NCBI RefSeq assembly: GCF_038397775.1 | Contig: NZ_CP151650.1 | Coordinates: forward strand, 2,170,001 to 2,234,000 | Origin: Pseudomonas sp. RC10 | GTDB taxonomy: Bacteria; Pseudomonadota; Gammaproteobacteria; Pseudomonadales; Pseudomonadaceae | Reading direction: 5' to 3' | Length of the DNA stretch: 64,000 nucleotides | Part shown: positions 1-64,000 of the stretch, piece by piece | Numbering within the stretch: the first letter of the stretch is position 1 | Layout of the letters: each line of letters starts with the position of its first letter | Made by a program: the position numbers and the translations under genes | The notes under the pieces: model-generated | Seen by the model: only the letters and a program-made list of their open reading frames with translations | Database searches by the model: none | What the model was told of the DNA's origin: nothing

Positions 1-2
1 GG

Positions 3-986
3 ATTGGCCGTGCCATGGACGCCCCCGGTGCCGCATTGACCACCTGGATGGGCAACGACCACGTCATCGGTTACCCCGAAGATTATGTGATGCGCCGGGA
101 CATTCACCCCAGCGATTACATCGGTGAATTTGTCGCCAAACGCTGGCCGAGTGCGCGACGCATCGGTTACGAGTCCGACAGCTATTTCTTCTCGCCACGC
201 TCGCTGAACAGCCTGATCGCCAAACTGCCGAACGGCGTGTTCGTGGACTGCGATCTGCTCGTCAACCGCGCGCGGGTGGTGAAGAGCGAGACCGAGATTC
301 AGTACCACCGCGAAGCCGCCACGATCGTTCAAGGCGCCATGCACGTCGCTCAGGACATGATCCAACCGGGCGTACGCCAGTCCGACGTCATCGCGGAAAT
401 CTACAAAGCCCAGATCGCGCCCGACGCGCCGTTTGGCGGCGACATCACCGCCCTGTGCCCGATCATTCTGGCGGGAGAGAAAGCCTCTGCCGCGCACCCG
501 GCGTGGACCGATGAGAAGTTCATCGACAACCAGACCGTGGCCATCGAACTGGCCGGCGCTCGCCGCCACTACACCACCGGCCTTGCGCGCACACTGCACT
601 TGGGGTCGAACCCGCCTGACGAACTGACCCACACCGCTGCGGCGGTCGAGGAGGGCATGAGCGAAGTGCTGGCGATGGTCAAGACCGGGGTCAGTGGAGC
701 GGACATTCACGCCAGTTGGCAGCAGGTGCTGAACCGCTACGGGCTGCGCAAGGACAGCCGCATCGGTTACTCGATCGGGATCGGCCTGCCACCGGATTGG
801 GGCGAGCACGTCATCAGCCTGCGTCCGGGCGAGCACGAGCCGATCGAGACGAACACCACGCTGCACATCATCCTCGGCATGTGGATGAAGGGCTGGGGCA
901 TGGAAACGTCGGAAACCATTGTTGTGCAGCCACAGGGTTATGAGTGCCTGACCCAGTTCCCGCGCAGCGTCAACATCAAGCGTTAA
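3..986 (+). CDS. M24-family ectoine hydrolase-like protein (EutD/DoeA type), 5' end cut by window
   Basis: Creatinase-fold (M24, pita-bread) enzyme. The first ATG is at 15, but the frame is open to the window edge and about 325 residues are visible against roughly 390-400 for the family, so the N-terminus is probably missing. Residues WMGNDHVIGYP and RIGYESDSYFF near the start and GEHVISLRPGE and FPRS near the end recall ectoine hydrolase EutD/DoeA. The usual dinuclear-metal aspartates are replaced (IELAGARRHYTTGLART where metallopeptidases have two Asp), as I recall for EutD and creatinase. The expected reaction would be ring opening of ectoine or a related cyclic amidine. It lies 68 bases before an amino-acid-type ABC importer on the same strand, and ehu-like and ectC-like genes follow 4-9 kb downstream, which supports the reading. 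A plain Xaa-Pro dipeptidase is less likely because the metal ligands are absent. Confidence 0.65.
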   Translation: MGRAMDAPGAALTTWMGNDHVIGYPEDYVMRRDIHPSDYIGEFVAKRWPSARRIGYESDSYFFSPRSLNSLIAKLPNGVFVDCDLLVNRARVVKSETEIQYHREAATIVQGAMHVAQDMIQPGVRQSDVIAEIYKAQIAPDAPFGGDITALCPIILAGEKASAAHPAWTDEKFIDNQTVAIELAGARRHYTTGLARTLHLGSNPPDELTHTAAAVEEGMSEVLAMVKTGVSGADIHASWQQVLNRYGLRKDSRIGYSIGIGLPPDWGEHVISLRPGEHEPIETNTTLHIILGMWMKGWGMETSETIVVQPQGYECLTQFPRSVNIKR

Positions 987-1004
987 TACCTTAAGTTGTC
1001 GATG

Positions 1005-1025
1005 GCGGCCCTGCATCGGGGCCGC
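1005..1025 (+). terminator. Intercistronic hairpin after the M24 gene
   Basis: Perfect 7-bp GC-rich stem (1005-1011 with 1019-1025) and a 7-base loop, 19 bases after the M24 stop. No T-run follows, so it may be an attenuator or an mRNA-stabilising hairpin rather than a full terminator. Confidence 0.4.
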
Positions 1026-1054
1026 ACTCTAATAATAAAAGTGTGGGGAGTGCC

Positions 1055-1888
1055 ATGAAAACAATCTCAAGCATGGTGTGTGCGTTCGCCTGCGTTTTGG
1101 GTATGACCGCAACTAACGTTAATGCGGCGGCTGAAACGTCGCTTCAAAAGAACACATTGTCCGTGGGCGCGGATTTGAACTACCCGCCTTACGATTATTT
1201 CGTGGATGGCAAACCGGCGGGGTTTGATCCATCGTTATTGGCGCTGTTGGCCAAGAAGATGAATGTTGAACTCACGTTCTCGGACACGCGTTTCGCCAGT
1301 TTATTGTTGGGCCTTAAATCCAATCGCTTCGACCTGGCATCGGCAGGTATGTACGTCACGCCTGAGCGGGCACAACAGATCAACTTTCTGCCGTACATGA
1401 AAACCGGTGTGTCGTTCGTGGTGCTGAAAGGTAGCGCGAATCAACCCATGACACCGGCCGATCTGTGCGGCTTGCGAGTGAGCAGTATCCAGGGCGCGGC
1501 GTGGATTCCCAAGCTCACCGAGTTTTCGAAAACCGGCTGCGTGGATCAAGGCAAGGCGCCGATCAAGTTGTCCGAGTTCCCGTCCTCGGCGGAAGCGGTG
1601 CAGACGCTCTTCGCCAAGACCGCAGACGTTCAGACAGAAGACGCGGCTGTTGCAGCTGTGGCCGTCAAGAACACGTCCGGACGCATCGAAATCAGTTCGA
1701 AGGAAATCCTCTACCCGGTCGTGGGCGGTTACGGCCTTCGCAAGGACAACCAAGTGTTGTTGGCCGCGATGACCAAAGCCCTTCAAGCCATCAAGAATTC
1801 GGGCGAATACGCGGCGCTGTTAAAGGAATACAACTTGGGTGAGCCCTCTAAGGAAGAGATAGCGGCTGCCATGGGCACCGCCAACTAA
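1055..1888 (+). CDS. Amino-acid-type ABC transporter substrate-binding protein (family 3)
   Basis: Periplasmic binding protein of the polar amino acid family (SBP_bac_3), 277 residues. The ATG at 1055 is preceded by GGGGAG at 1045-1050; an in-frame GTG at 1043 lies in that ribosome site and is rejected. A Sec signal peptide with cleavage near VNAAA is visible. The first lobe begins with [15 protein letters not shown] and [14 protein letters not shown], followed by [17 protein letters not shown], all typical of the family. It lies 34 bases before a fused permease-ATPase gene and should deliver its ligand to it. The ligand is unknown; the EutD-like gene upstream suggests an ectoine-like or modified amino acid solute. 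Confidence 0.85.
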
Positions 1889-1922
1889 GACCTACTGTTA
1901 TTACAATAAAAAGGTGGCTCAA

Positions 1923-3428
1923 GTGGAATTTGACGTGCGCTATGCGATCAGTCTTCTGTGGAATCGCGAGTTTTGGAGCGCCACACTGCTGGTCGTTGAA
2001 CTCAGTATGCTGGCCTGGTTATCCGGCATTGTCTTTGGCTTCTTTCTGGCGTTGGGCAAGTCGTCAAAAATCGTCTGGGTGAAACAACTGTGCAGCGGTT
2101 ATATCTGGTTCTTCCGCAGTTTGCCGCTGCTGGTGCTGTTGATTCTGATCTATAACCTGCCGCAAGTGTTTCCCGAAACCGGGGCCGTGCTGTCCAACCC
2201 GTTTCTGGCGGGCTTGATCGGGATGGTGTTGAACGAATCGGCGTACATCGCTGAAATCCATCGCAGCGGGCTGGTGGCGATTCCCAAGGGGCAGGGCGAA
2301 GCGGGCAGGTCGCTGGGGCTGGGAAGACTGGCGCTGCAAAGCCGGATCATCATTCCCCAGACCATTCGGGTGACGCTGCCTGCGCTGGCGAACGAGTACG
2401 TCAACATCGTCAAGCTCACGTCGCTCGTTTCGGTGATTTCGTTGTATGAAATCCTCGCGGTCGGGCAGCGCCTGTACACCCAGAACTTCCGGGTGCTGGA
2501 GACCATGCTCGGCGTCGCGTTCTACTACGTGTTCATCGTCACCGTGGTGGGCTGGCTGCTGTCGTACCTGGAGCGTCGGCTGGACTTCACGGCGGCCAAA
2601 AACACCGCACCCACGTCGGGCCCTTCTCCTGCGCTGGGTGTATTGCCTGCGCGTGAGTCGGCCACCGGCGAGACGGCGCTGGAGATCGTCGGGGCGAAGA
2701 AAAGCTACGGCAGTCTGGAAGTGTTGAAGGGCATCGAACTGAGCATCAAGCGCGGGCAAGTGGTGTCGATCATCGGGCCGTCGGGTTCGGGCAAGACCTC
2801 GCTGATTCGCGCCATGAACGGGCTTGAGCCTCTGGACAGCGGCAAGGTGTTGCTGCACGGCAAACCGTTCCTGGACGCCGACGCGGGGAAGGTCGTGCCG
2901 TCGCTGGATCAGGCGGTGGACATCGGCATGGTGTTCCAGAACTTCAACTTGTTCCCGCACAAGACCGTGCTGGAAAACGTGACCTTGGCGCCGGCCTATC
3001 ACAAGCGTGGTTCGAAGGCGGCGTGCGAAGGATCGGCCCGCGCCATCCTGCAGAAAGTCGGCTTGAGCGAGCATGTGCACAAGTACCCGCATCAACTGTC
3101 CGGTGGGCAGCAACAGCGGGTCGCGATTGCCCGGGCCATGGCGATGCAGCCTTCGATGATCCTGTTCGACGAGCCGACCTCGGCGCTGGACCCTGAGCTG
3201 GTCGGTGACGTGCTGCGCTGCATCGAGGACCTGGCAAGTGAAGGCATGACCATGGTCATCGTCACCCACGAAATGGAGTTCGCGTTCAAAGTGTCGGACC
3301 GGGTGATCTTCATGGAGCAAGGCGTGGTGGTCAAAGACGCCTCACCGGCGGACATGATGCGGTCTTCGGATCAGCGCATCACCCGGTTCATCGGCAACTC
3401 GGAGCATTTCAAACTTCGGGCGGTGTGA
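1923..3428 (+). CDS. Fused amino acid ABC transporter permease/ATP-binding protein
   Basis: Single polypeptide of about 501 residues combining both inner-membrane functions of a polar amino acid importer. The N-terminal half (about 1-220) is a HisM-type permease with the EAA loop near [20 protein letters not shown]. The C-terminal half (about 250-495) is an ABC ATPase with Walker [10 protein letters not shown], signature LSGGQQQR, Walker [13 protein letters not shown] and the switch His in VTHEMEF. I prefer the GTG at 1923, which has AGGTGG 5 bases upstream, over the in-frame GTG at 1914 inside that site. The two domains probably give a homodimeric transporter with one permease and one ATPase per chain, served by the upstream binding protein. 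Fusions of this kind are known but less common than separate subunits. Confidence 0.87.
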
Positions 3429-3458
3429 GGGTGTAGCGCAGTGTCAGGTGCAGATGGG

Positions 3459-3643
3459 TTGCCTGACACTCCGCGTTCGCTGCCGTCATACCTCCGGCGT
3501 CTCCCACAGGAATGTTGGTGCGCCGTGATTTCCGTGATCGACACGCGTACAGCGATCCGAAGTGAACACTGGATTGAGTATGGACGCCGTTCTAGTGGGA
3601 GACGCCGGAGGTACGACGGCAGCGAAGACAGAGTGTCAGGCAA
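3459..3643. repeat. Long imperfect inverted repeat (49-bp arms)
   Basis: Arms at 3459-3507 and 3595-3643 are reverse complements at 45 of 49 positions, with an 87-base centre. The octamer GTGTCAGG or its complement recurs near both ends (3441, 3462, 3633), giving small nested inverted repeats. It lies in the convergent gap between the fused ABC gene and the MocR gene. It could be a paired REP/BIME-like element, a MITE remnant, or a bidirectional terminator. I see no transposase. Confidence 0.8.
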
Positions 3644-3671
3644 ATGATTGCATCTGACACGCCAGCCATCG

Positions 3672-3691
3672 CGGGAGCGGAGCCCGTCCCG
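3672..3691 (-). terminator. Possible hairpin downstream of the MocR gene
   Basis: CGGGAGCGG pairs imperfectly (one bulge) with CCGTCCCG about 36-56 bases beyond the MocR stop. No T-run is seen, so a terminator role is only possible. Confidence 0.25.
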
Positions 3692-3727
3692 TCGCGCCTC
3701 GGCATGTACGGGCGGAACCAGGCAGTG

Positions 3728-5149
3728 CTAAACCATTGCCTGATAAAACGCCAACGGCTGATCGAGAATGTCGCGCAGTCGTTTCAGACCTTCTTCAAGC
3801 ATCTGCCGGTTGTCGGCGGCACCCAGGGAGATGCGCACCGATTCACTGGGCCTGTGACCCGATGCCGGGGAAAAGCTCGACGCGGGCAGCAGCTTGATGT
3901 GTTGGCGTTCTGCCTGATGGGCGAAATCCAGCGCCTGCCACGGCTGTGGAAGGTGCAGCCAGATGTGCGAACCCTGGGGCGGTGCGCTGAAGTTCAGGTC
4001 GGCGAACACCTGACCTGCGATCAGCAGTCGTGCCGCGTTTTCGGCGCGGATGGCCTGGGTCAGGTTTTGCAGGATGCCGTTGTCGATCCACTGCGAGGCG
4101 AGCTCAGCGAACAACGGCGAGACCATCATGGTCATCGCCTGCATCAAGCCCGCGATCTCTTGTGCGCTGCGAATGTCAGGCGCGCACAGATAAGCAAGGC
4201 GCAGCGCCGGTGTAGCGCATTTGGAGAGGGTCGCGATGTGCCACGTGAGTTCAGGGGCCAGCTGTGCCAGGGACGTCAGCCCGTTGGCGGCGATGTTGGA
4301 ATAGGGGTCGTCCTCGATGAGGGTGACGCGGTGGCGGCGGGCGATCTCGGCAATTTTCAGGCGTCGCGCTTCCGGCAACGTCGCCGTCGTCGGGTTATCG
4401 ATATTCGGGACCACATACAACGCCATGAGCGCGTGCCGTTGGCAGGCCTGCTCGAAGTCTTCAGGGATCAGCCCTTCGGCGTCCATGGAGACAGGCACCA
4501 GGTCCAGGCCCAGTTGCCGGGCAACGGTGTGAATGCCGGGGTAGCAGAACTGCCCCACGGCCAGCGACCGCGAAGTGCGGCTCAACAGATGGCAGATCGC
4601 GAACAGCGCGCTCTGGGCGCCGGAGGTGAGGATCACGCGGTCGGCGCTGATCTGCTCGATCCGTTGCGTCAGCCAGGAGGCCCCAGCGACGCGGTGGCGC
4701 AGGTTTCCCCCGGTTTCCTGATAGTTGAAGCTGGCGACGTCGCCGATGGTTGCGAACGCCCGGCCCATCTCCTTGACGATCAGTGCATTGATTTCCTGGC
4801 CTTCGGTGCGGGGCGGGCTGTTCTTGCTCAGGTCCAGCATCGGCGCTTCGAGGGTGGTCGGGAAGGAGGTGCGAGTTTCTCCTGCCACGCAGGTGCCGCT
4901 GCCTGTGCGGGTTTCGATGAGGCCATCGTCCCGCGCCATCCCATACGCCTTGGTCACGGTGGTCAGGTCGACCCCCAGTAGCTTGGCTAGCGTGCGTTGG
5001 GGCGGCAGGGAATCGCCTGGCTGCAGTCGGCCGTTTTCAATGTCGGCAACGATGGCCTGGTAGATGCCGAGGTATTTGAAAGAGGCCGTGAGGTCGAGCC
5101 ATGCATTCCATTGTCGGCGCGTTGAAGGACGGGGTTCGGAGATGGGCAT
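3728..5149 (-). CDS. MocR-type GntR/aminotransferase transcriptional regulator (EnuR-like by context)
   Basis: MocR-family regulator of 473 residues: an N-terminal winged-helix GntR domain (about 25-90, with LPPQRTLAKLLGVDLTTVT) joined to a fold-type I aminotransferase domain (about 110-470). The PLP-binding lysine is probably Lys310 in ATLSKCATPALRL, and the Asp in IEDDPYS near 280 would contact the PLP ring. Such proteins use PLP as a ligand sensor and usually control a neighbouring operon. The gene is divergent from ehuB, with 208 bases between starts. EnuR, the ectoine-uptake and catabolism regulator, belongs to this family, so an EnuR-like role is a reasonable inference; orthology is unproven. 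GabR, PdxR and TauR are the main alternatives. Confidence 0.85.
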   Translation of the reverse strand: MPISEPRPSTRRQWNAWLDLTASFKYLGIYQAIVADIENGRLQPGDSLPPQRTLAKLLGVDLTTVTKAYGMARDDGLIETRTGSGTCVAGETRTSFPTTLEAPMLDLSKNSPPRTEGQEINALIVKEMGRAFATIGDVASFNYQETGGNLRHRVAGASWLTQRIEQISADRVILTSGAQSALFAICHLLSRTSRSLAVGQFCYPGIHTVARQLGLDLVPVSMDAEGLIPEDFEQACQRHALMALYVVPNIDNPTTATLPEARRLKIAEIARRHRVTLIEDDPYSNIAANGLTSLAQLAPELTWHIATLSKCATPALRLAYLCAPDIRSAQEIAGLMQAMTMMVSPLFAELASQWIDNGILQNLTQAIRAENAARLLIAGQVFADLNFSAPPQGSHIWLHLPQPWQALDFAHQAERQHIKLLPASSFSPASGHRPSESVRISLGAADNRQMLEEGLKRLRDILDQPLAFYQAMV

Positions 5150-5168
5150 CAGACAGGTAGACCGTATT

Positions 5169-5323
5169 GTATGGTTTCGGCCTGAATGTATGGGTAAAAC
5201 GACTGTTATTCAACCGGAAGTTATTGTTTCTGCGGTGCAGATGCCGATAACGGCCCCCTATCGAAGAAAAAAGGCATACATTCATAATTATTAGATATTA
5301 AGTGTATGGTTTTTTGTATGGTA
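5169..5323 (+). promoter_or_regulatory. Four GTATGG direct repeats in the MocR/ehuB divergent region
   Basis: GTATGG occurs at 5169, 5188, 5304 and 5316, all in the same orientation: two near the regulator start and two 12 bp apart close to the ehuB ribosome site. GTATGGTTT is exact at 5169-5177 and 5304-5312. MocR regulators usually bind direct repeats, so these are candidate operators. No strong -35/-10 pair is evident. Confidence 0.45.
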
Positions 5324-5357
5324 GTTTTTCACCATCATTAGGGGAGGAGGAAATACA

Positions 5358-6212
5358 ATGCTGCGCTCAATGTTGGTGGGTCTCACGTTAGGTTTGTCGT
5401 TGGTGTCAGTCGCTCATGCGGATGATTTGCTGGACGCAGTCAAGGCCGGGAAGCCGGTCAGGGTCGGCTTTGCCGAGCAGGAGCCGTTTATCGTCAGTGG
5501 CCCCAACGGCAAGCTGGTGGGGTATGAAGCGGATCTGCTGAAGGCGGTGCTGGCGAAGTTTGGCAACAGCCAGCTTGAAGCGGTGCCCACCCAGTTCGGC
5601 GCACTGATCCCCGGTTTGCAGGCCCGTCGGTTCGACGTGATCGCGTCCGACCTCTACATCCGTCCGGACCGCTGCAAACTCGTGGCGTTCGCCGAACCGA
5701 CGCACATCGTCAATGACGGGATCGTCGTGAAGGCGGGTAACCCCAAGGGCATTCGCAGCTATGCGGACATCGCCAAGGACCCGTCCCTCAAGGTCGGTTA
5801 CCTCACGGGCGGTGGCCCCATCGCCGACCACGCACTGGCCGCCGGTGTAAAGGCCGAGCAACTGGTCACGCTGCCTGACGTTGCTTCGCTGTTCGCCGCC
5901 GTGAAGACCGGTCGCATCGATGCGTTTCTGAACACGGCGGTGACGGTTGCTGCCACGTTGAAAACCGCGAACGATCCGGGCCTGGAGCGCGTTCAACCGT
6001 TCGCCCAGGCCGTGATCAACGGCAAGCCTGCGTCAGGGATTGGCAGCTTCGCGTTCCGCCGCGAGAACCAGGCCTTTGTCGATGCGTTCAACACGTACCT
6101 GCAGGAAATCCTCACGTCCGGTGAAGCCGCGAAAATCGGTCAGCCTTATGGCTTCTCTGCGGAAGACATCCCGACCGGTGATGTGAAACTGGCAAGCCTC
6201 TGTGCTGAATGA
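5358..6212 (+). CDS. ehuB: Ectoine/hydroxyectoine ABC transporter substrate-binding protein EhuB-like
   Basis: Periplasmic solute-binding protein of 284 residues with a Sec signal peptide (cleavage near SVAHA/DD). The ATG is preceded by GGGGAGGAGG at 5341-5350. Segments resembling EhuB as I recall it are FGALIPGLQARRFDVIAS, a double-Cys pair (RPDRCKLVAF and the C-terminal SLCAE) and the terminal PYGFSAEDIP. Its role would be to capture ectoine or a close analogue in the periplasm and hand it to the EhuC/EhuD permeases encoded just downstream. The order B-C-D-A and the ectC-like gene in the same operon support the assignment. The ligand may still be another cyclic or cationic amino acid. Confidence 0.75.
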   Translation: MLRSMLVGLTLGLSLVSVAHADDLLDAVKAGKPVRVGFAEQEPFIVSGPNGKLVGYEADLLKAVLAKFGNSQLEAVPTQFGALIPGLQARRFDVIASDLYIRPDRCKLVAFAEPTHIVNDGIVVKAGNPKGIRSYADIAKDPSLKVGYLTGGGPIADHALAAGVKAEQLVTLPDVASLFAAVKTGRIDAFLNTAVTVAATLKTANDPGLERVQPFAQAVINGKPASGIGSFAFRRENQAFVDAFNTYLQEILTSGEAAKIGQPYGFSAEDIPTGDVKLASLCAE

Positions 6213-6230
6213 CAGCTGAATGACACAGGC

Positions 6231-6252
6231 GGGGCGCCTTTGAGGGCGCTCC
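6231..6252 (+). terminator. Hairpin between ehuB and ehuC
   Basis: An 8-bp GC-rich stem (6231-6238 with 6245-6252, one G-T pair) and loop TTTGAG, 18 bases past the ehuB stop. Such hairpins often let a binding-protein message accumulate above the permease message. Only GTTTGG follows, so full termination is unlikely. Confidence 0.5.
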
Positions 6253-6272
6253 GTTTGGATGGGAAACGTTTC

Positions 6273-6935
6273 ATGGAAATGGTCTGGGAATACCGCTACG
6301 AATTTTTGACCGGGCTCTGGTGGACGATCCGCCTGACGGTAGTATCAGCAATCCTCGCGCTGGTACTGGCACTCGTCGCGGGGTTGGCCCGGTCGTCGCA
6401 CAGGCGTTGGCTGAATGTCCCGGCGGCGTTGTACGTCGAGTTCTTTCGCGGCACGTCAGCCTTGGCTCAGCTGTTCTGGCTGTTCTACGTGTTGCCGTAT
6501 CTGGGGGTCGACCTCACGCCATTTCAATGTGGCGTGGTGGGCCTCGGTTTGTGCTTCAGCGCCTACGGGGCGGAAGTGGTGCGGACCTGTATCGAAGCCG
6601 TTCCCAAGGGGCAGCTCGATGCGGCCGCTGCGCTGAACCTCGGGCGCTTCAACACCCTCCGGGTGGTGGTGTTGCCCGAGGCGCTGATCATGATGATGCC
6701 GCTGTTCAACAACCTGCTGATCGAACTGATCAAAGCGACGTCGCTGGTATCGCTGATCACCATTCCAGACCTTGCGTTTCAAGCGAAATCCATCATCTCC
6801 AAGACCTATCAGTCGGGTGCGGTCTTGTTGGCGACGCTGGTGATGTACCTGCTCATTTCGCTGCTGGTGTCCTCGTCGATGCGCAAGCTGGAAGGCGTGC
6901 TGGCCCGTGGGCGAAACGCGAGGAGTGAGGCATGA
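6273..6935 (+). CDS. ehuC: Ectoine/hydroxyectoine-type ABC transporter permease EhuC-like
   Basis: HisM/GlnP-type inner-membrane permease of about 220 residues with roughly five membrane segments. The frame opens earlier (TTG 6240), but the ATG at 6273 starts just before the first hydrophobic helix and avoids the hairpin. The segments FFRGTSALAQLFWLFYVLPYLGV, given in part as YVEFFRGTSA and LFWLFYVLP, and the EAA loop EAVPKGQLDAAAALNLG are as I recall in EhuC. It forms a heterodimeric channel with EhuD. The stop overlaps the next start (ATGA at 6932), showing translational coupling. Confidence 0.75.
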   Translation: MEMVWEYRYEFLTGLWWTIRLTVVSAILALVLALVAGLARSSHRRWLNVPAALYVEFFRGTSALAQLFWLFYVLPYLGVDLTPFQCGVVGLGLCFSAYGAEVVRTCIEAVPKGQLDAAAALNLGRFNTLRVVVLPEALIMMMPLFNNLLIELIKATSLVSLITIPDLAFQAKSIISKTYQSGAVLLATLVMYLLISLLVSSSMRKLEGVLARGRNARSEA

Positions 6936-7597
6936 CGATGGATTTTTCCTGGTCGTTCGCCGCACAGATCGCACCCACGCTCGCCAATGGCGCAGGGGTG
7001 GCGTTCGTCGCGGCCATTGGCGGGTTTGCCGCGGCACTGGTGGCGGGCGGGATTCTCGCCACGCTGCAACGCTCGGGTCATCGCGGGTGTGTGTGGGCAG
7101 GGCGCGGGTTGATGGAATTACTGCGGTCCACCCCATTGCTGATTCAGGTCTACTTCCTGTTTTTCGTATTGCCGCAGATGGGCATCGTGCTCAACCCGGT
7201 AGCCACCGGTGTTGTCGCGCTGGGGCTGTATCACGGCGCCTATGTCGCCGAAGCGTATCGCGCGGTGCTGGAAAGTCTGCCTTCCGGGCAATGGGACGCC
7301 AGTGACAGCCTGCGCTTCAGCCGCTACCAGGCGTATCGCCACCTGATGCTGCCCCAGCTGATACAACCGCTGACGCCTGCCTTGGGCAATACCTTCATCA
7401 CGATGCTCAAGGACACGCCGATTCTGGCGGCGGTGTCCGTCCCGGAATTGATGTTCGCGGCCAATGATGTGGGGGCGCAGAGCTTCCGTTATGTCGAGCC
7501 GATCACCCTCGCTGCACTGGCCTATCTGGCCATGAGCGCGGTCGCGGCCCTGTTTGTATTCGTGTTGCGTCGCTGGACGCAGAGTCGTCATCAATGA
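6932..7597 (+). CDS. ehuD: Ectoine/hydroxyectoine-type ABC transporter permease EhuD-like
   Basis: Second HisM-type permease, 221 residues, about five membrane helices. It has AGGAG (6921-6925) upstream and shares 4 bases with ehuC and 4 with ehuA. The segment LMELLRSTPLLIQVYFLFFV, the EAA loop ESLPSGQWDASDSL and the C-terminal FRYVEPITLAALAYL resemble EhuD. It should pair with EhuC and dock the EhuA ATPase through the EAA loop. Confidence 0.75.
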   Translation: MTMDFSWSFAAQIAPTLANGAGVAFVAAIGGFAAALVAGGILATLQRSGHRGCVWAGRGLMELLRSTPLLIQVYFLFFVLPQMGIVLNPVATGVVALGLYHGAYVAEAYRAVLESLPSGQWDASDSLRFSRYQAYRHLMLPQLIQPLTPALGNTFITMLKDTPILAAVSVPELMFAANDVGAQSFRYVEPITLAALAYLAMSAVAALFVFVLRRWTQSRHQ

Positions 7598-8364
7598 CTG
7601 AAATGATTTCGTTTGAAAACGTCAGCAAACGCTTCGGCAAGACCGTGGTGCTGGACCAGTTCAGCTTCAGCCTGAATCGCGGCGACAAGGTCGCGATCAT
7701 CGGCCCCAGCGGTTCGGGCAAGTCCACGTTGCTGCGCATCCTCATGGCGCTGGAAGGCATCGACAGCGGCAAGGTGTCGCTCGATGGCGAAGCGCTCTGG
7801 CATGCCGCCGAGGGCAAGCCTTTGATCGCGCCCACCCGCAAGCACCTGCAACGCATGCGTTCGTTGGTGGGCATGGTGTTCCAGAGCTTCAATCTGTTTC
7901 CGCACCTGACTGCCCTCGACAACGTCGCCACGGCACCGCGTCTGGTATTAGGCCTCTCCCGTCACGACGCGGAGCAGCGAGCACGTGCGCTGTTGGAGCA
8001 GGTCGGTCTGGGCGAAAAGCTCAGCCACTACCCCTCCACCTTGTCCGGCGGCCAGCAGCAACGGGTGGCAATTGCCAGGGCGATGGCGCTGGAACCGAAG
8101 ATCATGCTGTTCGATGAAGCCACCTCGGCGCTGGACCCGGAGCGGGTCGGAGAGGTGCTGGAAGTCATGCGCGCACTGGCCCATGAGCGGGACCTGACGA
8201 TTATCGTCGTCACCCACCAGATTGGTGTGGCGAGGGCGATTGCCGACCGCATCTGCTTCATGGAGAACGGCAAGATCGTCGAGCAAGGGGCGCCTGGCCC
8301 TCTGCTGGATTCGCCACAGAATGATCGCACCCGGGCTTTTTTGCGGGCGGTGCACCTTGAGTAA
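7594..8364 (+). CDS. ehuA: Ectoine/hydroxyectoine-type ABC transporter ATP-binding protein EhuA-like
   Basis: ABC ATPase of 256 residues of the polar amino acid class. Walker A is GPSGSGKST (about 37-45), the Q-loop is VFQSFNLFPH, the signature is LSGGQQQR, Walker B is IMLFDEATSALD and the switch His is in VVTHQIG. Its start overlaps the ehuD stop by 4 bases. It would energise the EhuBCD importer. ATPases of this class are hard to tell apart, so the Ehu name rests on operon context. Confidence 0.78.
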   Translation: MTEMISFENVSKRFGKTVVLDQFSFSLNRGDKVAIIGPSGSGKSTLLRILMALEGIDSGKVSLDGEALWHAAEGKPLIAPTRKHLQRMRSLVGMVFQSFNLFPHLTALDNVATAPRLVLGLSRHDAEQRARALLEQVGLGEKLSHYPSTLSGGQQQRVAIARAMALEPKIMLFDEATSALDPERVGEVLEVMRALAHERDLTIIVVTHQIGVARAIADRICFMENGKIVEQGAPGPLLDSPQNDRTRAFLRAVHLE

Positions 8365-8404
8365 CGCCGCTGGTTCAGGCGCCACTGACACGCGAGGAAT
8401 GTTC

Positions 8405-9700
8405 ATGTCTTTCAGCAAGCACGTCGCCGCCCAGGCCGTGGCGGTCGCGCGGCACCGTGATCAGTCCGGGACTGGTATTTTGCGCGACCGTTTTTTGCAA
8501 GCTCAACAGCAAGCGGGCGCGTGGGACACCCTGAGCGGGTTTGGCATCGTGCCGCCGCTGAGCGGGCTGACGCTGGCGGTCAAAGCCTGTTTCGATGTGC
8601 GCGGCTGGCCGACCACCGCAGGCTCCCGGGTGCTGGCCAACGCATCGCCGGCCTCGGCTGACGCCCCGCTGGTCGCGGCGTTGAGCCAGTTGGGCGCGGT
8701 GATCACCACGCAAACCAACATGACCGAGTTTGCTTTCGGGGCGTTGGGGTTGAATCCTCATTTCGGCACGCCGGTCACGCCACTGGACGCGACCGGTCAG
8801 CGCATCGCCGGAGGCTCGACCTCGGGCGGCGCGGTCGCCGTGGCGTCAGGCCTTGCAGACATCGCACTGGGCAGCGACACCAGCGGCTCCGTGCGGATCC
8901 CGGCAGCGTTCTGCGGCGTGACAGGCTTCAAGCCGAGCAAGGGGCGTTATCGCGACGACGGCATGCTCTTCCTGTCGCCGACGTTCGACGTTCCGGGTTT
9001 CATCGCCAAGGACGTCGAGACGCTGCTGCGGGTCGATCAGGCGCTGGTGCCCGATGAGTCGGCCCTGCATGCTGTGCCCCTGCGCGGTCGCCGGTTTCTG
9101 GTGCCCCCGACGTTTGCTTTGGCCCACGCCGACGCGGCCGTCACCGAACACTTTCACGCCGCGATCGCACGGCTCAGAAGCGCGGGCGCCGAGGTGATCG
9201 AGCAAGAGTGGCCCGAGCTCGCGGACTTCGGTGAAATCGCCATTGAGGGCGGCATCATCATTGCTGAGGCCTTCACCTGGCACCGCGAGTTCCTGCAAGA
9301 CCGCGCGCACCTCTACGACCCGAGAGTCGGGCCACGCATTGCCCTGGGCGAGCGGGTCACTGCCAGCGCCTACTTTGCCTCGCAGCAAAAACTGACGCAG
9401 TGCAAGACCGATTACGCACAGCGCATGAGCGATTACGACGCGCTCCTCACGCCGACGGTGCCTTTCCTGCCGCCTACACTCAGCGAGCTTGAAGACGACC
9501 CGACCTACTACCGTAAAAATCGCCTGACGTTCCGCCTGACCGAAGTCGCCAACCGGATCGACGCCCCGAGCGTGAGCCTCCCGGCGGCAACCTCAGAACC
9601 CATCGGCCTCTGCCTGACCGGCCACCGTGACGGCGACCGTGCGTTGTTGCACCTGGCCCGGTCGGTCCAGACGGCCCTGCATCTTGAACCCCTGACATGA
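8405..9700 (+). CDS. Amidase signature family amidohydrolase
   Basis: Amidase signature enzyme of 431 residues. The Ser-cisSer-Lys triad is visible: Lys60 in LAVKACFDV, cis-Ser138 in AGGSTSGG and nucleophile Ser162 in GSDTSGSVRIP. The ATG at 8405 is preferred because GAGG lies 7 bases upstream; the ATG at 8399 touches that site and the frame's upstream extension overlaps ehuA. It would hydrolyse a C-N amide bond. It lies 40 bases after ehuA and 10 before ectC. In this operon it may act on an acyl-amide produced from the imported solute, for example an N-acyl diaminobutyrate or a ring-opened amidine; that is inference. Substrate specificity in this family cannot be read from sequence. Confidence 0.85.
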   Translation: MSFSKHVAAQAVAVARHRDQSGTGILRDRFLQAQQQAGAWDTLSGFGIVPPLSGLTLAVKACFDVRGWPTTAGSRVLANASPASADAPLVAALSQLGAVITTQTNMTEFAFGALGLNPHFGTPVTPLDATGQRIAGGSTSGGAVAVASGLADIALGSDTSGSVRIPAAFCGVTGFKPSKGRYRDDGMLFLSPTFDVPGFIAKDVETLLRVDQALVPDESALHAVPLRGRRFLVPPTFALAHADAAVTEHFHAAIARLRSAGAEVIEQEWPELADFGEIAIEGGIIIAEAFTWHREFLQDRAHLYDPRVGPRIALGERVTASAYFASQQKLTQCKTDYAQRMSDYDALLTPTVPFLPPTLSELEDDPTYYRKNRLTFRLTEVANRIDAPSVSLPAATSEPIGLCLTGHRDGDRALLHLARSVQTALHLEPLT

Positions 9701-9710
9701 GAGAACACCC

Positions 9711-10097
9711 ATGATCGTGCGCACCCTGGAACAGCTCGCTCAAACCGGCAGTCACGTCGTCACCGAGAAATGGCGCAGCACCCGCCTGATCGTCAAGTCC
9801 GATGGTCTGGGCTATTCGGTGCATCACACCGTGGTGCCCGAAGGCAACGCCGTTCATTGCCATTACAAAAACCACTACGAGACCAATTACTGCATTGCCG
9901 GGGAAGGCGAGGTATTGCACGTGGAGAGTGGCGAGACCTTCCCGATCCGGGTGGGCACCACCTACGCACTGGACCAGCACGACGAACACATCCTCAAGGC
10001 GACCAAGGGCGACCTGCACCTGGTGTGCGTGTTCAATCCGCCGATCCAGGGCAATGAAACCCACAACGCCGACGGCGGCTACGATGCCGCCAGTTGA
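9711..10097 (+). CDS. ectC: Solitary ectoine synthase EctC (cupin)
   Basis: Ectoine synthase homologue of 128 residues, the usual EctC length, starting MIVRTLE as in many EctC proteins. The iron ligands known from EctC structures are at the same numbers: Glu57, Tyr85 and His93. Trp21, Arg25 and Thr40 are also retained, and the C-terminal VCVFNPP and GNETH follow the family. EctC closes N-gamma-acetyl-diaminobutyrate to ectoine, with some reverse hydrolysis, and can cyclise glutamine to ADPC. There is no ectA, ectB or ectD in the window, so this is an orphan ectC within an uptake operon. It may use an imported precursor or work on a related substrate. Orphan ectC genes are known in some non-producers. 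The protein looks intact. Confidence 0.93.
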   Translation: MIVRTLEQLAQTGSHVVTEKWRSTRLIVKSDGLGYSVHHTVVPEGNAVHCHYKNHYETNYCIAGEGEVLHVESGETFPIRVGTTYALDQHDEHILKATKGDLHLVCVFNPPIQGNETHNADGGYDAAS

Positions 10098-10126
10098 GCC
10101 TCTGACGTTTCAGTGAGGGTTTTCGG

Positions 10127-11230
10127 GTGGTCAACTACACCGATTATTTCAGCGCCTCCTACGAGGTCGCCCGGCGCACGTTTCGCAACGCCGTAAAGGC
10201 GGTCGACGGCGAACTGAGCGCCTATCTGCACCCGGATGCCAGAGGCGCTCACGGGGAAGAGCTGACGATCGATGTCGGGCACATCGGGCGGATCGACGCG
10301 CCTCGGCAATTGATCATGATCAGCGGCACCCACGGCCTCGAAGGGTTCGCGGGCTCGGCGTTGCAGATCGGCTGGCTCAAACAGTTGAGTGCGCGGGCAC
10401 TTAATGACGAGGTCGGTGTGCTGCTGATTCATGGGCTTAACCCCTATGGTTTTTCCCACGGTTCGCGGACCACGGTGAACGGCGTGGACCTCAATCGCAA
10501 TTTCATCGACCACACCGCCGTGCCGGTGACGAATGCGCTGTACGCGCAGCTCCATCCGTATCTGTTGCCGCAGTGGTGGGACGATAACTACCGCTCGGCC
10601 TGCGACATCGGGATCATGGATTTTCGGCTCAAATACGGCGATGACGTGTACTTCAACACCTTCGCGGGTGGGCAATACCTGTACCCCCAGGGCACTTGCT
10701 TCGGCGGGTTTTCACGTGAGTGGGAAAGCCTGACACTGGAGCGCGTGGTGCAGACCGCTGTGGGACATGCCGAGCGCGTGGCCGTCATCGATTGGCACAC
10801 GGGCATTGGTGAATACGGCAAGCCGTTCTACCTGAATTTCGGCAGCGACAGCTCCGACGCCCAACGGCAAACAGCCGATTGGTGGGGGCTGGACACGGTG
10901 ACGGGATCACGCCCCCATGGCCGTGCCCGACCGCGCTACCAGGGGCTGGTGTTTCAGGGGATCGAATCGTTTTTGCCCCAGGCCATCGTGGCCGGGGGTG
11001 TGATCGAGTTCGGGACACGGGGTTCGGTGGCGGGCGACCTCGCCATTCGCCAGGACCTGTGGCTGCGCAATTACGGCCACCGCCTCAGCGAAGACACGCG
11101 TACTCAGATGCACGCGGACCTGCTCGACTCACTCAACCCTGTCTCCTACCAATGGCGCGAACAGGTGTTGACTCTCGGGCTGCCGATCATTGACGCCACC
11201 CTCGATGGGCTGGCGCGTTGGCAGGCCTGA
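10127..11230 (+). CDS. DUF2817 family M14-like zinc metallohydrolase
   Basis: Protein of 367 residues matching DUF2817, a family with a zinc carboxypeptidase/aspartoacylase-like fold. A metal site can be read: His69 and Glu72 in SGTHGLEG and His224 in VIDWHTG. VNGVDLNRNF near 117-126 is the M14-style substrate loop, and GGVIEFGTRG near 290 may hold the catalytic Glu. The GTG start at 10127 has GAGG about 9 bases upstream. It sits 29 bases after ectC. EutE/DoeB, which deacetylates N-acetyl-diaminobutyrate in ectoine catabolism, is from the related AspA family, so this protein could be its functional stand-in. That is inference; no substrate has been assigned from sequence. Confidence 0.8.
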   Translation: MVNYTDYFSASYEVARRTFRNAVKAVDGELSAYLHPDARGAHGEELTIDVGHIGRIDAPRQLIMISGTHGLEGFAGSALQIGWLKQLSARALNDEVGVLLIHGLNPYGFSHGSRTTVNGVDLNRNFIDHTAVPVTNALYAQLHPYLLPQWWDDNYRSACDIGIMDFRLKYGDDVYFNTFAGGQYLYPQGTCFGGFSREWESLTLERVVQTAVGHAERVAVIDWHTGIGEYGKPFYLNFGSDSSDAQRQTADWWGLDTVTGSRPHGRARPRYQGLVFQGIESFLPQAIVAGGVIEFGTRGSVAGDLAIRQDLWLRNYGHRLSEDTRTQMHADLLDSLNPVSYQWREQVLTLGLPIIDATLDGLARWQA

Positions 11231-11252
11231 ACCCATTCAAAGGAGCAAGCTC

Positions 11253-12116
11253 ATGAGCGTCAACTTTCTACTGGATCACCTGGTCATCGCGGTTAACGAC
11301 CTGCCTCGCGCGATTGAAGATTATCGGCAACTGGGGTTTCAGGTTCTCGTCGGTGGCCGCCATCAACACGCGCCGACGCAAAATGCGTTGGTGTACTTTC
11401 TCGATGGCACGTACCTGGAGCTGATCGAGTGGACCGCGCCCGCGCCGGGTGAAAAGTGGTACGAACGCCTGACCCGGCACGGCGAGGGCTTCGTGGATGT
11501 GGCGTTCGTGCCGTCGAACATCGGCCAGGCCGTCGCCAACGCCGCCGCTACGGGCGTTCAGTACCGTGGGCCTATCGACGGCTCGCGGGTCAAACCGACG
11601 GGTGAGCATGTGCAGTGGCAGCTGGCCTGGCCCGCGCTGCATGGCCTGCCGTTTTTGTGCGGTGACGTGACGCCGCGTTCGTTGCGGGTGCCGGAGGGCG
11701 AGGTGCGTGTGCAGCCGAATCGCGCCACCGGGATTCAGTCGATTGCGATTGCGGTCGATGATCTGCAGGCGAGCACACAGGCCTATCGCGGGTTGTTGGG
11801 AGACGAGGCTGAGGTGGGTGCTGAAGACACGTCGCTGACCGACACGCAGGGCGTGGTGGTGAGGACGTTGCACGTCGGGGAGGCCGCGCTGCATCTGGTA
11901 TCGCCTGTCGGTTCGATCAACACCGGGCTGAGCGAGCGCTTGTCGACGCTGCTGAAAACCCGTGGAGAGGGCGTCTATGCGATGTCCATCGCCGGGATCG
12001 AACCGGGAATTTCAGCGCAGACGGTTGCGCAATTCAGCCACGGTGTCACCCTCAGCGTCGCGGATCGGAACCTGACGCTGCTCGAACAGATCACCCCCTT
12101 GTCCCACGAGGGCTGA
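11253..12116 (+). CDS. VOC family protein with glyoxalase-like domain
   Basis: About 287 residues. The N-terminus (LLDHLVIAVNDLPRAIEDY) is a VOC/glyoxalase module and a second module begins near residue 145 (IQSIAIAVDDLQASTQAYRG). It resembles the glyoxalase-like group that acts on varied small substrates. The ATG at 11253 has AAAGGAG upstream; the longer frame from 11190 overlaps the DUF2817 gene and is not used. It is the last gene of the ehu-ectC operon. Its reaction is unknown; metal-dependent isomerisation or ring opening is possible. Confidence 0.8.
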   Translation: MSVNFLLDHLVIAVNDLPRAIEDYRQLGFQVLVGGRHQHAPTQNALVYFLDGTYLELIEWTAPAPGEKWYERLTRHGEGFVDVAFVPSNIGQAVANAAATGVQYRGPIDGSRVKPTGEHVQWQLAWPALHGLPFLCGDVTPRSLRVPEGEVRVQPNRATGIQSIAIAVDDLQASTQAYRGLLGDEAEVGAEDTSLTDTQGVVVRTLHVGEAALHLVSPVGSINTGLSERLSTLLKTRGEGVYAMSIAGIEPGISAQTVAQFSHGVTLSVADRNLTLLEQITPLSHEG

Positions 12117-12132
12117 CGGAGTCGAACAACGT

Positions 12133-12155
12133 CTGAGTGACCGGTCACCGCTCAG
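12133..12155 (+). terminator. Palindromic hairpin after the ehu-ectC operon
   Basis: Contains the perfect 12-bp palindrome GTGACCGGTCAC (12137-12148), flanked by CTGAG and CTCAG. TCGTTT follows. It may end the operon or act as an operator for rarD, which starts 33 bases later. Confidence 0.4.
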
Positions 12156-12187
12156 TCGTTTCATAACAAGGCCGGAAAGGATTACTG

Positions 12188-13075
12188 ATGCAAACTGCCG
12201 TCAACCCGCGCAAGGGCTACCTGTTGGGCCTGAGCGCGTATTTCATGTGGGGCTTCATCCCGCTGTACTTCAAAGCTGTCGAAAGCGTGCCCGCTGTGGA
12301 AATCATCATCCACCGCGTGCTGTGGTCGGCCCTGTTCGGCTCGCTGATGCTGCTGATCTGGAAACACCCTGGCTGGGGGCGCGAGCTCCTGCAGAACCCG
12401 CGTCGGCTGGGTGTGCTGGCGGTGAGTGGGTGCCTGATCGCAACCAACTGGCTGGTCTACGTCTGGGCCGTGAACCATGGTCGGATGCTGGAGGCGAGCC
12501 TGGGGTATTACATCAACCCTCTGATCAACGTCTTGCTCGGCATGTTGCTGATGGGCGAACGCCTGCGCCGCTTGCAATGGGTGGCGGTGGGGTTGGCATC
12601 CATTGGCGTCGGGCAGCAGGTTTGGCAGGTCGGCAGCTTGCCATGGGTGTCGCTGGCACTGGCCCTCTCGTTCGGCTTCTACGGGCTGATTCGCAAGCGT
12701 GCTCCGGTGGCCGCGCTGCCGGGTCTGGTGGTCGAAACCTGGCTGCTGGTGCCGTTGGCGTTGGCCTGGGTGGCCTTTCATCCGGAATCCGACAGCTTTC
12801 AGCCCGCCTTTCTGCTCAGTCATGACGTGCTCTGGTTGACCCTCGCGGGGCTGATCACGCTCATTCCATTGCTGTGTTTCAACGCCGCCGCGCGGCACCT
12901 GCCGTATTCGACGCTGGGCTTTCTGCAATACCTCGCGCCAACGCTGGTGCTGATCCTGGCCGTGACGCTGTTCGGCGAAGTCCTGGCGCCCGCGACGCTG
13001 ACGGCGTTCGTGTTCATCTGGCTGGGGCTGTTGGTGTACAGCGTGGATACGTGGAGGCAATTGCGCAAACAGTGA
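12188..13075 (+). CDS. rarD: RarD, EamA/DMT-family transporter
   Basis: Inner-membrane protein of 295 residues with about ten hydrophobic segments, the length and organisation of RarD in the drug/metabolite transporter superfamily. The start KGYLLGLSAYFMWGFIPLYF and the following EIIIHRVLWS are characteristic. Its substrate is unclear, and the name comes from a chloramphenicol-sensitivity link. It follows the VOC gene by 71 bases with a palindrome between, so it may be a separate unit. Confidence 0.9.
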   Translation: MQTAVNPRKGYLLGLSAYFMWGFIPLYFKAVESVPAVEIIIHRVLWSALFGSLMLLIWKHPGWGRELLQNPRRLGVLAVSGCLIATNWLVYVWAVNHGRMLEASLGYYINPLINVLLGMLLMGERLRRLQWVAVGLASIGVGQQVWQVGSLPWVSLALALSFGFYGLIRKRAPVAALPGLVVETWLLVPLALAWVAFHPESDSFQPAFLLSHDVLWLTLAGLITLIPLLCFNAAARHLPYSTLGFLQYLAPTLVLILAVTLFGEVLAPATLTAFVFIWLGLLVYSVDTWRQLRKQ

Positions 13076-13190
13076 CGTTCAGAGAAGGACGATCTACCGG
13101 TTTCAAAAACGGAGGTGTCGAACGCTGATCCAAAGGCAGCGCTTCGGACAGAAACCTCTGCGTGAATTCCAATAACAATCAGGTACGCAG

Positions 13191-15137
13191 ATGAACATCA
13201 AACAGAAATTGACGAGGGCCTTCGCCCTCATCGCCAGCTTGCCCATCATTGCGGTGGCTGCCGTCGTGATCATTAACCTGCGCGAGGATGCGCAGACGGA
13301 TTTCGTCGACAGCAGTAGCCGGGAGATTCGCCAGGTCGCCAATGGCATCCAGTTATTCTTCGACGGCATCTCGCAGAATGTGGACTACCTGGCGCAACAT
13401 CCGTTGATCGTCGGCACGGGGGAGGGCGTCAGGAACTACATGGCCGCCAACCCGCGTGAAGTCCCGCAAACCGAGGTCGACAAACAGATTTTCAGTCTGT
13501 TCGAAGGCCTGGCCAAAGCCCATCCTGACTATGCGTACGTCGCTTACGGGTTGAACAACGGCACCTACGAGCTGTGGCCGGAAGACCTGAAACTGGCCAA
13601 CTACGACCCGCGCCAACGTCCGTGGTACAAGACCGCCCAGGCCAATCCCGGCAAAACCCTGCGCACCTCCGCTTACTACTGGGCGGGCGATGACGCAGTA
13701 TTGGTCAGCACCGTTCGTGCCGTGAACAACGCCTTCGGGAATTCGGGTGGCGTGGTCAACATCGACGTGTCGCTCAAGCAGCTGACCACCCTCGTCAAGC
13801 AGATCAAGCTGGGAGACACCGGTTACCTGATGCTGATCGAAAACGACGGCACCGTGCTGGTCGACCCCAAGCAGCCCGAACACAACTTCAAGAAACTGGG
13901 TGAGTTGGGCGACGGTTTCACCGAGTTGGCCAAGGCGGGTCCGGGGCTGATCAAGGTGACTATCAACGGCGAGCCGTTCATGGCCAACGTCTTCCCTTCT
14001 GACAAGCTGGGATGGCGCTTCATTGGCCTGATCAAACAGGACGAAGTCATGGCTTCAGCCACGCACCTGACATGGGTGATCGCGATCATCGCCGCTGTGT
14101 TGGCAGTGGTCTTTGCGCTGCTCGGGGCCAGTTTTGCGACCCTGATCGTGCGGCCGATTCGCAGCGTGGCCAGCGGTCTGGAAGGCATCGCGCAAGGCGA
14201 GGGTGACCTGACCCAGAACCTGGCCGTACGGGGCAAAGATGAAACCGCGCAACTGGCCAACTGGTTCAATCAGTTCCTGGCCGCGATTCGCGGATTGATC
14301 CAGCACATCGGTCACGCGGCGACACGCATTCTCGACAGCTCGGCTACCTCCACCCGTGTGTCCAATGACATGGCCCAAGCCGCCGGACGCCAACGTGAAG
14401 CAGTGGACATGGTCTCGACGGCGTTTCATGAAATGGTCGCCACCGCCAACGAAGTCGCACGCTCATGCAGTCAGGCAGCAGCGTCGGCAGACAGCGGTCA
14501 GCAGCAGGCTCGCGAAGGTCAACGCCAGATCGATGATGCGGTCACCAGCGTTGATCAATTGAGCACCGAGATCTCCCGCTCGGCCCACGACATGACTCAG
14601 CTGGAAAAGGACAGCAACGATATTCAGTCGATCCTCGACACCATCCGTTCGATCGCCGAGCAGACCAACCTGCTGGCGCTCAACGCCGCCATCGAAGCTG
14701 CCCGCGCGGGCGAGCAGGGTCGAGGTTTTGCGGTGGTCGCCGACGAAGTGCGCGCGCTGGCCAAACGCACCGCAGACTCGACGGCCGAGATCGATTCGTT
14801 GCTGGGCAATCTGGCCAGAAGGACAGCCTCAGTGGCGCAGCAGATGCACGCCAGCCTTGATGTGTCGCAGCAGTCCGTGGCGAAGATCGGCCAGGCCCGC
14901 AGCAGCTTCGGTCAGATTCGCGAATCGGTGGACGTGATTCGCGACATGAACACTCAGATCGCCACCGCCGCCGAGGAGCAGCATCAGGTGGCAGAAGACA
15001 TCAATCGCCACATCAGCCAGATTCATGGCGACGCACAGTTGGTGTCGAGCCTGGCCAACGCCGCTCAGAATGATTCTGAAAACCTGGCCGCGCTGTCTCG
15101 TGAACTCGATGGTCTGGTGCGTCGGTTCAAGACCTGA
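13191..15137 (+). CDS. Methyl-accepting chemotaxis protein with dCache domain
   Basis: Chemoreceptor of 648 residues. TM1 is at about 12-30, a periplasmic double-Cache domain at about 35-280, TM2 at about 285-310, HAMP at about 310-365 and the signalling coiled coil to the C-terminus. The signalling hairpin tip [20 protein letters not shown] lies near 488-507. [10 protein letters not shown] in the Cache domain resembles the ligand motif of receptors for amino acids and amines such as PctA and McpU, so an amine or amino acid ligand is likely but unproven. No CheR-binding pentapeptide is seen at the C-terminus. Confidence 0.92.
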
Positions 15138-15148
15138 AGCCTGGTGGG

Positions 15149-16066
15149 TCAGGCGACCTTCCAGCTGCCTTCCGCCTCGCGCACAACGCCGCCGACCCAG
15201 TCCACGAACGCGCGGACGGTTGGCGACAGGTGGCGGTTCTTCGGGTAGAGCACCGAGAGCGGAACGGCGGGGGCAGGGCAGTTGGCCAAGACGTGCACCA
15301 GTCGTCCGCTGGCCAGGTGATGACGCACCATGTAGCTCCCGGCCCGGATTAGCCCCAGCCCTCCCAAGGCGCATTCGACGTAAGCGTCGGTGTCATTGAC
15401 GATGAGGCGTTCCGGCATGCGGATGCAGCGCTCTTCGCCGTCCATCACGAAGTGCCACTCCAGCGACCGGGCCGTTCGGCTGGAGAGGTAACCCACGGCG
15501 TGATGGTCGGCCAGGTCTTCGAGCGTGTTCGGCGTGCCGTGCTCGGCCAAGTATTCCGGGGACGCGCAGACAATCCAGTCGAACGCGCCGATGCGCTTGG
15601 CCACCAGCGTCGGCGAGTCCTCGGGCGTGCCTGCGCGGATCACGCAATCGATCCCTTCCTGAATCAGTTCGACCGTGCGGTCCGCCATGGTCAGGGTGAG
15701 TTCGACGTCGGGAAAGCGCGCCTGGAAATCCTTGATCCGTGGCAGCACCACCAGCCGTGCCAGCGACAGCGTCATGTCCACCCGCAAGCGGCCTCGGGGC
15801 TTTCCGGCGGAACCGGGAAAGCTTGACTCGACCGCTTCGATGTCCGCCAGCAAGCGTCTGCATTGGTCGTAATACAGCGTGCCGTCCGGAGTCAGGCTGA
15901 TGTGGCGCGTGGTCCTGCGCAACAGGCACACCCCGAGAAACGCCTCCAGTTCTTTCACTGAACGGGTGACCCGCGAAGGGGGCAGGGACAGGCTTTCGGC
16001 CGCGCGGGTGAAGCTGTGCATTTCAACCACACGGGCGTAGATCTGCATCGATTGAATACGGTCCAC
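15149..16066 (-). CDS. LysR family transcriptional regulator (divergent from RND pump)
   Basis: LysR regulator of 305 residues of the CrgA-like group. The HTH lies at about 15-45 (FTRAAESLSLPPSRVTRSV), followed by LLRRTTRHISLT and the effector domain (about 90-295). The start is GTG at 16066 with GGAG 8 bases upstream. Only 11 bases separate its stop from the chemoreceptor stop. It is divergent from the RND operon (206-base gap) and is the likely local regulator of that pump. Confidence 0.88.
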   Translation of the reverse strand: MDRIQSMQIYARVVEMHSFTRAAESLSLPPSRVTRSVKELEAFLGVCLLRRTTRHISLTPDGTLYYDQCRRLLADIEAVESSFPGSAGKPRGRLRVDMTLSLARLVVLPRIKDFQARFPDVELTLTMADRTVELIQEGIDCVIRAGTPEDSPTLVAKRIGAFDWIVCASPEYLAEHGTPNTLEDLADHHAVGYLSSRTARSLEWHFVMDGEERCIRMPERLIVNDTDAYVECALGGLGLIRAGSYMVRHHLASGRLVHVLANCPAPAVPLSVLYPKNRHLSPTVRAFVDWVGGVVREAEGSWKVA

Positions 16067-16091
16067 ACGCTCGCTCCGGCTGACAAAATCA

Positions 16092-16108
16092 ATTGCAGTT
16101 GTAGCAAT
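16092..16108. promoter_or_regulatory. LysR-type box upstream of the LysR and RND genes
   Basis: Inverted repeat ATTGC-N7-GCAAT containing the T-N11-A pattern of LysR sites (T16094, A16106). It lies 26 bases before the LysR start, where autoregulation and activation of the divergent operon would be expected. Confidence 0.5.
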
Positions 16109-16272
16109 AAGCCCGGTTTTTTTCGAGGACTAAAAAAACAGATTCGCTTGATATCACTCGATTATCAGTGGGGGTTATTCCATTTCAGGCAATAAACATA
16201 GCCAAGTTTTGATCTAGATGATCCCTGAGGGACGGCCTCAGACTGCGGGTATTCAACTTTGGAATCACTCGC

Positions 16273-17457
16273 ATGAATCCCTTCAAAAAACAGCACCTGT
16301 TGGCGGTAGCCGTGCTTGCAGCCATCGGCGCTGGCAGTGCCTTCTGGAAGCCCGGCGCGGACGCTCAAGCCGAACCGGCCGCTCCACTGCCCGCTGTGAA
16401 ATACAAATCCGCCCAGTTGCGCTGGGTCTCCGATTCCCAGGATTTTACCGGGCGTCTGGAAGCCGTCGATGTGGTGGACGTGCGCCCGAAAGTGGCGGGC
16501 ACGCTGCTGACCGTGCACTTCAAGGACGGCCAGTCGGTGCGTCAGAACGATTTGCTGTTCACCATCGACCCTGCGCCCTTCGAAACCCAGGTGCGTCAGG
16601 CACAGGCCAATGTGGCGGGCGCTGAGGAGCGGCAACGGCACGCGAACGTCGAGCAGGCGCGCGGCAAGCGGCTGATGGAGTCTAACTCGATTGCGCGCAG
16701 GGATTTTGACGCCTTCGACAACGCTGCCCGTGAAGCGGCCGCTGCGTTGAAAGGCGCACAGGCTGCCTTGGCGCAGGCTCAACTCATGCTCAGTTATACC
16801 CAGGTCAGGGCACCCATCGCAGGCCGTATTTCCCGTGCGGAAATCACCGCCGGTAACGTGGTCATGGCAGGTGGCGATGCCATGCCGCTGACCCGCATCG
16901 TGTCCGATGGCAAGCTCTATGCCTCGTTCAACGTGGATGAACAGAGCTATCTTCGCCTCATTGCGCCGTCACTGCGGTCAGGTACGCAACCGATGGTCAA
17001 AGTGGGCCTGGCCAGCGATGACGCCTTTCCGTATTCCGCCGTGATCGAATCCCTCGACAACCAGATGGACACGCGATCGGGCACCGTGCGCGTTCGCGCC
17101 CGGCTTGAAAAAGTCAGCCCGGAAATGCTCTCGGGTTTGCAGGCGCGGGTGCGTCTGCAAAGCGGTTCTCCGTACAAGGCCGTGATGGTGGAAGAAACCG
17201 TGGTGAGCACGGACCAGGATCGGAAATACGTGCTCGTCGTCAATGCGCAAAACAAGGTCGAACGCCGCTTCGTCGAGTTGGGCACGTTGCAGGGTAACGA
17301 CCGGGTGGTGCGTAGTGGCGTTGAGGCCGATGAAAAGGTGATCGTTGACGGCGCATTCCGTGCATCCCCTGGTGCCGAAGTGGCTCCGGTGGCGGCTGAT
17401 GCCCAGAGCGATGCTCAGAAGGCCTCGGCCAAGATTTCCACTGGAGGTCGGTCGTGA
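16273..17457 (+). CDS. RND efflux periplasmic adaptor (MexE/AcrA family)
   Basis: Membrane-fusion protein of 394 residues with an N-terminal signal or anchor helix. The lipoyl half-motifs are VDVRPKVAGTLLTVHFKDG and YTQVRAPIAGRISRAEI, separated by an alpha-hairpin (about 95-160); a beta-barrel region follows (about 200-300). It links the inner-membrane pump to the outer-membrane channel. It is the first gene of a three-gene operon, with GTGA overlap to the pump gene. No lipobox Cys is seen at the start, unlike MexA. Confidence 0.9.
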   Translation: MNPFKKQHLLAVAVLAAIGAGSAFWKPGADAQAEPAAPLPAVKYKSAQLRWVSDSQDFTGRLEAVDVVDVRPKVAGTLLTVHFKDGQSVRQNDLLFTIDPAPFETQVRQAQANVAGAEERQRHANVEQARGKRLMESNSIARRDFDAFDNAAREAAAALKGAQAALAQAQLMLSYTQVRAPIAGRISRAEITAGNVVMAGGDAMPLTRIVSDGKLYASFNVDEQSYLRLIAPSLRSGTQPMVKVGLASDDAFPYSAVIESLDNQMDTRSGTVRVRARLEKVSPEMLSGLQARVRLQSGSPYKAVMVEETVVSTDQDRKYVLVVNAQNKVERRFVELGTLQGNDRVVRSGVEADEKVIVDGAFRASPGAEVAPVAADAQSDAQKASAKISTGGRS

Positions 17458-20400
17458 ACGTCTCGAAGTTTTTCATCGACAGGCCCATCTTTGCCTGTGT
17501 GATTTCCGCGCTGATTCTGCTCGCAGGCATCGTGTCGGCGGTCAACATGCCGGTCTCCGAATACCCGCAGGTCATTCCGCCCTCAGTCGTGATCCATGCG
17601 CAGTACCCCGGCGCCAACGCCAAGACCATCGCCGAAACCGTCGCCGCGCCGCTCGAACAGTCCGTCAATGGCGTGCAGGACATGCTTTACATGGAGTCCA
17701 AGGCCAGTGGCGACGGGCATCTTTATCTGACCGTTACCTTCAAGCTGGGCACCGACCCGGACAGGGCGCAACAGCTGGTTCAGACCCGCGTCTCGCAAGC
17801 GCAGGCGCGATTGCCTGAAGACGTGCAACGACTGGGTGTCACGGCGATCAAGAACTCGCCCATCATCACCATCTCCGTACACATGGTTTCGCCGAAAGGC
17901 ACGTACGACAACAACTACGTCAGTAACTACGCCATTCTTCACGTGAAGGACCGTCTGGCGCGGATTGCCGGTGTGGGCGAAGTGTCGATCTGGGGCCCCG
18001 GCGGCTACGCCATGCGGGTGTGGCTGAACCCTGCGGCGCTGGCCGAGCGAGGGCTGAGCGCCAATGATGTGGCTGACGCCATTCGTCGTCAGAATATTCA
18101 GGCGGCCGTCGGTACCATCGGCAGCGCGCCGACACCCTCAAGCACCGCGTATCAGCTCAACGTCAACGCGGACGGGCGGCTCAAGACCCCCGACGAATTC
18201 AAGAGCATCGTCATCAAGTCTGACGCCCGAGGCGCGATCACTCGCCTGGGCGACGTCGCACGCGTCGAACTGGGCGCCGAGGACTACGGCATTCGGGCCA
18301 CTCTGGACAACGCGCCCGCCGTGGCCGTGACCGTGCAGGAAGCGCCTGGCGCCAATTCGTTGCAGATTTCCCGCGACGTGCACCGGGCCATGCAGGAGCT
18401 TGAAAAAGACTTCCCTCAGGACCTGATCTACCGCGTTGTTTACGAGCCGAGTCGCGCTGTGCAGAACGGCATCGATGCTGTGGTCGAGACGCTGCTGGAG
18501 TCGGTGGCGTTGGTGGTGCTGGTGGTGTTTCTGTTCCTGCAAACCTGGCGCGCGTCGATCATTCCGCTGCTCGCCGTGCCGATCTCGATTATCGGGACCT
18601 TCACCTTCCTGCTGTTGGCGGGTTATTCGATCAACACCCTGTCGCTGTTCGGTCTGGTGGTGGCCATCGGCATTGTGGTGGACGACGCCATCGTGGTGGT
18701 CGAGAACGTCGAGCGCAACATCGCCCGAGGGTTGAACCCCCGGGAGGCGACCTATCAGGCCATGCGTGAAGTCAGCGGACCGATCATCGCCATCGCCCTG
18801 ACACTCTCTGCCGTGTTCCTGCCGCTGGCGTTTCTCAGTGGCTTGACCGGTGAGTTCTACAAGCAGTTTGCGGTCACCATCGCCATCTCGACGCTGATCT
18901 CGGCGGTGAACTCGCTGACGTTGTCGCCAGCGCTGTCGGCCATGCTGCTCAAAGGGCACGGCCAGGCACCCGATGCAGTGACCCGTGTGACGAACAAGCT
19001 GTTCGGTCGATTCTTCAAGCGCTTCAACCGCACGTTCGATCGGGGCTCTGAACACTATGGCGGCAGCATCGGCGGTGTGGTGAAACGCAAAGGCGGCATG
19101 CTGGTGGTGTACGCCGCCTTGCTGGCAGCGACCTGGTGGCTGACAGGCCATGTCCCTGGCGGCTTCGTGCCCGCTCAGGATAAAGAGTACCTGGTGAGTC
19201 TGGCGCAGTTGCCCCAAGGTTCGACGCTGGATCGCACCGAAGCGATCATGAACCGCATGAACGAAATGGCCCTCAAGCACCCTGCGGTCATGGGTACCTC
19301 GGGTTACAGCGGCCTGTCGATCAACGCAGTGACCAAAAGCTCCAGCACTGCGCTGAGCTTCGTGCTGCTCAAGCCATTCAAGGACCGCCAAGGCATCAGT
19401 GCCAATCAGGTGGCCGCCGACCTGGCGCAAGAGTTCAGCACCATCGGCAACGCGTTCACCGGTATCTTCCCACCGCCGCCGGTGTACGGCCTCGGGACGT
19501 TGGGCGGCTTCAAGCTGCAAATCGAAGACCGCGCAGACATGGGCTACGAAGAGCTTTACAAAGCTACGCAAGCGTTCATCAAAAAGGCTTCTGAAGCACC
19601 GGAGCTTGGCCCGTTGTTCACTACCTACACGGTGAACGTGCCGCAACTGAAGCTCGATATCGACCGTGCGAAAGCGCAGCAATTGGGCGTTGACACTCCC
19701 GCGGTGTTCAACACGCTGCAAGCCTTCCTGGGTTCGTACTATGTCAACGACTTCAACTTCCTGGGTCGTGTCTATCAGGTACGGATGCAGGCTGACAGTC
19801 AATTCCGCGCCAAGCCCGACGACATTGGCCAGCTGCATGTCCGCAGCCAGTTCGGCGACATGGTGCCGATCGCTTCGGTGGCGAAGATCAGCCAGACCTA
19901 CGGCCCGGATCAGGTCGTGCGTTACAACGGCTTCACCGCCGCTGACCTGGGCGGAAGTCCTGCGCCCGGCTACTCATCGGACCAGGCGATGGCAGCGATT
20001 CAGCGGATCGCCTCTGAAACCTTGCCAGCAGGCATGACCTACGAATGGACGGACCTGACCTACCAGCAAATCATCGCGGGCAATACGGCGATCTGGATTC
20101 TGCCGCTCTGCGTGCTGCTGGTGTTCTTCGTGCTGGCCGCTCAATACGAGAGCCTGACCCTGCCGCTGGCGATCATCCTGATCATCCCGATGAGCATTTT
20201 TTCGGCATTGCTCGGCGTGTGGCTGACCAAGGGGGACAACAACATTTTCACCCAGATCGGCTTGATCGTACTGGTCGGCCTGGCGTCGAAAAACGCGATT
20301 CTGATCGTCGAGTTCGCCCGTGAGCTGGAGATGGCCGGGAAGTCCACGGTCCAGGCGGTCATCGAGGCGTGCCGCTTGCGTCTGCGGCCGATTCTGATGA

Positions 20401-20660
20401 CGTCGATGGCCTTCATCATGGGCGTGATTCCCTTGGTCATGTCGTCGGGCGCCGGTTCTGAAATGCGCCAGGCAATGGGCATCTCGGTGTTCTTCGGGAT
20501 GATCGGCGTGACCTTCTTCGGGCTGTTCCTCACGCCGCTGTTCTACGTGGTGGTCCGCGCCCTCAGCGGTGGCAAGCCCCTGCGCAGCGCGACCCATCAC
20601 GAAGCACCTGCGCTCGTTCCTCATCATCACGATCAACCGCAGCCGGAGCGTCTGGCATGA
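17454..20660 (+). CDS. RND efflux inner-membrane transporter (MexF/HAE1 family)
   Basis: Proton-driven multidrug exporter of 1068 residues, typical length. It starts NVSKFFIDRPIFA, and the TM4 proton-relay acidic pair is in GIVVDDAIVVVENVERN (near 404-420). Two large periplasmic loops and twelve membrane segments fit the family. The GTG start overlaps the adaptor stop by 4 bases, and its own stop overlaps the channel gene start by 4. It is closest in feel to the MexF class, whose substrates include chloramphenicol, quinolones and nitrosated or aromatic metabolites. The neighbouring flavin reductase hints at electrophile stress. Confidence 0.93.
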   Translation: MNVSKFFIDRPIFACVISALILLAGIVSAVNMPVSEYPQVIPPSVVIHAQYPGANAKTIAETVAAPLEQSVNGVQDMLYMESKASGDGHLYLTVTFKLGTDPDRAQQLVQTRVSQAQARLPEDVQRLGVTAIKNSPIITISVHMVSPKGTYDNNYVSNYAILHVKDRLARIAGVGEVSIWGPGGYAMRVWLNPAALAERGLSANDVADAIRRQNIQAAVGTIGSAPTPSSTAYQLNVNADGRLKTPDEFKSIVIKSDARGAITRLGDVARVELGAEDYGIRATLDNAPAVAVTVQEAPGANSLQISRDVHRAMQELEKDFPQDLIYRVVYEPSRAVQNGIDAVVETLLESVALVVLVVFLFLQTWRASIIPLLAVPISIIGTFTFLLLAGYSINTLSLFGLVVAIGIVVDDAIVVVENVERNIARGLNPREATYQAMREVSGPIIAIALTLSAVFLPLAFLSGLTGEFYKQFAVTIAISTLISAVNSLTLSPALSAMLLKGHGQAPDAVTRVTNKLFGRFFKRFNRTFDRGSEHYGGSIGGVVKRKGGMLVVYAALLAATWWLTGHVPGGFVPAQDKEYLVSLAQLPQGSTLDRTEAIMNRMNEMALKHPAVMGTSGYSGLSINAVTKSSSTALSFVLLKPFKDRQGISANQVAADLAQEFSTIGNAFTGIFPPPPVYGLGTLGGFKLQIEDRADMGYEELYKATQAFIKKASEAPELGPLFTTYTVNVPQLKLDIDRAKAQQLGVDTPAVFNTLQAFLGSYYVNDFNFLGRVYQVRMQADSQFRAKPDDIGQLHVRSQFGDMVPIASVAKISQTYGPDQVVRYNGFTAADLGGSPAPGYSSDQAMAAIQRIASETLPAGMTYEWTDLTYQQIIAGNTAIWILPLCVLLVFFVLAAQYESLTLPLAIILIIPMSIFSALLGVWLTKGDNNIFTQIGLIVLVGLASKNAILIVEFARELEMAGKSTVQAVIEACRLRLRPILMTSMAFIMGVIPLVMSSGAGSEMRQAMGISVFFGMIGVTFFGLFLTPLFYVVVRALSGGKPLRSATHHEAPALVPHHHDQPQPERLA

Positions 20661-22213
20661 CTTATTCAATCCATGCAGGCGGGCGTTCGGCTCGTACGCC
20701 TCGAAATCTGCTCAGCCTGGCGATCGGGCTGGCGCTGCTGTCGGCCTGTTCGGTGACGCCCGTCGAGCAACGCCCCGACGTGCAGGTGCCTGCGCAGTTC
20801 GTCGAGGCCGGTCAGTCATCCGCCGCGCCGCTGACGCCGTCGGAAACCCCCGGTCGCTGGCAACCCGCCGCCCCTGCAGATGCCCAAAAGCCTTCGCCCT
20901 GGTGGACGATCATGAGCGACCCTGTCCTTGAACGATTGGAAGCTCAGGCACTGGCGGCCAACCCGGACGTCAGCATCGCGATGGCGCGACTCAAACAGGC
21001 CCGTGCGTTGACGGCCCGCAGTGAGTCGGCGCGTTTCCCTGATGTTGACGCAGGCTTCGGTCCCACCCGCCAGCGCACCTCGGGCGCTGCGGACGGGCGC
21101 GGCGATGGCGAACCGGGCACCACGCAAACCCTGTGGCGGGCCCAGGCCACGGTGGCCTATGAGGTCGACCTGTTCGGCCGCGTTTCCGCCAGCATCGAAG
21201 CCGCTGAAGCCGACGCCGCCCAGCAACAGGCGCTGGCGGACCAGATGCTGTTGCTGATTCAGGCCAATGTTGCCCGCACCTATTTCAGCCTGCGCCAACT
21301 GGAGGGCGAACGCCGGTTGCTGGAGGAAACGGTGACGCTGCGCGACAACACCGCGAAGCTGCTGGTGCGACGGCTCGACAACGGCGCCGTGGCGAATTAC
21401 GTGGTCGACCAGGCGCAAACCGAGCTGTATTCCGCCCGCGCTGAACAACTGGCGGTCGAGCAGCAATACGCGTTGACGGCCCACGCGCTGGCCACCTTGC
21501 TGGGTCAGGCACCGTCAGCGTTTTCGGTGGAAGGGACACCGCTGAATCCGATCACCGTTCAACTGCCGCCGGGCCTGCCTTCGACGTTACTGGAGCGTCG
21601 CCCTGACATCGCCGCTGCCGAGCGCGCCATGGCCGCCGAGAACGCCCGGATCGGCGTGGCGAAAGCGGCGTTTTTCCCGTCGTTGTCGCTGACCGGCGCG
21701 CTGGGCTACGAGTCCACGGACCTGGGCAATCTGACGAATTGGTCGCAGCGCACCTTCCTGTTGGGGCCTTTGGTGGGCACGGCGTTGAACCTGCCGATCT
21801 TCGACGGCGGGCGGCGCAAGGCCGACATGGCCCGCGCCCGTGCCGTTTACGAGGAACGGGTGGGCGAGTACCGCAAGACTGTGTTGCAGGCGTTCCGCGA
21901 AGTCGAGGATGCCCTCGTTTCCATGCGCACGCTGGACGCGCGAATCGTTCATCAACAGGGTGCGCAAGAGGCCTCGTCCCGTGTAGCCCGTTCGGCCAAG
22001 TCCCGTTTCGACGAAGGTGACGTGGACTATCTGGTCGTGGTCGATGCCGAGCGCACGTTGCTGCGTAACCGGCAATTGTTGATCCAGTCCGAAGGGGCGC
22101 GGGCGCGAGCGACGGTGGACCTGGTGCGCGCCCTCGGCGGTGGATGGCAGGCCGATGAGCGCCAGCAGGCGGGTGGGGTCGTCGATTCGCAGCAACAGGA
22201 TCGTCGGGGTTGA
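20657..22213 (+). CDS. RND efflux outer-membrane lipoprotein channel (OprM/OprN/NodT family)
   Basis: TolC-like outer-membrane factor of 518 residues. The lipobox LLSACS (Cys near 31) indicates a lipoprotein. Two duplicated OEP repeats cover about 95-290 and 300-495, with the family segment PSTLLERRPDIAAAERAM near 312. It completes the tripartite pump with the two preceding genes and is translationally coupled to the transporter gene. Confidence 0.92.
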   Translation: MTYSIHAGGRSARTPRNLLSLAIGLALLSACSVTPVEQRPDVQVPAQFVEAGQSSAAPLTPSETPGRWQPAAPADAQKPSPWWTIMSDPVLERLEAQALAANPDVSIAMARLKQARALTARSESARFPDVDAGFGPTRQRTSGAADGRGDGEPGTTQTLWRAQATVAYEVDLFGRVSASIEAAEADAAQQQALADQMLLLIQANVARTYFSLRQLEGERRLLEETVTLRDNTAKLLVRRLDNGAVANYVVDQAQTELYSARAEQLAVEQQYALTAHALATLLGQAPSAFSVEGTPLNPITVQLPPGLPSTLLERRPDIAAAERAMAAENARIGVAKAAFFPSLSLTGALGYESTDLGNLTNWSQRTFLLGPLVGTALNLPIFDGGRRKADMARARAVYEERVGEYRKTVLQAFREVEDALVSMRTLDARIVHQQGAQEASSRVARSAKSRFDEGDVDYLVVVDAERTLLRNRQLLIQSEGARARATVDLVRALGGGWQADERQQAGGVVDSQQQDRRG

Positions 22214-22216
22214 TTC

Positions 22217-22241
22217 AGCGTCAGCCCCGGTGGCTGACGCT
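22217..22241 (+). terminator. Hairpin after the RND operon
   Basis: Perfect 10-bp stem (22217-22226 with 22232-22241), 5-base loop, beginning 3 bases after the channel stop. A further palindrome CGTTCGAACG follows at 22242-22251. The T-run is missing, but stem strength and position support transcript-end formation. Confidence 0.6.
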
Positions 22242-22274
22242 CGTTCGAACGTTGTGTGATGGGAGATTGGTGTT

Positions 22275-23363
22275 ATGTCCGTTTCAGATTTATTCAAACC
22301 GCTGACGCTGCTTCACGGGCCGGCGATGCGCAACCGCTTCATGCTGGCGCCGCTGACCAACCAGCAAAGTGACCACGACGGCACGGCCACTGAGTTCGAT
22401 CAGCGGTGGATGGAACAGATCGGCCAAGGGGGTTACGGCCTGGTTCAGACCTGTGCCACTTACGTAGAAGCCAGCGGCATTGGTTTCGAGCGGCAGTTGG
22501 GGATCAACTGCGACGCACAGCTGGAAGGCCTGACCAAAATGGCCCGCGCGATCCGCGAAGGCGGCGGGTTGTCGGCGGTGCAGCTGCACCATGCCGGGCA
22601 TCGCGCCAATCCGCTGATCGGCGGCATTCCGGCGCCTGCGTCGAATCACACGGTGCCGGGAGTCCGGGCATTGACCACCGAACAGGTCGAGCGCATCCGC
22701 GACAGCTTCATCGCCGGTGCGGTGAGGGCAGAAACGGCCGGCTTCGACGGCGTGGCGATCCACGGCGCCTTTGGCTGGATTCTGTCGGAGTTCATGTCGC
22801 CGCTGTACAACGACCGCACGGATCAATACGGCGGCAGCGTCGAGAATCGCGCCCGCCTGACGATTGAAGTCATGGAGGGCATTCGTCGAGCGTGCGGCCC
22901 TGATTTCCAGATCGGCTGGCGCCTGTCCGTCGAACGTTACGGACTGTTGCTGGATGAGCTGCGGGACATCACCGCCGACATCCTTCGCCGGGAATTGATC
23001 GACTACCTCGACCTGGCCCTGTGGGATTCCGCGCAGATCGTCCAGGAGGGCACGTTCAAGGGGCAGAGCATGCTCAGCGTGTTCACGGAACTGCCCCGCG
23101 GCGGGGTGCGAGTAGGAGCGGCGGGGAAAATCATGACGGCCCAACGCGCAGGGGAGTTGATGGATCAAGGCTGCGATTTCGTGTTGATCGGCCGCGCCAG
23201 CATTCTCCAGCGGGATTTTCCGCGTCAAGTCTGGGAAAACCCGGCCTACGAAAGCCCGAAACTGCCGGTGCCTGCGCAGTATTTGCGTGACGGCGGATTG
23301 AGCGAGCGTTTCATCAATCACATGCGCGGCTGGCAGAGCTTTGTCATCCGGGGAAGCCTGTGA
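22275..23363 (+). CDS. NADH:flavin oxidoreductase, Old Yellow Enzyme family
   Basis: FMN TIM-barrel enzyme of 362 residues. Family marks are MRNRFMLAPLTN, RTDQYGGSVENRARL and the FMN phosphate-binding GKIMTAQRAGELM and FVLIGRASI. The usual substrate-anchoring pair H-x-x-N/H reads HGAF (His163, Phe166), so the second residue is lost. This may change or weaken enone binding. It follows the RND operon by 61 bases with a strong hairpin between, so it may be co-regulated but separately transcribed. Reduction of electrophilic enones or quinones is likely. Confidence 0.87.
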   Translation: MSVSDLFKPLTLLHGPAMRNRFMLAPLTNQQSDHDGTATEFDQRWMEQIGQGGYGLVQTCATYVEASGIGFERQLGINCDAQLEGLTKMARAIREGGGLSAVQLHHAGHRANPLIGGIPAPASNHTVPGVRALTTEQVERIRDSFIAGAVRAETAGFDGVAIHGAFGWILSEFMSPLYNDRTDQYGGSVENRARLTIEVMEGIRRACGPDFQIGWRLSVERYGLLLDELRDITADILRRELIDYLDLALWDSAQIVQEGTFKGQSMLSVFTELPRGGVRVGAAGKIMTAQRAGELMDQGCDFVLIGRASILQRDFPRQVWENPAYESPKLPVPAQYLRDGGLSERFINHMRGWQSFVIRGSL

Positions 23364-23381
23364 GCGTGCAGAGGGCGGCCC

Positions 23382-23678
23382 ATGCCGATTGACGGCCAGC
23401 ACTTCCAGAAATTCGACCTCAATTCGCTGGTCACCTTCCTGATGGTGTATCAGGAAGGGGGCGTGTCGAAGGCGGCCCATGTCTTGAACGTGACGCAGCC
23501 AGCGGTCAGCAATGTGCTCAGCAAGTTGCGAAAGCGCTTTGACGATCCGCTGTTCGTGCCGTGCGGGCGTCACGTGCGGCCCACCACCAAGGCTGAGTGG
23601 ATTGCGCAGACGCTCGCCCCGGCGCTGGTGATCGTGCAGACGATCATCGCCGAGAGTGCTGAGGAGGAACGGCCGTGA
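23382..23678 (+). CDS. Short LysR-type protein with DNA-binding domain only
   Basis: Reading frame of 98 codons with a full LysR HTH (FDLNSLVTFLMVYQEGGVSK, then AAHVLNVTQPAVSNVLSKLR) and the first turn of the linker helix, ending where an effector domain would begin. The stop overlaps the GTG of the next LysR gene by 4 bases (GTGA at 23675). It may be the remnant of a longer gene after a deletion joined it to its neighbour, or a working mini-regulator or dimerisation partner. The HTH sequence shows no damage. Confidence 0.6.
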   Translation: MPIDGQHFQKFDLNSLVTFLMVYQEGGVSKAAHVLNVTQPAVSNVLSKLRKRFDDPLFVPCGRHVRPTTKAEWIAQTLAPALVIVQTIIAESAEEERP

Positions 23679-24622
23679 TCAACAAATTGCTGGCGATGGA
23701 AGTCTTCGTTCAGGTCGTGGACACCGGAGGATTCACCCGCGCCGCCGAAACCCTGAAGTTGCCCAAGGCGACGGTGACGACCCTTATCCAGTCTTTGGAA
23801 GCGTCGTTGTCGGTCAAGCTGCTCAACCGGACGACCCGGCACGTCGGCGTCACCGCCGAGGGCGCATCGTTCTACGAGCGCTGTTTGCGCATTCTGTCGG
23901 AGGTGCGTGACGCCGAAGACGCCGTTTCCCTTCACAGGCTCAGCCCCTCGGGGCGCTTGCGGGCCGACGTACCCACGGGCCTGGCCAGCGAGGTGATCAT
24001 TCCGGCGCTGCCGGATTTTTTCGAACGCTACCCCGACATTCGCCTGGAGCTGGGGTGCAGCGACCGGCCCGTGGACCTTTTGGAGGAAGGCGTGGACTGC
24101 GCCATTCGTGGCGGTCGGCAGCTGGCCGATTCTCGCTTGATCGCCCGCAGTGTCGGCACCATGCATTACGCCACTTGCGCTTCGCCCGCGTACCTCGAAC
24201 GCCACGGACGTCCGCTGCACCCCAACGACCTGGTCCATCACCGCTGCGTCAATTATTTCTCCGCACGCACCGGCAAGACGTTCGACTGGTATTTCACCCG
24301 AGCGGAAGAGCGCGTGCAGGTGGCCCTGTCCAGCCACATCGCCTTGAGCGACAGCTATGCCTACACCGCCGCTGGCCTCTCAGGTCTGGGCATCGTGCAA
24401 ATGGCCGATTTTTTGATGACCCCTTGGGTGAGAGACGGGCGACTGGTGACAGTGCTGGATGACTGGGCCAACGAGCCGCTGCCGGTGTACGCGGTGTACC
24501 CCGAAAATCGCCACCTCTCGACCAAGGTGCGGGTGTTCGTCGACTGGATCGCCGAACTGTTCGCCAACACCGGCACCTTGCGCCGGGAGCCGTCGACGGT
24601 TGCAGGACAAAGTACCCGCTGA
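23675..24622 (+). CDS. LysR family transcriptional regulator
   Basis: Full-length LysR regulator of 315 residues, CrgA-like. The HTH region FTRAAETLKLPKATVTTLIQ is at about 20-40, followed by LLNRTTRHVGVT, and the effector-binding domain runs from about 90 to 300. The GTG start overlaps the stop of the 98-codon LysR frame and GAGGA lies upstream at 23660-23664. It may regulate the flavin reductase and the RND system nearby, or the minus-strand glutathione transferase; the target is not visible. Confidence 0.88.
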   Translation: MINKLLAMEVFVQVVDTGGFTRAAETLKLPKATVTTLIQSLEASLSVKLLNRTTRHVGVTAEGASFYERCLRILSEVRDAEDAVSLHRLSPSGRLRADVPTGLASEVIIPALPDFFERYPDIRLELGCSDRPVDLLEEGVDCAIRGGRQLADSRLIARSVGTMHYATCASPAYLERHGRPLHPNDLVHHRCVNYFSARTGKTFDWYFTRAEERVQVALSSHIALSDSYAYTAAGLSGLGIVQMADFLMTPWVRDGRLVTVLDDWANEPLPVYAVYPENRHLSTKVRVFVDWIAELFANTGTLRREPSTVAGQSTR

Positions 24623-24632
24623 AGCGCTTTGC

Positions 24633-25502
24633 CTATTTCAGCAAGGCATCGAAATCCGCAGCGTCGTGACGCTCACGCAGGGTCGTTCCCGGTGCGCCGG
24701 ACGTGCGATTGACGAGGCGGCCGCGGGCCACGGCGGGCCGTGCGGCAATGGCGTGATACCAGCGCATCAGGTGGGTGTATTCCTCGACCGCGAGAAAGGC
24801 GTGGGTGCCGTAGACCCCGAACAGACTGCCCGGATGCCAGGGCCACACGGCCATGTCGGCGATGGTGTATCGATCCCCCGCCAGGTATTCGTGGGAGGCC
24901 AGGTGGGTGTCCAGCACATGCAGCTGGCGTTTGGTTTCCATGGCGTAGCGGTCAATGGCGTACTCGATTTTGATCGGTGCATAGGCATAGAAATGGCCCA
25001 GTCCACCGCCCACGAATGGCGCCGTGCCCATCTGCCACATCAGCCAGTTGAAGGTCTCGGAACGTGCACGTGGCTCGCTCGGGAGAAAGGCGCCGAAGCG
25101 TTCTGCGAGGTAGACCATGATGGAACCGCTTTCGAAGACCGGTAGGGCAGGGTTCATCGAGTGATCCACCAGCGCCGGAATTTTCGAATTGGGGTTGATG
25201 CCGACGAAACCACTGCCGAACTGGTCGCCCTTGAAAATATCGATCAGCCACGCGTCGTACTCGGCGCCTTCGTGTCCGAGGGCGAGCAATTCTTCCAGCA
25301 GAATCGTCACTTTCTGGCCGTTGGGCGTGCCCTGGGAATACAACTGAAGCGGGTGCTTGCCCACCGGCAGCGCCTGTTCGAAGCGTGCGCCCGAGTCGGC
25401 GCGGTTGATGCTTGCGAATTGGCCGCCGTACACCGTTTTCGGCTGCCACACGGCGTCAGGCAGGTACCCGGCGGGCTGGTTCTCTTGCGCGTTATCGGTC
25501 AT
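24633..25502 (-). CDS. yghU: YghU-type glutathione S-transferase
   Basis: GST of 289 residues with the extended N-terminus of the Nu class (YghU/YfcG), which act as disulfide-bond reductases using glutathione. Visible are HPLQLYSQGTPNGQKVTILLEE, of which LYSQGTPNGQKV is the thioredoxin-fold start, NPNSKIPALVD with the cis-Pro, and the helical C-terminal domain with YAMETKRQLHVLD. It converges on the LysR gene (10-base gap) and lies 199 bases downstream of the SMP-30 gene on the same strand. Confidence 0.87.
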   Translation of the reverse strand: MTDNAQENQPAGYLPDAVWQPKTVYGGQFASINRADSGARFEQALPVGKHPLQLYSQGTPNGQKVTILLEELLALGHEGAEYDAWLIDIFKGDQFGSGFVGINPNSKIPALVDHSMNPALPVFESGSIMVYLAERFGAFLPSEPRARSETFNWLMWQMGTAPFVGGGLGHFYAYAPIKIEYAIDRYAMETKRQLHVLDTHLASHEYLAGDRYTIADMAVWPWHPGSLFGVYGTHAFLAVEEYTHLMRWYHAIAARPAVARGRLVNRTSGAPGTTLRERHDAADFDALLK

Positions 25503-25653
25503 GGCTCACTCCGTGAAATCCTGAAGGATGGGCGGTCAGGAAAAGGGAAAGCAGGGGCCGCTCAACAGGGCTGAACGGCATGAGGAAACTCTATCGAGTC
25601 GGGAAAAACCCTTATACGGGCAGAGGACGAAATGAGTGTTCAGGGGACTGAAC

Positions 25654-25676
25654 AATCCCGTCGTTGCGACGGGATT
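25654..25676 (-). terminator. Hairpin after the SMP-30 gene
   Basis: Perfect 10-bp stem AATCCCGTCG/CGACGGGATT with a 3-base loop, 25 bases beyond the SMP-30 stop on the minus strand. It probably separates SMP-30 from the glutathione transferase gene. Confidence 0.6.
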
Positions 25677-25701
25677 TGCCGGGGCTTGAGAGGGCAGGCG
25701 A

Positions 25702-26721
25702 CTACCAGTGAACCATCGGCAACCCCGCCACCGGGGATTTGAAATACGGAATGCGATCGCCCCGCAGCGTGCCGATGTACACCGTGGACAGGTCGGCGCC
25801 GCCAAAGGTGATGCTGGTGAACCAGGGCGCGACGGTGCCGCCGCACGCCAACATCAAGTCTGCGGTGGCCTTGTCTTCTGCGAACGCGGCGAGCAGGGCC
25901 TTGCCTTCGGCACTGCCGTTGTCGTCGTCGAGGATGATCTTCATGTCACCCTGGGGCGTGATCGCGAACACCCGGTCCAGCATGATGTGCGTTCCCCACA
26001 GGTTGCCGAAGGCGTCGAAGGTGATGCCGTCGATGAAGCCGTTGTGATTCGAGGGGCCGAACACTTCGCGATCCACCAGCGACCCGTCTTCGAGCACACG
26101 CAATCGGGTCACGCGCATGCCACAGGTTTCGGCGACGTACAGCCATTCCTCGTTGGCATCGAGCCTGATTTCGTTGGTGAAGTGAAACCCTTCGGCCACG
26201 ACCCGCAGCACGCCGTGCTGGTACAGCGCAATGTAGCCGTCTGAAATGGTGGGGCTCATGGCCGTCATCCAGTTCACTGTTCGGGTGGAAATCGTCATCC
26301 AGATGCGGTCCTTGCTGTCCCGCAGCACGAAGTTGACCTTGCCGATAGGGAGGCCATCGATCGTGTCGGCCATGACGCTGAAATCCCCCTGACGGCTCAT
26401 CAACTCCAACCGGTCCGTGCCAAAGTTGGAAATGATGATGTCGCCGTTGCGGGCGAACGCCAGGCCGTTGGGCAAACTGCCGGTGGTCAGTCGAGAGGCC
26501 TCTTCGGAGGGGTTCGACACCGTGGCGCTCGTCGTTTGTTTGGGAAGAATCAACTGCTGGCTGCCGTCGGGCTGAATGTGCACCACGCCACCCCGGGCGT
26601 CCGCTGTCCATAAAGAACCGTCCCGCTCGGCCAGAATGCATTCCGGGCGCTGTAACTTATGACCGATGTAATGAAGATCGTCAGTGGTGACGATAAAAGA
26701 ATCTATTGGATTGCCAGGCAT
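25702..26721 (-). CDS. SMP-30/gluconolactonase family protein
   Basis: Six-bladed beta-propeller lactonase of 339 residues. RPECILAERDGSLWTADARGG near 24-45 carries the first metal-ligand Glu of the family, and later blades include NGLAFARNGDIIISNFGTD and NGFIDGITFDAFGNLW. Members hydrolyse sugar or aromatic-derived lactones using a divalent cation. It is divergent from a NodD/NahR-like LysR gene (171 bases) at the edge of an aromatic-type catabolic cluster, so it may open a lactone intermediate there. Confidence 0.85.
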   Translation of the reverse strand: MPGNPIDSFIVTTDDLHYIGHKLQRPECILAERDGSLWTADARGGVVHIQPDGSQQLILPKQTTSATVSNPSEEASRLTTGSLPNGLAFARNGDIIISNFGTDRLELMSRQGDFSVMADTIDGLPIGKVNFVLRDSKDRIWMTISTRTVNWMTAMSPTISDGYIALYQHGVLRVVAEGFHFTNEIRLDANEEWLYVAETCGMRVTRLRVLEDGSLVDREVFGPSNHNGFIDGITFDAFGNLWGTHIMLDRVFAITPQGDMKIILDDDNGSAEGKALLAAFAEDKATADLMLACGGTVAPWFTSITFGGADLSTVYIGTLRGDRIPYFKSPVAGLPMVHW

Positions 26722-26846
26722 CGAACAATACCCCTGTTTATTATCATTGTGAGTGATGAAAGTTGTCGGTAACCGACCGCCAGGATTGAAAAATCCCAGT
26801 GGGAAGGGTAGGCTTCCGACCGTGTATTGAGGAATGGATTAGATCA

Positions 26847-26866
26847 ATACCACGCGTGGACCGTAT
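26847..26866. promoter_or_regulatory. LysR-type operator candidate between SMP-30 and lysR
   Basis: ATAC-N12-GTAT inverted repeat (26847-26866) overlapping the perfect palindrome CCACGCGTGG (26850-26859), located 27 bases before the LysR start in the divergent region. It fits the placement of a LysR autoregulatory site. Confidence 0.45.
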
Positions 26867-26892
26867 AAATATAAGAACAGAGGAGAGGGGCG

Positions 26893-27816
26893 ATGAGGTT
26901 TAACCGCTTGGACTTAAACCAGTTGGTCGCGCTCGACGCCTTGTTGCGGGAGAAAAGCGTATCGAAAGCGGCAGAGCGGATTTATCTGAGCCAGTCCGCC
27001 ATGAGCAATTCGCTGACCCGACTCCGAGAATATTTTCAAGACGAACTGTTGGTGCCTACGGGCAGAAAGATGGTCATTACATCACTCGGTGAACGCCTGG
27101 CGCCGGAAGTAAAGTCCATTCTAATCAGCATTCAAAAAGTCACGCAGATCCGAGAAACGTTCGATATTTCAGAGGTCGATGCCGAGGTGTCGATCATTGT
27201 GTCCGACTACGTCAGCAGCGTGTTCATGCCGGCCGTGGTGCGGGCTGTGGCGTTGGAAGCCCCGAATGTCAGGATTCGCATGTCGATCCTGAACGGCTCC
27301 TATCTGGACCGCCTCGACCGGGGCGAAGTGGATTTCGTCATTGCCCCGGAGAACTTTACCCATCCCGCCCACCCCACCGAGTTTCTGTTCCAGGACCGTT
27401 TTTGTTGCGTGGCGTGGGACCAGAACGCTGCCATCAAAGCGGGGGTGAAGTTTGAGGATTATCAAAAGCTGGGTCACGTGGTGACGCAAATCGAAGAGGG
27501 GCGTACGGCGTTGTTCGAAGACTGGTTCCTCGCCAAGTATGGAAAGGTCAGACGAATAGAAGTGATTTGTCCGTACTTCAGCTTATTGCCCAGTCTGGTC
27601 GTGGGCACGAACCGTATTGCCACGGTGCATCATGAGTTGGCGAAGTTGTATCAGTCGACATTTCCCATCGCGATACACGAACTTCCGGTCGAGATGCCCA
27701 TCTTCAAAGAGTACATTCAATACCACAAGTCCTTTGGCTCCGATCAGGTCTCCTTGTGGTTTCGCGATTTGTTGCATCGCGTCGCGGCGCAAATGAACAG
27801 TGGCCTCAAACAATAA
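26893..27816 (+). CDS. LysR family regulator, NodD/NahR-like
   Basis: LysR regulator of 307 residues. The start FNRLDLNQLVALDALLREKS followed by SKAAERIYLSQSAMSNSL is typical of the NodD/NahR/SyrM branch, which often senses aromatic inducers. A strong ribosome site, AGGAGAGGGG, precedes ATG 26893. It lies between SMP-30 (divergent) and the extradiol-like VOC gene (convergent) and is the natural candidate regulator for the catabolic genes from 25.7 to 41.5 kb. Confidence 0.9.
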   Translation: MRFNRLDLNQLVALDALLREKSVSKAAERIYLSQSAMSNSLTRLREYFQDELLVPTGRKMVITSLGERLAPEVKSILISIQKVTQIRETFDISEVDAEVSIIVSDYVSSVFMPAVVRAVALEAPNVRIRMSILNGSYLDRLDRGEVDFVIAPENFTHPAHPTEFLFQDRFCCVAWDQNAAIKAGVKFEDYQKLGHVVTQIEEGRTALFEDWFLAKYGKVRRIEVICPYFSLLPSLVVGTNRIATVHHELAKLYQSTFPIAIHELPVEMPIFKEYIQYHKSFGSDQVSLWFRDLLHRVAAQMNSGLKQ

Positions 27817-27838
27817 AAAAGCGATACCAATTCATCGG

Positions 27839-27869
27839 CGCCCGTCTTGCAATTTATGCAAGACGGGCG
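27839..27869. terminator. Strong bidirectional hairpin terminator between lysR and VOC gene
   Basis: Perfect 13-bp stem (27839-27851 with 27857-27869) with loop ATTTA in a convergent gap, 22 bases past the LysR stop and 16 past the VOC stop. It probably serves both genes. Confidence 0.75.
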
Positions 27870-27885
27870 ATTCAAACGCCGTCAG

Positions 27886-28872
27886 TTACTTGCTCTTGAC
27901 GGTGGGCACGCTGCCTTCCAGGTATTTGACGACCCAGCCCGGTTCTTCTTTCAGGAACGGTGGGATGTTGTGCACGTAATGCGCGAAGCCGAACGTCGGT
28001 TCCTCCCAGTCGCGGGGTATCCAGTTATCGTCGACGTAATCGGCGTCCGCGCCATATTCCGCTTCTCCACCTGCCGGGCAGGGCACGTAGTAAAACAGCC
28101 CGGAATCGATGCGGTGGCGACCCAACCCGAAATGGGATTTTTCCCAGCCCTTACGCTCCATGTAATTGGCGCCGACCATCAGTTCGTCGATGTCCTCGAC
28201 GCCGAAGTTGGCGTGATGAAAACGCACTTCCCCGACATTGCCACCGAAGGGCAGATTGGCGTTCAGGAAGAAGATGTTGTGGTGGTTGTTGGCCCCGTCG
28301 GCGCGGGCATAAATGCCGAAAGTGCGTTGGTGGTCCGACAGCCTGAACCCCAGCCGTTCCTTCATGAAAGCGAATGTCTTTTCGTAGTCTTGAACGGCGA
28401 ACACCACGTGCTGGATCACCTTGGGGCGTGCCCGCAGACGCCACTTGCGGTGTTGATTGAGCCGATTGATCCGCCCGGGCGAGTTCAGCGCGTCGGGGGC
28501 CGTCAGTACGGTTTTCCGGGAGTAGACCCGAAGCGCCATCGCCAACCCGCAATCGGTCTGGAAATGCACAGTGCCGTCTGCATCGAACGTGAGGTCCCGG
28601 TCACGCCCCAACTGCTGCGCCAACGCCTCCAGCGACGCCTGTGAGTCCACGCCCCAAATGGTTTCGAGCACGCCGCTGCCAATCACACTGGACGCGGGCA
28701 GCGTCGGGTCGCCCAGCAGTCGAAGGACCACATGGGAACCTTCTTCCAGCCGGAAGAGGCTGGAGTCGGTGTCCTGATGAATGAGCGGCAGGCCGAAGTC
28801 TTCAAAGAAGCGGGTTGATTCGCTCAAATCCTCGACGCCATAGACCAGACTTTCTATTCCGATAATTGCCAT
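27886..28872 (-). CDS. VOC family extradiol-type ring-cleavage dioxygenase
   Basis: Type I extradiol dioxygenase-like protein of 328 residues with two VOC modules (about 1-120 and 150-300). The 2-His-1-carboxylate iron site can be read in the second module: His155 (VIQHVVFAV), His220 (FHHANFGV) and Glu270 (GGEAEYG). It should open a catechol-type ring next to a hydroxyl, or a related substrate. It converges on the NahR-like LysR gene and is divergent from the FAD monooxygenase operon with 483 bases between, so the two ring-attacking steps may share a control region. Confidence 0.82.
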   Translation of the reverse strand: MAIIGIESLVYGVEDLSESTRFFEDFGLPLIHQDTDSSLFRLEEGSHVVLRLLGDPTLPASSVIGSGVLETIWGVDSQASLEALAQQLGRDRDLTFDADGTVHFQTDCGLAMALRVYSRKTVLTAPDALNSPGRINRLNQHRKWRLRARPKVIQHVVFAVQDYEKTFAFMKERLGFRLSDHQRTFGIYARADGANNHHNIFFLNANLPFGGNVGEVRFHHANFGVEDIDELMVGANYMERKGWEKSHFGLGRHRIDSGLFYYVPCPAGGEAEYGADADYVDDNWIPRDWEEPTFGFAHYVHNIPPFLKEEPGWVVKYLEGSVPTVKSK

Positions 28873-29355
28873 TGAATCACCCTCTGAGTGTCGTTTTTAT
28901 TGTGTTCGGGGCGGCCGGACGTTGAACCTGAACGTTCACGGAAACGGGTACTTGCCCGGCATTCGCGCTTGGCGGACGAACCTACGCTTAGGGCTAAACG
29001 ATGAGGAGTGGATTGGATAAATACCTGCCATTCACCCGGCAAATAGCTGTTGAAACGGCCGCCATTGACGACGCATCCACGGGACTGGCGAGAAGCGTGA
29101 ACAAACATTCACGGGGTCAATACGAAGCATTTATACAAGCCATTTATCAGGGGCCGGGCAGCCCGATAGATTGGGCTCACAAATACAAAAAACCGATGGG
29201 CCGATCATCACCGGCTTATCCTGACGTCGGAGCCAGACCTCATGTTTCTACACCCTGATTCGTTGCCCTCAGCTTCTGAAATGCCCCCTGAAATCGACCT
29301 TCACTGGCTGTCAGTGACTCTTCAGCCTGTTGTTGCCGATTAAAAGGATTCAGTC
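28873..29355. other. Divergent intergenic region between VOC dioxygenase and FAD monooxygenase genes
   Basis: 483 bases. Inverted repeats are seen at 29096-29113 (CGTGAA-N6-TTCACG) and 29160-29177 (AGCCC-N8-GGGCT). The 85-codon frame at 29001-29258 has a weak AGGG upstream but no recognisable protein features. The region probably carries two divergent promoters and operators; no clear -35/-10 pair could be fixed. Confidence 0.5.
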
Positions 29356-30489
29356 ATGGGATGCGTCAATAAAGTTCTGATTGTGGGCGGTGGAATCGGT
29401 GGTCTCGCAACGGCCATCGCGATGCGCCAAAAAGGCATCGAAGTGGACCTGGTCGAGATCAAGACCGAGTGGACCGTTTACGGCGTGGGGATCATCCAGC
29501 CGTCCAATGCCCTGCGTGCGTTGTCGAAAATCGGCCTGGCCCAGCGCTGCATCGACAACGGATGGCCGTTCGAAGGCTGGCAGCTCTTTACGCAAGAAGG
29601 CGAGTTGCTCCACTCCGTGCCGACACCCCGCGCTGAAGGCGCCGATTGCCCGCCGAACAACGGGATCACCCGGCCCATCCTCCACGACATGCTGTCGCAG
29701 ACGGCCATCGAGCACGGTGTCCGCGTCGAGTTGGGGACTTCCGTGGAGGCGATCACGCAAACGACCGAATCCGCCCACGTGACCTTCACCGATGGGCGCC
29801 AGGCCCACTACGACCTGGTGGTTGGCGCTGATGGCGTGTACTCGAAAGTTCGCGATCTGATGTTCGGACGCACCGAGCTCAAGTTCGTCGGGCAGGCAGT
29901 GTGGCGCTTCATCACCGAACGTCCGAAGGACATGCGCTGGGGCGGGATTTATTACGGGCATCGCAACAAGGTCGGGCTGGTCCCACTCAGCGAAGAGTTG
30001 ATGTACCTGTTCCTGGTCACCGCCGAGCCGGGCAATCCGCGCAAGCCGCTGGATCAACTGCACACCCTGTTGGGCGAACACTTGCAGGATTATTCCGGCC
30101 TGATCGCTGAGCTGGCCCAGCGTGTGACCGATCCGGCCCAGGTCGTCTACAAGCCGATCGAAGAGCTATTCGTCGAAGGCTCCTGGCATCGTGGTCGCGT
30201 CGTGTTGTTGGGTGACGCGGCCCACGCGTCCAGCCCGCACCTGGCAGCAGGCGCCGCGATGGCGCTGGAAGATGCGGTTTTGTTGGGCGACCTGCTCGAC
30301 GAGCATCAGGACGTTGAAAGCGCCTTGAGCGCTTACGACGTCCGGCGTCAGCCTCGTTGCCGCAACGTCACCGACGCGTGCGGAAAATTGATCGAAGCCG
30401 AACTTCAGCAATGGGCCGGTCAGGCGCCGACCCATGACGCAGGCCAAGTGTTCGGCGAAGCGCTGAGAGACCTCGCGCGCCCGTTTTAA
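29356..30489 (+). CDS. FAD-dependent aromatic monooxygenase (salicylate hydroxylase-like)
   Basis: Group A flavoprotein hydroxylase of 377 residues. FAD/NAD(P)H motifs are VGGGIGGLATAIAM (about 9-22), DLVVGADGVYSKVR (about 150-165) and VLLGDAAHASSPH (about 283-295). AAAAGGATT precedes ATG 29356. It would hydroxylate an aromatic ring at the expense of NAD(P)H and O2, preparing it for extradiol cleavage. It is the first gene of a long plus-strand run that includes C-C hydrolase, BKACE and Rieske enzymes. Confidence 0.87.
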   Translation: MGCVNKVLIVGGGIGGLATAIAMRQKGIEVDLVEIKTEWTVYGVGIIQPSNALRALSKIGLAQRCIDNGWPFEGWQLFTQEGELLHSVPTPRAEGADCPPNNGITRPILHDMLSQTAIEHGVRVELGTSVEAITQTTESAHVTFTDGRQAHYDLVVGADGVYSKVRDLMFGRTELKFVGQAVWRFITERPKDMRWGGIYYGHRNKVGLVPLSEELMYLFLVTAEPGNPRKPLDQLHTLLGEHLQDYSGLIAELAQRVTDPAQVVYKPIEELFVEGSWHRGRVVLLGDAAHASSPHLAAGAAMALEDAVLLGDLLDEHQDVESALSAYDVRRQPRCRNVTDACGKLIEAELQQWAGQAPTHDAGQVFGEALRDLARPF

Positions 30490-30606
30490 GTTCGCATCAG
30501 GGGCACTGTGATCGTTGCACTTCCCGTGTCGCGTATTGATCGCGGCGCGCGGACCTGTGCGCGTCCATGACCGTGCCCACTATTCAGATTGGCTGGAGTT
30601 GTCGAC

Positions 30607-31800
30607 ATGCTTGAATACTTTCCAACGAACTATGTATGGAACCTGGCGACCAATATTTCACTGAATACCGGTGGCCATTTCGGTGAAGTGCACGCTATTT
30701 GTCAGTCGCTCATCGACGTGTCGAAACGGGGCGATGACGAGGGCAGCCTGGCGTTTTACGAAGCCTGGAGCGCTCGCGCCAACACGTTGATCGAGTTGGC
30801 ACAAGAAGACGTGGCGGCGGGGCACTTGTTGAGCGCGGGCACTAAATACGGTCGCGCCTCCAACTATTACCTGACCGCAGAACGCATGTTGTCGCAGGAA
30901 TTCCCGCAGCGTGAGACCGCGTACAAAAAGAGCATTGAGTGTTTTGAAAAGTTCGTGCACTTGAGCCAGGAAAACTGCGAAATCATCGAAGTGCCCTATA
31001 ACGGCAGTTACTTGCCCGCGCTGTTCGTCAAAGCGGAAGGTGTGAACGGCAAGCCTGCGCCGGTGATGGCGCTGTTCAACGGTCTCGACAGTTTCAAAGA
31101 GATGATTTACGGCTCGGGGCTCGCCCAGCAACTGGCTCGTCGCGGCATCTCCAGCATCATCGTCGACCAACCGGGAGCAGGGGGCGCCATTCGCCTGCAC
31201 GGCCACACCGCTGTCATCGAAAGCGAGCTGTGGGCCGGCGCGGTCGTCGATTATCTCGAAACCCGCAGCGACATCGATCCAGCCCTGATCGGCATCTCGG
31301 CCTGGTCCCTCGGCGGCTACTACGCCCCCCGTGCGGCAGCTTTCGAAAAGCGCTTCAAGTTGTGCGTCGCCTGGGGCGCCAATCACAACTGGGGCGAAGT
31401 CCAGAAACAGCGTCAGGCCCGTGAAGGCGCGAACCCCGTGCCGCATTACTGGGAACACGTGCAATGGGTCTGGGGCGAAAACAGCATGGACGCGTTCATG
31501 GCCATGGCCCCTCGGGTGACCCTCAATGGCGTGGTAGACAAGATCACCGTGCCGTTCCTGGTATTGCACGGCAGCAACGACCGCCAGATCAACGTGAAGT
31601 ACGCCCACCAGTCCTACGAGCAAGCGGTCAACAGCCCACGGCGCGAACTGAAGATTTTCACCGAGCGCGAAGGCGGGGTAGAGCATTGCGGTGCGGACAA
31701 CATGTCCAACGCCCGGGACTACCTCGTGGACTGGGTCAGGGACGTGTTCAACGACCTGACGGCTCAGCGCACGCCAGCGCTTCAAGCGAAGGTCGGGTAA
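30607..31800 (+). CDS. Alpha/beta hydrolase, dihydroxypseudooxynicotine hydrolase-like C-C hydrolase
   Basis: About 397 residues: a helical N-terminal domain (1-120) and an alpha/beta hydrolase core. The triad is Ser234 (ISAWSLGG), Asp325 (LHGSNDRQ) and His360 (VEHCG). This architecture recalls 2,6-dihydroxypseudooxynicotine hydrolase, which cuts a carbon-carbon bond beside a keto group, and FrsA-like proteins. ATG 30607 is used, with TGGAG upstream; the frame opens at 30589. In this cluster it probably splits a diketone or ring-cleavage product. It ends 3 bases before the BKACE gene. Confidence 0.82.
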   Translation: MLEYFPTNYVWNLATNISLNTGGHFGEVHAICQSLIDVSKRGDDEGSLAFYEAWSARANTLIELAQEDVAAGHLLSAGTKYGRASNYYLTAERMLSQEFPQRETAYKKSIECFEKFVHLSQENCEIIEVPYNGSYLPALFVKAEGVNGKPAPVMALFNGLDSFKEMIYGSGLAQQLARRGISSIIVDQPGAGGAIRLHGHTAVIESELWAGAVVDYLETRSDIDPALIGISAWSLGGYYAPRAAAFEKRFKLCVAWGANHNWGEVQKQRQAREGANPVPHYWEHVQWVWGENSMDAFMAMAPRVTLNGVVDKITVPFLVLHGSNDRQINVKYAHQSYEQAVNSPRRELKIFTEREGGVEHCGADNMSNARDYLVDWVRDVFNDLTAQRTPALQAKVG

Positions 31801-31803
31801 CCC

Positions 31804-32739
31804 ATGAAAAACATCAAAGGCAAAGTGGTCATCACCTGCGCCGTGACTGGCGGCGTCCACACGCCGAGCATGTCGCCGCATTTGCCGGTGACGGCGCAAC
31901 AGATCGCAGACGCGGCGATCGGTGCCGTGCAGGCGGGCGCGTCCATCGTGCACTTGCATGCCCGTGATCCGTTGACCGGGCGCCCGAGTCAAGACCCGGA
32001 GCTGTTCCGCGAATTCGTCGGCACGATCAAGGCGCAGTGCGACGGCATCATCAACATCACCACCGGCGGCGCGCCGACCATGGGTGTCGACGAGCGTCTG
32101 CAACCCGCGTTGCAGCTGGCGCCGGAGCTGGCGTCGCTGAACATGGGCTCCATGAACTTCGCGCTGTTTCCGATGCTGAACCGCTACAAGGATTTCCAGC
32201 ACGACTGGGAAGCGAAGTACCTGGAAAGCACGCGGGACACGGTGTTCCGCAACACCTTCAAGGACATCGAAAACATCCTGCGTGCCTGTTCGGACCAAGG
32301 CACGCGCTTCGAATTCGAGTGCTACGACACGTCCCATCTCTACAACCTGGCGCACTTCCTGGACCGCAAGCTGGTGACCCCGCCGCTGTTCGTGCAGACG
32401 GTGTTCGGGATTCTCGGCGGCATCGGCCCGCATCCAGACGATGTGGCGCATATGAAGCGCACGGCGGACCGGCTGTTCGGTGACGACTTCGTGTGGTCGG
32501 TGCTGGGGGCCGGTCGTGCACAGATGCCCACCGCTGCCATTTCGGCGGCCAACGGCGGGAACGTCCGGGTCGGTCTCGAAGATTCGCTGTGGGACCAGCA
32601 GGGCCAATTGGCCCGGGAAAACGCGGACCAGGTGCGCCGGGTGCGCAAGATCATCGAAGGCCTGGCCCTCGACGTTGCCACGCCGGAAGAGGCCCGGCAG
32701 TTGCTCGCCCTCAAGGGCGCCAGCCACGTGAATTTCTGA
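31804..32739 (+). CDS. Beta-keto acid cleavage enzyme family (BKACE, DUF849)
   Basis: TIM-barrel zinc enzyme of 311 residues. The Zn ligands of this family are visible as His50 and His52 (IVHLHARDP) and Glu259 (RVGLEDS). Members such as Kce condense a beta-keto acid with acetyl-CoA and release acetoacetate plus a new CoA ester. It starts 3 bases after the C-C hydrolase gene, so the hydrolase product is a likely source of the beta-keto acid. Confidence 0.9.
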   Translation: MKNIKGKVVITCAVTGGVHTPSMSPHLPVTAQQIADAAIGAVQAGASIVHLHARDPLTGRPSQDPELFREFVGTIKAQCDGIINITTGGAPTMGVDERLQPALQLAPELASLNMGSMNFALFPMLNRYKDFQHDWEAKYLESTRDTVFRNTFKDIENILRACSDQGTRFEFECYDTSHLYNLAHFLDRKLVTPPLFVQTVFGILGGIGPHPDDVAHMKRTADRLFGDDFVWSVLGAGRAQMPTAAISAANGGNVRVGLEDSLWDQQGQLARENADQVRRVRKIIEGLALDVATPEEARQLLALKGASHVNF

Positions 32740-32830
32740 CGCTCACGAACCGGAGCGTTTGAAGCGACATTGAAAGCCTGTAGTGCACCACGACGTAGTT
32801 CAGACAACTAAAATAAAAACGGTATCTGCC

Positions 32831-34459
32831 ATGCACCTCATTTATAAGCGTCTTGCCCGTCCGACCCAGATGACGTTGCTGTTCGGCACGTTCTCCATCA
32901 TGGCCCCGTTTGCTTCGGGATTTGAATTCAAGTTCGAAGACACGGGCGTCAAAGGCTATTGGGACAACACCCTCAAGTACAGCACGGCGTACCGGCTGCA
33001 CGACCAGGATCGCTCATTGACGTCCGATGCCAACGCCGATGACGGCGACCGCAACTTCGACAAGGGCATCACCTCCAACCGGGTCGACCTGTTCACCGAG
33101 TTGGGGATGAGCTATCAGGGCTTCGGATTTCGCACCACGGGCGCCGCCTGGTACGACAGCGTTTACAACGGGCGCAACGACAACTCATCCAATACCGTCA
33201 ACCACCTGGGCAGAAACGACGGGTTTGACGACGAGACCGAAAAGCTCGCGGGTCGCAAGGCCGAGCTGCTCGACGCGTTTGTCTACGGCAGCACCGATAT
33301 CGGCGGGCATAACACCTCGTTCCGATTGGGCAAGCACACGTTGTTGTGGGGGCAGAGCCTGCTGTTTCCTACCAACGGTATCGCGTACGGCCAGGCGCCT
33401 ATCGACGTGTCCAAAGCGCTGTCGGTGCCCAATACCCGCGCTGCCGAATTGTTCATGCCGGTCAATCAGCTGTCGATGCAATTCCAGTTCAACGACAGCA
33501 TGAGCATGGCCGCGTTTTATCAGCTGGATTGGGAGCGCACGCGCCTGGCGCCGTCGGGCAGTTTCTTCAGCACGGCGGACATCGTCGGCGATGGCAACAA
33601 GCGAATCATCGTGGGCCAGAACCCTTTCATTGGCGATGCCGACGGCAATATCTCGCTCTATCGCGGCCATCGGCGTGACGCCAGCAAGTCGGGTCAATTC
33701 GGTGTCGCGCTTAACTTCAACCCTGGTCAAGGCGCGACGGAGTACAGCCTGTTTGCCTTGCGCTTCAATAACCGGCTTCCGCAAATCTATGCCTATCAAG
33801 GCAAGAATTTCGGGGCCAACCCTGGCCAGGTGGGTGAGTTCGCGGAAGTGTATTCCGAAGGCGTGAAGATGCTCGGCGCCAGTTTCAGCACCAGCGTCGG
33901 CGAAGCGAACTTCGCGGGTGAAATTTCCACCCGTTACGACATGCCGCTGCGCAAGTTGGGCCCGGTGTTCGTCGACGTTGACGATGACAGCCGCGACCGG
34001 CATGCACTGGGTCGAACCGCCCATGCCCAGTTGTCGACCATCTACCTGGTGCCGCGCACGCCCCTGTGGGAGTCCGCCAGCCTGATCGGTGAAGTGGCGT
34101 GGCACCGGTTGCTGGCCGTGACCAAAAACCGTGAACAGTTCGATGCCAAGGACTTCACCGACAGCGCCACCGGCGTGCGCTTCGTCCTGGAGCCCAGCTA
34201 TTACCAGGCGGCACCGGGGCTGGATCTGTTCGTGCCTGTCGGCATGGGCTACACCCACGGCAAATCCCCGACCGACGCGGCCTTCAACAACTACAACGCC
34301 GATGGTGGCGGCGACATGAGCATCGGCCTGCGCGGCGTCTACGACGGCGTCTGGAACGGCCTGCTCAACTTCACCCATTACTACGGTAGCTCCAACAGTG
34401 CCGACAATGCCTACGGGGACCGGGACTTCATTTCGTTCTCCATTCAGCGGGCGTTCTAA
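32831..34459 (+). CDS. DUF1302 outer-membrane protein
   Basis: About 542 residues with an N-terminal signal region (MTLLFGTFSIMAPFASGFEF around 14-33) and beta-strand-rich sequence ending in a C-terminal Phe (SIQRAF), as in outer-membrane barrels. DUF1302 proteins occur beside DUF1329 genes in clusters for hydrophobic or aromatic substrates. The frame opens at GTG 32783; ATG 32831 is preferred because it begins just before the signal peptide, though its ribosome site is weak. A role in passage of the substrate through the outer membrane is inferred. Confidence 0.85.
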   Translation: MHLIYKRLARPTQMTLLFGTFSIMAPFASGFEFKFEDTGVKGYWDNTLKYSTAYRLHDQDRSLTSDANADDGDRNFDKGITSNRVDLFTELGMSYQGFGFRTTGAAWYDSVYNGRNDNSSNTVNHLGRNDGFDDETEKLAGRKAELLDAFVYGSTDIGGHNTSFRLGKHTLLWGQSLLFPTNGIAYGQAPIDVSKALSVPNTRAAELFMPVNQLSMQFQFNDSMSMAAFYQLDWERTRLAPSGSFFSTADIVGDGNKRIIVGQNPFIGDADGNISLYRGHRRDASKSGQFGVALNFNPGQGATEYSLFALRFNNRLPQIYAYQGKNFGANPGQVGEFAEVYSEGVKMLGASFSTSVGEANFAGEISTRYDMPLRKLGPVFVDVDDDSRDRHALGRTAHAQLSTIYLVPRTPLWESASLIGEVAWHRLLAVTKNREQFDAKDFTDSATGVRFVLEPSYYQAAPGLDLFVPVGMGYTHGKSPTDAAFNNYNADGGGDMSIGLRGVYDGVWNGLLNFTHYYGSSNSADNAYGDRDFISFSIQRAF

Positions 34460-34490
34460 ATCCAGAATGATAAGAACCGAGGATTTTTCC

Positions 34491-35843
34491 ATGAAACTGT
34501 GTTCAGCCTTTGCCATTGGCGTGTTGTGTTCAAGTGTCGGCCTGGCCCACGCCGCCGTCAGCCCTCAGGAAGCCGCCCAGTTGAATACGACGCTGACGCC
34601 GCTGGGCGGAGAGCGCGCCGCGAGTGCGGACGGCAAGATCCCGGCGTGGACCGGTGGGTACACCACGGTCGATCCGAATTACAAATCCGGCGGCAAGCGA
34701 GGCGACCCGTTCGCGGGGGAAAAACCGCTGTTCAGCATCACCGGCAAAAACGCGGCGGACTACAAGGCGAACCTGACCGAAGGCCAGTTGGCGATGCTCG
34801 CCAAGTACCCGGACTATCGCATCGACGTGTACCCGACTCACCGTACGGCCGCTGCGCCGAAATGGGTCTATGAAAACACGCTGCGCAATGCCACCGAGGC
34901 CAAGTTGGTCAAAGACGGTTTTGCGGTGGAAGGGGCCTATGGCGGCACGCCGTTTCCAATCCCGAAAAACGGCAACGAAGCCATGTGGAACCACATGCTG
35001 CGCTGGCAGGGCGAAAGCCTCACGTTCGAGTTCAGCGCCTACAACGGCACGACCTCGGGCCGTACCGTGCTGACCTCGACGAACAATGCCTACTACCAGT
35101 TTCCGTATTACCAGAAGGACGGCCGGGACAGCTTCAACGGTATTTATCGCCAACTGAAACTGGTGCCGACCGCGCCGCCGTTGCAGGCCGGTCAGTCGAT
35201 TCTGGCCATCGACCCGCTGGACCAGATCGCCCAGGGCCGTCCGACCTGGCAGTACCTCACCGGCCAGCGTCGCACCCGCAAGCTGCCCAACGCCGCCTAC
35301 GACACGCCGTCGTTCGTCACCTCCGGGCAGATGAACTTCGACGAGGTGTACATGTTTGAAGGCCCGATGGACCGCTACAAGTGGAAGCTCGTGGGCAAGC
35401 AGGAAGTCTTCGTGCCGTACAACAATAACAAGGCCCTGCAACCGGCCAAGGACGCCGACGTGCTGGGCGAGCATTTCCTCAACCCGGATCACGTGCGTTG
35501 GGAACTGCACCGCGCCTGGATCGTGGAAGCGGAACTCGCGCCCGGCATGCGCCACGTGATGCCGAAACGTCGCTTCTACCTCGACGAAGACACTTGGCAG
35601 GCCATGCTCGCCGACAGCTGGGACGCCAACGGCAAACTGTGGAAAACCGGCTACATGCAGAACGTCGTCCTTCCGGATTTGCCGGGCACCATCAACAGCA
35701 GTTTCGGCGTCTACGACTTGCTGAGCGGCGGCTGGTTCGCCAACAACATCCAGAACGGTTATCAGGACCAGATGACAGTTCATGCTCCCTGGCCCAACTC
35801 GTTTTTCACGGCGGACTCGCTGTCCAGTGAAGGCGTTCGCTGA
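34491..35843 (+). CDS. DUF1329 exported protein
   Basis: About 450 residues with a clear signal peptide (cleavage near VGLAHA/AV) and the DUF1329 start EAAQLNTTLTPLGGERAAS. The fold is related to LolB-type lipid-binding beta proteins, but there is no lipobox Cys here, so it is probably periplasmic or outer-membrane associated. ATG 34491 has GAGGA upstream. It pairs with the DUF1302 gene 31 bases before it. Confidence 0.87.
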   Translation: MKLCSAFAIGVLCSSVGLAHAAVSPQEAAQLNTTLTPLGGERAASADGKIPAWTGGYTTVDPNYKSGGKRGDPFAGEKPLFSITGKNAADYKANLTEGQLAMLAKYPDYRIDVYPTHRTAAAPKWVYENTLRNATEAKLVKDGFAVEGAYGGTPFPIPKNGNEAMWNHMLRWQGESLTFEFSAYNGTTSGRTVLTSTNNAYYQFPYYQKDGRDSFNGIYRQLKLVPTAPPLQAGQSILAIDPLDQIAQGRPTWQYLTGQRRTRKLPNAAYDTPSFVTSGQMNFDEVYMFEGPMDRYKWKLVGKQEVFVPYNNNKALQPAKDADVLGEHFLNPDHVRWELHRAWIVEAELAPGMRHVMPKRRFYLDEDTWQAMLADSWDANGKLWKTGYMQNVVLPDLPGTINSSFGVYDLLSGGWFANNIQNGYQDQMTVHAPWPNSFFTADSLSSEGVR

Positions 35844-35851
35844 GGTCCATC

Positions 35852-35871
35852 CGCGCCGCGCAAGCGGCGCG
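35852..35871 (+). terminator. Intercistronic hairpin with GCAA tetraloop
   Basis: Perfect 8-bp GC stem (35852-35859 with 35864-35871) capped by GCAA, a stable GNRA loop. It lies 8 bases after the DUF1329 stop and 19 before the next start. It probably tunes mRNA stability between operon segments. Confidence 0.5.
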
Positions 35872-35890
35872 AATGACTGGAGTATCTGAC

Positions 35891-36979
35891 ATGTACCATC
35901 GCATTTTCGGTTGCCTGTTTCTCGGGCTGGTGAGCGTGTTGCCCGTGGCGGGAAACCTCGTCCACGCCGCCGCTCAAGACAGCGCCGCCAAGCCCCATTA
36001 CCTGACCGCCGTCGAGCGCGCGGGCAAACGCCTGATCGCGGTGGGGGAGCGGGGCGTCATCCTGCTGTCCGACGACGACGGCGCCAACTGGCGTCAGGTC
36101 GACAGCGGCAACGACGTCACGCTGACCGGCCTCACGGCCCTGGACCCGCAACACATTTGGGTCGTTGGCCATGAAGGCACGTTGTTGCGCAGCGACGACG
36201 GCGGCGAGCATTGGGCACCGGTGCTGCGAGGGGTGGCGGCCGCGCAATTGGCGCTTGCCGAAGTCCGGCACCTCAGGGCGTCCCCCGTTTCAGCGCAGGC
36301 GCAGCCCTTGATCGACGGTCTGGAGCGCAACGCCGAGCGCATGATCGAGACGGGTTCCAGCGAGCCGTTGTTCTCCATTCAGTTCACTGATTCGCAGCAC
36401 GGTCTGGCGGTGGGCGCCTACGGGGTGGTCCTCCGCACACAGGACGGTGGCCGTACGTGGGCCGCCGTGCTGGGGCATGTCGACAACCCTCGCAACCTGC
36501 ACCTGTACGCCCTGGCCAACGTTCAAGGGAGCCTTTACCTGGCCGGGGAGCAAGGTTTCCTGGCGCGCTCCACGGATCAGGGCGAGCACTTTACAAGACT
36601 GGACTCCGGCGCCTCCGCCAGTTTTTTCACCCTGACCGAAGACGCCCAAGGTGGGATTTACGCAGGGGGACTCGAAGGAGTTGCCTTGCGCTCTTCGGAT
36701 CAGGGCGCCACTTGGCAGGCATTGACGGGCGGGCCCAAGCAGAGCTGGGTCGCCAGTCGACCCGGTCCTGATGACAGCGTGATATTCGCCAACGCCAACG
36801 GTGCGCTGTTTCACACCGCAAAGGACGCTGCGTTGATACCGCTCGCCCGTTCGAACGGCGGGCCGCTGTCCGATTTCATTGCCTCGCCCACAGGGGCCAC
36901 GACCGTGGTTGGCCCGGGAGGCGTGACCCACGCTTTGAAGGCTGTCTCTGACAACGCCGTACTGGAAGCCCACCAATGA
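35891..36979 (+). CDS. Ycf48/BNR-repeat beta-propeller exported protein
   Basis: About 362 residues with a signal peptide (near LVHAAAQ) followed by repeated propeller blades with the S-x-D-x-G-x-x-W type motif: LSDDDGANW, RSDDGGEHW, RTQDGGRTW, RSTDQGEHF and RSSDQGATW. This is the Ycf48/sialidase-like repeat seen next to MMPL transporters in such modules. It probably serves as a periplasmic partner of the transporter encoded immediately downstream (ATGA overlap at 36976). Confidence 0.87.
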   Translation: MYHRIFGCLFLGLVSVLPVAGNLVHAAAQDSAAKPHYLTAVERAGKRLIAVGERGVILLSDDDGANWRQVDSGNDVTLTGLTALDPQHIWVVGHEGTLLRSDDGGEHWAPVLRGVAAAQLALAEVRHLRASPVSAQAQPLIDGLERNAERMIETGSSEPLFSIQFTDSQHGLAVGAYGVVLRTQDGGRTWAAVLGHVDNPRNLHLYALANVQGSLYLAGEQGFLARSTDQGEHFTRLDSGASASFFTLTEDAQGGIYAGGLEGVALRSSDQGATWQALTGGPKQSWVASRPGPDDSVIFANANGALFHTAKDAALIPLARSNGGPLSDFIASPTGATTVVGPGGVTHALKAVSDNAVLEAHQ

Positions 36980-39450
36980 ACCCTAAAGACATGACCGGTG
37001 CCGCCGACAGTCAGCAGCCCATGACGCTGGATCAGTTCGATCCCCGCTCGGGTTCGTTCACTGAGCGCCTGATTTTCAATCACCGTTTCATCGTGATCCT
37101 GCTGTGCGTGCTCGCGACGTTTTTTCTCGGGTGGCAATTGCGCCATCTGCAACTGAACGCCAGTTTCGAAAAGACCGTACCGACCCAGCACCCGTACCTG
37201 ATTCACTACGCCGACAACAAGGACGAACTGGCGGGGCAGGGCAACGCATTGCGCATTGCGGTGGAAAACCTTGGCGGCGACATCTACAACCCGGCGTACC
37301 TGGAGACGCTGAAGCAGATCAGCGATGAGGTGTTCCTGATTCCAGGCGTTGATCGGCCGTTCATGAAGTCGCTGTGGACATCTTCCACGCGCTGGATGGC
37401 GATCACCGAAGAGGGGCTGGACGGCGGCCCGGTGATGCCGGACGACTACGACGGCTCCAAAGCCACCCTCGAAGCGCTGCACCGCAACGTCGACAACTCC
37501 GGCGAGATCGGTCGGCTGGTGGGGCTCGATGGCAAGTCGAGCATCATTTACGTACCGCTGTTGGCCCTCGATACGCAGACCGGCTTGCCGATCGATTACG
37601 CGCAATTGTCCGCGCGCCTTGAACAGATCCGGGACAAATATCGCTCCGACAAGGTCGGCATTCACATCATCGGCTTCGCCAAGGTCGTGGGTGATCTGAT
37701 CAACGGGCTGGAGCAGATCCTGCTGTTTTTCCTGCTCGCGGTGATCATCACGGGCGGCGTCTTGTACGCCTACACCCGCTGCCTGAGAAGCACGACGCTG
37801 GTGCTGTCCTGTTCGCTGGTGGCGATCATCTGGCAGTTGGGGATGTTGCCCCTGGTGGGTTTGCAGCTCGACCCGTATTCGGTGCTGGTGCCCTTCCTGG
37901 TGTTCGCCATCGGCATCAGCCACGGCGCGCAAAAGATGAACGGCATCATGCAGGACATTGGTAAGGGCACCCACCGCCTGGTCGCTGCGCGGTTCACGTT
38001 TCGAAGGCTGTTCCTGACCGGATTGACCGCGCTGCTGTGCGACGCCGTGGGGTTTGGCGTGCTGACGATCATTCAGATCCAGATCATCCAGGACCTGGCC
38101 ATGGTCGCGAGCATTGGCGTCGCCACGCTGATCTTCACCAACCTGATTTTGTTGCCGGTCTTCCTTTCGTTCGTGGGCGTGAGTCCGGTTGCCGCGCGCA
38201 AAAGCTATGAACAAAGCGTGGCAGAAGCGGACACGGCGGCCCCTAATCCGTTGTGGCAATTCCTCGACCGTTTCACCCAGCGCCGTTGGGCCACCGTGGC
38301 GCTCCTCGTTGCCGCTGTGCTGGCGGGCGGCGGTTTCGTGATTGGACGGGGCGTGCAGATCGGCGACCTCGACCGGGGCGCACCGGAATTGCGTGCCGAC
38401 TCGCGGTACAACCAGGACAACGACTTCATCACCCGGCATTACGCGTCCACCAGTGACGTCCTGGTGGTGATGGTGAAAACCCCGACCAATCAATGCACGG
38501 CCTATTCGACGCTGAAAAAAGTCGACGCGCTGGAATGGCAACTGCGCAACCTGCCCGGCGTCGAGTCCACGGCCTCGCTGTCCAGCGTCAGTCGTCAGGC
38601 GCTGGTGGGCATGAACGAAGGCAACCCCAAATGGTACGACCTCAGCCATAACCAGGGCATGTTGAACGCCATCGCCACCAACACCCCGCGTTCGCTGTTC
38701 AATCAGGACTGCAACCTGTTGTCGCTCTTCGTGTACCTGAGCGATCACAAGGCCAACACGCTCAAGGCGGTCACACGCACAGTCGAGGCCTTCGCCCTGA
38801 CCGCCGACGAGCCTGAGGTCAAGTTCCTGCTGGCCGCGGGCAGCGCCGGGTTCGAAGCCGCCACCAATCAGGTGGTGGAGAAGGCCAACCACGAAATGCT
38901 GTTGTGGGTGTACGCCGCCGTTACCTTGCTGTGCCTGGCCACGTTCCGCTCCTGGCGGGCGACGGTGTGCGCCATCGTGCCGCTGGTCCTGACGTCGATC
39001 CTGTGTGAAGCGTTGATGGTCATGCTCGGGATGGGCATCAAAGTCGCGACCTTGCCGGTCATCGCGCTGGGCGTGGGCATCGGGGTCGATTACGCGCTGT
39101 ACGTCATGAGCGTGCTGGTGGCGCACAAACGTCAGGGCCATTCGCTGTCGGCGTCCTATTACCAGTCACTGGTGTTCACCGGAAAGGTCGTGATGTTGAC
39201 CGGCGCGACCCTGGCCTGCGCGGTCTTTCTGTGGATCTTTTCACCGATCAAATTTCAGGCGGACATGGGCGTGCTGTTGGCCTTCATGTTCCTGTTGAAC
39301 ATGCTGGGCGCGCTGATTCTGTTGCCCGCGCTCGCGCATTTCATGCTGCCTGACGCGCCGCAAAAGACCACGCCGCCAACGCCTGAAAACGGACGCAGCG
39401 ACCTTGAGCCGCCGCCAGCTGCTGCCACAAAACGACAGGCGTTGGTGTGA
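36976..39450 (+). CDS. MMPL-type RND superfamily transporter
   Basis: Inner-membrane protein of 824 residues with two related halves, each with one leading helix, a large periplasmic domain and a cluster of helices (about 12 TM in total). VPFLVFAIGISHGAQKMNG and ALGVGIGVDYALYVMSV are the TM4/TM10-type segments of the MMPL/HpnN group. These transporters move lipids or other hydrophobic compounds. With DUF1302, DUF1329 and the Ycf48-like protein it forms a trans-envelope module, probably for the cluster's hydrophobic substrate; the direction of transport is not known. Confidence 0.88.
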   Translation: MNPKDMTGAADSQQPMTLDQFDPRSGSFTERLIFNHRFIVILLCVLATFFLGWQLRHLQLNASFEKTVPTQHPYLIHYADNKDELAGQGNALRIAVENLGGDIYNPAYLETLKQISDEVFLIPGVDRPFMKSLWTSSTRWMAITEEGLDGGPVMPDDYDGSKATLEALHRNVDNSGEIGRLVGLDGKSSIIYVPLLALDTQTGLPIDYAQLSARLEQIRDKYRSDKVGIHIIGFAKVVGDLINGLEQILLFFLLAVIITGGVLYAYTRCLRSTTLVLSCSLVAIIWQLGMLPLVGLQLDPYSVLVPFLVFAIGISHGAQKMNGIMQDIGKGTHRLVAARFTFRRLFLTGLTALLCDAVGFGVLTIIQIQIIQDLAMVASIGVATLIFTNLILLPVFLSFVGVSPVAARKSYEQSVAEADTAAPNPLWQFLDRFTQRRWATVALLVAAVLAGGGFVIGRGVQIGDLDRGAPELRADSRYNQDNDFITRHYASTSDVLVVMVKTPTNQCTAYSTLKKVDALEWQLRNLPGVESTASLSSVSRQALVGMNEGNPKWYDLSHNQGMLNAIATNTPRSLFNQDCNLLSLFVYLSDHKANTLKAVTRTVEAFALTADEPEVKFLLAAGSAGFEAATNQVVEKANHEMLLWVYAAVTLLCLATFRSWRATVCAIVPLVLTSILCEALMVMLGMGIKVATLPVIALGVGIGVDYALYVMSVLVAHKRQGHSLSASYYQSLVFTGKVVMLTGATLACAVFLWIFSPIKFQADMGVLLAFMFLLNMLGALILLPALAHFMLPDAPQKTTPPTPENGRSDLEPPPAAATKRQALV

Positions 39451-39498
39451 AGACGCCGCTCGTTCAATAACAAGATGATCTGAGATGAGGAATCGATA

Positions 39499-40569
39499 AT
39501 GGCCTTTCTGCGTAACGCCTGGTACCCGGCGGGTTGGGACTACGAAGTCGAGCAAGACAAGCTTTTCAACCGCAAGCTGCTGAACGAGAACATCCTGTTT
39601 TTCCGCGACTCCCAAGGCGTCGCTCAAGCGGTGCACGACCGCTGCCCGCACCGGTTTGCGCCGCTGCACATGGGCACCCTGGACGGCGACTCCGTGCGTT
39701 GCGCGTACCACGGCCTCGAATTCAACGGCCGTGGTGAATGCGTGCACAACCCCCATGGCGACGGCAAGATTCCCAAGGCGGCGAAGGTCAAGGCCTACCC
39801 GCTGGTGGAGCGTTACGGCGTGCTGTGGATCTGGATGGGCGCCCCTGAACTGGCGACGCCAGACACCATTCCTTTCTTCGAAGCACTGGACCCGGAGCTC
39901 TATTACGTCGGTCGTGACTACCTGCACGCGCGGGCCAATTACGTGCTCGAAACCGACAACATCATGGACCTCAGCCACATCGAATACCTGCACCCCAGCA
40001 CCCTGGGCAGCAGCTCGGTGAGCCAGGCCACGACGGTGGTCGAACAGGACGGCGACACGGTCTGGTCCAAGCGCCTGATCCAGAATGAAATCATGCCGTC
40101 TTTCCTGTACGACATCTTCGATTTCCCGCCGGACACCCGGGTCGATCGCTGGCTCGACGTGCGCTGGGACGCCCCGGCCACGTTGTTGCTGAACACCGGC
40201 GCCACCCGCACCGGCAGTAGCCGCGAAGAAGGCAGCCCGGTGCCCACCGTGCATTTCTTCACCCCTGAAACGGAAACCACCACCCACTACTGGTTCGGCA
40301 TCAGTTTCCCGAAACGCCTGGCCGAAGTTGGCGAGCAAAAGGCCAAGATGTACATCCAGGGCTTGCGCGTACCGTTCGAAACCGAAGACTTGCCGATGCT
40401 CGAAGCGCAGCAAGCCTCCATGGGGGATGAAGACTTCTGGGACCTCAAACCCATCCTGTTGATCGGTGACGCAGGGGCCATTCGCGCCCGCCGCATCCTC
40501 GACCGGTTGATCCTTGAGGAGCAGAACAGCCTGAATCCGTCGTCAAAGAACGTGGAGAGTCCAGCATGA
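39499..40569 (+). CDS. Rieske non-heme iron oxygenase, VanA-type
   Basis: Oxygenase of 356 residues. The Rieske [2Fe-2S] site is Cys49-x-His51 (RCPHRFAPLHMG) and Cys68-x2-His71 (CAYHGLEF). The catalytic iron motif is near 153-165 (Asp157, His160, His165 in IMDLSHIEYLHP), as in vanillate O-demethylase. GAGGAA precedes ATG 39499. It would O-demethylate or hydroxylate an aromatic acid, with electrons from the reductase encoded next (ATGA overlap). The preceding genes suggest that the product feeds FAD-hydroxylation and ring cleavage. Confidence 0.9.
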   Translation: MAFLRNAWYPAGWDYEVEQDKLFNRKLLNENILFFRDSQGVAQAVHDRCPHRFAPLHMGTLDGDSVRCAYHGLEFNGRGECVHNPHGDGKIPKAAKVKAYPLVERYGVLWIWMGAPELATPDTIPFFEALDPELYYVGRDYLHARANYVLETDNIMDLSHIEYLHPSTLGSSSVSQATTVVEQDGDTVWSKRLIQNEIMPSFLYDIFDFPPDTRVDRWLDVRWDAPATLLLNTGATRTGSSREEGSPVPTVHFFTPETETTTHYWFGISFPKRLAEVGEQKAKMYIQGLRVPFETEDLPMLEAQQASMGDEDFWDLKPILLIGDAGAIRARRILDRLILEEQNSLNPSSKNVESPA

Positions 40570-41507
40570 TCGACGTGTGTGTGGTGTCGCGCCGGTCCGA
40601 GGCGATCGACATCGACAGCTTCGAACTGGAGCGCGTCGATGGTGCGCCGTTGCCGCCGTTCACGGCCGGTGCGCACATCGACGTGCACCTGCGCAGCGGT
40701 CTGACGCGGCAGTACTCGCTGTGCAACGCGCCTCATGACACCCGTCGCTATCGCATCGGCGTGCTCAAAGACGCTGCATCACGGGGCGGTTCGCAGGCGA
40801 TGCACGGGCTGCAGGTGGGCGACATGCTGTCCATCAGCGAGCCGCGCAATCTGTTCCCGCTGGTGGCCGAGGCCAAGTATTCGATGCTGTTCGCAGGCGG
40901 GATCGGCATCACGCCGATCCTGTGCATGGCGCGAGAATTGTTCAACCGGGGTGCGCCGTTCGAGCTTCACTATTGCACGCGTTCAGTGGACCGCATGGCG
41001 TTCCTCAAGGAGCTGCGCGAGGCCGGTTTCGCCCACCGCGTGTTCTTCCATTTCGACGACACCCCTTCAAAACTGGACGCTGCGAAGGTGCTGGAACAGC
41101 CCATGATCGGGAGCCATCTTTACGTGTGTGGGCCGAACGGCTTCATGAACGCCGTCCTCGGCACGGCTGAACAACTGAACTGGCCAGCGGATCACCTGCA
41201 CCGGGAGTATTTCGCCGCGCCGGTGGTGCAACGCAGTGCGGACAGTTTTGACGTGGTGCTCAACAGCACCGGCCAGACCTACCACATCCCCGAAGGCAAA
41301 AGCGTGGTCGAGGTGTTGGCCGAGAGCGGCATCGAGATTCCGGTGTCCTGCGAACAGGGGATCTGCGGCACTTGCCTGACCAAGGTACTCGAGGGTACGC
41401 CAGACCATCGGGACATGTTTATGACGCAGGAAGAACATCAGCGCAACAACCAGTTCACGCCTTGCTGCTCACGCGCCAGCAGTGCAAGGCTGGTGCTCGA
41501 TTTGTAG
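40566..41507 (+). CDS. VanB-type FMN/[2Fe-2S] oxidoreductase
   Basis: Class IA reductase of 313 residues: FMN domain (RQYSLCNAP near 48-56), NAD domain (GGIGITPILCMA near 111-122) and a C-terminal plant-type [2Fe-2S] ferredoxin with Cys262, Cys267, Cys270 and Cys300. It passes electrons from NADH to the Rieske oxygenase, whose stop overlaps its start by 4 bases. It is the last gene of the run. Confidence 0.92.
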   Translation: MIDVCVVSRRSEAIDIDSFELERVDGAPLPPFTAGAHIDVHLRSGLTRQYSLCNAPHDTRRYRIGVLKDAASRGGSQAMHGLQVGDMLSISEPRNLFPLVAEAKYSMLFAGGIGITPILCMARELFNRGAPFELHYCTRSVDRMAFLKELREAGFAHRVFFHFDDTPSKLDAAKVLEQPMIGSHLYVCGPNGFMNAVLGTAEQLNWPADHLHREYFAAPVVQRSADSFDVVLNSTGQTYHIPEGKSVVEVLAESGIEIPVSCEQGICGTCLTKVLEGTPDHRDMFMTQEEHQRNNQFTPCCSRASSARLVLDL

Positions 41508-42104
41508 CACCGTATTCAGGGCACTGAGCGGCAATGGGTCTCCCACTGCGAGGCGCATCGCCGCGATTCCCTGATGTCGCTTGATCAATGACTTCCTGAG
41601 GGATGTGCTTGAGTGGCTCGTTATTTCCGTACTTGAGCATGTTCTTTCATTCGCTGACATCGCTCGTCAATTATCCTCACTGTAAGCCATTGAACTATCA
41701 CTGAAGTAAATGGCGAATGGTTTGCCTGTCCCTGATATCCTCTTTGCGCTTTCTTTGCCTGCATGACGCGCAGCGCGACCGTGACGAATCACTTGAAATA
41801 ATGGAAGGGGTAAGTGTCGGGAGATCGTCCGAAGTCCGGTCTTGTCCTTCACTATAAAGTTGTGGTGTATCTAGCGTTCAATTGTTCAACGTATTGAATA
41901 GTGAGTTCGAAAAAGGCTGCTGTTTGCGCAGGCCTGGCTTTGATAGGGTACTGCCATCTCGTGACCTGCCGAACTTCCAATCCCTCATGTCATTTGCACA
42001 GAGGAATGGACATTCAATCAATAACCGTTGTGAACATGGCTGACGGTTTATGGGTTGTCGGGCAGGGTTGCGTGTCTTCTATTCATGAACGTCAGGACTT
42101 TTAG
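41508..42104. other. 597-base AT-richer intergenic region before the alkene reductase gene
   Basis: No convincing gene. The 67-codon frame at 41901-42104 lacks a ribosome site. TTCAAT (41877-41882) and ATTGAA (41893-41898) form an inverted repeat with a 10-base spacer, and GTTCAA is repeated at 41876 and 41884; this may be an operator for the reductase gene. The base composition is lower in GC than the flanks, suggesting lost or acquired DNA, but no mobile element end is seen. Confidence 0.45.
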
Positions 42105-43199
42105 ATGCCTACTTTATTCGACCCTGTTTCTCTCGGCAGGCTGCAAGCCACCAATCGCATCATCATGGCACCCTTGACCCGCGCTCGTGCCACTCGCAAT
42201 CACGTGCCCACCGCCATCATGGCCGACTACTATGCGCAGCGCGCGTCGGCCGGCCTGATCATCGGCGAGGCGACCGGGATCTCGCGGCAGGCGGTGGGTT
42301 GGCCCTATGCACCCGGTCTGTGGTCCGACGAGCAAGTCAACGCCTGGAAGCTCGTCACCCAAGCCGTACATGAAAAGGGCGGTGTGATTTTCGCGCAACT
42401 CTGGCACATGGGCCGCATGGCGCATTCGGCGGTCACGGGTTCGCAACCGGTGTCCGCCAGTGCGACCGCCATGCCTGGAGAAGCGCACACCTACGACGGC
42501 AAAAAACCGTTCGAGGTCGCCAGGCCCATCACGGTCGACGAGATCCCGGGGCTCATCGCCGACTACGTCCGTGCAGCACGCAATGCAATGTCGGCCGGGT
42601 TCGACGGCGTTCAGATCCACGCCGCCAATGGCCAATTGATCGATCAGTTCTTGCGTGACCTGAGCAACGGACGCACCGACGAATACGGTGGCAGCGTGGA
42701 AAACCGGGTGCGCTTGCTCGAACAGGTGACACGGGCCGTCGCCGATGTCGTTGGCGCTGACCGCACCGCGGTGCGTCTGTCTCCCAATGGCGAGAGCTAC
42801 GGTGTGGACGACAGCGATCCCGTTCCGCTGTTCACGGCCGCAGCTGACCGGCTGAACGCCATTGGCATTGCCTTTCTGGAACTGCGCGAGCCGGGTCCGG
42901 ACGGCACGTTTGGCGCCACCGAGGTGCCGCGCTTGTCGCCGGTGATCCGTAAGCGCTTCAAAGGGCCGATCATTCTCAACAGCGACTACGACCTGGCAAG
43001 CGCCCAAGCGGATCTGAACAGTGGGCTGGCAGACGCTATCAGCTTTGGCCGGCCTTTCCTGGCGAATCCTGATCTGGTCGAACGTCTCAAGGTCGGTGCC
43101 CCCCTGAATCCCGATCATATGGAGACCTACTACAGCCAGGAGGCCGAAGGCTATACCGATTACCCGACGCTGGCCGACGCAGAAGCAACGCCGGCTTAA
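42105..43199 (+). CDS. Alkene reductase, Old Yellow Enzyme family (NemA-like)
   Basis: FMN TIM-barrel of 364 residues. It has the intact substrate pair His-x-x-Asn in VQIHAANGQLIDQF, the RTDEYGGSVENRVRLL segment and the FMN-binding DAISFGRPFLANPDLV. Such enzymes reduce activated alkenes, N-ethylmaleimide and nitro compounds with NAD(P)H. AGGAC precedes ATG 42105. It is distinct from the OYE gene at 22275, in which the Asn position is Phe. An EamA transporter gene follows after 59 bases. Confidence 0.92.
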   Translation: MPTLFDPVSLGRLQATNRIIMAPLTRARATRNHVPTAIMADYYAQRASAGLIIGEATGISRQAVGWPYAPGLWSDEQVNAWKLVTQAVHEKGGVIFAQLWHMGRMAHSAVTGSQPVSASATAMPGEAHTYDGKKPFEVARPITVDEIPGLIADYVRAARNAMSAGFDGVQIHAANGQLIDQFLRDLSNGRTDEYGGSVENRVRLLEQVTRAVADVVGADRTAVRLSPNGESYGVDDSDPVPLFTAAADRLNAIGIAFLELREPGPDGTFGATEVPRLSPVIRKRFKGPIILNSDYDLASAQADLNSGLADAISFGRPFLANPDLVERLKVGAPLNPDHMETYYSQEAEGYTDYPTLADAEATPA

Positions 43200-43258
43200 G
43201 TGCCTGCGTGCCTCGGCACCGTGTCGATGTCTGACGTTTATTAGAGAGCGGCGGTGCG

Positions 43259-44134
43259 ATGGCAAACAGGTATGTGCTGCGTGATGCCAACACAGAAAAG
43301 TGGATCTGGCTGGGTGCAACGGTACTCAGCCTGATCGCGTTTGCGGCGAACTCCATTTTTTGCCGCCTGGCGCTGCGGGGCGGAGATATCGATCCTGCCT
43401 CGTTTACGACGATTCGATTGCTTGGGGGCACGCTCTGTCTGCTGTGCCTGATACGACCCACCAACCTGAAAATGTTGGGAGGCAGCTGGCGAGGCGGCCT
43501 CTATCTGTTCGTCTACGCCTATCTGTTCGCGGTGGCTTACATACAGCTGGACGCGGGCGTCGGCGCGCTGATTCTCTTCGGCGCGGTACAGATCACCCTG
43601 TTTGCCGTGGGCTGGTCCGGCGGCGAGAAAGTGCGGCTGCGTGCGTTGCTGGGCATGCTGGTGGCATTCTCAGGTCTGGTCATCCTGCTCGCGCCAGGGG
43701 GAAGTGCGCCGCCCCTCGGCAGTGCGCTGCTCATGATGGTTGCGGGCGTTGCCTGGGGCGCTTATTCGGCACTGGGTCGATGGTCGGTGAACCCGCTGGC
43801 CGACACGGCTGGCAATTTTCTTCGCAGCCTGCCGTTATTGGCAGTCGTTGCGTCTGTAGCCCTCATCCACGAATCCTGGCATGTGTCGCCGATCGGGGCG
43901 CTGTATGCGTCGGCATCGGGCGTGTTGGCATCCGGCGCGGGCTATGCGGTGTGGTATGCGGTGGTCAGACGGCTCCGCGCACAGACGGCGGCCATCCTGC
44001 AGCTCAGCGTTCCCGTCTTCGCTTGCGCCGCAGGCGTGATCGTGCTCGATGAGCCACTGTCTGTCCGTCTGGCGGTGGCTTCAGCGGTGGTGTTGAGTGG
44101 CATTGCACTGGCGCTCACAGCCCGGCGCTTCTGA
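43259..44134 (+). CDS. EamA/DMT-family transporter
   Basis: Inner-membrane protein of 291 residues with about ten hydrophobic segments, two EamA repeats (about 15-145 and 155-285). The second repeat ends VFACAAGVIVLDEPLSVRLA, typical of these exporters. GAGAGCGG lies upstream of ATG 43259. Substrate unknown. It may share a transcript with the alkene reductase. Confidence 0.85.
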   Translation: MANRYVLRDANTEKWIWLGATVLSLIAFAANSIFCRLALRGGDIDPASFTTIRLLGGTLCLLCLIRPTNLKMLGGSWRGGLYLFVYAYLFAVAYIQLDAGVGALILFGAVQITLFAVGWSGGEKVRLRALLGMLVAFSGLVILLAPGGSAPPLGSALLMMVAGVAWGAYSALGRWSVNPLADTAGNFLRSLPLLAVVASVALIHESWHVSPIGALYASASGVLASGAGYAVWYAVVRRLRAQTAAILQLSVPVFACAAGVIVLDEPLSVRLAVASAVVLSGIALALTARRF

Positions 44135-44228
44135 TCGCGGCAGGTAACGCCACGTCTGATGAGAGGAGGACGGACGCAACCGGAATGGGCGGATGAACTG
44201 CCGATCGGTCTGCGCCGTCCCTGGGCGG

Positions 44229-45869
44229 TCAGAGCTTGAATCGCCCCACCAGGTCATTGAAGGAAATCGCGAGTCGCGACAGGTCCTGTGACGACGCTGT
44301 CGTTTGATGCGCGCCAGCTGCCGTCTGGGTCGACAGGTCCTGAATGTTGACCAGGTTGCGGTCTACCTCGCGCGCCACGTTCGCCTGCTGTTCGCTGGCG
44401 CTGGCGATGACCAGATTCCGGTCGTTGATTTCTCCAATGCCCTGTGCGATGAGTTGCAGCGCATCGCCGGTGGCCTGTGCGAACTGCTGCGTCTGGGTGA
44501 CCAGCGATTTGCTGTTACCCATCGCCACCACCGCCTGGTCAGCGCTGGATTGAATCGACGAGATCATGCTTTCGATTTCGCCTGTGGAGGATTGGGTTCT
44601 CGCCGCCAAGGCCCTGACCTCGTCGGCGACCACCGCGAAACCACGGCCCTGTTCGCCGGCGCGCGCGGCTTCGATGGCGGCGTTCAACGCCAGCAGATTG
44701 GTCTGCTCGGCGATGCCGCGAATCACTTCCAGCACTTTGCCGATGTCCCGCACGCCGACGGCAAGGTCTTCCACGATGCCGGTGGACGAGGTGATGTTGG
44801 CTGTCGCCTGATTGACGGCACCGACGGCCTCCTGCGCTTTCTCCAGACCGCTACTCGCCTGAGCGCTGACCTGTTTTGACGCTTCGGACGTCGAGATGGC
44901 GTTGCGTGCGACTTCTTCAACCGCTGAGGTCATTTGCGTCACGGCGGTGGCGGCTTGCTGGATTTCATCGTTCTGACGCAACAAGCCACGGCTGCCGTCT
45001 TCGGTCACGGCATTCAATTCCTCGGCGGCGGATGCGAGGTTGTTGGAAGCGTCCGCAATCTGGTGAATCGTGCTGCGCAGGCCTTCTTGCATCTTGCCCA
45101 AGGCCGTCAACAACTGGCCGGTTTCATCAAGGGACGTGCTGTGGATGCGCTGCGTGAGATCGCCCTTTGCGATGCGTTCAGCCGTTTCCACGGCAGTCTT
45201 GATGGGACGGCTGATGAGGCGCGCCAACACGAGCCCCAGCCCCAGTGCCGCGAGGAAGGCGGCCGCAACGCCCGTGAAGAGGATCGTCGCGGCGGTACTG
45301 GCCTGTTCGTGAGCGTCCCGCGCAGCGTCTGCAACCTGGCGGTCATTGGACTCCGCAATAGCGTCGAATTCGCTCATGACCTGCTGGTAGCGGTCTTGCA
45401 CTTCGTTGCCGACGATGGAGCGGGCAGAGGGCAAGTCGCCTGATGCCAATGCATCGAGCACGCGTTGCACCTGGGCCTGGTACAGCGGCCAGTCCTTCAC
45501 CAATTTGTCACCGGCGATACGTTCGTCTTCCACCGCTGGCGTTTTGCGATAGGTCGCGAACGCGTCTTCACTGGCTTTACGGTTGGCCCTGATGCTGGTG
45601 AGGATTTCCTGTTTGTCGCTGTCGGGCTCGTTCGCCGCCGTCACGACAATCAGGCTGTAGACGTCACGCAACTGTGCCACCGCCTTGGTTTGGGCATCAT
45701 CAATGTTTGCCACGGAAACGAAGTTGTTGGAAAACACGTTTTCCAGGCTCGCCGCCAGTTGGGTAGAACCTCGACTTCCCAATAAGCCGACGCCCAATGT
45801 AATGAATGCACATAGCCCGAACGCCATGATCAGTTTCGTGGCCAGTTTCAAATCGTGAATGAATTTCAT
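44229..45869 (-). CDS. Methyl-accepting chemotaxis protein with 4HB sensor
   Basis: Chemoreceptor of 546 residues. TM1 is at about 10-30 ([19 protein letters not shown]), a four-helix-bundle periplasmic sensor at about 35-185, TM2 at about 190-212, HAMP at about 213-265 and the signalling domain to the end. The hairpin tip [20 protein letters not shown] is present. The ligand is unknown. It is flanked by a 502-base upstream gap with inverted repeats. Confidence 0.92.
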
Positions 45870-46371
45870 GACGCATTGCTCCGTGTGTGCTCTTTTTATT
45901 TTGGTGGGTAATATGTCCAGCCTCTAAAGTGAACTGGACATGCTGAGGGTGAGGTCTGAGTATCTGACGTACGCTGTACCCGGTGGGGCGCGCAGGTACG
46001 TTTGCAACGGGAAAATATTCATCGGCATCGACGCCATAATACTGAGATACATACTTTGGAAGATGCAGTGAATCGTATTGATCGTATCAATAGCTGCTAT
46101 ATGTCTTTCGAGAGTCTTTCTGCGGCGCAACATTCTTGATGATGTAAAAAAAGTATGTTTGCGGGGCGCAGGGGTAACACGTTTCATTGCACTGACGAAC
46201 AAATTACTTGTCCGTTTCCTGTCAATGCGCCGCTGTTTTGACTAACGGACATCGTCCTACAAGATATTTCTGTACAGAACCCGCTCGAACCTCAATTCAT
46301 TGTTTCGCAGACTGAAATGATGCAAAGAGATGCAACAGCGGACTGCCCATGTCGTCCTGCCTGCGGGCGCG
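45870..46371. other. 502-base intergenic region upstream of the chemoreceptor gene
   Basis: No convincing gene; the 92-codon minus-strand frame at 45924-46202 has no recognisable features. It contains the inverted repeats at 45913-45941 and 46077-46091 (ATTGAT-CGT-ATCAAT). It is AT-rich compared with the flanking genes and probably holds the chemoreceptor promoter on the minus strand and the 3' end of the upstream LysR gene's surroundings. Confidence 0.45.
45913..45941 (-). promoter_or_regulatory. Inverted repeat upstream of the 4HB chemoreceptor
   Basis: ATGTCCAG (45913-45920) and CTGGACAT (45934-45941), perfect 8-bp arms with a 13-base spacer, 44-72 bases before the chemoreceptor start. 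It may be an operator or a leader hairpin. Confidence 0.45.
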
Positions 46372-47277
46372 TCACCTCAAGCCTTTCACCTCGAACAGCT
46401 CGACCAGCCATTCGACGAAAACCCGCACCCGCGCGCTGAGGTGGCGGTTGGGCGAGTACACGATGTAGATCGGATTGGGTTCCAGGGACCAGTCGTCCAG
46501 CACTTGAACCAGTGCGCCGGATTCAAGGTGCGGGTCGGCCATGAAACGGGGTGTCTGCAACACGCCCATGCCAGCCAGTGCGGCAGCGAGCAGGGCGTTG
46601 GCATCGTTGACCGACACGAAATAAGGGCCGTCGACCGAGACCCGCTCATCGCCCTGGACGAACGTTTCCAGCCTGCGTTGTTGGGTGGCGGCAAAAAAAT
46701 ACCGGACCATCTGGTGGTCCTTTTCCAGATCGCGGGGGTGCTGGGGCGTCCCATGGGCCGCGAGATAACCGGGGGTGGCGCACGTCACGTATTCGAGGCT
46801 GCCCAGTCGTCGGGCAATCAGCGACGGGTCGTTCAACGCGCCACCACGAATGACGCAGTCCACCCGGTCACCCAACAGGTCCACGGGGCGGTCGCTCACG
46901 CCGATGTCCAGCTGCAATAGCGGATAGCGTTTCTGAAAGTCGGGGAGTGCGGGCAGCACCAGCATGGACGCCACCGTCGCGCCCATGTCGATGCGCAATT
47001 TTCCATGGGGGCGTACCTGTGCGCTGGAGAGGTCCGATTCGGCTTCCAGCCATTGATCGATCACCCGAACCATGCGTTCGTAGTAAGCCGTGCCGTCATT
47101 GGTCAACGAGACGCGTCGCGTGGTGCGGTTGAGCAGCGTCACCCGCAGGTGGCTTTCCAGCGACTGAATGTGCTTGGTGACCGTGTTGCGCGGCAGGTTC
47201 AGGGCCTGCGCCGCCTTGACGAAACTTCCCGCTTCCACGACCTGAATGAAGGCTTTTACAGCATTGAAATAGTCCAC
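46372..47277 (-). CDS. LysR family transcriptional regulator (divergent from SDR)
   Basis: CrgA-like LysR regulator of 301 residues. HTH is at about 14-40 (FVKAAQALNLPRNTVTKHIQ), followed by LLNRTTRRVSLT and the effector domain from about 90. The GTG at 47277 (protein begins MDYFNAVKAF) has GGAGCGG about 7 bases upstream, the same design as the LysR gene at 16066; the frame continues upstream to 47376 without better signals. It is divergent from the SDR/quinone reductase pair and probably controls them. Confidence 0.87.
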   Translation of the reverse strand: MDYFNAVKAFIQVVEAGSFVKAAQALNLPRNTVTKHIQSLESHLRVTLLNRTTRRVSLTNDGTAYYERMVRVIDQWLEAESDLSSAQVRPHGKLRIDMGATVASMLVLPALPDFQKRYPLLQLDIGVSDRPVDLLGDRVDCVIRGGALNDPSLIARRLGSLEYVTCATPGYLAAHGTPQHPRDLEKDHQMVRYFFAATQQRRLETFVQGDERVSVDGPYFVSVNDANALLAAALAGMGVLQTPRFMADPHLESGALVQVLDDWSLEPNPIYIVYSPNRHLSARVRVFVEWLVELFEVKGLR

Positions 47278-47327
47278 GCGGCCCGCTCCGGTGACAGTAA
47301 ATGCTCGCATTATTAGCCCGAAAAAAG

Positions 47328-47341
47328 GAACAGTGGTGTTC
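47328..47341. promoter_or_regulatory. Inverted repeat in lysR/SDR divergent region
   Basis: GAACA-GTGG-TGTTC, perfect 5-bp arms, lying 51-64 bases before the LysR start and about 96 before the SDR start. Candidate LysR operator. Confidence 0.35.
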
Positions 47342-47436
47342 TTTCCGGCGGGTTTATCCAGCAATCGCGTTCCCATACATTGATTTCACCCGCCATCACG
47401 CGATTCAGTCGGATGGCATTTCCAGGAGATCAATCA

Positions 47437-48186
47437 ATGAGTCAGCAACTTCAAGGCAAAGTGGCACTGGTCACCGGCGGCTCCCGTGGCATCGGTGCCG
47501 CCATCGCCAAACGTCTCGCTGCAGACGGCGCCCATGTGGCGTTCAGCTACGCGAAATCCCGTGAGCAAGCGCAACAGGTCGTCGCCGACATCGAACGTCA
47601 AGGCGTGCAGGCGCTGGCGATCCAGGCTGATCAAGGCGATGCCGCCCAAGTCACCGCGCTGGTCAAACAGGTCCATCAACACTTCGGCCGTCTCGATATC
47701 CTGGTCAACAGCGCAGGCGTGTTCGTCACCGGTCCTGTCGATGATCCGCAGGCGGATATCGCAGCCTTCGACCGCCAGCAGGCCGTGAACATCGGCGGCG
47801 TGGTGTCCGCTGTTCGCGCTGCGGCGGGCTTGATCAGTGACGGTGGTCGCATCATTTCCGTGGGCACCACAGGCGCCGATCGCATCCCGTTTCCGGGTGC
47901 TGCCGATTATGTGGCGACCAAGGCCGCTGTCGCGGCGTACACCCGTGGCTGGGCGCGGGACCTGGGCTCGCGGAGCATCACCGTCAATACCGTTCAACCG
48001 GGCGCAATCAATACCGACATGAACCCTGAAACCGCCGATCACGCGTCGTTTCTTATTGGCCTGACGGCGCTCGGTCGTTACGGTCAACCGGAAGATATCG
48101 CTGCCGCCGTGGCCTTTCTTGCCAGCCCGGATGCGTCGTACATCACCGGCGCCACCCTCAACGTCGACGGCGGCCAATCCGCCTGA
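47437..48186 (+). CDS. SDR family NAD(P)-dependent oxidoreductase
   Basis: Classical short-chain dehydrogenase of 249 residues. Cofactor motif TGGSRGIG is at about 13-20, NSAG at 91-94 and the catalytic YxxxK is Tyr158-Lys162 (DYVATK). The position of the catalytic Ser, 13 residues before Tyr, is Thr145, a tolerated but uncommon substitution. ATG 47437 has AGGAG 8 bases upstream. It is divergent from a LysR gene and precedes a quinone oxidoreductase; 3-oxoacyl- or small-ketone reduction is possible, substrate unknown. Confidence 0.88.
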   Translation: MSQQLQGKVALVTGGSRGIGAAIAKRLAADGAHVAFSYAKSREQAQQVVADIERQGVQALAIQADQGDAAQVTALVKQVHQHFGRLDILVNSAGVFVTGPVDDPQADIAAFDRQQAVNIGGVVSAVRAAAGLISDGGRIISVGTTGADRIPFPGAADYVATKAAVAAYTRGWARDLGSRSITVNTVQPGAINTDMNPETADHASFLIGLTALGRYGQPEDIAAAVAFLASPDASYITGATLNVDGGQSA

Positions 48187-48256
48187 TACGCCTGTGCTTG
48201 AGAGACGCCCTTCATACGGGCGTCCATTTTCCACGTCACGATTGAGCGAGCCTGCC

Positions 48257-49219
48257 ATGACCCAACGTATCCGGATTTATCAACAAGGAGGGCCTTCGGT
48301 TCTCCACCCCGAAACGTTCACGCTGGAGACCCCCGGCAGTGATCAGGTGCTGTTGCGCCACGAAGCCATCGGCGTGAACTTCGTCGACACGATGTTCAGG
48401 GACGGCACCTTCAACGTGCCGTTGCCGTTCACGCCGGGCGTGGAGGGCGCCGGTGTCATCGAAGCCGTGGGCGCGCAGGTCCGGCATTTGAAAGTGGGCG
48501 ACCGGGTGGGCTATTTCTTCGCCTTGGGTGCCTACGCGGATCGCCGAGTGATCGACGCGAACACGCTGATCAAACTGCCCGACGACGTCTCCAGCGAGCA
48601 GGCCGCCGGGCTGTTGGCCAAAGGGCTGACGGCGTGGATGCTGGTCAGGCAGGTGCATGCCCTTCAGGCCGGTGAAACGGTCCTGGTTCAGGGGGCTTCA
48701 GGGGGTGTCGGCACGCTGCTCGCCCGGTGGGCCAAATCCATCGGAGCCACCGTCATCGCGACGGCGGGGTCCGCCGAGAAAGCGCGAATCATCGAAGGCT
48801 GGGGGCTCGATCACGTTTTGCGTTCAGACGAGCCCGGTTTGGCCGAGCGGATCAAGGCCGCGAGTGGCGGAGCGGGCGTGGACGTGGCGTACGATCTCGT
48901 AGGGCAGGCCACCCTGGCCGCTTCGGTCAGCGCATTGCGCGACGGCGGGCACTTGGTTCACGCCGGCAATGCATCGGGCGCTGGCGTGGCAGACATGGCC
49001 GCGTTGGCCGCGCGCGGGATTCGCTACGTGAAACCCTCCACGCCGCAGTGCGTCAACCCGCAGAATCAGGACAGGGGGGCCTCCGAGCTGTTCGAGCGAT
49101 TCCGCGAAGGGGAGTTGGGGCCATTGACGCTTTCCCGGTATCGACTGGATGAGGCGGCCTTGGCCCATCAGGCCATCGCCGCGCGCAAGCATTTGGGGTC
49201 GATTCTGCTGATTCCGTGA
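48257..49219 (+). CDS. Quinone oxidoreductase (zinc-independent MDR family)
   Basis: Medium-chain reductase of 320 residues like QorA: N-terminal GroES-like domain (GVNFVDTMFRDGTF near 35-48) and NADPH-binding domain with VQGASGGVGTLLARWAKS near 143-160. There are no zinc-ligand cysteines. It reduces quinones or enones by one- or two-electron transfer from NADPH. ATG 48257 is chosen because the longer frame overlaps the SDR gene. It follows the SDR by 70 bases and probably shares its control. Confidence 0.88.
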   Translation: MTQRIRIYQQGGPSVLHPETFTLETPGSDQVLLRHEAIGVNFVDTMFRDGTFNVPLPFTPGVEGAGVIEAVGAQVRHLKVGDRVGYFFALGAYADRRVIDANTLIKLPDDVSSEQAAGLLAKGLTAWMLVRQVHALQAGETVLVQGASGGVGTLLARWAKSIGATVIATAGSAEKARIIEGWGLDHVLRSDEPGLAERIKAASGGAGVDVAYDLVGQATLAASVSALRDGGHLVHAGNASGAGVADMAALAARGIRYVKPSTPQCVNPQNQDRGASELFERFREGELGPLTLSRYRLDEAALAHQAIAARKHLGSILLIP

Positions 49220-49312
49220 GCGGGGATAGCATTCAAGGGCCACGGGGTTACCTGATGAACAGGCGGCCCGGTGGTCCATTGAGTCGACGAGGAGGGGTGT
49301 GCAGACCGCGAT

Positions 49313-49924
49313 CTATTGCGCTTTGAACGGCCGGATCGACAGGCAGATCGACAGAATTTCTGCCTCGCCCTCATCGCCGGACACGAAGGCATGGCGCATG
49401 GTGCTGTCGATGTAGGAGCTGTCGCCCACGTTGAGCGTCAGTGGCGCGTAGTGTTCGGTGTGGAAAATCAGCACGCCCTTGAGCACGAAGATGAATTCTT
49501 CGCCGTCGTGCAGGCTCCAGTCTTCAATCGGTGGCACATCGTGGTTCCGGATGGTCATGCGCAGCGGCACCATGACCTTGGATTTCAATGCCGACGAGTG
49601 CACGCGGTAATCGTAGAAGGGCGTGCTGAACAGCTCGGCATCCTCTGCCTTGGTCGAGATGAGGCGGGCCATGACGGCCTGGGGCTGGAGCCCCGACGCC
49701 CCGTCCATGATGTCGACGAAGTTCATTTGCAGGCATCGGGCAATGCTCAGCAGCGTATCGAAACTGGGGCGTGACTGACCTTTTTCGATTTTCGAGATTG
49801 CCGCGATTGACACCCCGCTGCGTTGGCTGAGCTCCTCCAGCGTCCAGCCGCGCGCATTGCGCTGAGCCTTGATCTCAACGCCTAGCAGGGGGTCAGCCTT
49901 GGGTTTGACAGGGATCTTGCTCAA
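49313..49924 (-). CDS. XRE family regulator with C-terminal cupin domain
   Basis: 203 residues: a Cro/CI-type HTH (about 18-72, with LEELSQRSGVSIAAISKIEKG) followed by a cupin sensor (about 110-198, with HDGEEFIFVLKGVLIF). This PuuR-like layout is common among regulators of polyamine, amine and amino acid catabolism. It is the last gene of the minus-strand run with amidotransferase, nitrilase and glutamine-synthetase genes and probably represses or activates that run in response to a small ligand. Confidence 0.88.
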   Translation of the reverse strand: MSKIPVKPKADPLLGVEIKAQRNARGWTLEELSQRSGVSIAAISKIEKGQSRPSFDTLLSIARCLQMNFVDIMDGASGLQPQAVMARLISTKAEDAELFSTPFYDYRVHSSALKSKVMVPLRMTIRNHDVPPIEDWSLHDGEEFIFVLKGVLIFHTEHYAPLTLNVGDSSYIDSTMRHAFVSGDEGEAEILSICLSIRPFKAQ

Positions 49925-49942
49925 ACTGTGGTCTCCGGGGGT

Positions 49943-50611
49943 TCAGCCAAGGCAACGGGCCAGAACGTCCGCAATCAATGCTTCAACTCTGGGCTGGGCC
50001 TCTTCGACCCTCGCGGCGGCAGTATAAAGGAGTTCATCGATGTCGACCTTGCGGTTGATCAGTGACTCGCGATTGATCTCGACCCAGCCGTTGATGATGC
50101 CCACATCGACCTCAGGGTGAAACTGCATGCCCACGGTGTTGCCTTTCTGGAAACCCTGGATCGACGTGCCTGCGCTCGCCAGCTTCTGTGCGCCTTTCGG
50201 CAGCTTGAAGTTGTCGCCGTGCCAGCGGAACCACGGGCCTGCCCACAGCTCATCGATGGCGTCGTCGTTGATCAACCAGCCGGTGTCGCGATAACCCATT
50301 GGCTTGACTTCGGAGCCATGGGCGGCGGCAAGCATTTGCGCGCCGAAACAGATGCCCATGATGGGTTTTTCGAGGGCGATCAGTTTTTTGGTGAACTCAA
50401 GCTCCTCTGCTGTCCAGGGAATGTGCGTTTCATACACGCCGGTGGGCGAGCCGAGCAGCACGAAAATATCACCTGAATCGGGATCGATGTCGTCGAAAGA
50501 CGCCGTTCGGGCATCGATCGTGTGCAGCTCGAACCCGTGTAGATCACGCAGGATAGGGCCGACCAGGCCAATCCCCGTGTCTGGAGAGTGCTGAATGACA
50601 ATGGCTTTCAT
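49943..50611 (-). CDS. Class I glutamine amidotransferase-like hydrolase
   Basis: 222 residues with the GATase triad: Cys88 (GICFGAQML), His165 and Glu167 (FHPEVD). ATG 50611 is used; an in-frame TTG lies at 50626. The gene stands alone, with no synthetase domain attached, and is placed with a GS-like ligase. In gamma-glutamylation pathways such a pair makes and later cleaves gamma-glutamyl amides (as PuuA and PuuD do), so a gamma-glutamyl hydrolase role is a sensible inference. The nitrilase gene begins 29 bases upstream. Confidence 0.85.
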   Translation of the reverse strand: MKAIVIQHSPDTGIGLVGPILRDLHGFELHTIDARTASFDDIDPDSGDIFVLLGSPTGVYETHIPWTAEELEFTKKLIALEKPIMGICFGAQMLAAAHGSEVKPMGYRDTGWLINDDAIDELWAGPWFRWHGDNFKLPKGAQKLASAGTSIQGFQKGNTVGMQFHPEVDVGIINGWVEINRESLINRKVDIDELLYTAAARVEEAQPRVEALIADVLARCLG

Positions 50612-50640
50612 GTGGTGGCAGTCCAAAAGGTGTTGAAGAT

Positions 50641-51603
50641 TTATATTTTTTTATGCTGTTCGAACGCGTCGTGCTGGTGCAGCGTTTGCCGGCGCGAGGT
50701 ATCGACCGAGACGCGAAAGACGTCCTGGCGGTGGTAATGACCGGTCGGGTCGAAGTTCTGGCGTTCTTCTCGGACACGGCCCACGTCGGCGTCGAACGAG
50801 ATGATCTGTTCGCGACCGTCTTCGGCCTGCGCAACCACGCGGCCAGAAGGGTCGACGATGCAGGAACCGCCGGTGAAGATGACGTCCACGCCGTCATCCT
50901 TGAGCTGGTCATAGAAGGCGAAATCCTCGGGCACGTCCGACAGCGACAGAATGCCGCTGGAACTGATGACCCAGACCCGGCCCTCGGTGGCGATCATCTG
51001 GCCCGCGTTCTTGATCGCGGACGCATTGCCCGGCCACACGCTGACGTGGATGTCTTCGCCTTGTGCATAGAGGGCAAAGCGCGCCAGAGGCATCCAGTTC
51101 TCCCAGCAGTTCAGGCCGCCGACCTTGAATTCGCCGAAATCGTGGGCCTGCAAGCCGTTGCCGTCGCCCGGCGCCCAGCACAGGCGCTCGTCGTAGGTCG
51201 GAACCAGCTTTCGATGGACGCTGACGATGCCCCGCTCGGGGTGAATCGCCACCAGTGAGCAGTAGATCGAGCCACGGCCTTCTCGAATGCCGCGCTCGTT
51301 GATGCCCAGGTAAACGCCGACGCCATAATCACGACTGGCCTCGGCAATCAAATTCATGTCATGGCCGGGGACTTCGACGGCCGCTTCCAGAAACTGCGAG
51401 TACGCGCGTTTCTGCAGCGGGTCGTCGAAGGCCGATCCATTGGTGCGGCATAACCAGAACGGGTAGCCGCTCAGAAACGACTCTGAGAACACCAGGAGTT
51501 CAATACCCTGTTCGCTCGCTTCCTTGATCGCCTGAATGACGATCTGGGCGGTCCTGGCTCGGTCGAGCCAGGCTGGCCGCAACTGCGCTGCGCCGATTTT
51601 CAT
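50641..51603 (-). CDS. Nitrilase (carbon-nitrogen hydrolase)
   Basis: 320 residues with the catalytic triad Glu41 (FSESFLSGYP), Lys132 (VHRKLVPTYDER) and Cys166 (GGLNCWENW). PTYDERLCWAPGDG is characteristic of true nitrilases as opposed to amidases. It would hydrolyse an organic nitrile to a carboxylic acid and ammonia. It lies in a minus-strand run between a GS-like ligase (59-base gap) and the amidotransferase. The substrate class (aliphatic or arylacetonitrile) cannot be fixed. Confidence 0.9.
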   Translation of the reverse strand: MKIGAAQLRPAWLDRARTAQIVIQAIKEASEQGIELLVFSESFLSGYPFWLCRTNGSAFDDPLQKRAYSQFLEAAVEVPGHDMNLIAEASRDYGVGVYLGINERGIREGRGSIYCSLVAIHPERGIVSVHRKLVPTYDERLCWAPGDGNGLQAHDFGEFKVGGLNCWENWMPLARFALYAQGEDIHVSVWPGNASAIKNAGQMIATEGRVWVISSSGILSLSDVPEDFAFYDQLKDDGVDVIFTGGSCIVDPSGRVVAQAEDGREQIISFDADVGRVREERQNFDPTGHYHRQDVFRVSVDTSRRQTLHQHDAFEQHKKI

Positions 51604-51662
51604 GTGTGACCTCCTGGTGTGCTGGAGTTTTTTGAGTAGGTTTCCGAGCGGCTATCGCTCAA

Positions 51663-53114
51663 TCAGTACATTTCGAAGTATTCGTTCTGTTCCCAGTCGG
51701 TGACGGCGGACAGGAAGCGGTTGGCTTCGAATTCTTTCAGCAGCGTCAGGTAGTTGTGGAACACAGGGCCCAGTTCCTGCTTGAGCACGTCGCTCTGTTT
51801 GAACGAAACGATGGCTTCCATCAGGCTCATCGGCAGTTGCGGACGGTCGGCCAGGTAGGCTGCTTTTACCGCTTCACCCGGGTTAATCTTGTTCGCGATG
51901 CCGTTGCGGCCTGCGATGATCTGCGACGCGATGTACAGGTACGGGTTGGCGGTCGGCTCACCCACACGGTTCTCGATACGGGATGCCTTGTCGTGATGGC
52001 CGCCGATCGAGCGCAGCATGGAACCGCGGTTTTCGTGTGCCCAGGAGGCTTTGTTCGGTGCGAAGCCGTCCGGACGGTGACGCTTGTAGCCGTTGACGGT
52101 TGGCGTGGTCAGCAGGGCAGTGCCTGCCGCGTTGGCCAGCAGACCGCCCATGTAGTTCATGCCCAGTGGCGACAACGGACCGGCTTCGCCTTCCTCAGCC
52201 ATGAAGACGTTGCGACCGTTGTTGTCCACGACAGACTGGTGCATGTGCCAGCCGCTCGGGAACACGTTGGCCACTTTCGGGATGGCCATGAAGCTGGCGT
52301 GCAAACCGTTGCGACGGCACAGCTGCTTGACCGCCGAGCGGAACAGCAGCGCCGCGTCGGCCGCTTCCATCGCAGGCAGCGGGTTGAAGGTCACTTCGCA
52401 CTGGCCAGGGCCCCACTCGTCTTCGAGGGTCGCCAGTGGCAGGCCGAGCTTCTGCACGTTCTCGTGAATGAACGAGAGCAGGCCTTCGACTTCGTCGCCA
52501 CGGGTTTCGGTGAGGTACTGGTAGCCGTGCTGAATCATCGAGACTTCAGGCGGCGTGGCCGGGTTGCCGCAGTTTTCCGGGGCCAGTTTCGGGTCCAGCA
52601 GCTTGAACACGTAGAACTCGAACTCCAGGCCCACGACCATGTTCAGGCCGTCGCCTTTGAGTTTGGCGATCTGGTCACGAAGGATCTGGCGCGTCGAGAA
52701 CGGGCAAGGCTTGCCGTTGGAGAGGTACGCGTCGCTCAGGCACCAGCCGGTGTCCTTGACCCATGGCAGCACGCGGAACGTGGTCGGGTCCGGGACCAGG
52801 ATGCCGTCCGGCAAGCCGATCATTTCCGGCACGCCCAGGGCGTTCTCGGCGCCGAATGGCGGGACGATCGGGTGGTTGGTCGGGTCGAAAATCGTCGTTA
52901 CCAGCTGGAAATCCTTGCCGCTGTGCAGAGCGGTTTTGAATTCTTCTACGGTGATCGTTTTCCCGCGAACGATACCGTGCTGATCACCCCATCCCAGCCG
53001 AATAAAACGGAGTCCTTCCTTATCGATACGTTGGATGACGTCGTCCGCAGCGCGGGTCATCTCTTCGGTCCAAAGGTTGTGACGTTTGATGAAGTGAGCT
53101 CTTTCAGTAGACAT
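51663..53114 (-). CDS. Glutamine synthetase family ligase (gamma-glutamylamide synthetase candidate)
   Basis: About 483 residues with GS motifs: QHGIVRGK near 45-52, a metal Glu in LEFEFYVFKL, GPGQCEVTFNPL, HMHQSV and the ATP/glutamate segment ENRVGEPTANPYLY. ATG 53114 is used, with GAGG upstream; the frame extends to 53207 without better signals. It lacks the adenylylation-site region of GlnA and fits the GlnA-like/PuuA group, which ligates glutamate to amines. It leads the minus-strand run with nitrilase and amidotransferase. A GC hairpin (CCCCTG-N5-CAGGGG, 53181-53197) lies in its 5' leader. Confidence 0.88.
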   Translation of the reverse strand: MSTERAHFIKRHNLWTEEMTRAADDVIQRIDKEGLRFIRLGWGDQHGIVRGKTITVEEFKTALHSGKDFQLVTTIFDPTNHPIVPPFGAENALGVPEMIGLPDGILVPDPTTFRVLPWVKDTGWCLSDAYLSNGKPCPFSTRQILRDQIAKLKGDGLNMVVGLEFEFYVFKLLDPKLAPENCGNPATPPEVSMIQHGYQYLTETRGDEVEGLLSFIHENVQKLGLPLATLEDEWGPGQCEVTFNPLPAMEAADAALLFRSAVKQLCRRNGLHASFMAIPKVANVFPSGWHMHQSVVDNNGRNVFMAEEGEAGPLSPLGMNYMGGLLANAAGTALLTTPTVNGYKRHRPDGFAPNKASWAHENRGSMLRSIGGHHDKASRIENRVGEPTANPYLYIASQIIAGRNGIANKINPGEAVKAAYLADRPQLPMSLMEAIVSFKQSDVLKQELGPVFHNYLTLLKEFEANRFLSAVTDWEQNEYFEMY

Positions 53115-53308
53115 ATCTGGCCTCATTCTTTTTCTGATGATTTTGCTGGCTAGGACATATGCGCTTGTAACGGTAGCTGTCCCCTGGATCGCAGGGGGCA
53201 ATTTCAAAGTACACTTGTTTTTTCTTTTGCGCGAGAAATTTATTGCTGTTATGTTTCTTTGGCGTCTGTTTTTCTCCTAAACGAAAAAAAGAAAAGAGGG
53301 TAAAACGT

Positions 53309-53824
53309 ATGTCTCCAATACTCGCAACCGCAATTGGCGTGGGCATCCTGGGAGGGGTGGCGTCCTGGTTTTTTCTCAGTGTCGGCACGATTCTGTTATG
53401 GGCTGCTTTTGTCGCATGGGCGTCGTACTTCGCCGTTGGCGGTGACACTCGCGCCATCTGGCTTAACCTGACGTCGAACGCATTTGGCGTGCTGGTCGCG
53501 TGGATCGTCGCGCTGCTGGCATTGACCAGTCCTGCCGCCACGCTCGGCGCACCCCTGTGGGTCGGTTTGCTCGTCGCCGGCAGCGTCTTCCTCTACATCA
53601 TGGCGTCGCGTTTTTCGGCATTCTCGTCGGTCCCGGCGGCCACGCTCGGTTACGCCACGACCTTCGCCTATATCAGCCAGACGCCCGGTGCGTTCGCGTA
53701 CCCGGCATTGTTGTCGGCTGGCTTTCAGAACGTGCTGTTGCTGGTCATCGTCTCGATGTCCATCGGCACCGCGTTCGCGTTTGGGTCTGCCAGGCTGTCG
53801 GCCGCTTTGACCCGTTCGGCATAA
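53309..53824 (+). CDS. DUF1097 family membrane protein
   Basis: 171 residues with about five membrane segments, the size and style of DUF1097 (YcdZ-like) proteins. ATG 53309 has AGAGGG upstream; the frame from 53243 adds a basic stretch without support. It is divergent from the GS-like gene (194-base gap) and precedes the isochorismatase-like gene by 79 bases. A transport role for the cluster's nitrogen compound is possible; no function is established. Confidence 0.8.
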   Translation: MSPILATAIGVGILGGVASWFFLSVGTILLWAAFVAWASYFAVGGDTRAIWLNLTSNAFGVLVAWIVALLALTSPAATLGAPLWVGLLVAGSVFLYIMASRFSAFSSVPAATLGYATTFAYISQTPGAFAYPALLSAGFQNVLLLVIVSMSIGTAFAFGSARLSAALTRSA

Positions 53825-53903
53825 CCTCAGGAAAACGCCGTGGCGGGTTCCCGGACGCGCCACGGCACCTCATAAAAAACCTCCTCACCTGCTGGAGACC
53901 GTC

Positions 53904-54605
53904 ATGACGAACACCTGGAAAACCGCACGCCGTTCCCTGTATTACGCAGGCGCCCCTGAGCCGGAAGATCCCGTGCTCGAAAAAGGCAAAGTCGCGCTGC
54001 TGATCATCGATGTGCAGAACACCTACCTGGAGCGTCCTGATCCTGCGACCCTCGACGACGCAGAGCGCGCCCGTTTCGATGCCTGGACGCCGTTTCATGA
54101 GCGGATGCATGCAACCGTCATTCCGAATCTGGAAAAACTGATCGGCGCGTTTCGCGGTGCGGACCTCGATGTCCTGTTCGCCCGCATTGCCTGCCTGACC
54201 CCCGAGGGCCGCGACCGCTCGCTAAGCCAGAAGAAACCGGGCTGGAACAACCTGCTGCTGCCCGCGAACGAGCAGGCTTCCCAAGTCATCGACCGCCTTG
54301 CACCGACCCCGGACGAAATCGTGGTGCTGAAGACCACCGACAGCGCCCTGACCGGCACCAACCTGCGGCTGATCCTGAACAACCTCGGCATCACCCACGT
54401 CGTGTGCGCCGGCCTGTTCACCGACCAGTGCGTGGCGTCCACCGTGCGCAGTCTTGCCGACGAAAGCTTTGACGTGATCGTGATCGACGACGCCAGTGCG
54501 GCAGGCAGCCTTGAGCTGCACAATCAGGAGCTGGCGATCATGAACATGATCTACTGCAACGTGATGAACACCGACGAGTTGTTGGGCTACCTTCCTCGGT
54601 CTTGA
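53904..54605 (+). CDS. Isochorismatase-like cysteine hydrolase
   Basis: 233 residues, with triad Asp36 (LIIDVQNTY), Lys143 (VVLKTTDSAL) and Cys176 (GLFTDQCVAST), as in amide-hydrolysing members such as N-carbamoylsarcosine amidase and ureidoacrylate amidase. It probably hydrolyses an amide or carbamoyl group of a small molecule. Its neighbours (nitrilase, GS-like ligase, amidotransferase) point to stepwise breakdown of a nitrogen compound. Confidence 0.87.
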   Translation: MTNTWKTARRSLYYAGAPEPEDPVLEKGKVALLIIDVQNTYLERPDPATLDDAERARFDAWTPFHERMHATVIPNLEKLIGAFRGADLDVLFARIACLTPEGRDRSLSQKKPGWNNLLLPANEQASQVIDRLAPTPDEIVVLKTTDSALTGTNLRLILNNLGITHVVCAGLFTDQCVASTVRSLADESFDVIVIDDASAAGSLELHNQELAIMNMIYCNVMNTDELLGYLPRS

Positions 54606-54635
54606 GCGGTAGTGACCCTTTGAGCGAGGCGCAGC

Positions 54636-56171
54636 ATGCGAATCCACGTCACGTTCAACGACCGCGTCGGCATCACTCAGGAAGTCCTGGCCTTGCTCGG
54701 TGCGCGTCACCTCAATCTGGACGCGGTGGAGATGATTCCACCCAACGTTTATATCGATGCCCCCGACCTGTGCCAGAGCGTGCTCGACGAACTCAACTTC
54801 GCGCTGTTGCGCATCGAGGGCGTCAAGGCCGTGGATTTGGTGGACCTGCTGCCGGGGCAGCGTCGGCGCTTGCAGCTCGACGCGTTGCTGGCGGCGATGA
54901 GTGATCCGGTGCTGGCGGTCGATCCCGGCGGCTATGTGCTGCTGGCCAACCCCAAGCTGGTCAGTTTGTATGGCCGGGACCCGACGGGGGAACCGCTGTC
55001 GAACCTGTTTCCCGCGCCGGACCTGGCGAAGGCGCTGGTCGACAAGGGTTTTCGCCTGCCCATGTGCGAGGTCAGTTTCAACGGGCAGGATTTGCTGCTC
55101 GATGCCACGCCCATCACCGGCGCTGCCCAACGCGCACGCTTTCTCGCCGGCGGGCTGTTGACCCTCTATCCCCCCAGTCGCATCGGCGAACGCCTGGCCT
55201 CCTTGCATCACGATCACGCAGAAGGGCTCGACGCGCTGCTGGGGAATTCTCCGGCCCTCGGGCAGCTCAAGACCCGCTTGCAGAAAGTCGCGGGCCTTGA
55301 TGCCGCGTTGCTGATTCAAGGCGAAACCGGCACCGGTAAAGAGCTGGTCGCGCGTGCCTGCCATGCCTTGAGCACGCGTCGGGACGCGCCGTTTCTGGCG
55401 CTGAACTGCGCCGCGTTGCCGGAGAGCCTGGCCGAGAGCGAATTGTTCGGTTACGCCGCCGGGGCCTTCACTGGCGCGCAGCGGGGCGGCAAGCCGGGGC
55501 TGCTGGAGCTGTCGGATCGCGGCACGGTGTTCCTCGATGAGGTGGGGGAAATGTCGCCTTATTTGCAGGCCAAGCTGTTGCGCTTCCTCAACGACGGCTG
55601 CTTTCGGCGGGTGGGGGGCGACCGAGAAGTGCACGTCAGCGTGCGGGTGGTGTGCGCCACTCACCGCAATCTGGAGCGGATGGTGGCGGAGGGCACTTTT
55701 CGCGAGGACCTTTACTACCGACTCAATGTGCTCAACCTCCTCGTTCCGGCGCTGCGCGAACGCGGCCTGGACATCCTGCTGCTGGCCGAGCATTTCCTGC
55801 GTCAGGCCTGCGAACAGATTCAGCGTTCACCTTGCCGACTGGCGTCCTCGACCCATTCGGTGCTGATGGGCAATCGGTGGGCGGGCAACGTGCGGCAGTT
55901 GCAGAACGTCATCTTTCGCGCGGCGGCGATCTGTGAAGACGACGTGATCGACTGCGACGGGCTCGAACTGGCAGGCACCGAACTGGTAAGCCAAAAAGCC
56001 GATGCGGGCGGCGTGGTCAGCCTGGAAGCCGCCGTCCAGGATTTCGAAAAGTCGCTGCTGGAAACCCTCTACCTGGCCTACCCGTCGACTCGCCAACTGG
56101 CCGTGCGGCTGCAAACGTCCCACACCGCCATCGGCCAGCGGCTGCGCAAATACGGGATCGGCGGTCGCTAG
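54636..56171 (+). CDS. gcsR: GcsR-like sigma-54-dependent regulator (ACT-PAS-AAA-HTH)
   Basis: TyrR-type enhancer-binding protein of 511 residues: ACT domain (about 1-75), PAS (about 80-185), AAA+ (about 205-440) and TyrR-type HTH (about 470-511). Walker A GETGTGKE and the sigma-54 contact loop GAFTGA are intact. In Pseudomonas, GcsR responds to glycine and activates the gcv2 operon; this gene directly precedes gcvH-gcvP-glyA with a -24/-12 promoter between. The name rests on that context and domain order. ATG 54636 follows GCGAGGCGC. Confidence 0.88.
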   Translation: MRIHVTFNDRVGITQEVLALLGARHLNLDAVEMIPPNVYIDAPDLCQSVLDELNFALLRIEGVKAVDLVDLLPGQRRRLQLDALLAAMSDPVLAVDPGGYVLLANPKLVSLYGRDPTGEPLSNLFPAPDLAKALVDKGFRLPMCEVSFNGQDLLLDATPITGAAQRARFLAGGLLTLYPPSRIGERLASLHHDHAEGLDALLGNSPALGQLKTRLQKVAGLDAALLIQGETGTGKELVARACHALSTRRDAPFLALNCAALPESLAESELFGYAAGAFTGAQRGGKPGLLELSDRGTVFLDEVGEMSPYLQAKLLRFLNDGCFRRVGGDREVHVSVRVVCATHRNLERMVAEGTFREDLYYRLNVLNLLVPALRERGLDILLLAEHFLRQACEQIQRSPCRLASSTHSVLMGNRWAGNVRQLQNVIFRAAAICEDDVIDCDGLELAGTELVSQKADAGGVVSLEAAVQDFEKSLLETLYLAYPSTRQLAVRLQTSHTAIGQRLRKYGIGGR

Positions 56172-56192
56172 TTTTTACGCCTTTCAGCGTGG

Positions 56193-56310
56193 CGGTTCGA
56201 TAGCGTTCCACTGGACCGATTTCGCTCCACGCGCCTGCTCGTCGTGTGTGCCGTGGTGCTGGCGGGTCAACGTGCACGTTTGCTCGCCGGGCTGTAACGG
56301 TATCGATCCA
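56193..56310 (+). promoter_or_regulatory. Candidate GcsR binding sites upstream of gcvH
   Basis: The GcsR consensus as I recall it is TGTAACG-N4-CGTTCCG. Partial matches occur at 56293-56310 (TGTAACG-GTAT-CGATCCA, 12 of 14), 56193-56210 (second half 6 of 7) and 56212-56229 (10 of 14). They sit 64-181 bases before the -24 element, suitable for an enhancer-binding protein. Confidence 0.55.
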
Positions 56311-56373
56311 GAGTGTCGAAAAGAACCTTCGATAAATATCGCAACTCATTGAAATTCAAGGGAGAAAGTCGAT

Positions 56374-56389
56374 TGGCATTGCCCTTGCT
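56374..56389 (+). promoter_or_regulatory. Sigma-54 (-24/-12) promoter of the gcv operon
   Basis: TTGGCATTGCCCTTGCT pattern (56374-56389 region): GG at 56375 and GC at 56387 are exactly 12 bp apart, matching TGGCA-N-TTGC. Transcription would begin near 56400, about 45 bases before the gcvH start. Confidence 0.85.
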
Positions 56390-56444
56390 CTAGTCCTCTG
56401 TGCCAGCCCCACCACCGGGGCACTCCATAACAAGAGGAATACCG

Positions 56445-56822
56445 ATGAGCACGCTGCGTTTTACTGCCGAGCATGAATGGTTGCGCCTGGAAACTTCCGG
56501 CGAACTCACGGTGGGCATCACCGCCTTTGCCCAGGAAGCACTGGGTGACGTGGTGTTCGTGCAGTTGCCGGAGCTGGGTCGATTCGCCGAAGGGGATGAG
56601 GTCGCCGTGCTGGAGTCGGTGAAAGCCGCGAGCAACATCAGCATGCCGCTGACCGGCGAGGTGGTGGCGGTCAACGAGGCGCTCTCCGACGAACCGGAGA
56701 TCGTCAACGCATCGCCGATGGACGAGGGCTGGTTCTTCCGCATTCGCATCGACAACCTCGGCGCCTTCGAGGACTTGATGGACCAGGACGCCTACGCGCA
56801 TTTCCTGGCCGAAAACGCCTGA
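56445..56822 (+). CDS. gcvH: Glycine cleavage system H protein
   Basis: 125 residues, the normal H-protein size. The lipoyl-lysine is Lys60 in LESVKAASN. It carries the aminomethyl group between P, T and L proteins. AAGAGG precedes ATG 56445; the longer frame from 56400 overlaps the likely transcription start. First gene of the sigma-54-driven operon; gcvP follows after 13 bases. Confidence 0.96.
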
Positions 56823-56835
56823 AGCGGGGATCGAC

Positions 56836-59706
56836 ATGAGCACGCCAAAGACACCGCCGAATACCGACAACGAATTCATTGCCCGCCACATCGGCCCGCG
56901 CGATCAGGACGTTGCGACGATGCTGGCGCTGACCGGTCATGACTCCCTCGACGCACTGATCGACAGCGTCATCCCGCCGAGTATCAAGGGCACCAGCGTG
57001 CTTGAGTTGTCAGCGGGGCAGGGCGAAGCCGAAGCGTTGGCGGCGATCAAAGCCATCGCGGGCAAAAACAGGCTGCTGCGCAACCACATCGGCCAAGGCT
57101 ACTACCCGTGCCTGACCCCAGCACCCATCCTGCGCAACCTGCTGGAAAACCCGGCCTGGTACACCGCGTACACCCCGTATCAGCCAGAGATTTCTCAGGG
57201 TCGGCTGGAAGCGCTGCTGAATTTTCAGACACTGATCAGTGACCTGACCGGCATGGACATCGCCAACGCGTCGCTGCTCGATGAGGCGACCGCTGCCGCC
57301 GAAGCCATGACGTTTTGCAAGCGCCTGGCCAAAAACAAAGCCCCGGCGTTTTTCGTGTCGCACCACTGCCACCCACAGACCCTCGATGTGCTGCGCACCC
57401 GTGCCGAGCCGTTGAACATCGAAGTGGTGATCGGGGACGAAACCGAGCTGGAGCAGCAGGGGCTCGACGGTTATTTCGGCCTGCTGCTGCAATACCCGGC
57501 CAGCACCGGCGCCATCGTCGATCATCGTTCGTTGGTGCAACGCGCCCATCAGGCCGGGGCATTGGTGGCTGTCGCCGCCGACCTGCTGGCGCTGACTTTG
57601 CTGACCCCGCCGGGCGAATTCGATGCCGACGTGGCGCTGGGCAGCGCCCAACGGTTTGGCGTGCCGTTAGGGTTCGGTGGGCCCCATGCGGCGTACTTCG
57701 CCACCCGGGATGCCTTCAAGCGCGATATGCCGGGGCGGCTGGTGGGCATCTCCGTCGACCGGCACGGCAAACCGGCGCTGCGTCTGGCGATGCAAACCCG
57801 CGAGCAACACATTCGTCGCGAAAAAGCCACGAGCAACATCTGCACCGCGCAAGTGCTGCTGGCCAATATCGCGAGCATGTACGCCGTCTACCACGGGCCG
57901 AAAGGCCTGACCGCTATTGCCCGACGGGTTCATCGGCTGACGTCGATTCTGGCCCAGGGCCTGACGCGATTGGGGCATCGGATCGAACAGGTGCACTTCT
58001 TCGACACCCTCAGCGTGGTGCCGACCCTGCCGGTGGACTCGGTGCACAAAACGGCGACAGCCGCAGGTATCAACCTGCGAATAATCAACGCCATTCGGGT
58101 CGGCATTTCGCTGGACGAAACCTGTGAGCAGGCCAGTGTGGAAGCGCTGTGGGCCGTGTTCGCGACTCAAGGCCAATCGCTGCCGGATTTCGCCGCCCTG
58201 GCAGCGACCACCGGGGATTGCCTGCCGTTGCCGTTGCTGCGGGAGTCGCCGATCCTCAAGCACGAGGTGTTTAACCGCTATCACTCTGAAACCGAGCTGA
58301 TGCGCTACCTGCGACGCCTGGCCGACAAGGACCTGGCGCTCGACCGCACGATGATCCCGCTGGGGTCGTGCACCATGAAGCTCAACGCCGCCAGCGAGAT
58401 GATCCCGATCACTTGGCCGGAATTCGGTGCCGTGCACCCGTTTGCGCCCGCCGACCAGACGCTGGGTTATCAACAGCTGATCGAGGAGCTGGAGGCCCTG
58501 CTGTGCGCCGCCACGGGGTACGACGCCATGTCGTTGCAGCCCAACGCCGGTTCACAGGGCGAATACGCCGGGCTGCTCGCGATTCGTGCTTATCACGCCA
58601 GCCGTGGTGAGTCGAACCGCGACATCTGCCTGATCCCGTCATCGGCCCACGGCACCAATCCGGCGACCGCCAACATGGTCGGCATGCGCGTGATCGTCAC
58701 GGCCTGCGACGCACGGGGCAACGTCGACATCGAAGACCTGCGTGCCAAGGCCATCGAGCACCGCGAGCGCCTCGCCGCGCTGATGGTGACGTACCCCTCG
58801 ACCCACGGCGTGTTCGAGGAAGGCATCCGCGAGATCTGCGGCATCATTCATGACAACGGCGGCCAGGTGTACATCGACGGCGCCAACATGAACGCGATGG
58901 TCGGCCTCTGCGCACCGGGCAAGTTCGGCGGGGACGTGTCCCACCTGAACCTGCACAAAACCTTCTGCATCCCTCATGGCGGCGGCGGACCGGGCGTCGG
59001 TCCGATTGGGGTGAAGGCGCACTTGGCGCCGTTCCTGCCAGGGCATGAAACCCTCGGGCGCAAACAGGGCGCGGTCAGCGCGGCCCCGTTCGGCAGCGCG
59101 AGCATCCTGCCGATTACCTGGATGTACCTGCGCATGATGGGCGGCGAAGGGCTCAAGCGTGCCTCGCAACTGGCCATTCTCAGCGCCAACTACATCGCCC
59201 GGCGACTGGAGGCGCATTACCCGGTGTTGTACAGCGGCGAAAACGGGCTGGTGGCCCACGAGTGCATCCTCGACCTGCGCCCGCTCAAAGAGTCCAGCGG
59301 CATCACGGTAGAGGACGTGGCCAAGCGCCTGATCGACTTCGGTTTCCATGCGCCGACCATGTCGTTTCCGGTGGCGGGGACCTTGATGGTCGAGCCCACC
59401 GAAAGCGAATCGCTGGAGGAGCTGGACCGGTTCTGCGAAGCGATGATCTGCATTCGTGAGGAAATCCGCGCCGTGGAAAACGGCGGGCTCGATCCCCACG
59501 ACAACCCGCTGAGAAACGCTCCGCACACGGCTGCTGAACTGATCCGCGAATGGCCCCATTGCTACAGCCGGGAACTGGCGGTGTACCCGCTCCCATCCCT
59601 GCGTGACAGCAAGTACTGGCCGCCGGTGGGTCGGGTCGACAACGTGTACGGCGACCGAAACCTGGCCTGTGCCTGTCCGCCGCTGTCTTCCTACCAGGAT
59701 GCTTGA
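56836..59706 (+). CDS. gcvP: Glycine dehydrogenase (decarboxylating), P protein
   Basis: PLP enzyme of 956 residues, full length. The PLP lysine is near Lys708 in [16 protein letters not shown]; the N-terminal half ([16 protein letters not shown]-type fold) is also present. It decarboxylates glycine and passes the aminomethyl unit to lipoylated GcvH, encoded just upstream. It is probably the second, glycine-inducible P protein (GcvP2). Confidence 0.97.
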
Positions 59707-59711
59707 AAACG

Positions 59712-59734
59712 GTGCCCGGACCCGCTCCGGGCAC
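59712..59734 (+). terminator. Intercistronic hairpin between gcvP and glyA
   Basis: Perfect 9-bp stem GTGCCCGGA/TCCGGGCAC with loop CCCGC, 5 bases past the gcvP stop. No T-run. It may stabilise the gcvHP message or reduce read-through into glyA. Confidence 0.55.
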
Positions 59735-59779
59735 TCATGAATTGCGCTGAGTCCACTCAAACAAAAAAGGAAACGCACC

Positions 59780-61036
59780 ATGTTCCACAGAAGCCTGACC
59801 CTGTCCGATTTCGACCCTGCGCTCAGCGATGCCATCGATCGCGAAATCAAGCGCCAGGAAGACCACATCGAACTGATCGCCTCGGAGAACTACACCAGCC
59901 CGCAAGTGATGCAGGCCCAGGGCACCGAGCTGACCAACAAGTACGCCGAGGGTTACCCTGGCAAGCGCTATTACGGTGGCTGTGAGCACGTCGATGTGGT
60001 GGAGCAACTGGCGATTGACCGGGCCAAGCAATTGTTCGGCGCCGGTTATGCCAACGTTCAGCCTCACTCCGGCTCGTCCGCCAACAGCGCCGTTTACCTC
60101 GCCCTGTTGCAAGCCGGCGACACCCTCCTGGGCATGAGCCTGGCCCACGGCGGCCACCTGACCCACGGCGCCAAAGTGTCGTCCTCCGGCAAGCTTTACA
60201 ACGCGGTTCAGTACGGCATCGACACCCGCACTGGCTTGATCGATTACGACGAAGTCGAGCGTCTGGCGGTTGAGCACAAACCGAAAATGATCGTCGCCGG
60301 GTTTTCCGCGTATTCGAAAACCCTCGACTTCCCGCGTTTCCGCGCCATTGCCGACAAGGTCGGCGCGTACCTGTTCGTCGACATGGCCCATGTCGCCGGT
60401 CTGGTCGCCGCAGGCCTCTATCCCAACCCGCTGCCTTACGCGGACGTCGTGACCACCACCACCCACAAAACCCTGCGCGGGCCCCGTGGCGGGCTGATTC
60501 TGGCCAAGGCCAACCCCGACCTTGAGAAGAAGCTCAACGCGGCGGTGTTTCCGGGCGGGCAAGGCGGGCCGTTGATGCACGTGATCGCGGCCAAAGCCGT
60601 GTGCTTCAAGGAAGCGCTGGAGCCCGCCTTCCGCGACTATCAGGTGCAAGTCATCAAGAACGCTCAGGCCATGGCTGAGGTGTTCAAACAGCGGGGTTAC
60701 GACGTGGTGTCTGACGGCACCGACAACCACCTGTTCCTCGTCAGCCTGATTCGTCAGGGCATCACCGGCAAAGACGCCGACGCTGCACTGGGCCGCGCTC
60801 ACATCACGGTCAACAAAAACGCCGTGCCCAACGATCCTCAGTCACCGTTTGTGACCTCCGGTTTGCGCATCGGCACGCCAGCGGTCACCACGCGAGGTTT
60901 TGAGGTCACGCAGTGCACGGCATTGGCCAACTGGATCTGCGACATCCTCAATAACCTGGGCGATGCCGAGATGGAGGCCCACGTCGCCCGTCAGGTCAAA
61001 GGCCTGTGCGCGTTGTTTCCGGTGTATTCGGCCTGA
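59780..61036 (+). CDS. glyA: Serine hydroxymethyltransferase
   Basis: PLP enzyme of 418 residues, normal length. The PLP lysine is Lys230 in [14 protein letters not shown]. It interconverts glycine plus 5,10-methylene-THF with serine, using the one-carbon unit made by glycine cleavage. AAAGGAA precedes ATG 59780. Third gene of the gcsR-controlled operon. Confidence 0.97.
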
Positions 61037-61049
61037 CTCAGCGCCCGGT

Positions 61050-61078
61050 CAACGGCTGGCCATTGCGGCCGGCCGTTG
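61050..61078 (+). terminator. Intercistronic hairpin between glyA and lipA
   Basis: 12-bp stem CAACGGCTGGCC/GGCCGGCCGTTG with one G-T pair and loop ATTGC, 13 bases after the glyA stop. Strong but without a T-run; it may attenuate lipA expression. Confidence 0.55.
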
Positions 61079-61125
61079 CGCGCGTCGAATCCCGACAGCC
61101 GCTTCATTCATTCAAGGAGTCATTC

Positions 61126-62073
61126 ATGCTGCCGGAGCCGTTGAAAGCCGGAGTCAAATTACGGGGCGCGGAGAAGGTGGCGCGCATCCCGGTGAAAATT
61201 CTTCCCACCGAAGACATTCCGCGCAAGCCGGACTGGATTCGCGTGCCCATCTCGACCTCGCCGGAAGTCGGCCGGATCAAGGCCCTGCTGCGCAAACACA
61301 AACTGCACAGCGTCTGCGAAGAAGCCTCGTGCCCGAACCTGGGCGAATGCTTCAGTGGCGGCACGGCGACGTTCATGATCATGGGCGACATCTGCACCCG
61401 ACGCTGCCCGTTCTGCGACGTCGGGCACGGACGTCCGAAACCGCTGGATGCCGACGAACCCCTCAACCTGGCGACGGCCATCGCCGACTTGCGTCTCAAG
61501 TACGTGGTGATCACGTCGGTGGACCGCGACGACCTGCGGGACGGCGGGGCGGGGCATTTCGTCGACTGCCTGCGCGCGATTCGAAAGCTGTCGCCCGGTG
61601 TTCAGCTCGAAACCCTGGTCCCGGATTACCGTGGACGCATGGACGTCGCGCTGGCGATCACCGAGCAGGAGCCGCCCGATGTCTTCAACCACAACCTGGA
61701 AACCGTGCCGCGCCTCTATCGCGCCGCCCGACCCGGTTCAGATTTCGAATGGTCGCTGGACCTGCTGGAAAACTTCAAAAAGCGTGTGCCCCACGTGCCC
61801 ACCAAATCCGGACTGATGCTGGGGTTGGGGGAAACGGACGACGAAGTCATCGAGGTCATGCAACGCCTGCGCGAGCACGGCACCGACATGCTGACCCTGG
61901 GGCAATACCTGCAACCGTCGCGCAGCCACTTGCCGGTTCAACGGTTCGTGCACCCTGACACCTTTGCCTGGTTCGCTGAAGAAGGGCTGCGTTTGGGCTT
62001 CAAGAATGTCGCGTCCGGGCCGCTGGTGCGGTCTTCGTATCACGCGGATCAGCAGACGACCTGGATCGGCTAG
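61126..62073 (+). CDS. lipA: Lipoyl synthase (second, glycine-operon copy)
   Basis: Radical SAM lipoyl synthase of 315 residues. Auxiliary cluster cysteines are Cys64, Cys69, Cys75 ([12 protein letters not shown]), SAM cluster cysteines Cys90, Cys94, Cys97 (CTRRCPFC), and the C-terminal RSSYHAD serine is kept. It inserts sulfurs into octanoyl-GcvH. ATG 61126 has AAGGAG upstream. It lies 89 bases after glyA in the gcv operon, separate from the usual lipB-lipA locus, and lacks the longer N- and C-terminal tails of the housekeeping protein as I recall it. It may keep GcvH lipoylated during glycine growth. Confidence 0.93.
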
Positions 62074-62173
62074 CCTGTCGTTTGTCTGAATTCATCCCGT
62101 CGTTCCCGCGATGGATTGCGCTTTCAGGATGAAGTGTAAAAAATACGGCCTTTACCGGAAAAGGGACGACAAG

Positions 62174-62605
62174 ATGCCGCGTATCGGGAAGGCAGTAGGG
62201 AATTGTGTGGTGTGGGGCGCGGTGCTGATGCTGTCTGGCTGTGAGCTCATGGCCAACGGCATTCCTACCGGGCCTGACCTGATCGCCAAGAATCAACTGG
62301 TCGGCGCGAACATCAACGAGGCCTACACCAAGCTCGGCAGGCCAACCTCCGTGTCGAAGCTGCCCAGCGGATTGTCGCTGGCCAAATGGGACGATGCCTA
62401 CTCGAACACCACGACGACCGGCGTCAACGAACTCAGCGCCGGGCCGGGCGGCAGCACCATGGTGACGCCCACTACGTCGACCTCGACGTCCAATCACGAA
62501 TGCATCCTTGAACTGACGTTCAACAATCAGAACATCGTGACCGATTTCAACACCTGGAAAAGCGACCGCCTCGCGTGTAACCGGCTGTATAGCGGTCGGC
62601 GTTGA
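62174..62605 (+). CDS. Small lipoprotein of unknown function
   Basis: 143 residues from ATG 62174 with a lipobox VLMLSGC (Cys near 23), so probably a lipoprotein. The body has YTKLGRPTSVSKLPSGL and a Ser/Thr-rich stretch, then NHECILELTFN, weakly like small SmpA/OmlA-type envelope proteins. The frame also opens at 62111. It lies after lipA by 100 bases; no functional tie is evident. I do not recognise it further. Confidence 0.7.
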   Translation: MPRIGKAVGNCVVWGAVLMLSGCELMANGIPTGPDLIAKNQLVGANINEAYTKLGRPTSVSKLPSGLSLAKWDDAYSNTTTTGVNELSAGPGGSTMVTPTTSTSTSNHECILELTFNNQNIVTDFNTWKSDRLACNRLYSGRR

Positions 62606-62804
62606 ACCCTGGCCATCTCGCCTGAAAACCCTTTCACGTAAAGCATGGTGGTCCAAGCCCTGCACACTTCGATCAATAAATTGTCATATTCGGTCATTGA
62701 GCACGACTGCGATGCTGTTTACTGTCGGCGTCATGAACGGGCACTACGCTGTAGTCCCTGAATATACGACGAGCGCCTTCAGAGCGTTCGCGTCTACGTG
62801 ATGA

Positions 62805-64000
<1,196 letters not shown>

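Follow-up and report, generated by a model that had tools for sequence, protein, structure and literature searches.

Two gene systems abut within a 64,000-nucleotide stretch of the Pseudomonas sp. RC10 genome (contig NZ_CP151650.1; hereafter the window): a sub-threshold doe-like cluster on the side of an M24 hydrolase gene, and an operon with the order MocR-EhuBCDA-amidase-EctC-DUF2817-VOC (Table 1). The operon most likely processes something similar to ectoine by means other than the DoeA/DoeB route. We put at roughly 45% the probability that the region from 5358 to 12116 forms a catabolic operon under MocR control that serves a small carboxylated cyclic amidine resembling ectoine, probably not ectoine itself, with EctC opening the ring and the amidase carrying out the deacylation.

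Results

Table 1. Features at the junction of the two gene systems, with positions in the window.
Feature	Position	Strand	Basis and remarks
DoeA/EutD-like M24 hydrolase, 3' part	1..986	+	5' end cut by window edge; member of doe-like cluster
Family-3 solute-binding protein, second importer (doe-like side)	1043..1888	+	PF00497; no more than 75 bits with the EhuB model (cut-off 190.9)
Fused permease-ATPase, second importer	1914..3428	+	PF00528 and PF00005 in a single protein
REP/REPIN-like inverted repeat	3459..3643	no strand	Between the two gene groups; 54-nt arms, 89% complementary
MocR/GabR-type regulator	3728..5149	-	Divergent from operon; best model EhuR (NF052286), 366 bits, cut-off 480
Four TGTATGG repeats, predicted MocR operators	5168..5321	+	MocR-EhuB intergenic region
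EhuB-like periplasmic binding protein	5358..6212	+	TIGR02995, 242.2 bits, cut-off 190.9
EhuC-like permease (start codon uncertain)	6240..6935	+	TIGR03004, 230.1 bits, cut-off 197.0
EhuD-like permease	6932..7597	+	TIGR03003, 221.0 bits, cut-off 205.2
EhuA-like ATPase	7594..8364	+	TIGR03005, 358.4 bits, cut-off 345.4
Amidase-signature amidase	8399..9700	+	PF01425, 244.8 bits; ends 10 bp ahead of EctC
Orphan EctC-type cupin	9711..10097	+	NF009806, 171.0 bits, cut-off 128; PF06339 also matched
DUF2817 hydrolase, zinc-carboxypeptidase (M14) fold	10127..11230	+	Pfam match
VOC/glyoxalase-fold protein	11253..12116	+	PF13468, 114.8 bits

As shown in Table 1, all four importer subunits score above the NCBIfam cut-offs for the ectoine importer, EhuD and EhuA by narrow margins, and EctC is above its own, which bears out the complete EhuB-C-D-A order and the intact EctC given in the preliminary description of this DNA. 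The amidase, DUF2817 and VOC genes that it named are confirmed by Pfam matches, its MocR regulator is best matched by the EhuR model, though below the cut-off, and the absence of ectA and ectB that it noted extends to the whole genome, in which the profile search found neither over cut-off. Its statement that eutE/doeB is missing is not supported, because the window edge hid a DoeB/EutE-like gene whose end lies some 240 bp ahead of the window (375.7 bits, below the TIGR02994 cut-off of 402.7).

This gene lies a short way upstream of the M24 gene together with its neighbours, which encode a PRK07482-type aminotransferase (782 bits against a cut-off of 687), an SSADH-like dehydrogenase (592 bits against 646) and an Lrp/AsnC regulator. 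The M24 gene starts about 200 bp ahead of the window, the exact start codon being tentative, and the whole protein reaches 367.9 bits, below the TIGR02993 (DoeA) cut-off of 613. In the M24 tree, from which we removed duplicates, six loci of this same genome and any row with less than 60 bits or 60% coverage, the protein falls outside the eut/doe clade as a sister group. The M24, EutE-like, aminotransferase and dehydrogenase genes form a separate, doe-like system. In the fetched flanks of 34 related EctC loci, of which the SLFW contig breaks on the side in question, neither relatives of the window M24 or EutE-like protein (at least 45% identity) nor DoeA/DoeB relatives (at least 50%) were found near EctC. 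An M24 protein directly follows EctC in Kaistia (L023), but it is of another kind (83.6 bits with the DoeA model; 23% identical to the window M24 protein). The M24 protein was rejected as a partner of EctC because it belongs to the doe-like cluster, has no such relatives in the 34 loci and lies on the side where the TGTATGG repeat is absent. The joint ectoine-like route proposed earlier keeps its importer-plus-hydrolase operon around an orphan EctC and loses its M24 member.

The second importer, on the doe-like side, had been overlooked in the preliminary description. Its fused permease-ATPase is 52-60% like those adjoining amidase-EctC in Burkholderia, Achromobacter and Shinella (its tree was built from 11 of 24 rows). 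Copies that are equally close or closer are present in 64 plasmid records, with Klebsiella accounting for many (54-62% among the 20 listed); the likeness was thus not used as evidence, and the second importer was dropped as a bridge between both systems. The REP/REPIN-like repeat has 147 partial matches in the genome.

The MocR regulator lies outside the EnuR clade and groups with other Ehu/EctC-linked MocR proteins in a clade of their own. TGTATGG occurs in seven copies in the window, four of them within the MocR-EhuB intergenic region, and is absent from the 12 kb in which the doe-like cluster lies; CCATACA is present in all six MocR-Ehu intergenic regions compared. Judged from this distribution, the repeats are candidate operators to which MocR may bind. 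The EnuR/EutR operator ATTGT-N6-ACAAT was not found within two mismatches in the window, the best intergenic site having 3 mismatches in 10, and a scan of 3300-12400 for sigma-70 promoters found none.

EhuB falls in a clade separate from the eut/doe EhuB proteins, with support of 100/100 and a stem of 1.42. The tree holds 27 of the 42 rows found and four outgroup rows, two rows being identical (L089 and L121); the eut/doe proteins compared are not themselves one clade, since two changes are needed on this tree, where long branches meet. The rows of the EhuB, M24, MocR and permease-ATPase trees were trimmed to the last 300 to 530 residues. Among the positions E21, F24, Y60, F80 and R85, which we take to be the ligand residues of EhuB, F24 and R85 are kept, Y60 is replaced by F and F80 by Y, and E21 is Q in all seven rows of the clade. 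The preliminary description had made its proposal depend on whether EhuB and the M24 protein belong to the ectoine clades; both fall outside the characterised ones, so that ectoine itself becomes less likely as the compound handled, while something like ectoine does not. Because all four subunits pass the ectoine models, the ligand may still be ectoine.

Ten residues bind iron, substrate or product in solved EctC, and the window protein keeps nine of them (W21, S23, R25, T40, Y52, E57, Y85, H93 and F108); two of the 34 amidase-linked rows have F in place of W21. At the remaining position, 38, the window protein has H, as do 5/5 ectABC-type proteins compared, so a specificity change at this position was rejected, although N38 is present in the crystallised enzyme of P. 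lautus. Position 59, close to the metal ligand E57, is N in 42/42 rows of the clade and V in the ectABC type. In the tree, this clade is separate from the ectABC proteins; EctC, EhuB and MocR are thus all set apart from ectABC or eut/doe proteins, each in a clade of its own. One protein labelled as AMP-ligase type (L055, with neighbour genes outside the context scan) falls among the ectABC proteins, which leaves nine rather than ten in the AMP-ligase group, and L136, in which ectB and ectC alone are annotated, was counted as ectABC type.

In 28 of the 34 related loci an amidase gene lies directly upstream of EctC, the spacing being -14 to +61 bp, an arrangement that is not due to chance. Five relatives lack it, and one further contig is too short to judge. 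The scan started from proteins closely related to the window EctC, so the proportion describes this clade rather than all orphan EctC proteins, and 17 of the 34 loci are from Burkholderia and Achromobacter and not independent. The pairing is also present in five of the six plasmid loci fetched for this clade, spans Proteobacteria and Actinomycetota, and is found in none of 15 loci of other EctC types; for these controls, two fragments (L063, L064) and two weak matches (L065, L066), which yielded no EctC row fit for use, were left out of the 12 loci around Pseudomonas EctC matches. Import genes adjoin the pair, either EhuBCDA or a binding protein with a fused permease-ATPase (the latter in 21/34 loci), and a DUF1989 gene, which matches urea amidolyase associated proteins below threshold, is present in 20/34. 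The solved structures nearest to the window amidase are a 'probable amidase' and then biuret hydrolase. A literature search found no published account linking an amidase to orphan EctC.

Pseudomonas RIT-PI-q, Kaistia and two Rhizobium plasmids share the order MocR-EhuBCDA-amidase-EctC, and Neorhizobium has it with ehuB in another place. The operon is complete in RIT-PI-q, whose best matches to DoeA and DoeB reach 55 and 22 bits at most. The recurrence across Pseudomonas that had been raised earlier holds for this strain, but the operon is rare: EctC matches were found in 13 of 149 sampled Pseudomonas genomes, a collection other than that of SLFW and RIT-PI-q. Besides the present genome, these comprise eight near-full-length proteins of other EctC types (45-49% identity), two fragments (53-60% over about 40 residues, type tentative) and two weak matches.

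The DUF2817 and VOC genes occur together in just 2 of the 34 loci, from near strains of one genus, and in Caballeronia; the VOC gene follows the DUF2817 gene in L022 and in Caballeronia L071 too. The AstE/AspA-family chains 3fmc and 3lwu appear in the Foldseek list for DUF2817, and in a second structure comparison M14 carboxypeptidases head the list, with no AstE/AspA chain among the 50 entries listed. The window protein has no AstE_AspA (PF24827) match, and its homologue P0134 reaches 28.9 bits (cut-off 25). The case for DUF2817 as a DoeB stand-in by homology is therefore weak, the profile match being confined to the homologue and M14 folds being nearest.

Discussion

The operon resembles the EhuABCD-EutABCDE/DoeABCD systems of Sinorhizobium, Halomonas and Pseudomonas (L121-L123) in having an Ehu-type importer divergent from MocR together with hydrolases, but it contains an amidase and EctC instead of DoeA and DoeB, its EhuB and MocR lie outside the eut/doe rows, and its operator-like repeat is different. 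Its EctC shares family and ligand residues with the ectoine synthase of ectABC, from which it differs in N59, the lack of ectAB and the upstream amidase. The AMP-ligase type, which is the 'ectoine-like 1' gene cluster of Pseudomonas in PMC8719888, likewise has EctC without ectAB, but its neighbours are AMP ligase, dehydrogenase-like and MFS genes, it carries C59 and G21, and no amidase lies upstream. The orphan EctC loci of Burkholderia and Achromobacter have the same EctC clade, an amidase directly upstream and an adjoining ABC importer; they carry a fused permease-ATPase, a GntR regulator and DUF1989 where the window has MocR, Ehu and DUF2817.

The hydrolase families and the MocR regulator fit catabolism. 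In the proposed mechanism, EhuBCDA would import the cyclic amidine, EctC would act in the hydrolytic direction to give a linear omega-N-acyl amino acid, and the adjoining amidase would strip the acyl group and so pull the EctC reaction. The DUF2817 protein, as an M14-fold zinc hydrolase, and the VOC protein may act on a substituent or in a later step. PMC5924519 describes hydrolysis of homoectoine and DHMICA by the EctC of H. elongata, with an ADPC equilibrium in favour of glutamine.

If the substrate were ectoine, EctC would run synthesis in reverse to N-gamma-acetyl-DABA and the amidase would replace DoeB. This Doe-independent route, named as a possibility in PMC3187862, agrees with the importer scores, and the amidase could pull the unfavourable equilibrium; we nevertheless consider it rather unlikely, as ectoine hydrolysis by H. 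elongata EctC is given as negligible or below detection in PMC5924519 and PMC3187862, EhuB is in its separate clade with Q fixed at position 21, and the operon itself has no aminotransferase or dehydrogenase to carry DABA on. EctC and the amidase might also be helpers of the adjoining doe-like cluster that clear N-gamma-acetyl-DABA as a by-product of DoeA. The alpha and gamma isomers are formed in a ratio of 2:1 by H. elongata DoeA (PMC3187862). Gamma-ADABA also turned up, unexpectedly, in ectoine-grown R. pomeroyi, and DoeA is above cut-off elsewhere in the genome in 3 of 15 searched pair-carrying genomes, some of them drafts. Six of the 15 have no DoeA above 56 bits, however, and with doe-like adjacency in none of the 34 loci and the repeat absent from the doe-like side, a helper role is very improbable.

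A synthetic EctC, closing an imported N-acyl diamino acid to an ectoine-like protectant with the amidase in regulation or recycling, would agree with the intact ligand residues. As reported in PMC5924519, a P. syringae strain with orphan EctC made ectoine after the addition of leaves of the host plant, and the ectC of this strain could complement a mutant of H. elongata, but supplied gamma-ADABA gave no ectoine, and that review deems the data not conclusive. The type common in other Pseudomonas, taken to be that of P. syringae, is a different clade in another context. Linear amides would not be expected to survive the amidase and DUF2817 hydrolases, and the MocR-importer-hydrolase layout is like that of catabolic clusters, so synthesis appears unlikely. 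Still less probable is that the cupin has left amidine chemistry for an unrelated reaction in the catabolism of amino acids or urea-like compounds: N59 close to the metal ligand, the DUF1989 genes with their urea amidolyase associated matches, and the closeness of the amidase to biuret and allophanate hydrolases would agree with this, but the iron and substrate residues of ectoine synthase are kept.

Solitary proteins account for 145 of 582 EctC-type proteins in complete genomes, and their function is called unresolved in PMC5924519 and PMC6344544. The amidase coupling, the adjoining importers and the clade-specific residues make the role of orphan EctC concretely testable. It is possible, and put forward here tentatively, that a whole clade of orphan EctC proteins consists of ring-opening hydrolases paired with an amidase, in a widespread, horizontally moving pathway for a putative cyclic amidine amino acid that would not need DoeA or DoeB. 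If true, some EctC proteins would serve breakdown rather than synthesis, and genes of this kind that are annotated for ectoine in Burkholderia, Achromobacter and Rhizobium would have to be reannotated.

Organization of the Operon

The window covers bases 2170001-2234000 within a single contig of 6,711,602 bases, and of the named relatives in the set searched, Pseudomonas sp. SLFW is the closest (EctC 99%). The coordinates and start sites give gene gaps of at most 34 bp and a 4-bp overlap at two junctions, so that 5358-12116 reads as one operon.

Features of the operon and of the neighboring doe-like cluster (unprefixed coordinates refer to the window; G000:C1, RC10 contig; L002, fetched stretch)
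Feature	Position	Strand	Assignment
MocR	3728-5149	minus, divergent from operon	best model EhuR, below cut-off
EhuB, EhuC, EhuD, EhuA	5358-8364		over NCBIfam cut-offs
Amidase (PF01425)	between EhuA and EctC		Pfam
EctC	9711-10097		over NCBIfam cut-off
DUF2817 and Glyoxalase_3/VOC protein	3' of EctC		Pfam
doe-like cluster	G000:C1:2164852-2169758 (L002 4852-9758)		dehydrogenase, aminotransferase, Lrp regulator, EutE-like; runs on into window M24 gene and second importer
DoeB/EutE-like gene	just upstream of window		376 bits (cut-off 402.7)
PRK07482 aminotransferase	just upstream of window		782 (cut-off 687)
SSADH-like dehydrogenase	just upstream of window		592 (cut-off 646)
Lrp/AsnC regulator	just upstream of window

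Relation to the doe-like Cluster

The preliminary description had reported eutE/doeB as missing and had assigned the M24 protein to the EctC pathway. However, a DoeB/EutE-like gene is located just upstream of the window, and it was missed because the window begins inside the M24 gene. The gene content is similar to that of the Halomonas doeA, B, X, C, D set, as given in the available text of PMC3187862. Both ectoine-type hydrolases of the cluster score under the ectoine cut-offs. Compared with one Rhizobium eut cluster, the window M24 shares 42.5% identity with DoeA and the EutE-like protein 45.8% with DoeB; in three Pseudomonas ehu + eut/doe clusters, the identities to the same two proteins are 71-74% and 66-67%. 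In the tree, the window M24 lies outside all 8 eut/doe rows and groups (96/82) with Shinella and Roseateles M24 proteins from MocR-EutA-M24-M20 clusters. The lower identities and this tree position indicate a divergent doe-like cluster, which perhaps serves ectoine and perhaps does not. The supposed partnership of M24 with EctC thus dissolves, as M24 goes with the cluster upstream.

A REP/REPIN-like inverted repeat at 3459-3643, with 147 partial matches genome-wide, separates the two gene groups. In the MocR-EutA-M24-M20 clusters (L110 6737-11353 and L111 6666-11365; Roseateles, Shinella), the M24 proteins form a sister clade of DoeA, and an M20-family hydrolase occupies the place expected for DoeB.

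As regards INDEPENDENCE from Doe, DoeA was over the cut-off in 4 of the 21 genomes or records searched, and DoeB in 4 of 22. Fifteen whole genomes of the DoeA search carry the amidase-EctC pair; DoeA exceeded the cut-off in three of them (G155, G156, G164) and stayed below 56 bits in six (G150, G154, G158, G161, G162, G165), while DoeB gave 22 bits or no match in G150, G154 and G158. G150, Pseudomonas RIT-PI-q, holds the complete operon, including DUF2817 and VOC. Its lack of a DoeA match of at least 56 bits suggests that EctC there would not be recycling a DoeA by-product, unless the drafts hide the gene. A Doe-free reverse synthesis route is judged possible in the available text of PMC3187862.

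EctC, EhuB and MocR Clades

The amidase-linked EctC clade of 42 rows (34 with and 8 without the amidase) forms one group with a support of 100/94, apart from the ectABC and AMP-ligase-type proteins. Position 59, two residues past the metal ligand E57, is N in all 42 rows and in 36/36 rows of a database alignment, V in 5 ectABC-type rows and C in 9 AMP-ligase-type rows. If the strand is regular, residue 59 would share the orientation of E57 and point into the barrel. Nine of the ten ligand residues named in the accessible part of PMC6344544 are kept; position 38 is unlike that of P. lautus and the same as in the compared ectABC proteins.

A second orphan EctC type, with W21 replaced by G and C at position 59, occurs in other Pseudomonas (L056-L062) and on an Agrobacterium vitis plasmid (L070), where an MFS transporter lies 3' of EctC. 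In L058, AMP ligase, weakly methyltransferase-like and acyl-CoA-dehydrogenase-like proteins precede EctC; this type was published as 'ectoine-like 1', according to the available text of PMC8719888. On an Aliiroseovarius crassostreae plasmid (L135 5001-10340), EctC adjoins two ketoacyl synthases, an acyl-CoA dehydrogenase and an AMP-binding protein, possibly reflecting another biosynthetic role for EctC.

EhuB of the MocR-Ehu-EctC loci (7 rows, 6 loci) forms one clade (100/100, stem 1.42). In the structure work on EhuB, E21 of the S. meliloti protein is reported to contact the ectoine ring. At this position, located by residue counting along the 2q88 alignment, Q is found in 7/7 clade rows, E in 10/10 eut/doe rows, and E, Q and N in 8, 1 and 1 of 10 other rows. 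The EhuB cut-off was passed in 31 of 149 Pseudomonas genomes, 19 at 384-425 bits, RC10 at 242 and 11 others at 213-230, and this spread indicates that it covers more than one kind of protein. RC10 has a further EhuB-like protein (L115, G000:C1:3480752-3481555; 230.6 bits), which is accompanied by permeases and an ATPase of its own; the stretch fetched around it contains no EctC.

Six MocR rows form one clade, separate from six EnuR-type rows, and the Caballeronia MocR lies outside it. TGTATGG has seven copies in the 64 kb, four of them at 5168-5321, and none within the 12 kb holding the doe-like cluster. CCATACA is present in all six MocR-Ehu intergenic regions compared, with complete inverted repeats TTGTATG/CATACAA in L109 and L071. 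The EutR consensus, as quoted in the available text of PMC8739950, has no match at ≤2 mismatches in the window.

Distribution of the Amidase-EctC Pair

Genome contigs were scanned with an alignment of 34 close relatives of EctC, which yielded 34 loci. In 28 of the 34, an amidase lies on the same strand directly upstream of EctC, at a distance of -14 to +61 bp, a count that overstates independence because Burkholderia (9) and Achromobacter (8) supply 17 loci. It is absent next to EctC in L024, L026, L027, L036 and L053; the sixth, L052, has 477 bp of upstream sequence only, too little to tell. Five of six same-clade plasmid loci carry the pair (L068, L071, L109, L138, L139; not L069), and 0 of 15 loci of other EctC types have an amidase directly upstream. 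The pair occurs in Gamma-, Beta- and Alphaproteobacteria and in two Actinomycetota MAGs (L028, L029; Acidimicrobiales). The L028 pair is flanked by MgsA-type AAA ATPase and class II tRNA synthetase genes, and the stretch fetched there yielded no relative of either importer.

MocR, EhuBCDA, amidase and EctC occur together in the window, L021, L022, L023, L025, L068 and L109, with ehuB located apart in L025 (Neorhizobium). An alternative importer, a binding protein with a fused permease-ATPase, is found in 21 of the 34 loci, a GntR regulator in 22 and a DUF1989 gene in 20. Caballeronia plasmid p3 carries MocR, a different binding protein, amidase, EctC, DUF2817 and VOC. Plasmid typing gave conjugative for L068 and mobilizable for L071.

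Neorhizobium galegae (L025 9923-12398) has two EctC genes that face each other across genes for a flavodoxin-fold oxidoreductase and a RidA homologue. The oxidoreductase and RidA genes are also found after EctC on the plasmid of Rhizobium WYJ-E13 (L068). In Kaistia terrae (L023 10538-11692), an M24 of another kind (PepQ-like; DoeA model 83.6 bits) lies directly 3' of EctC, at the place of DUF2817.

The role of orphan EctC is called unresolved in the available parts of PMC5924519 and PMC6344544. Among the matches listed, titles and abstract beginnings of the literature on EctC and ectoine breakdown contain no description of the amidase-EctC unit, and EctC and amidase are both absent from the accessible main text of PMC13188858, on the evolution of ectoine catabolism. 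The orphan EctC within an import operon, proposed in the preliminary description, emerged stronger and more general, and the operon type is real, recurrent and made of known families.
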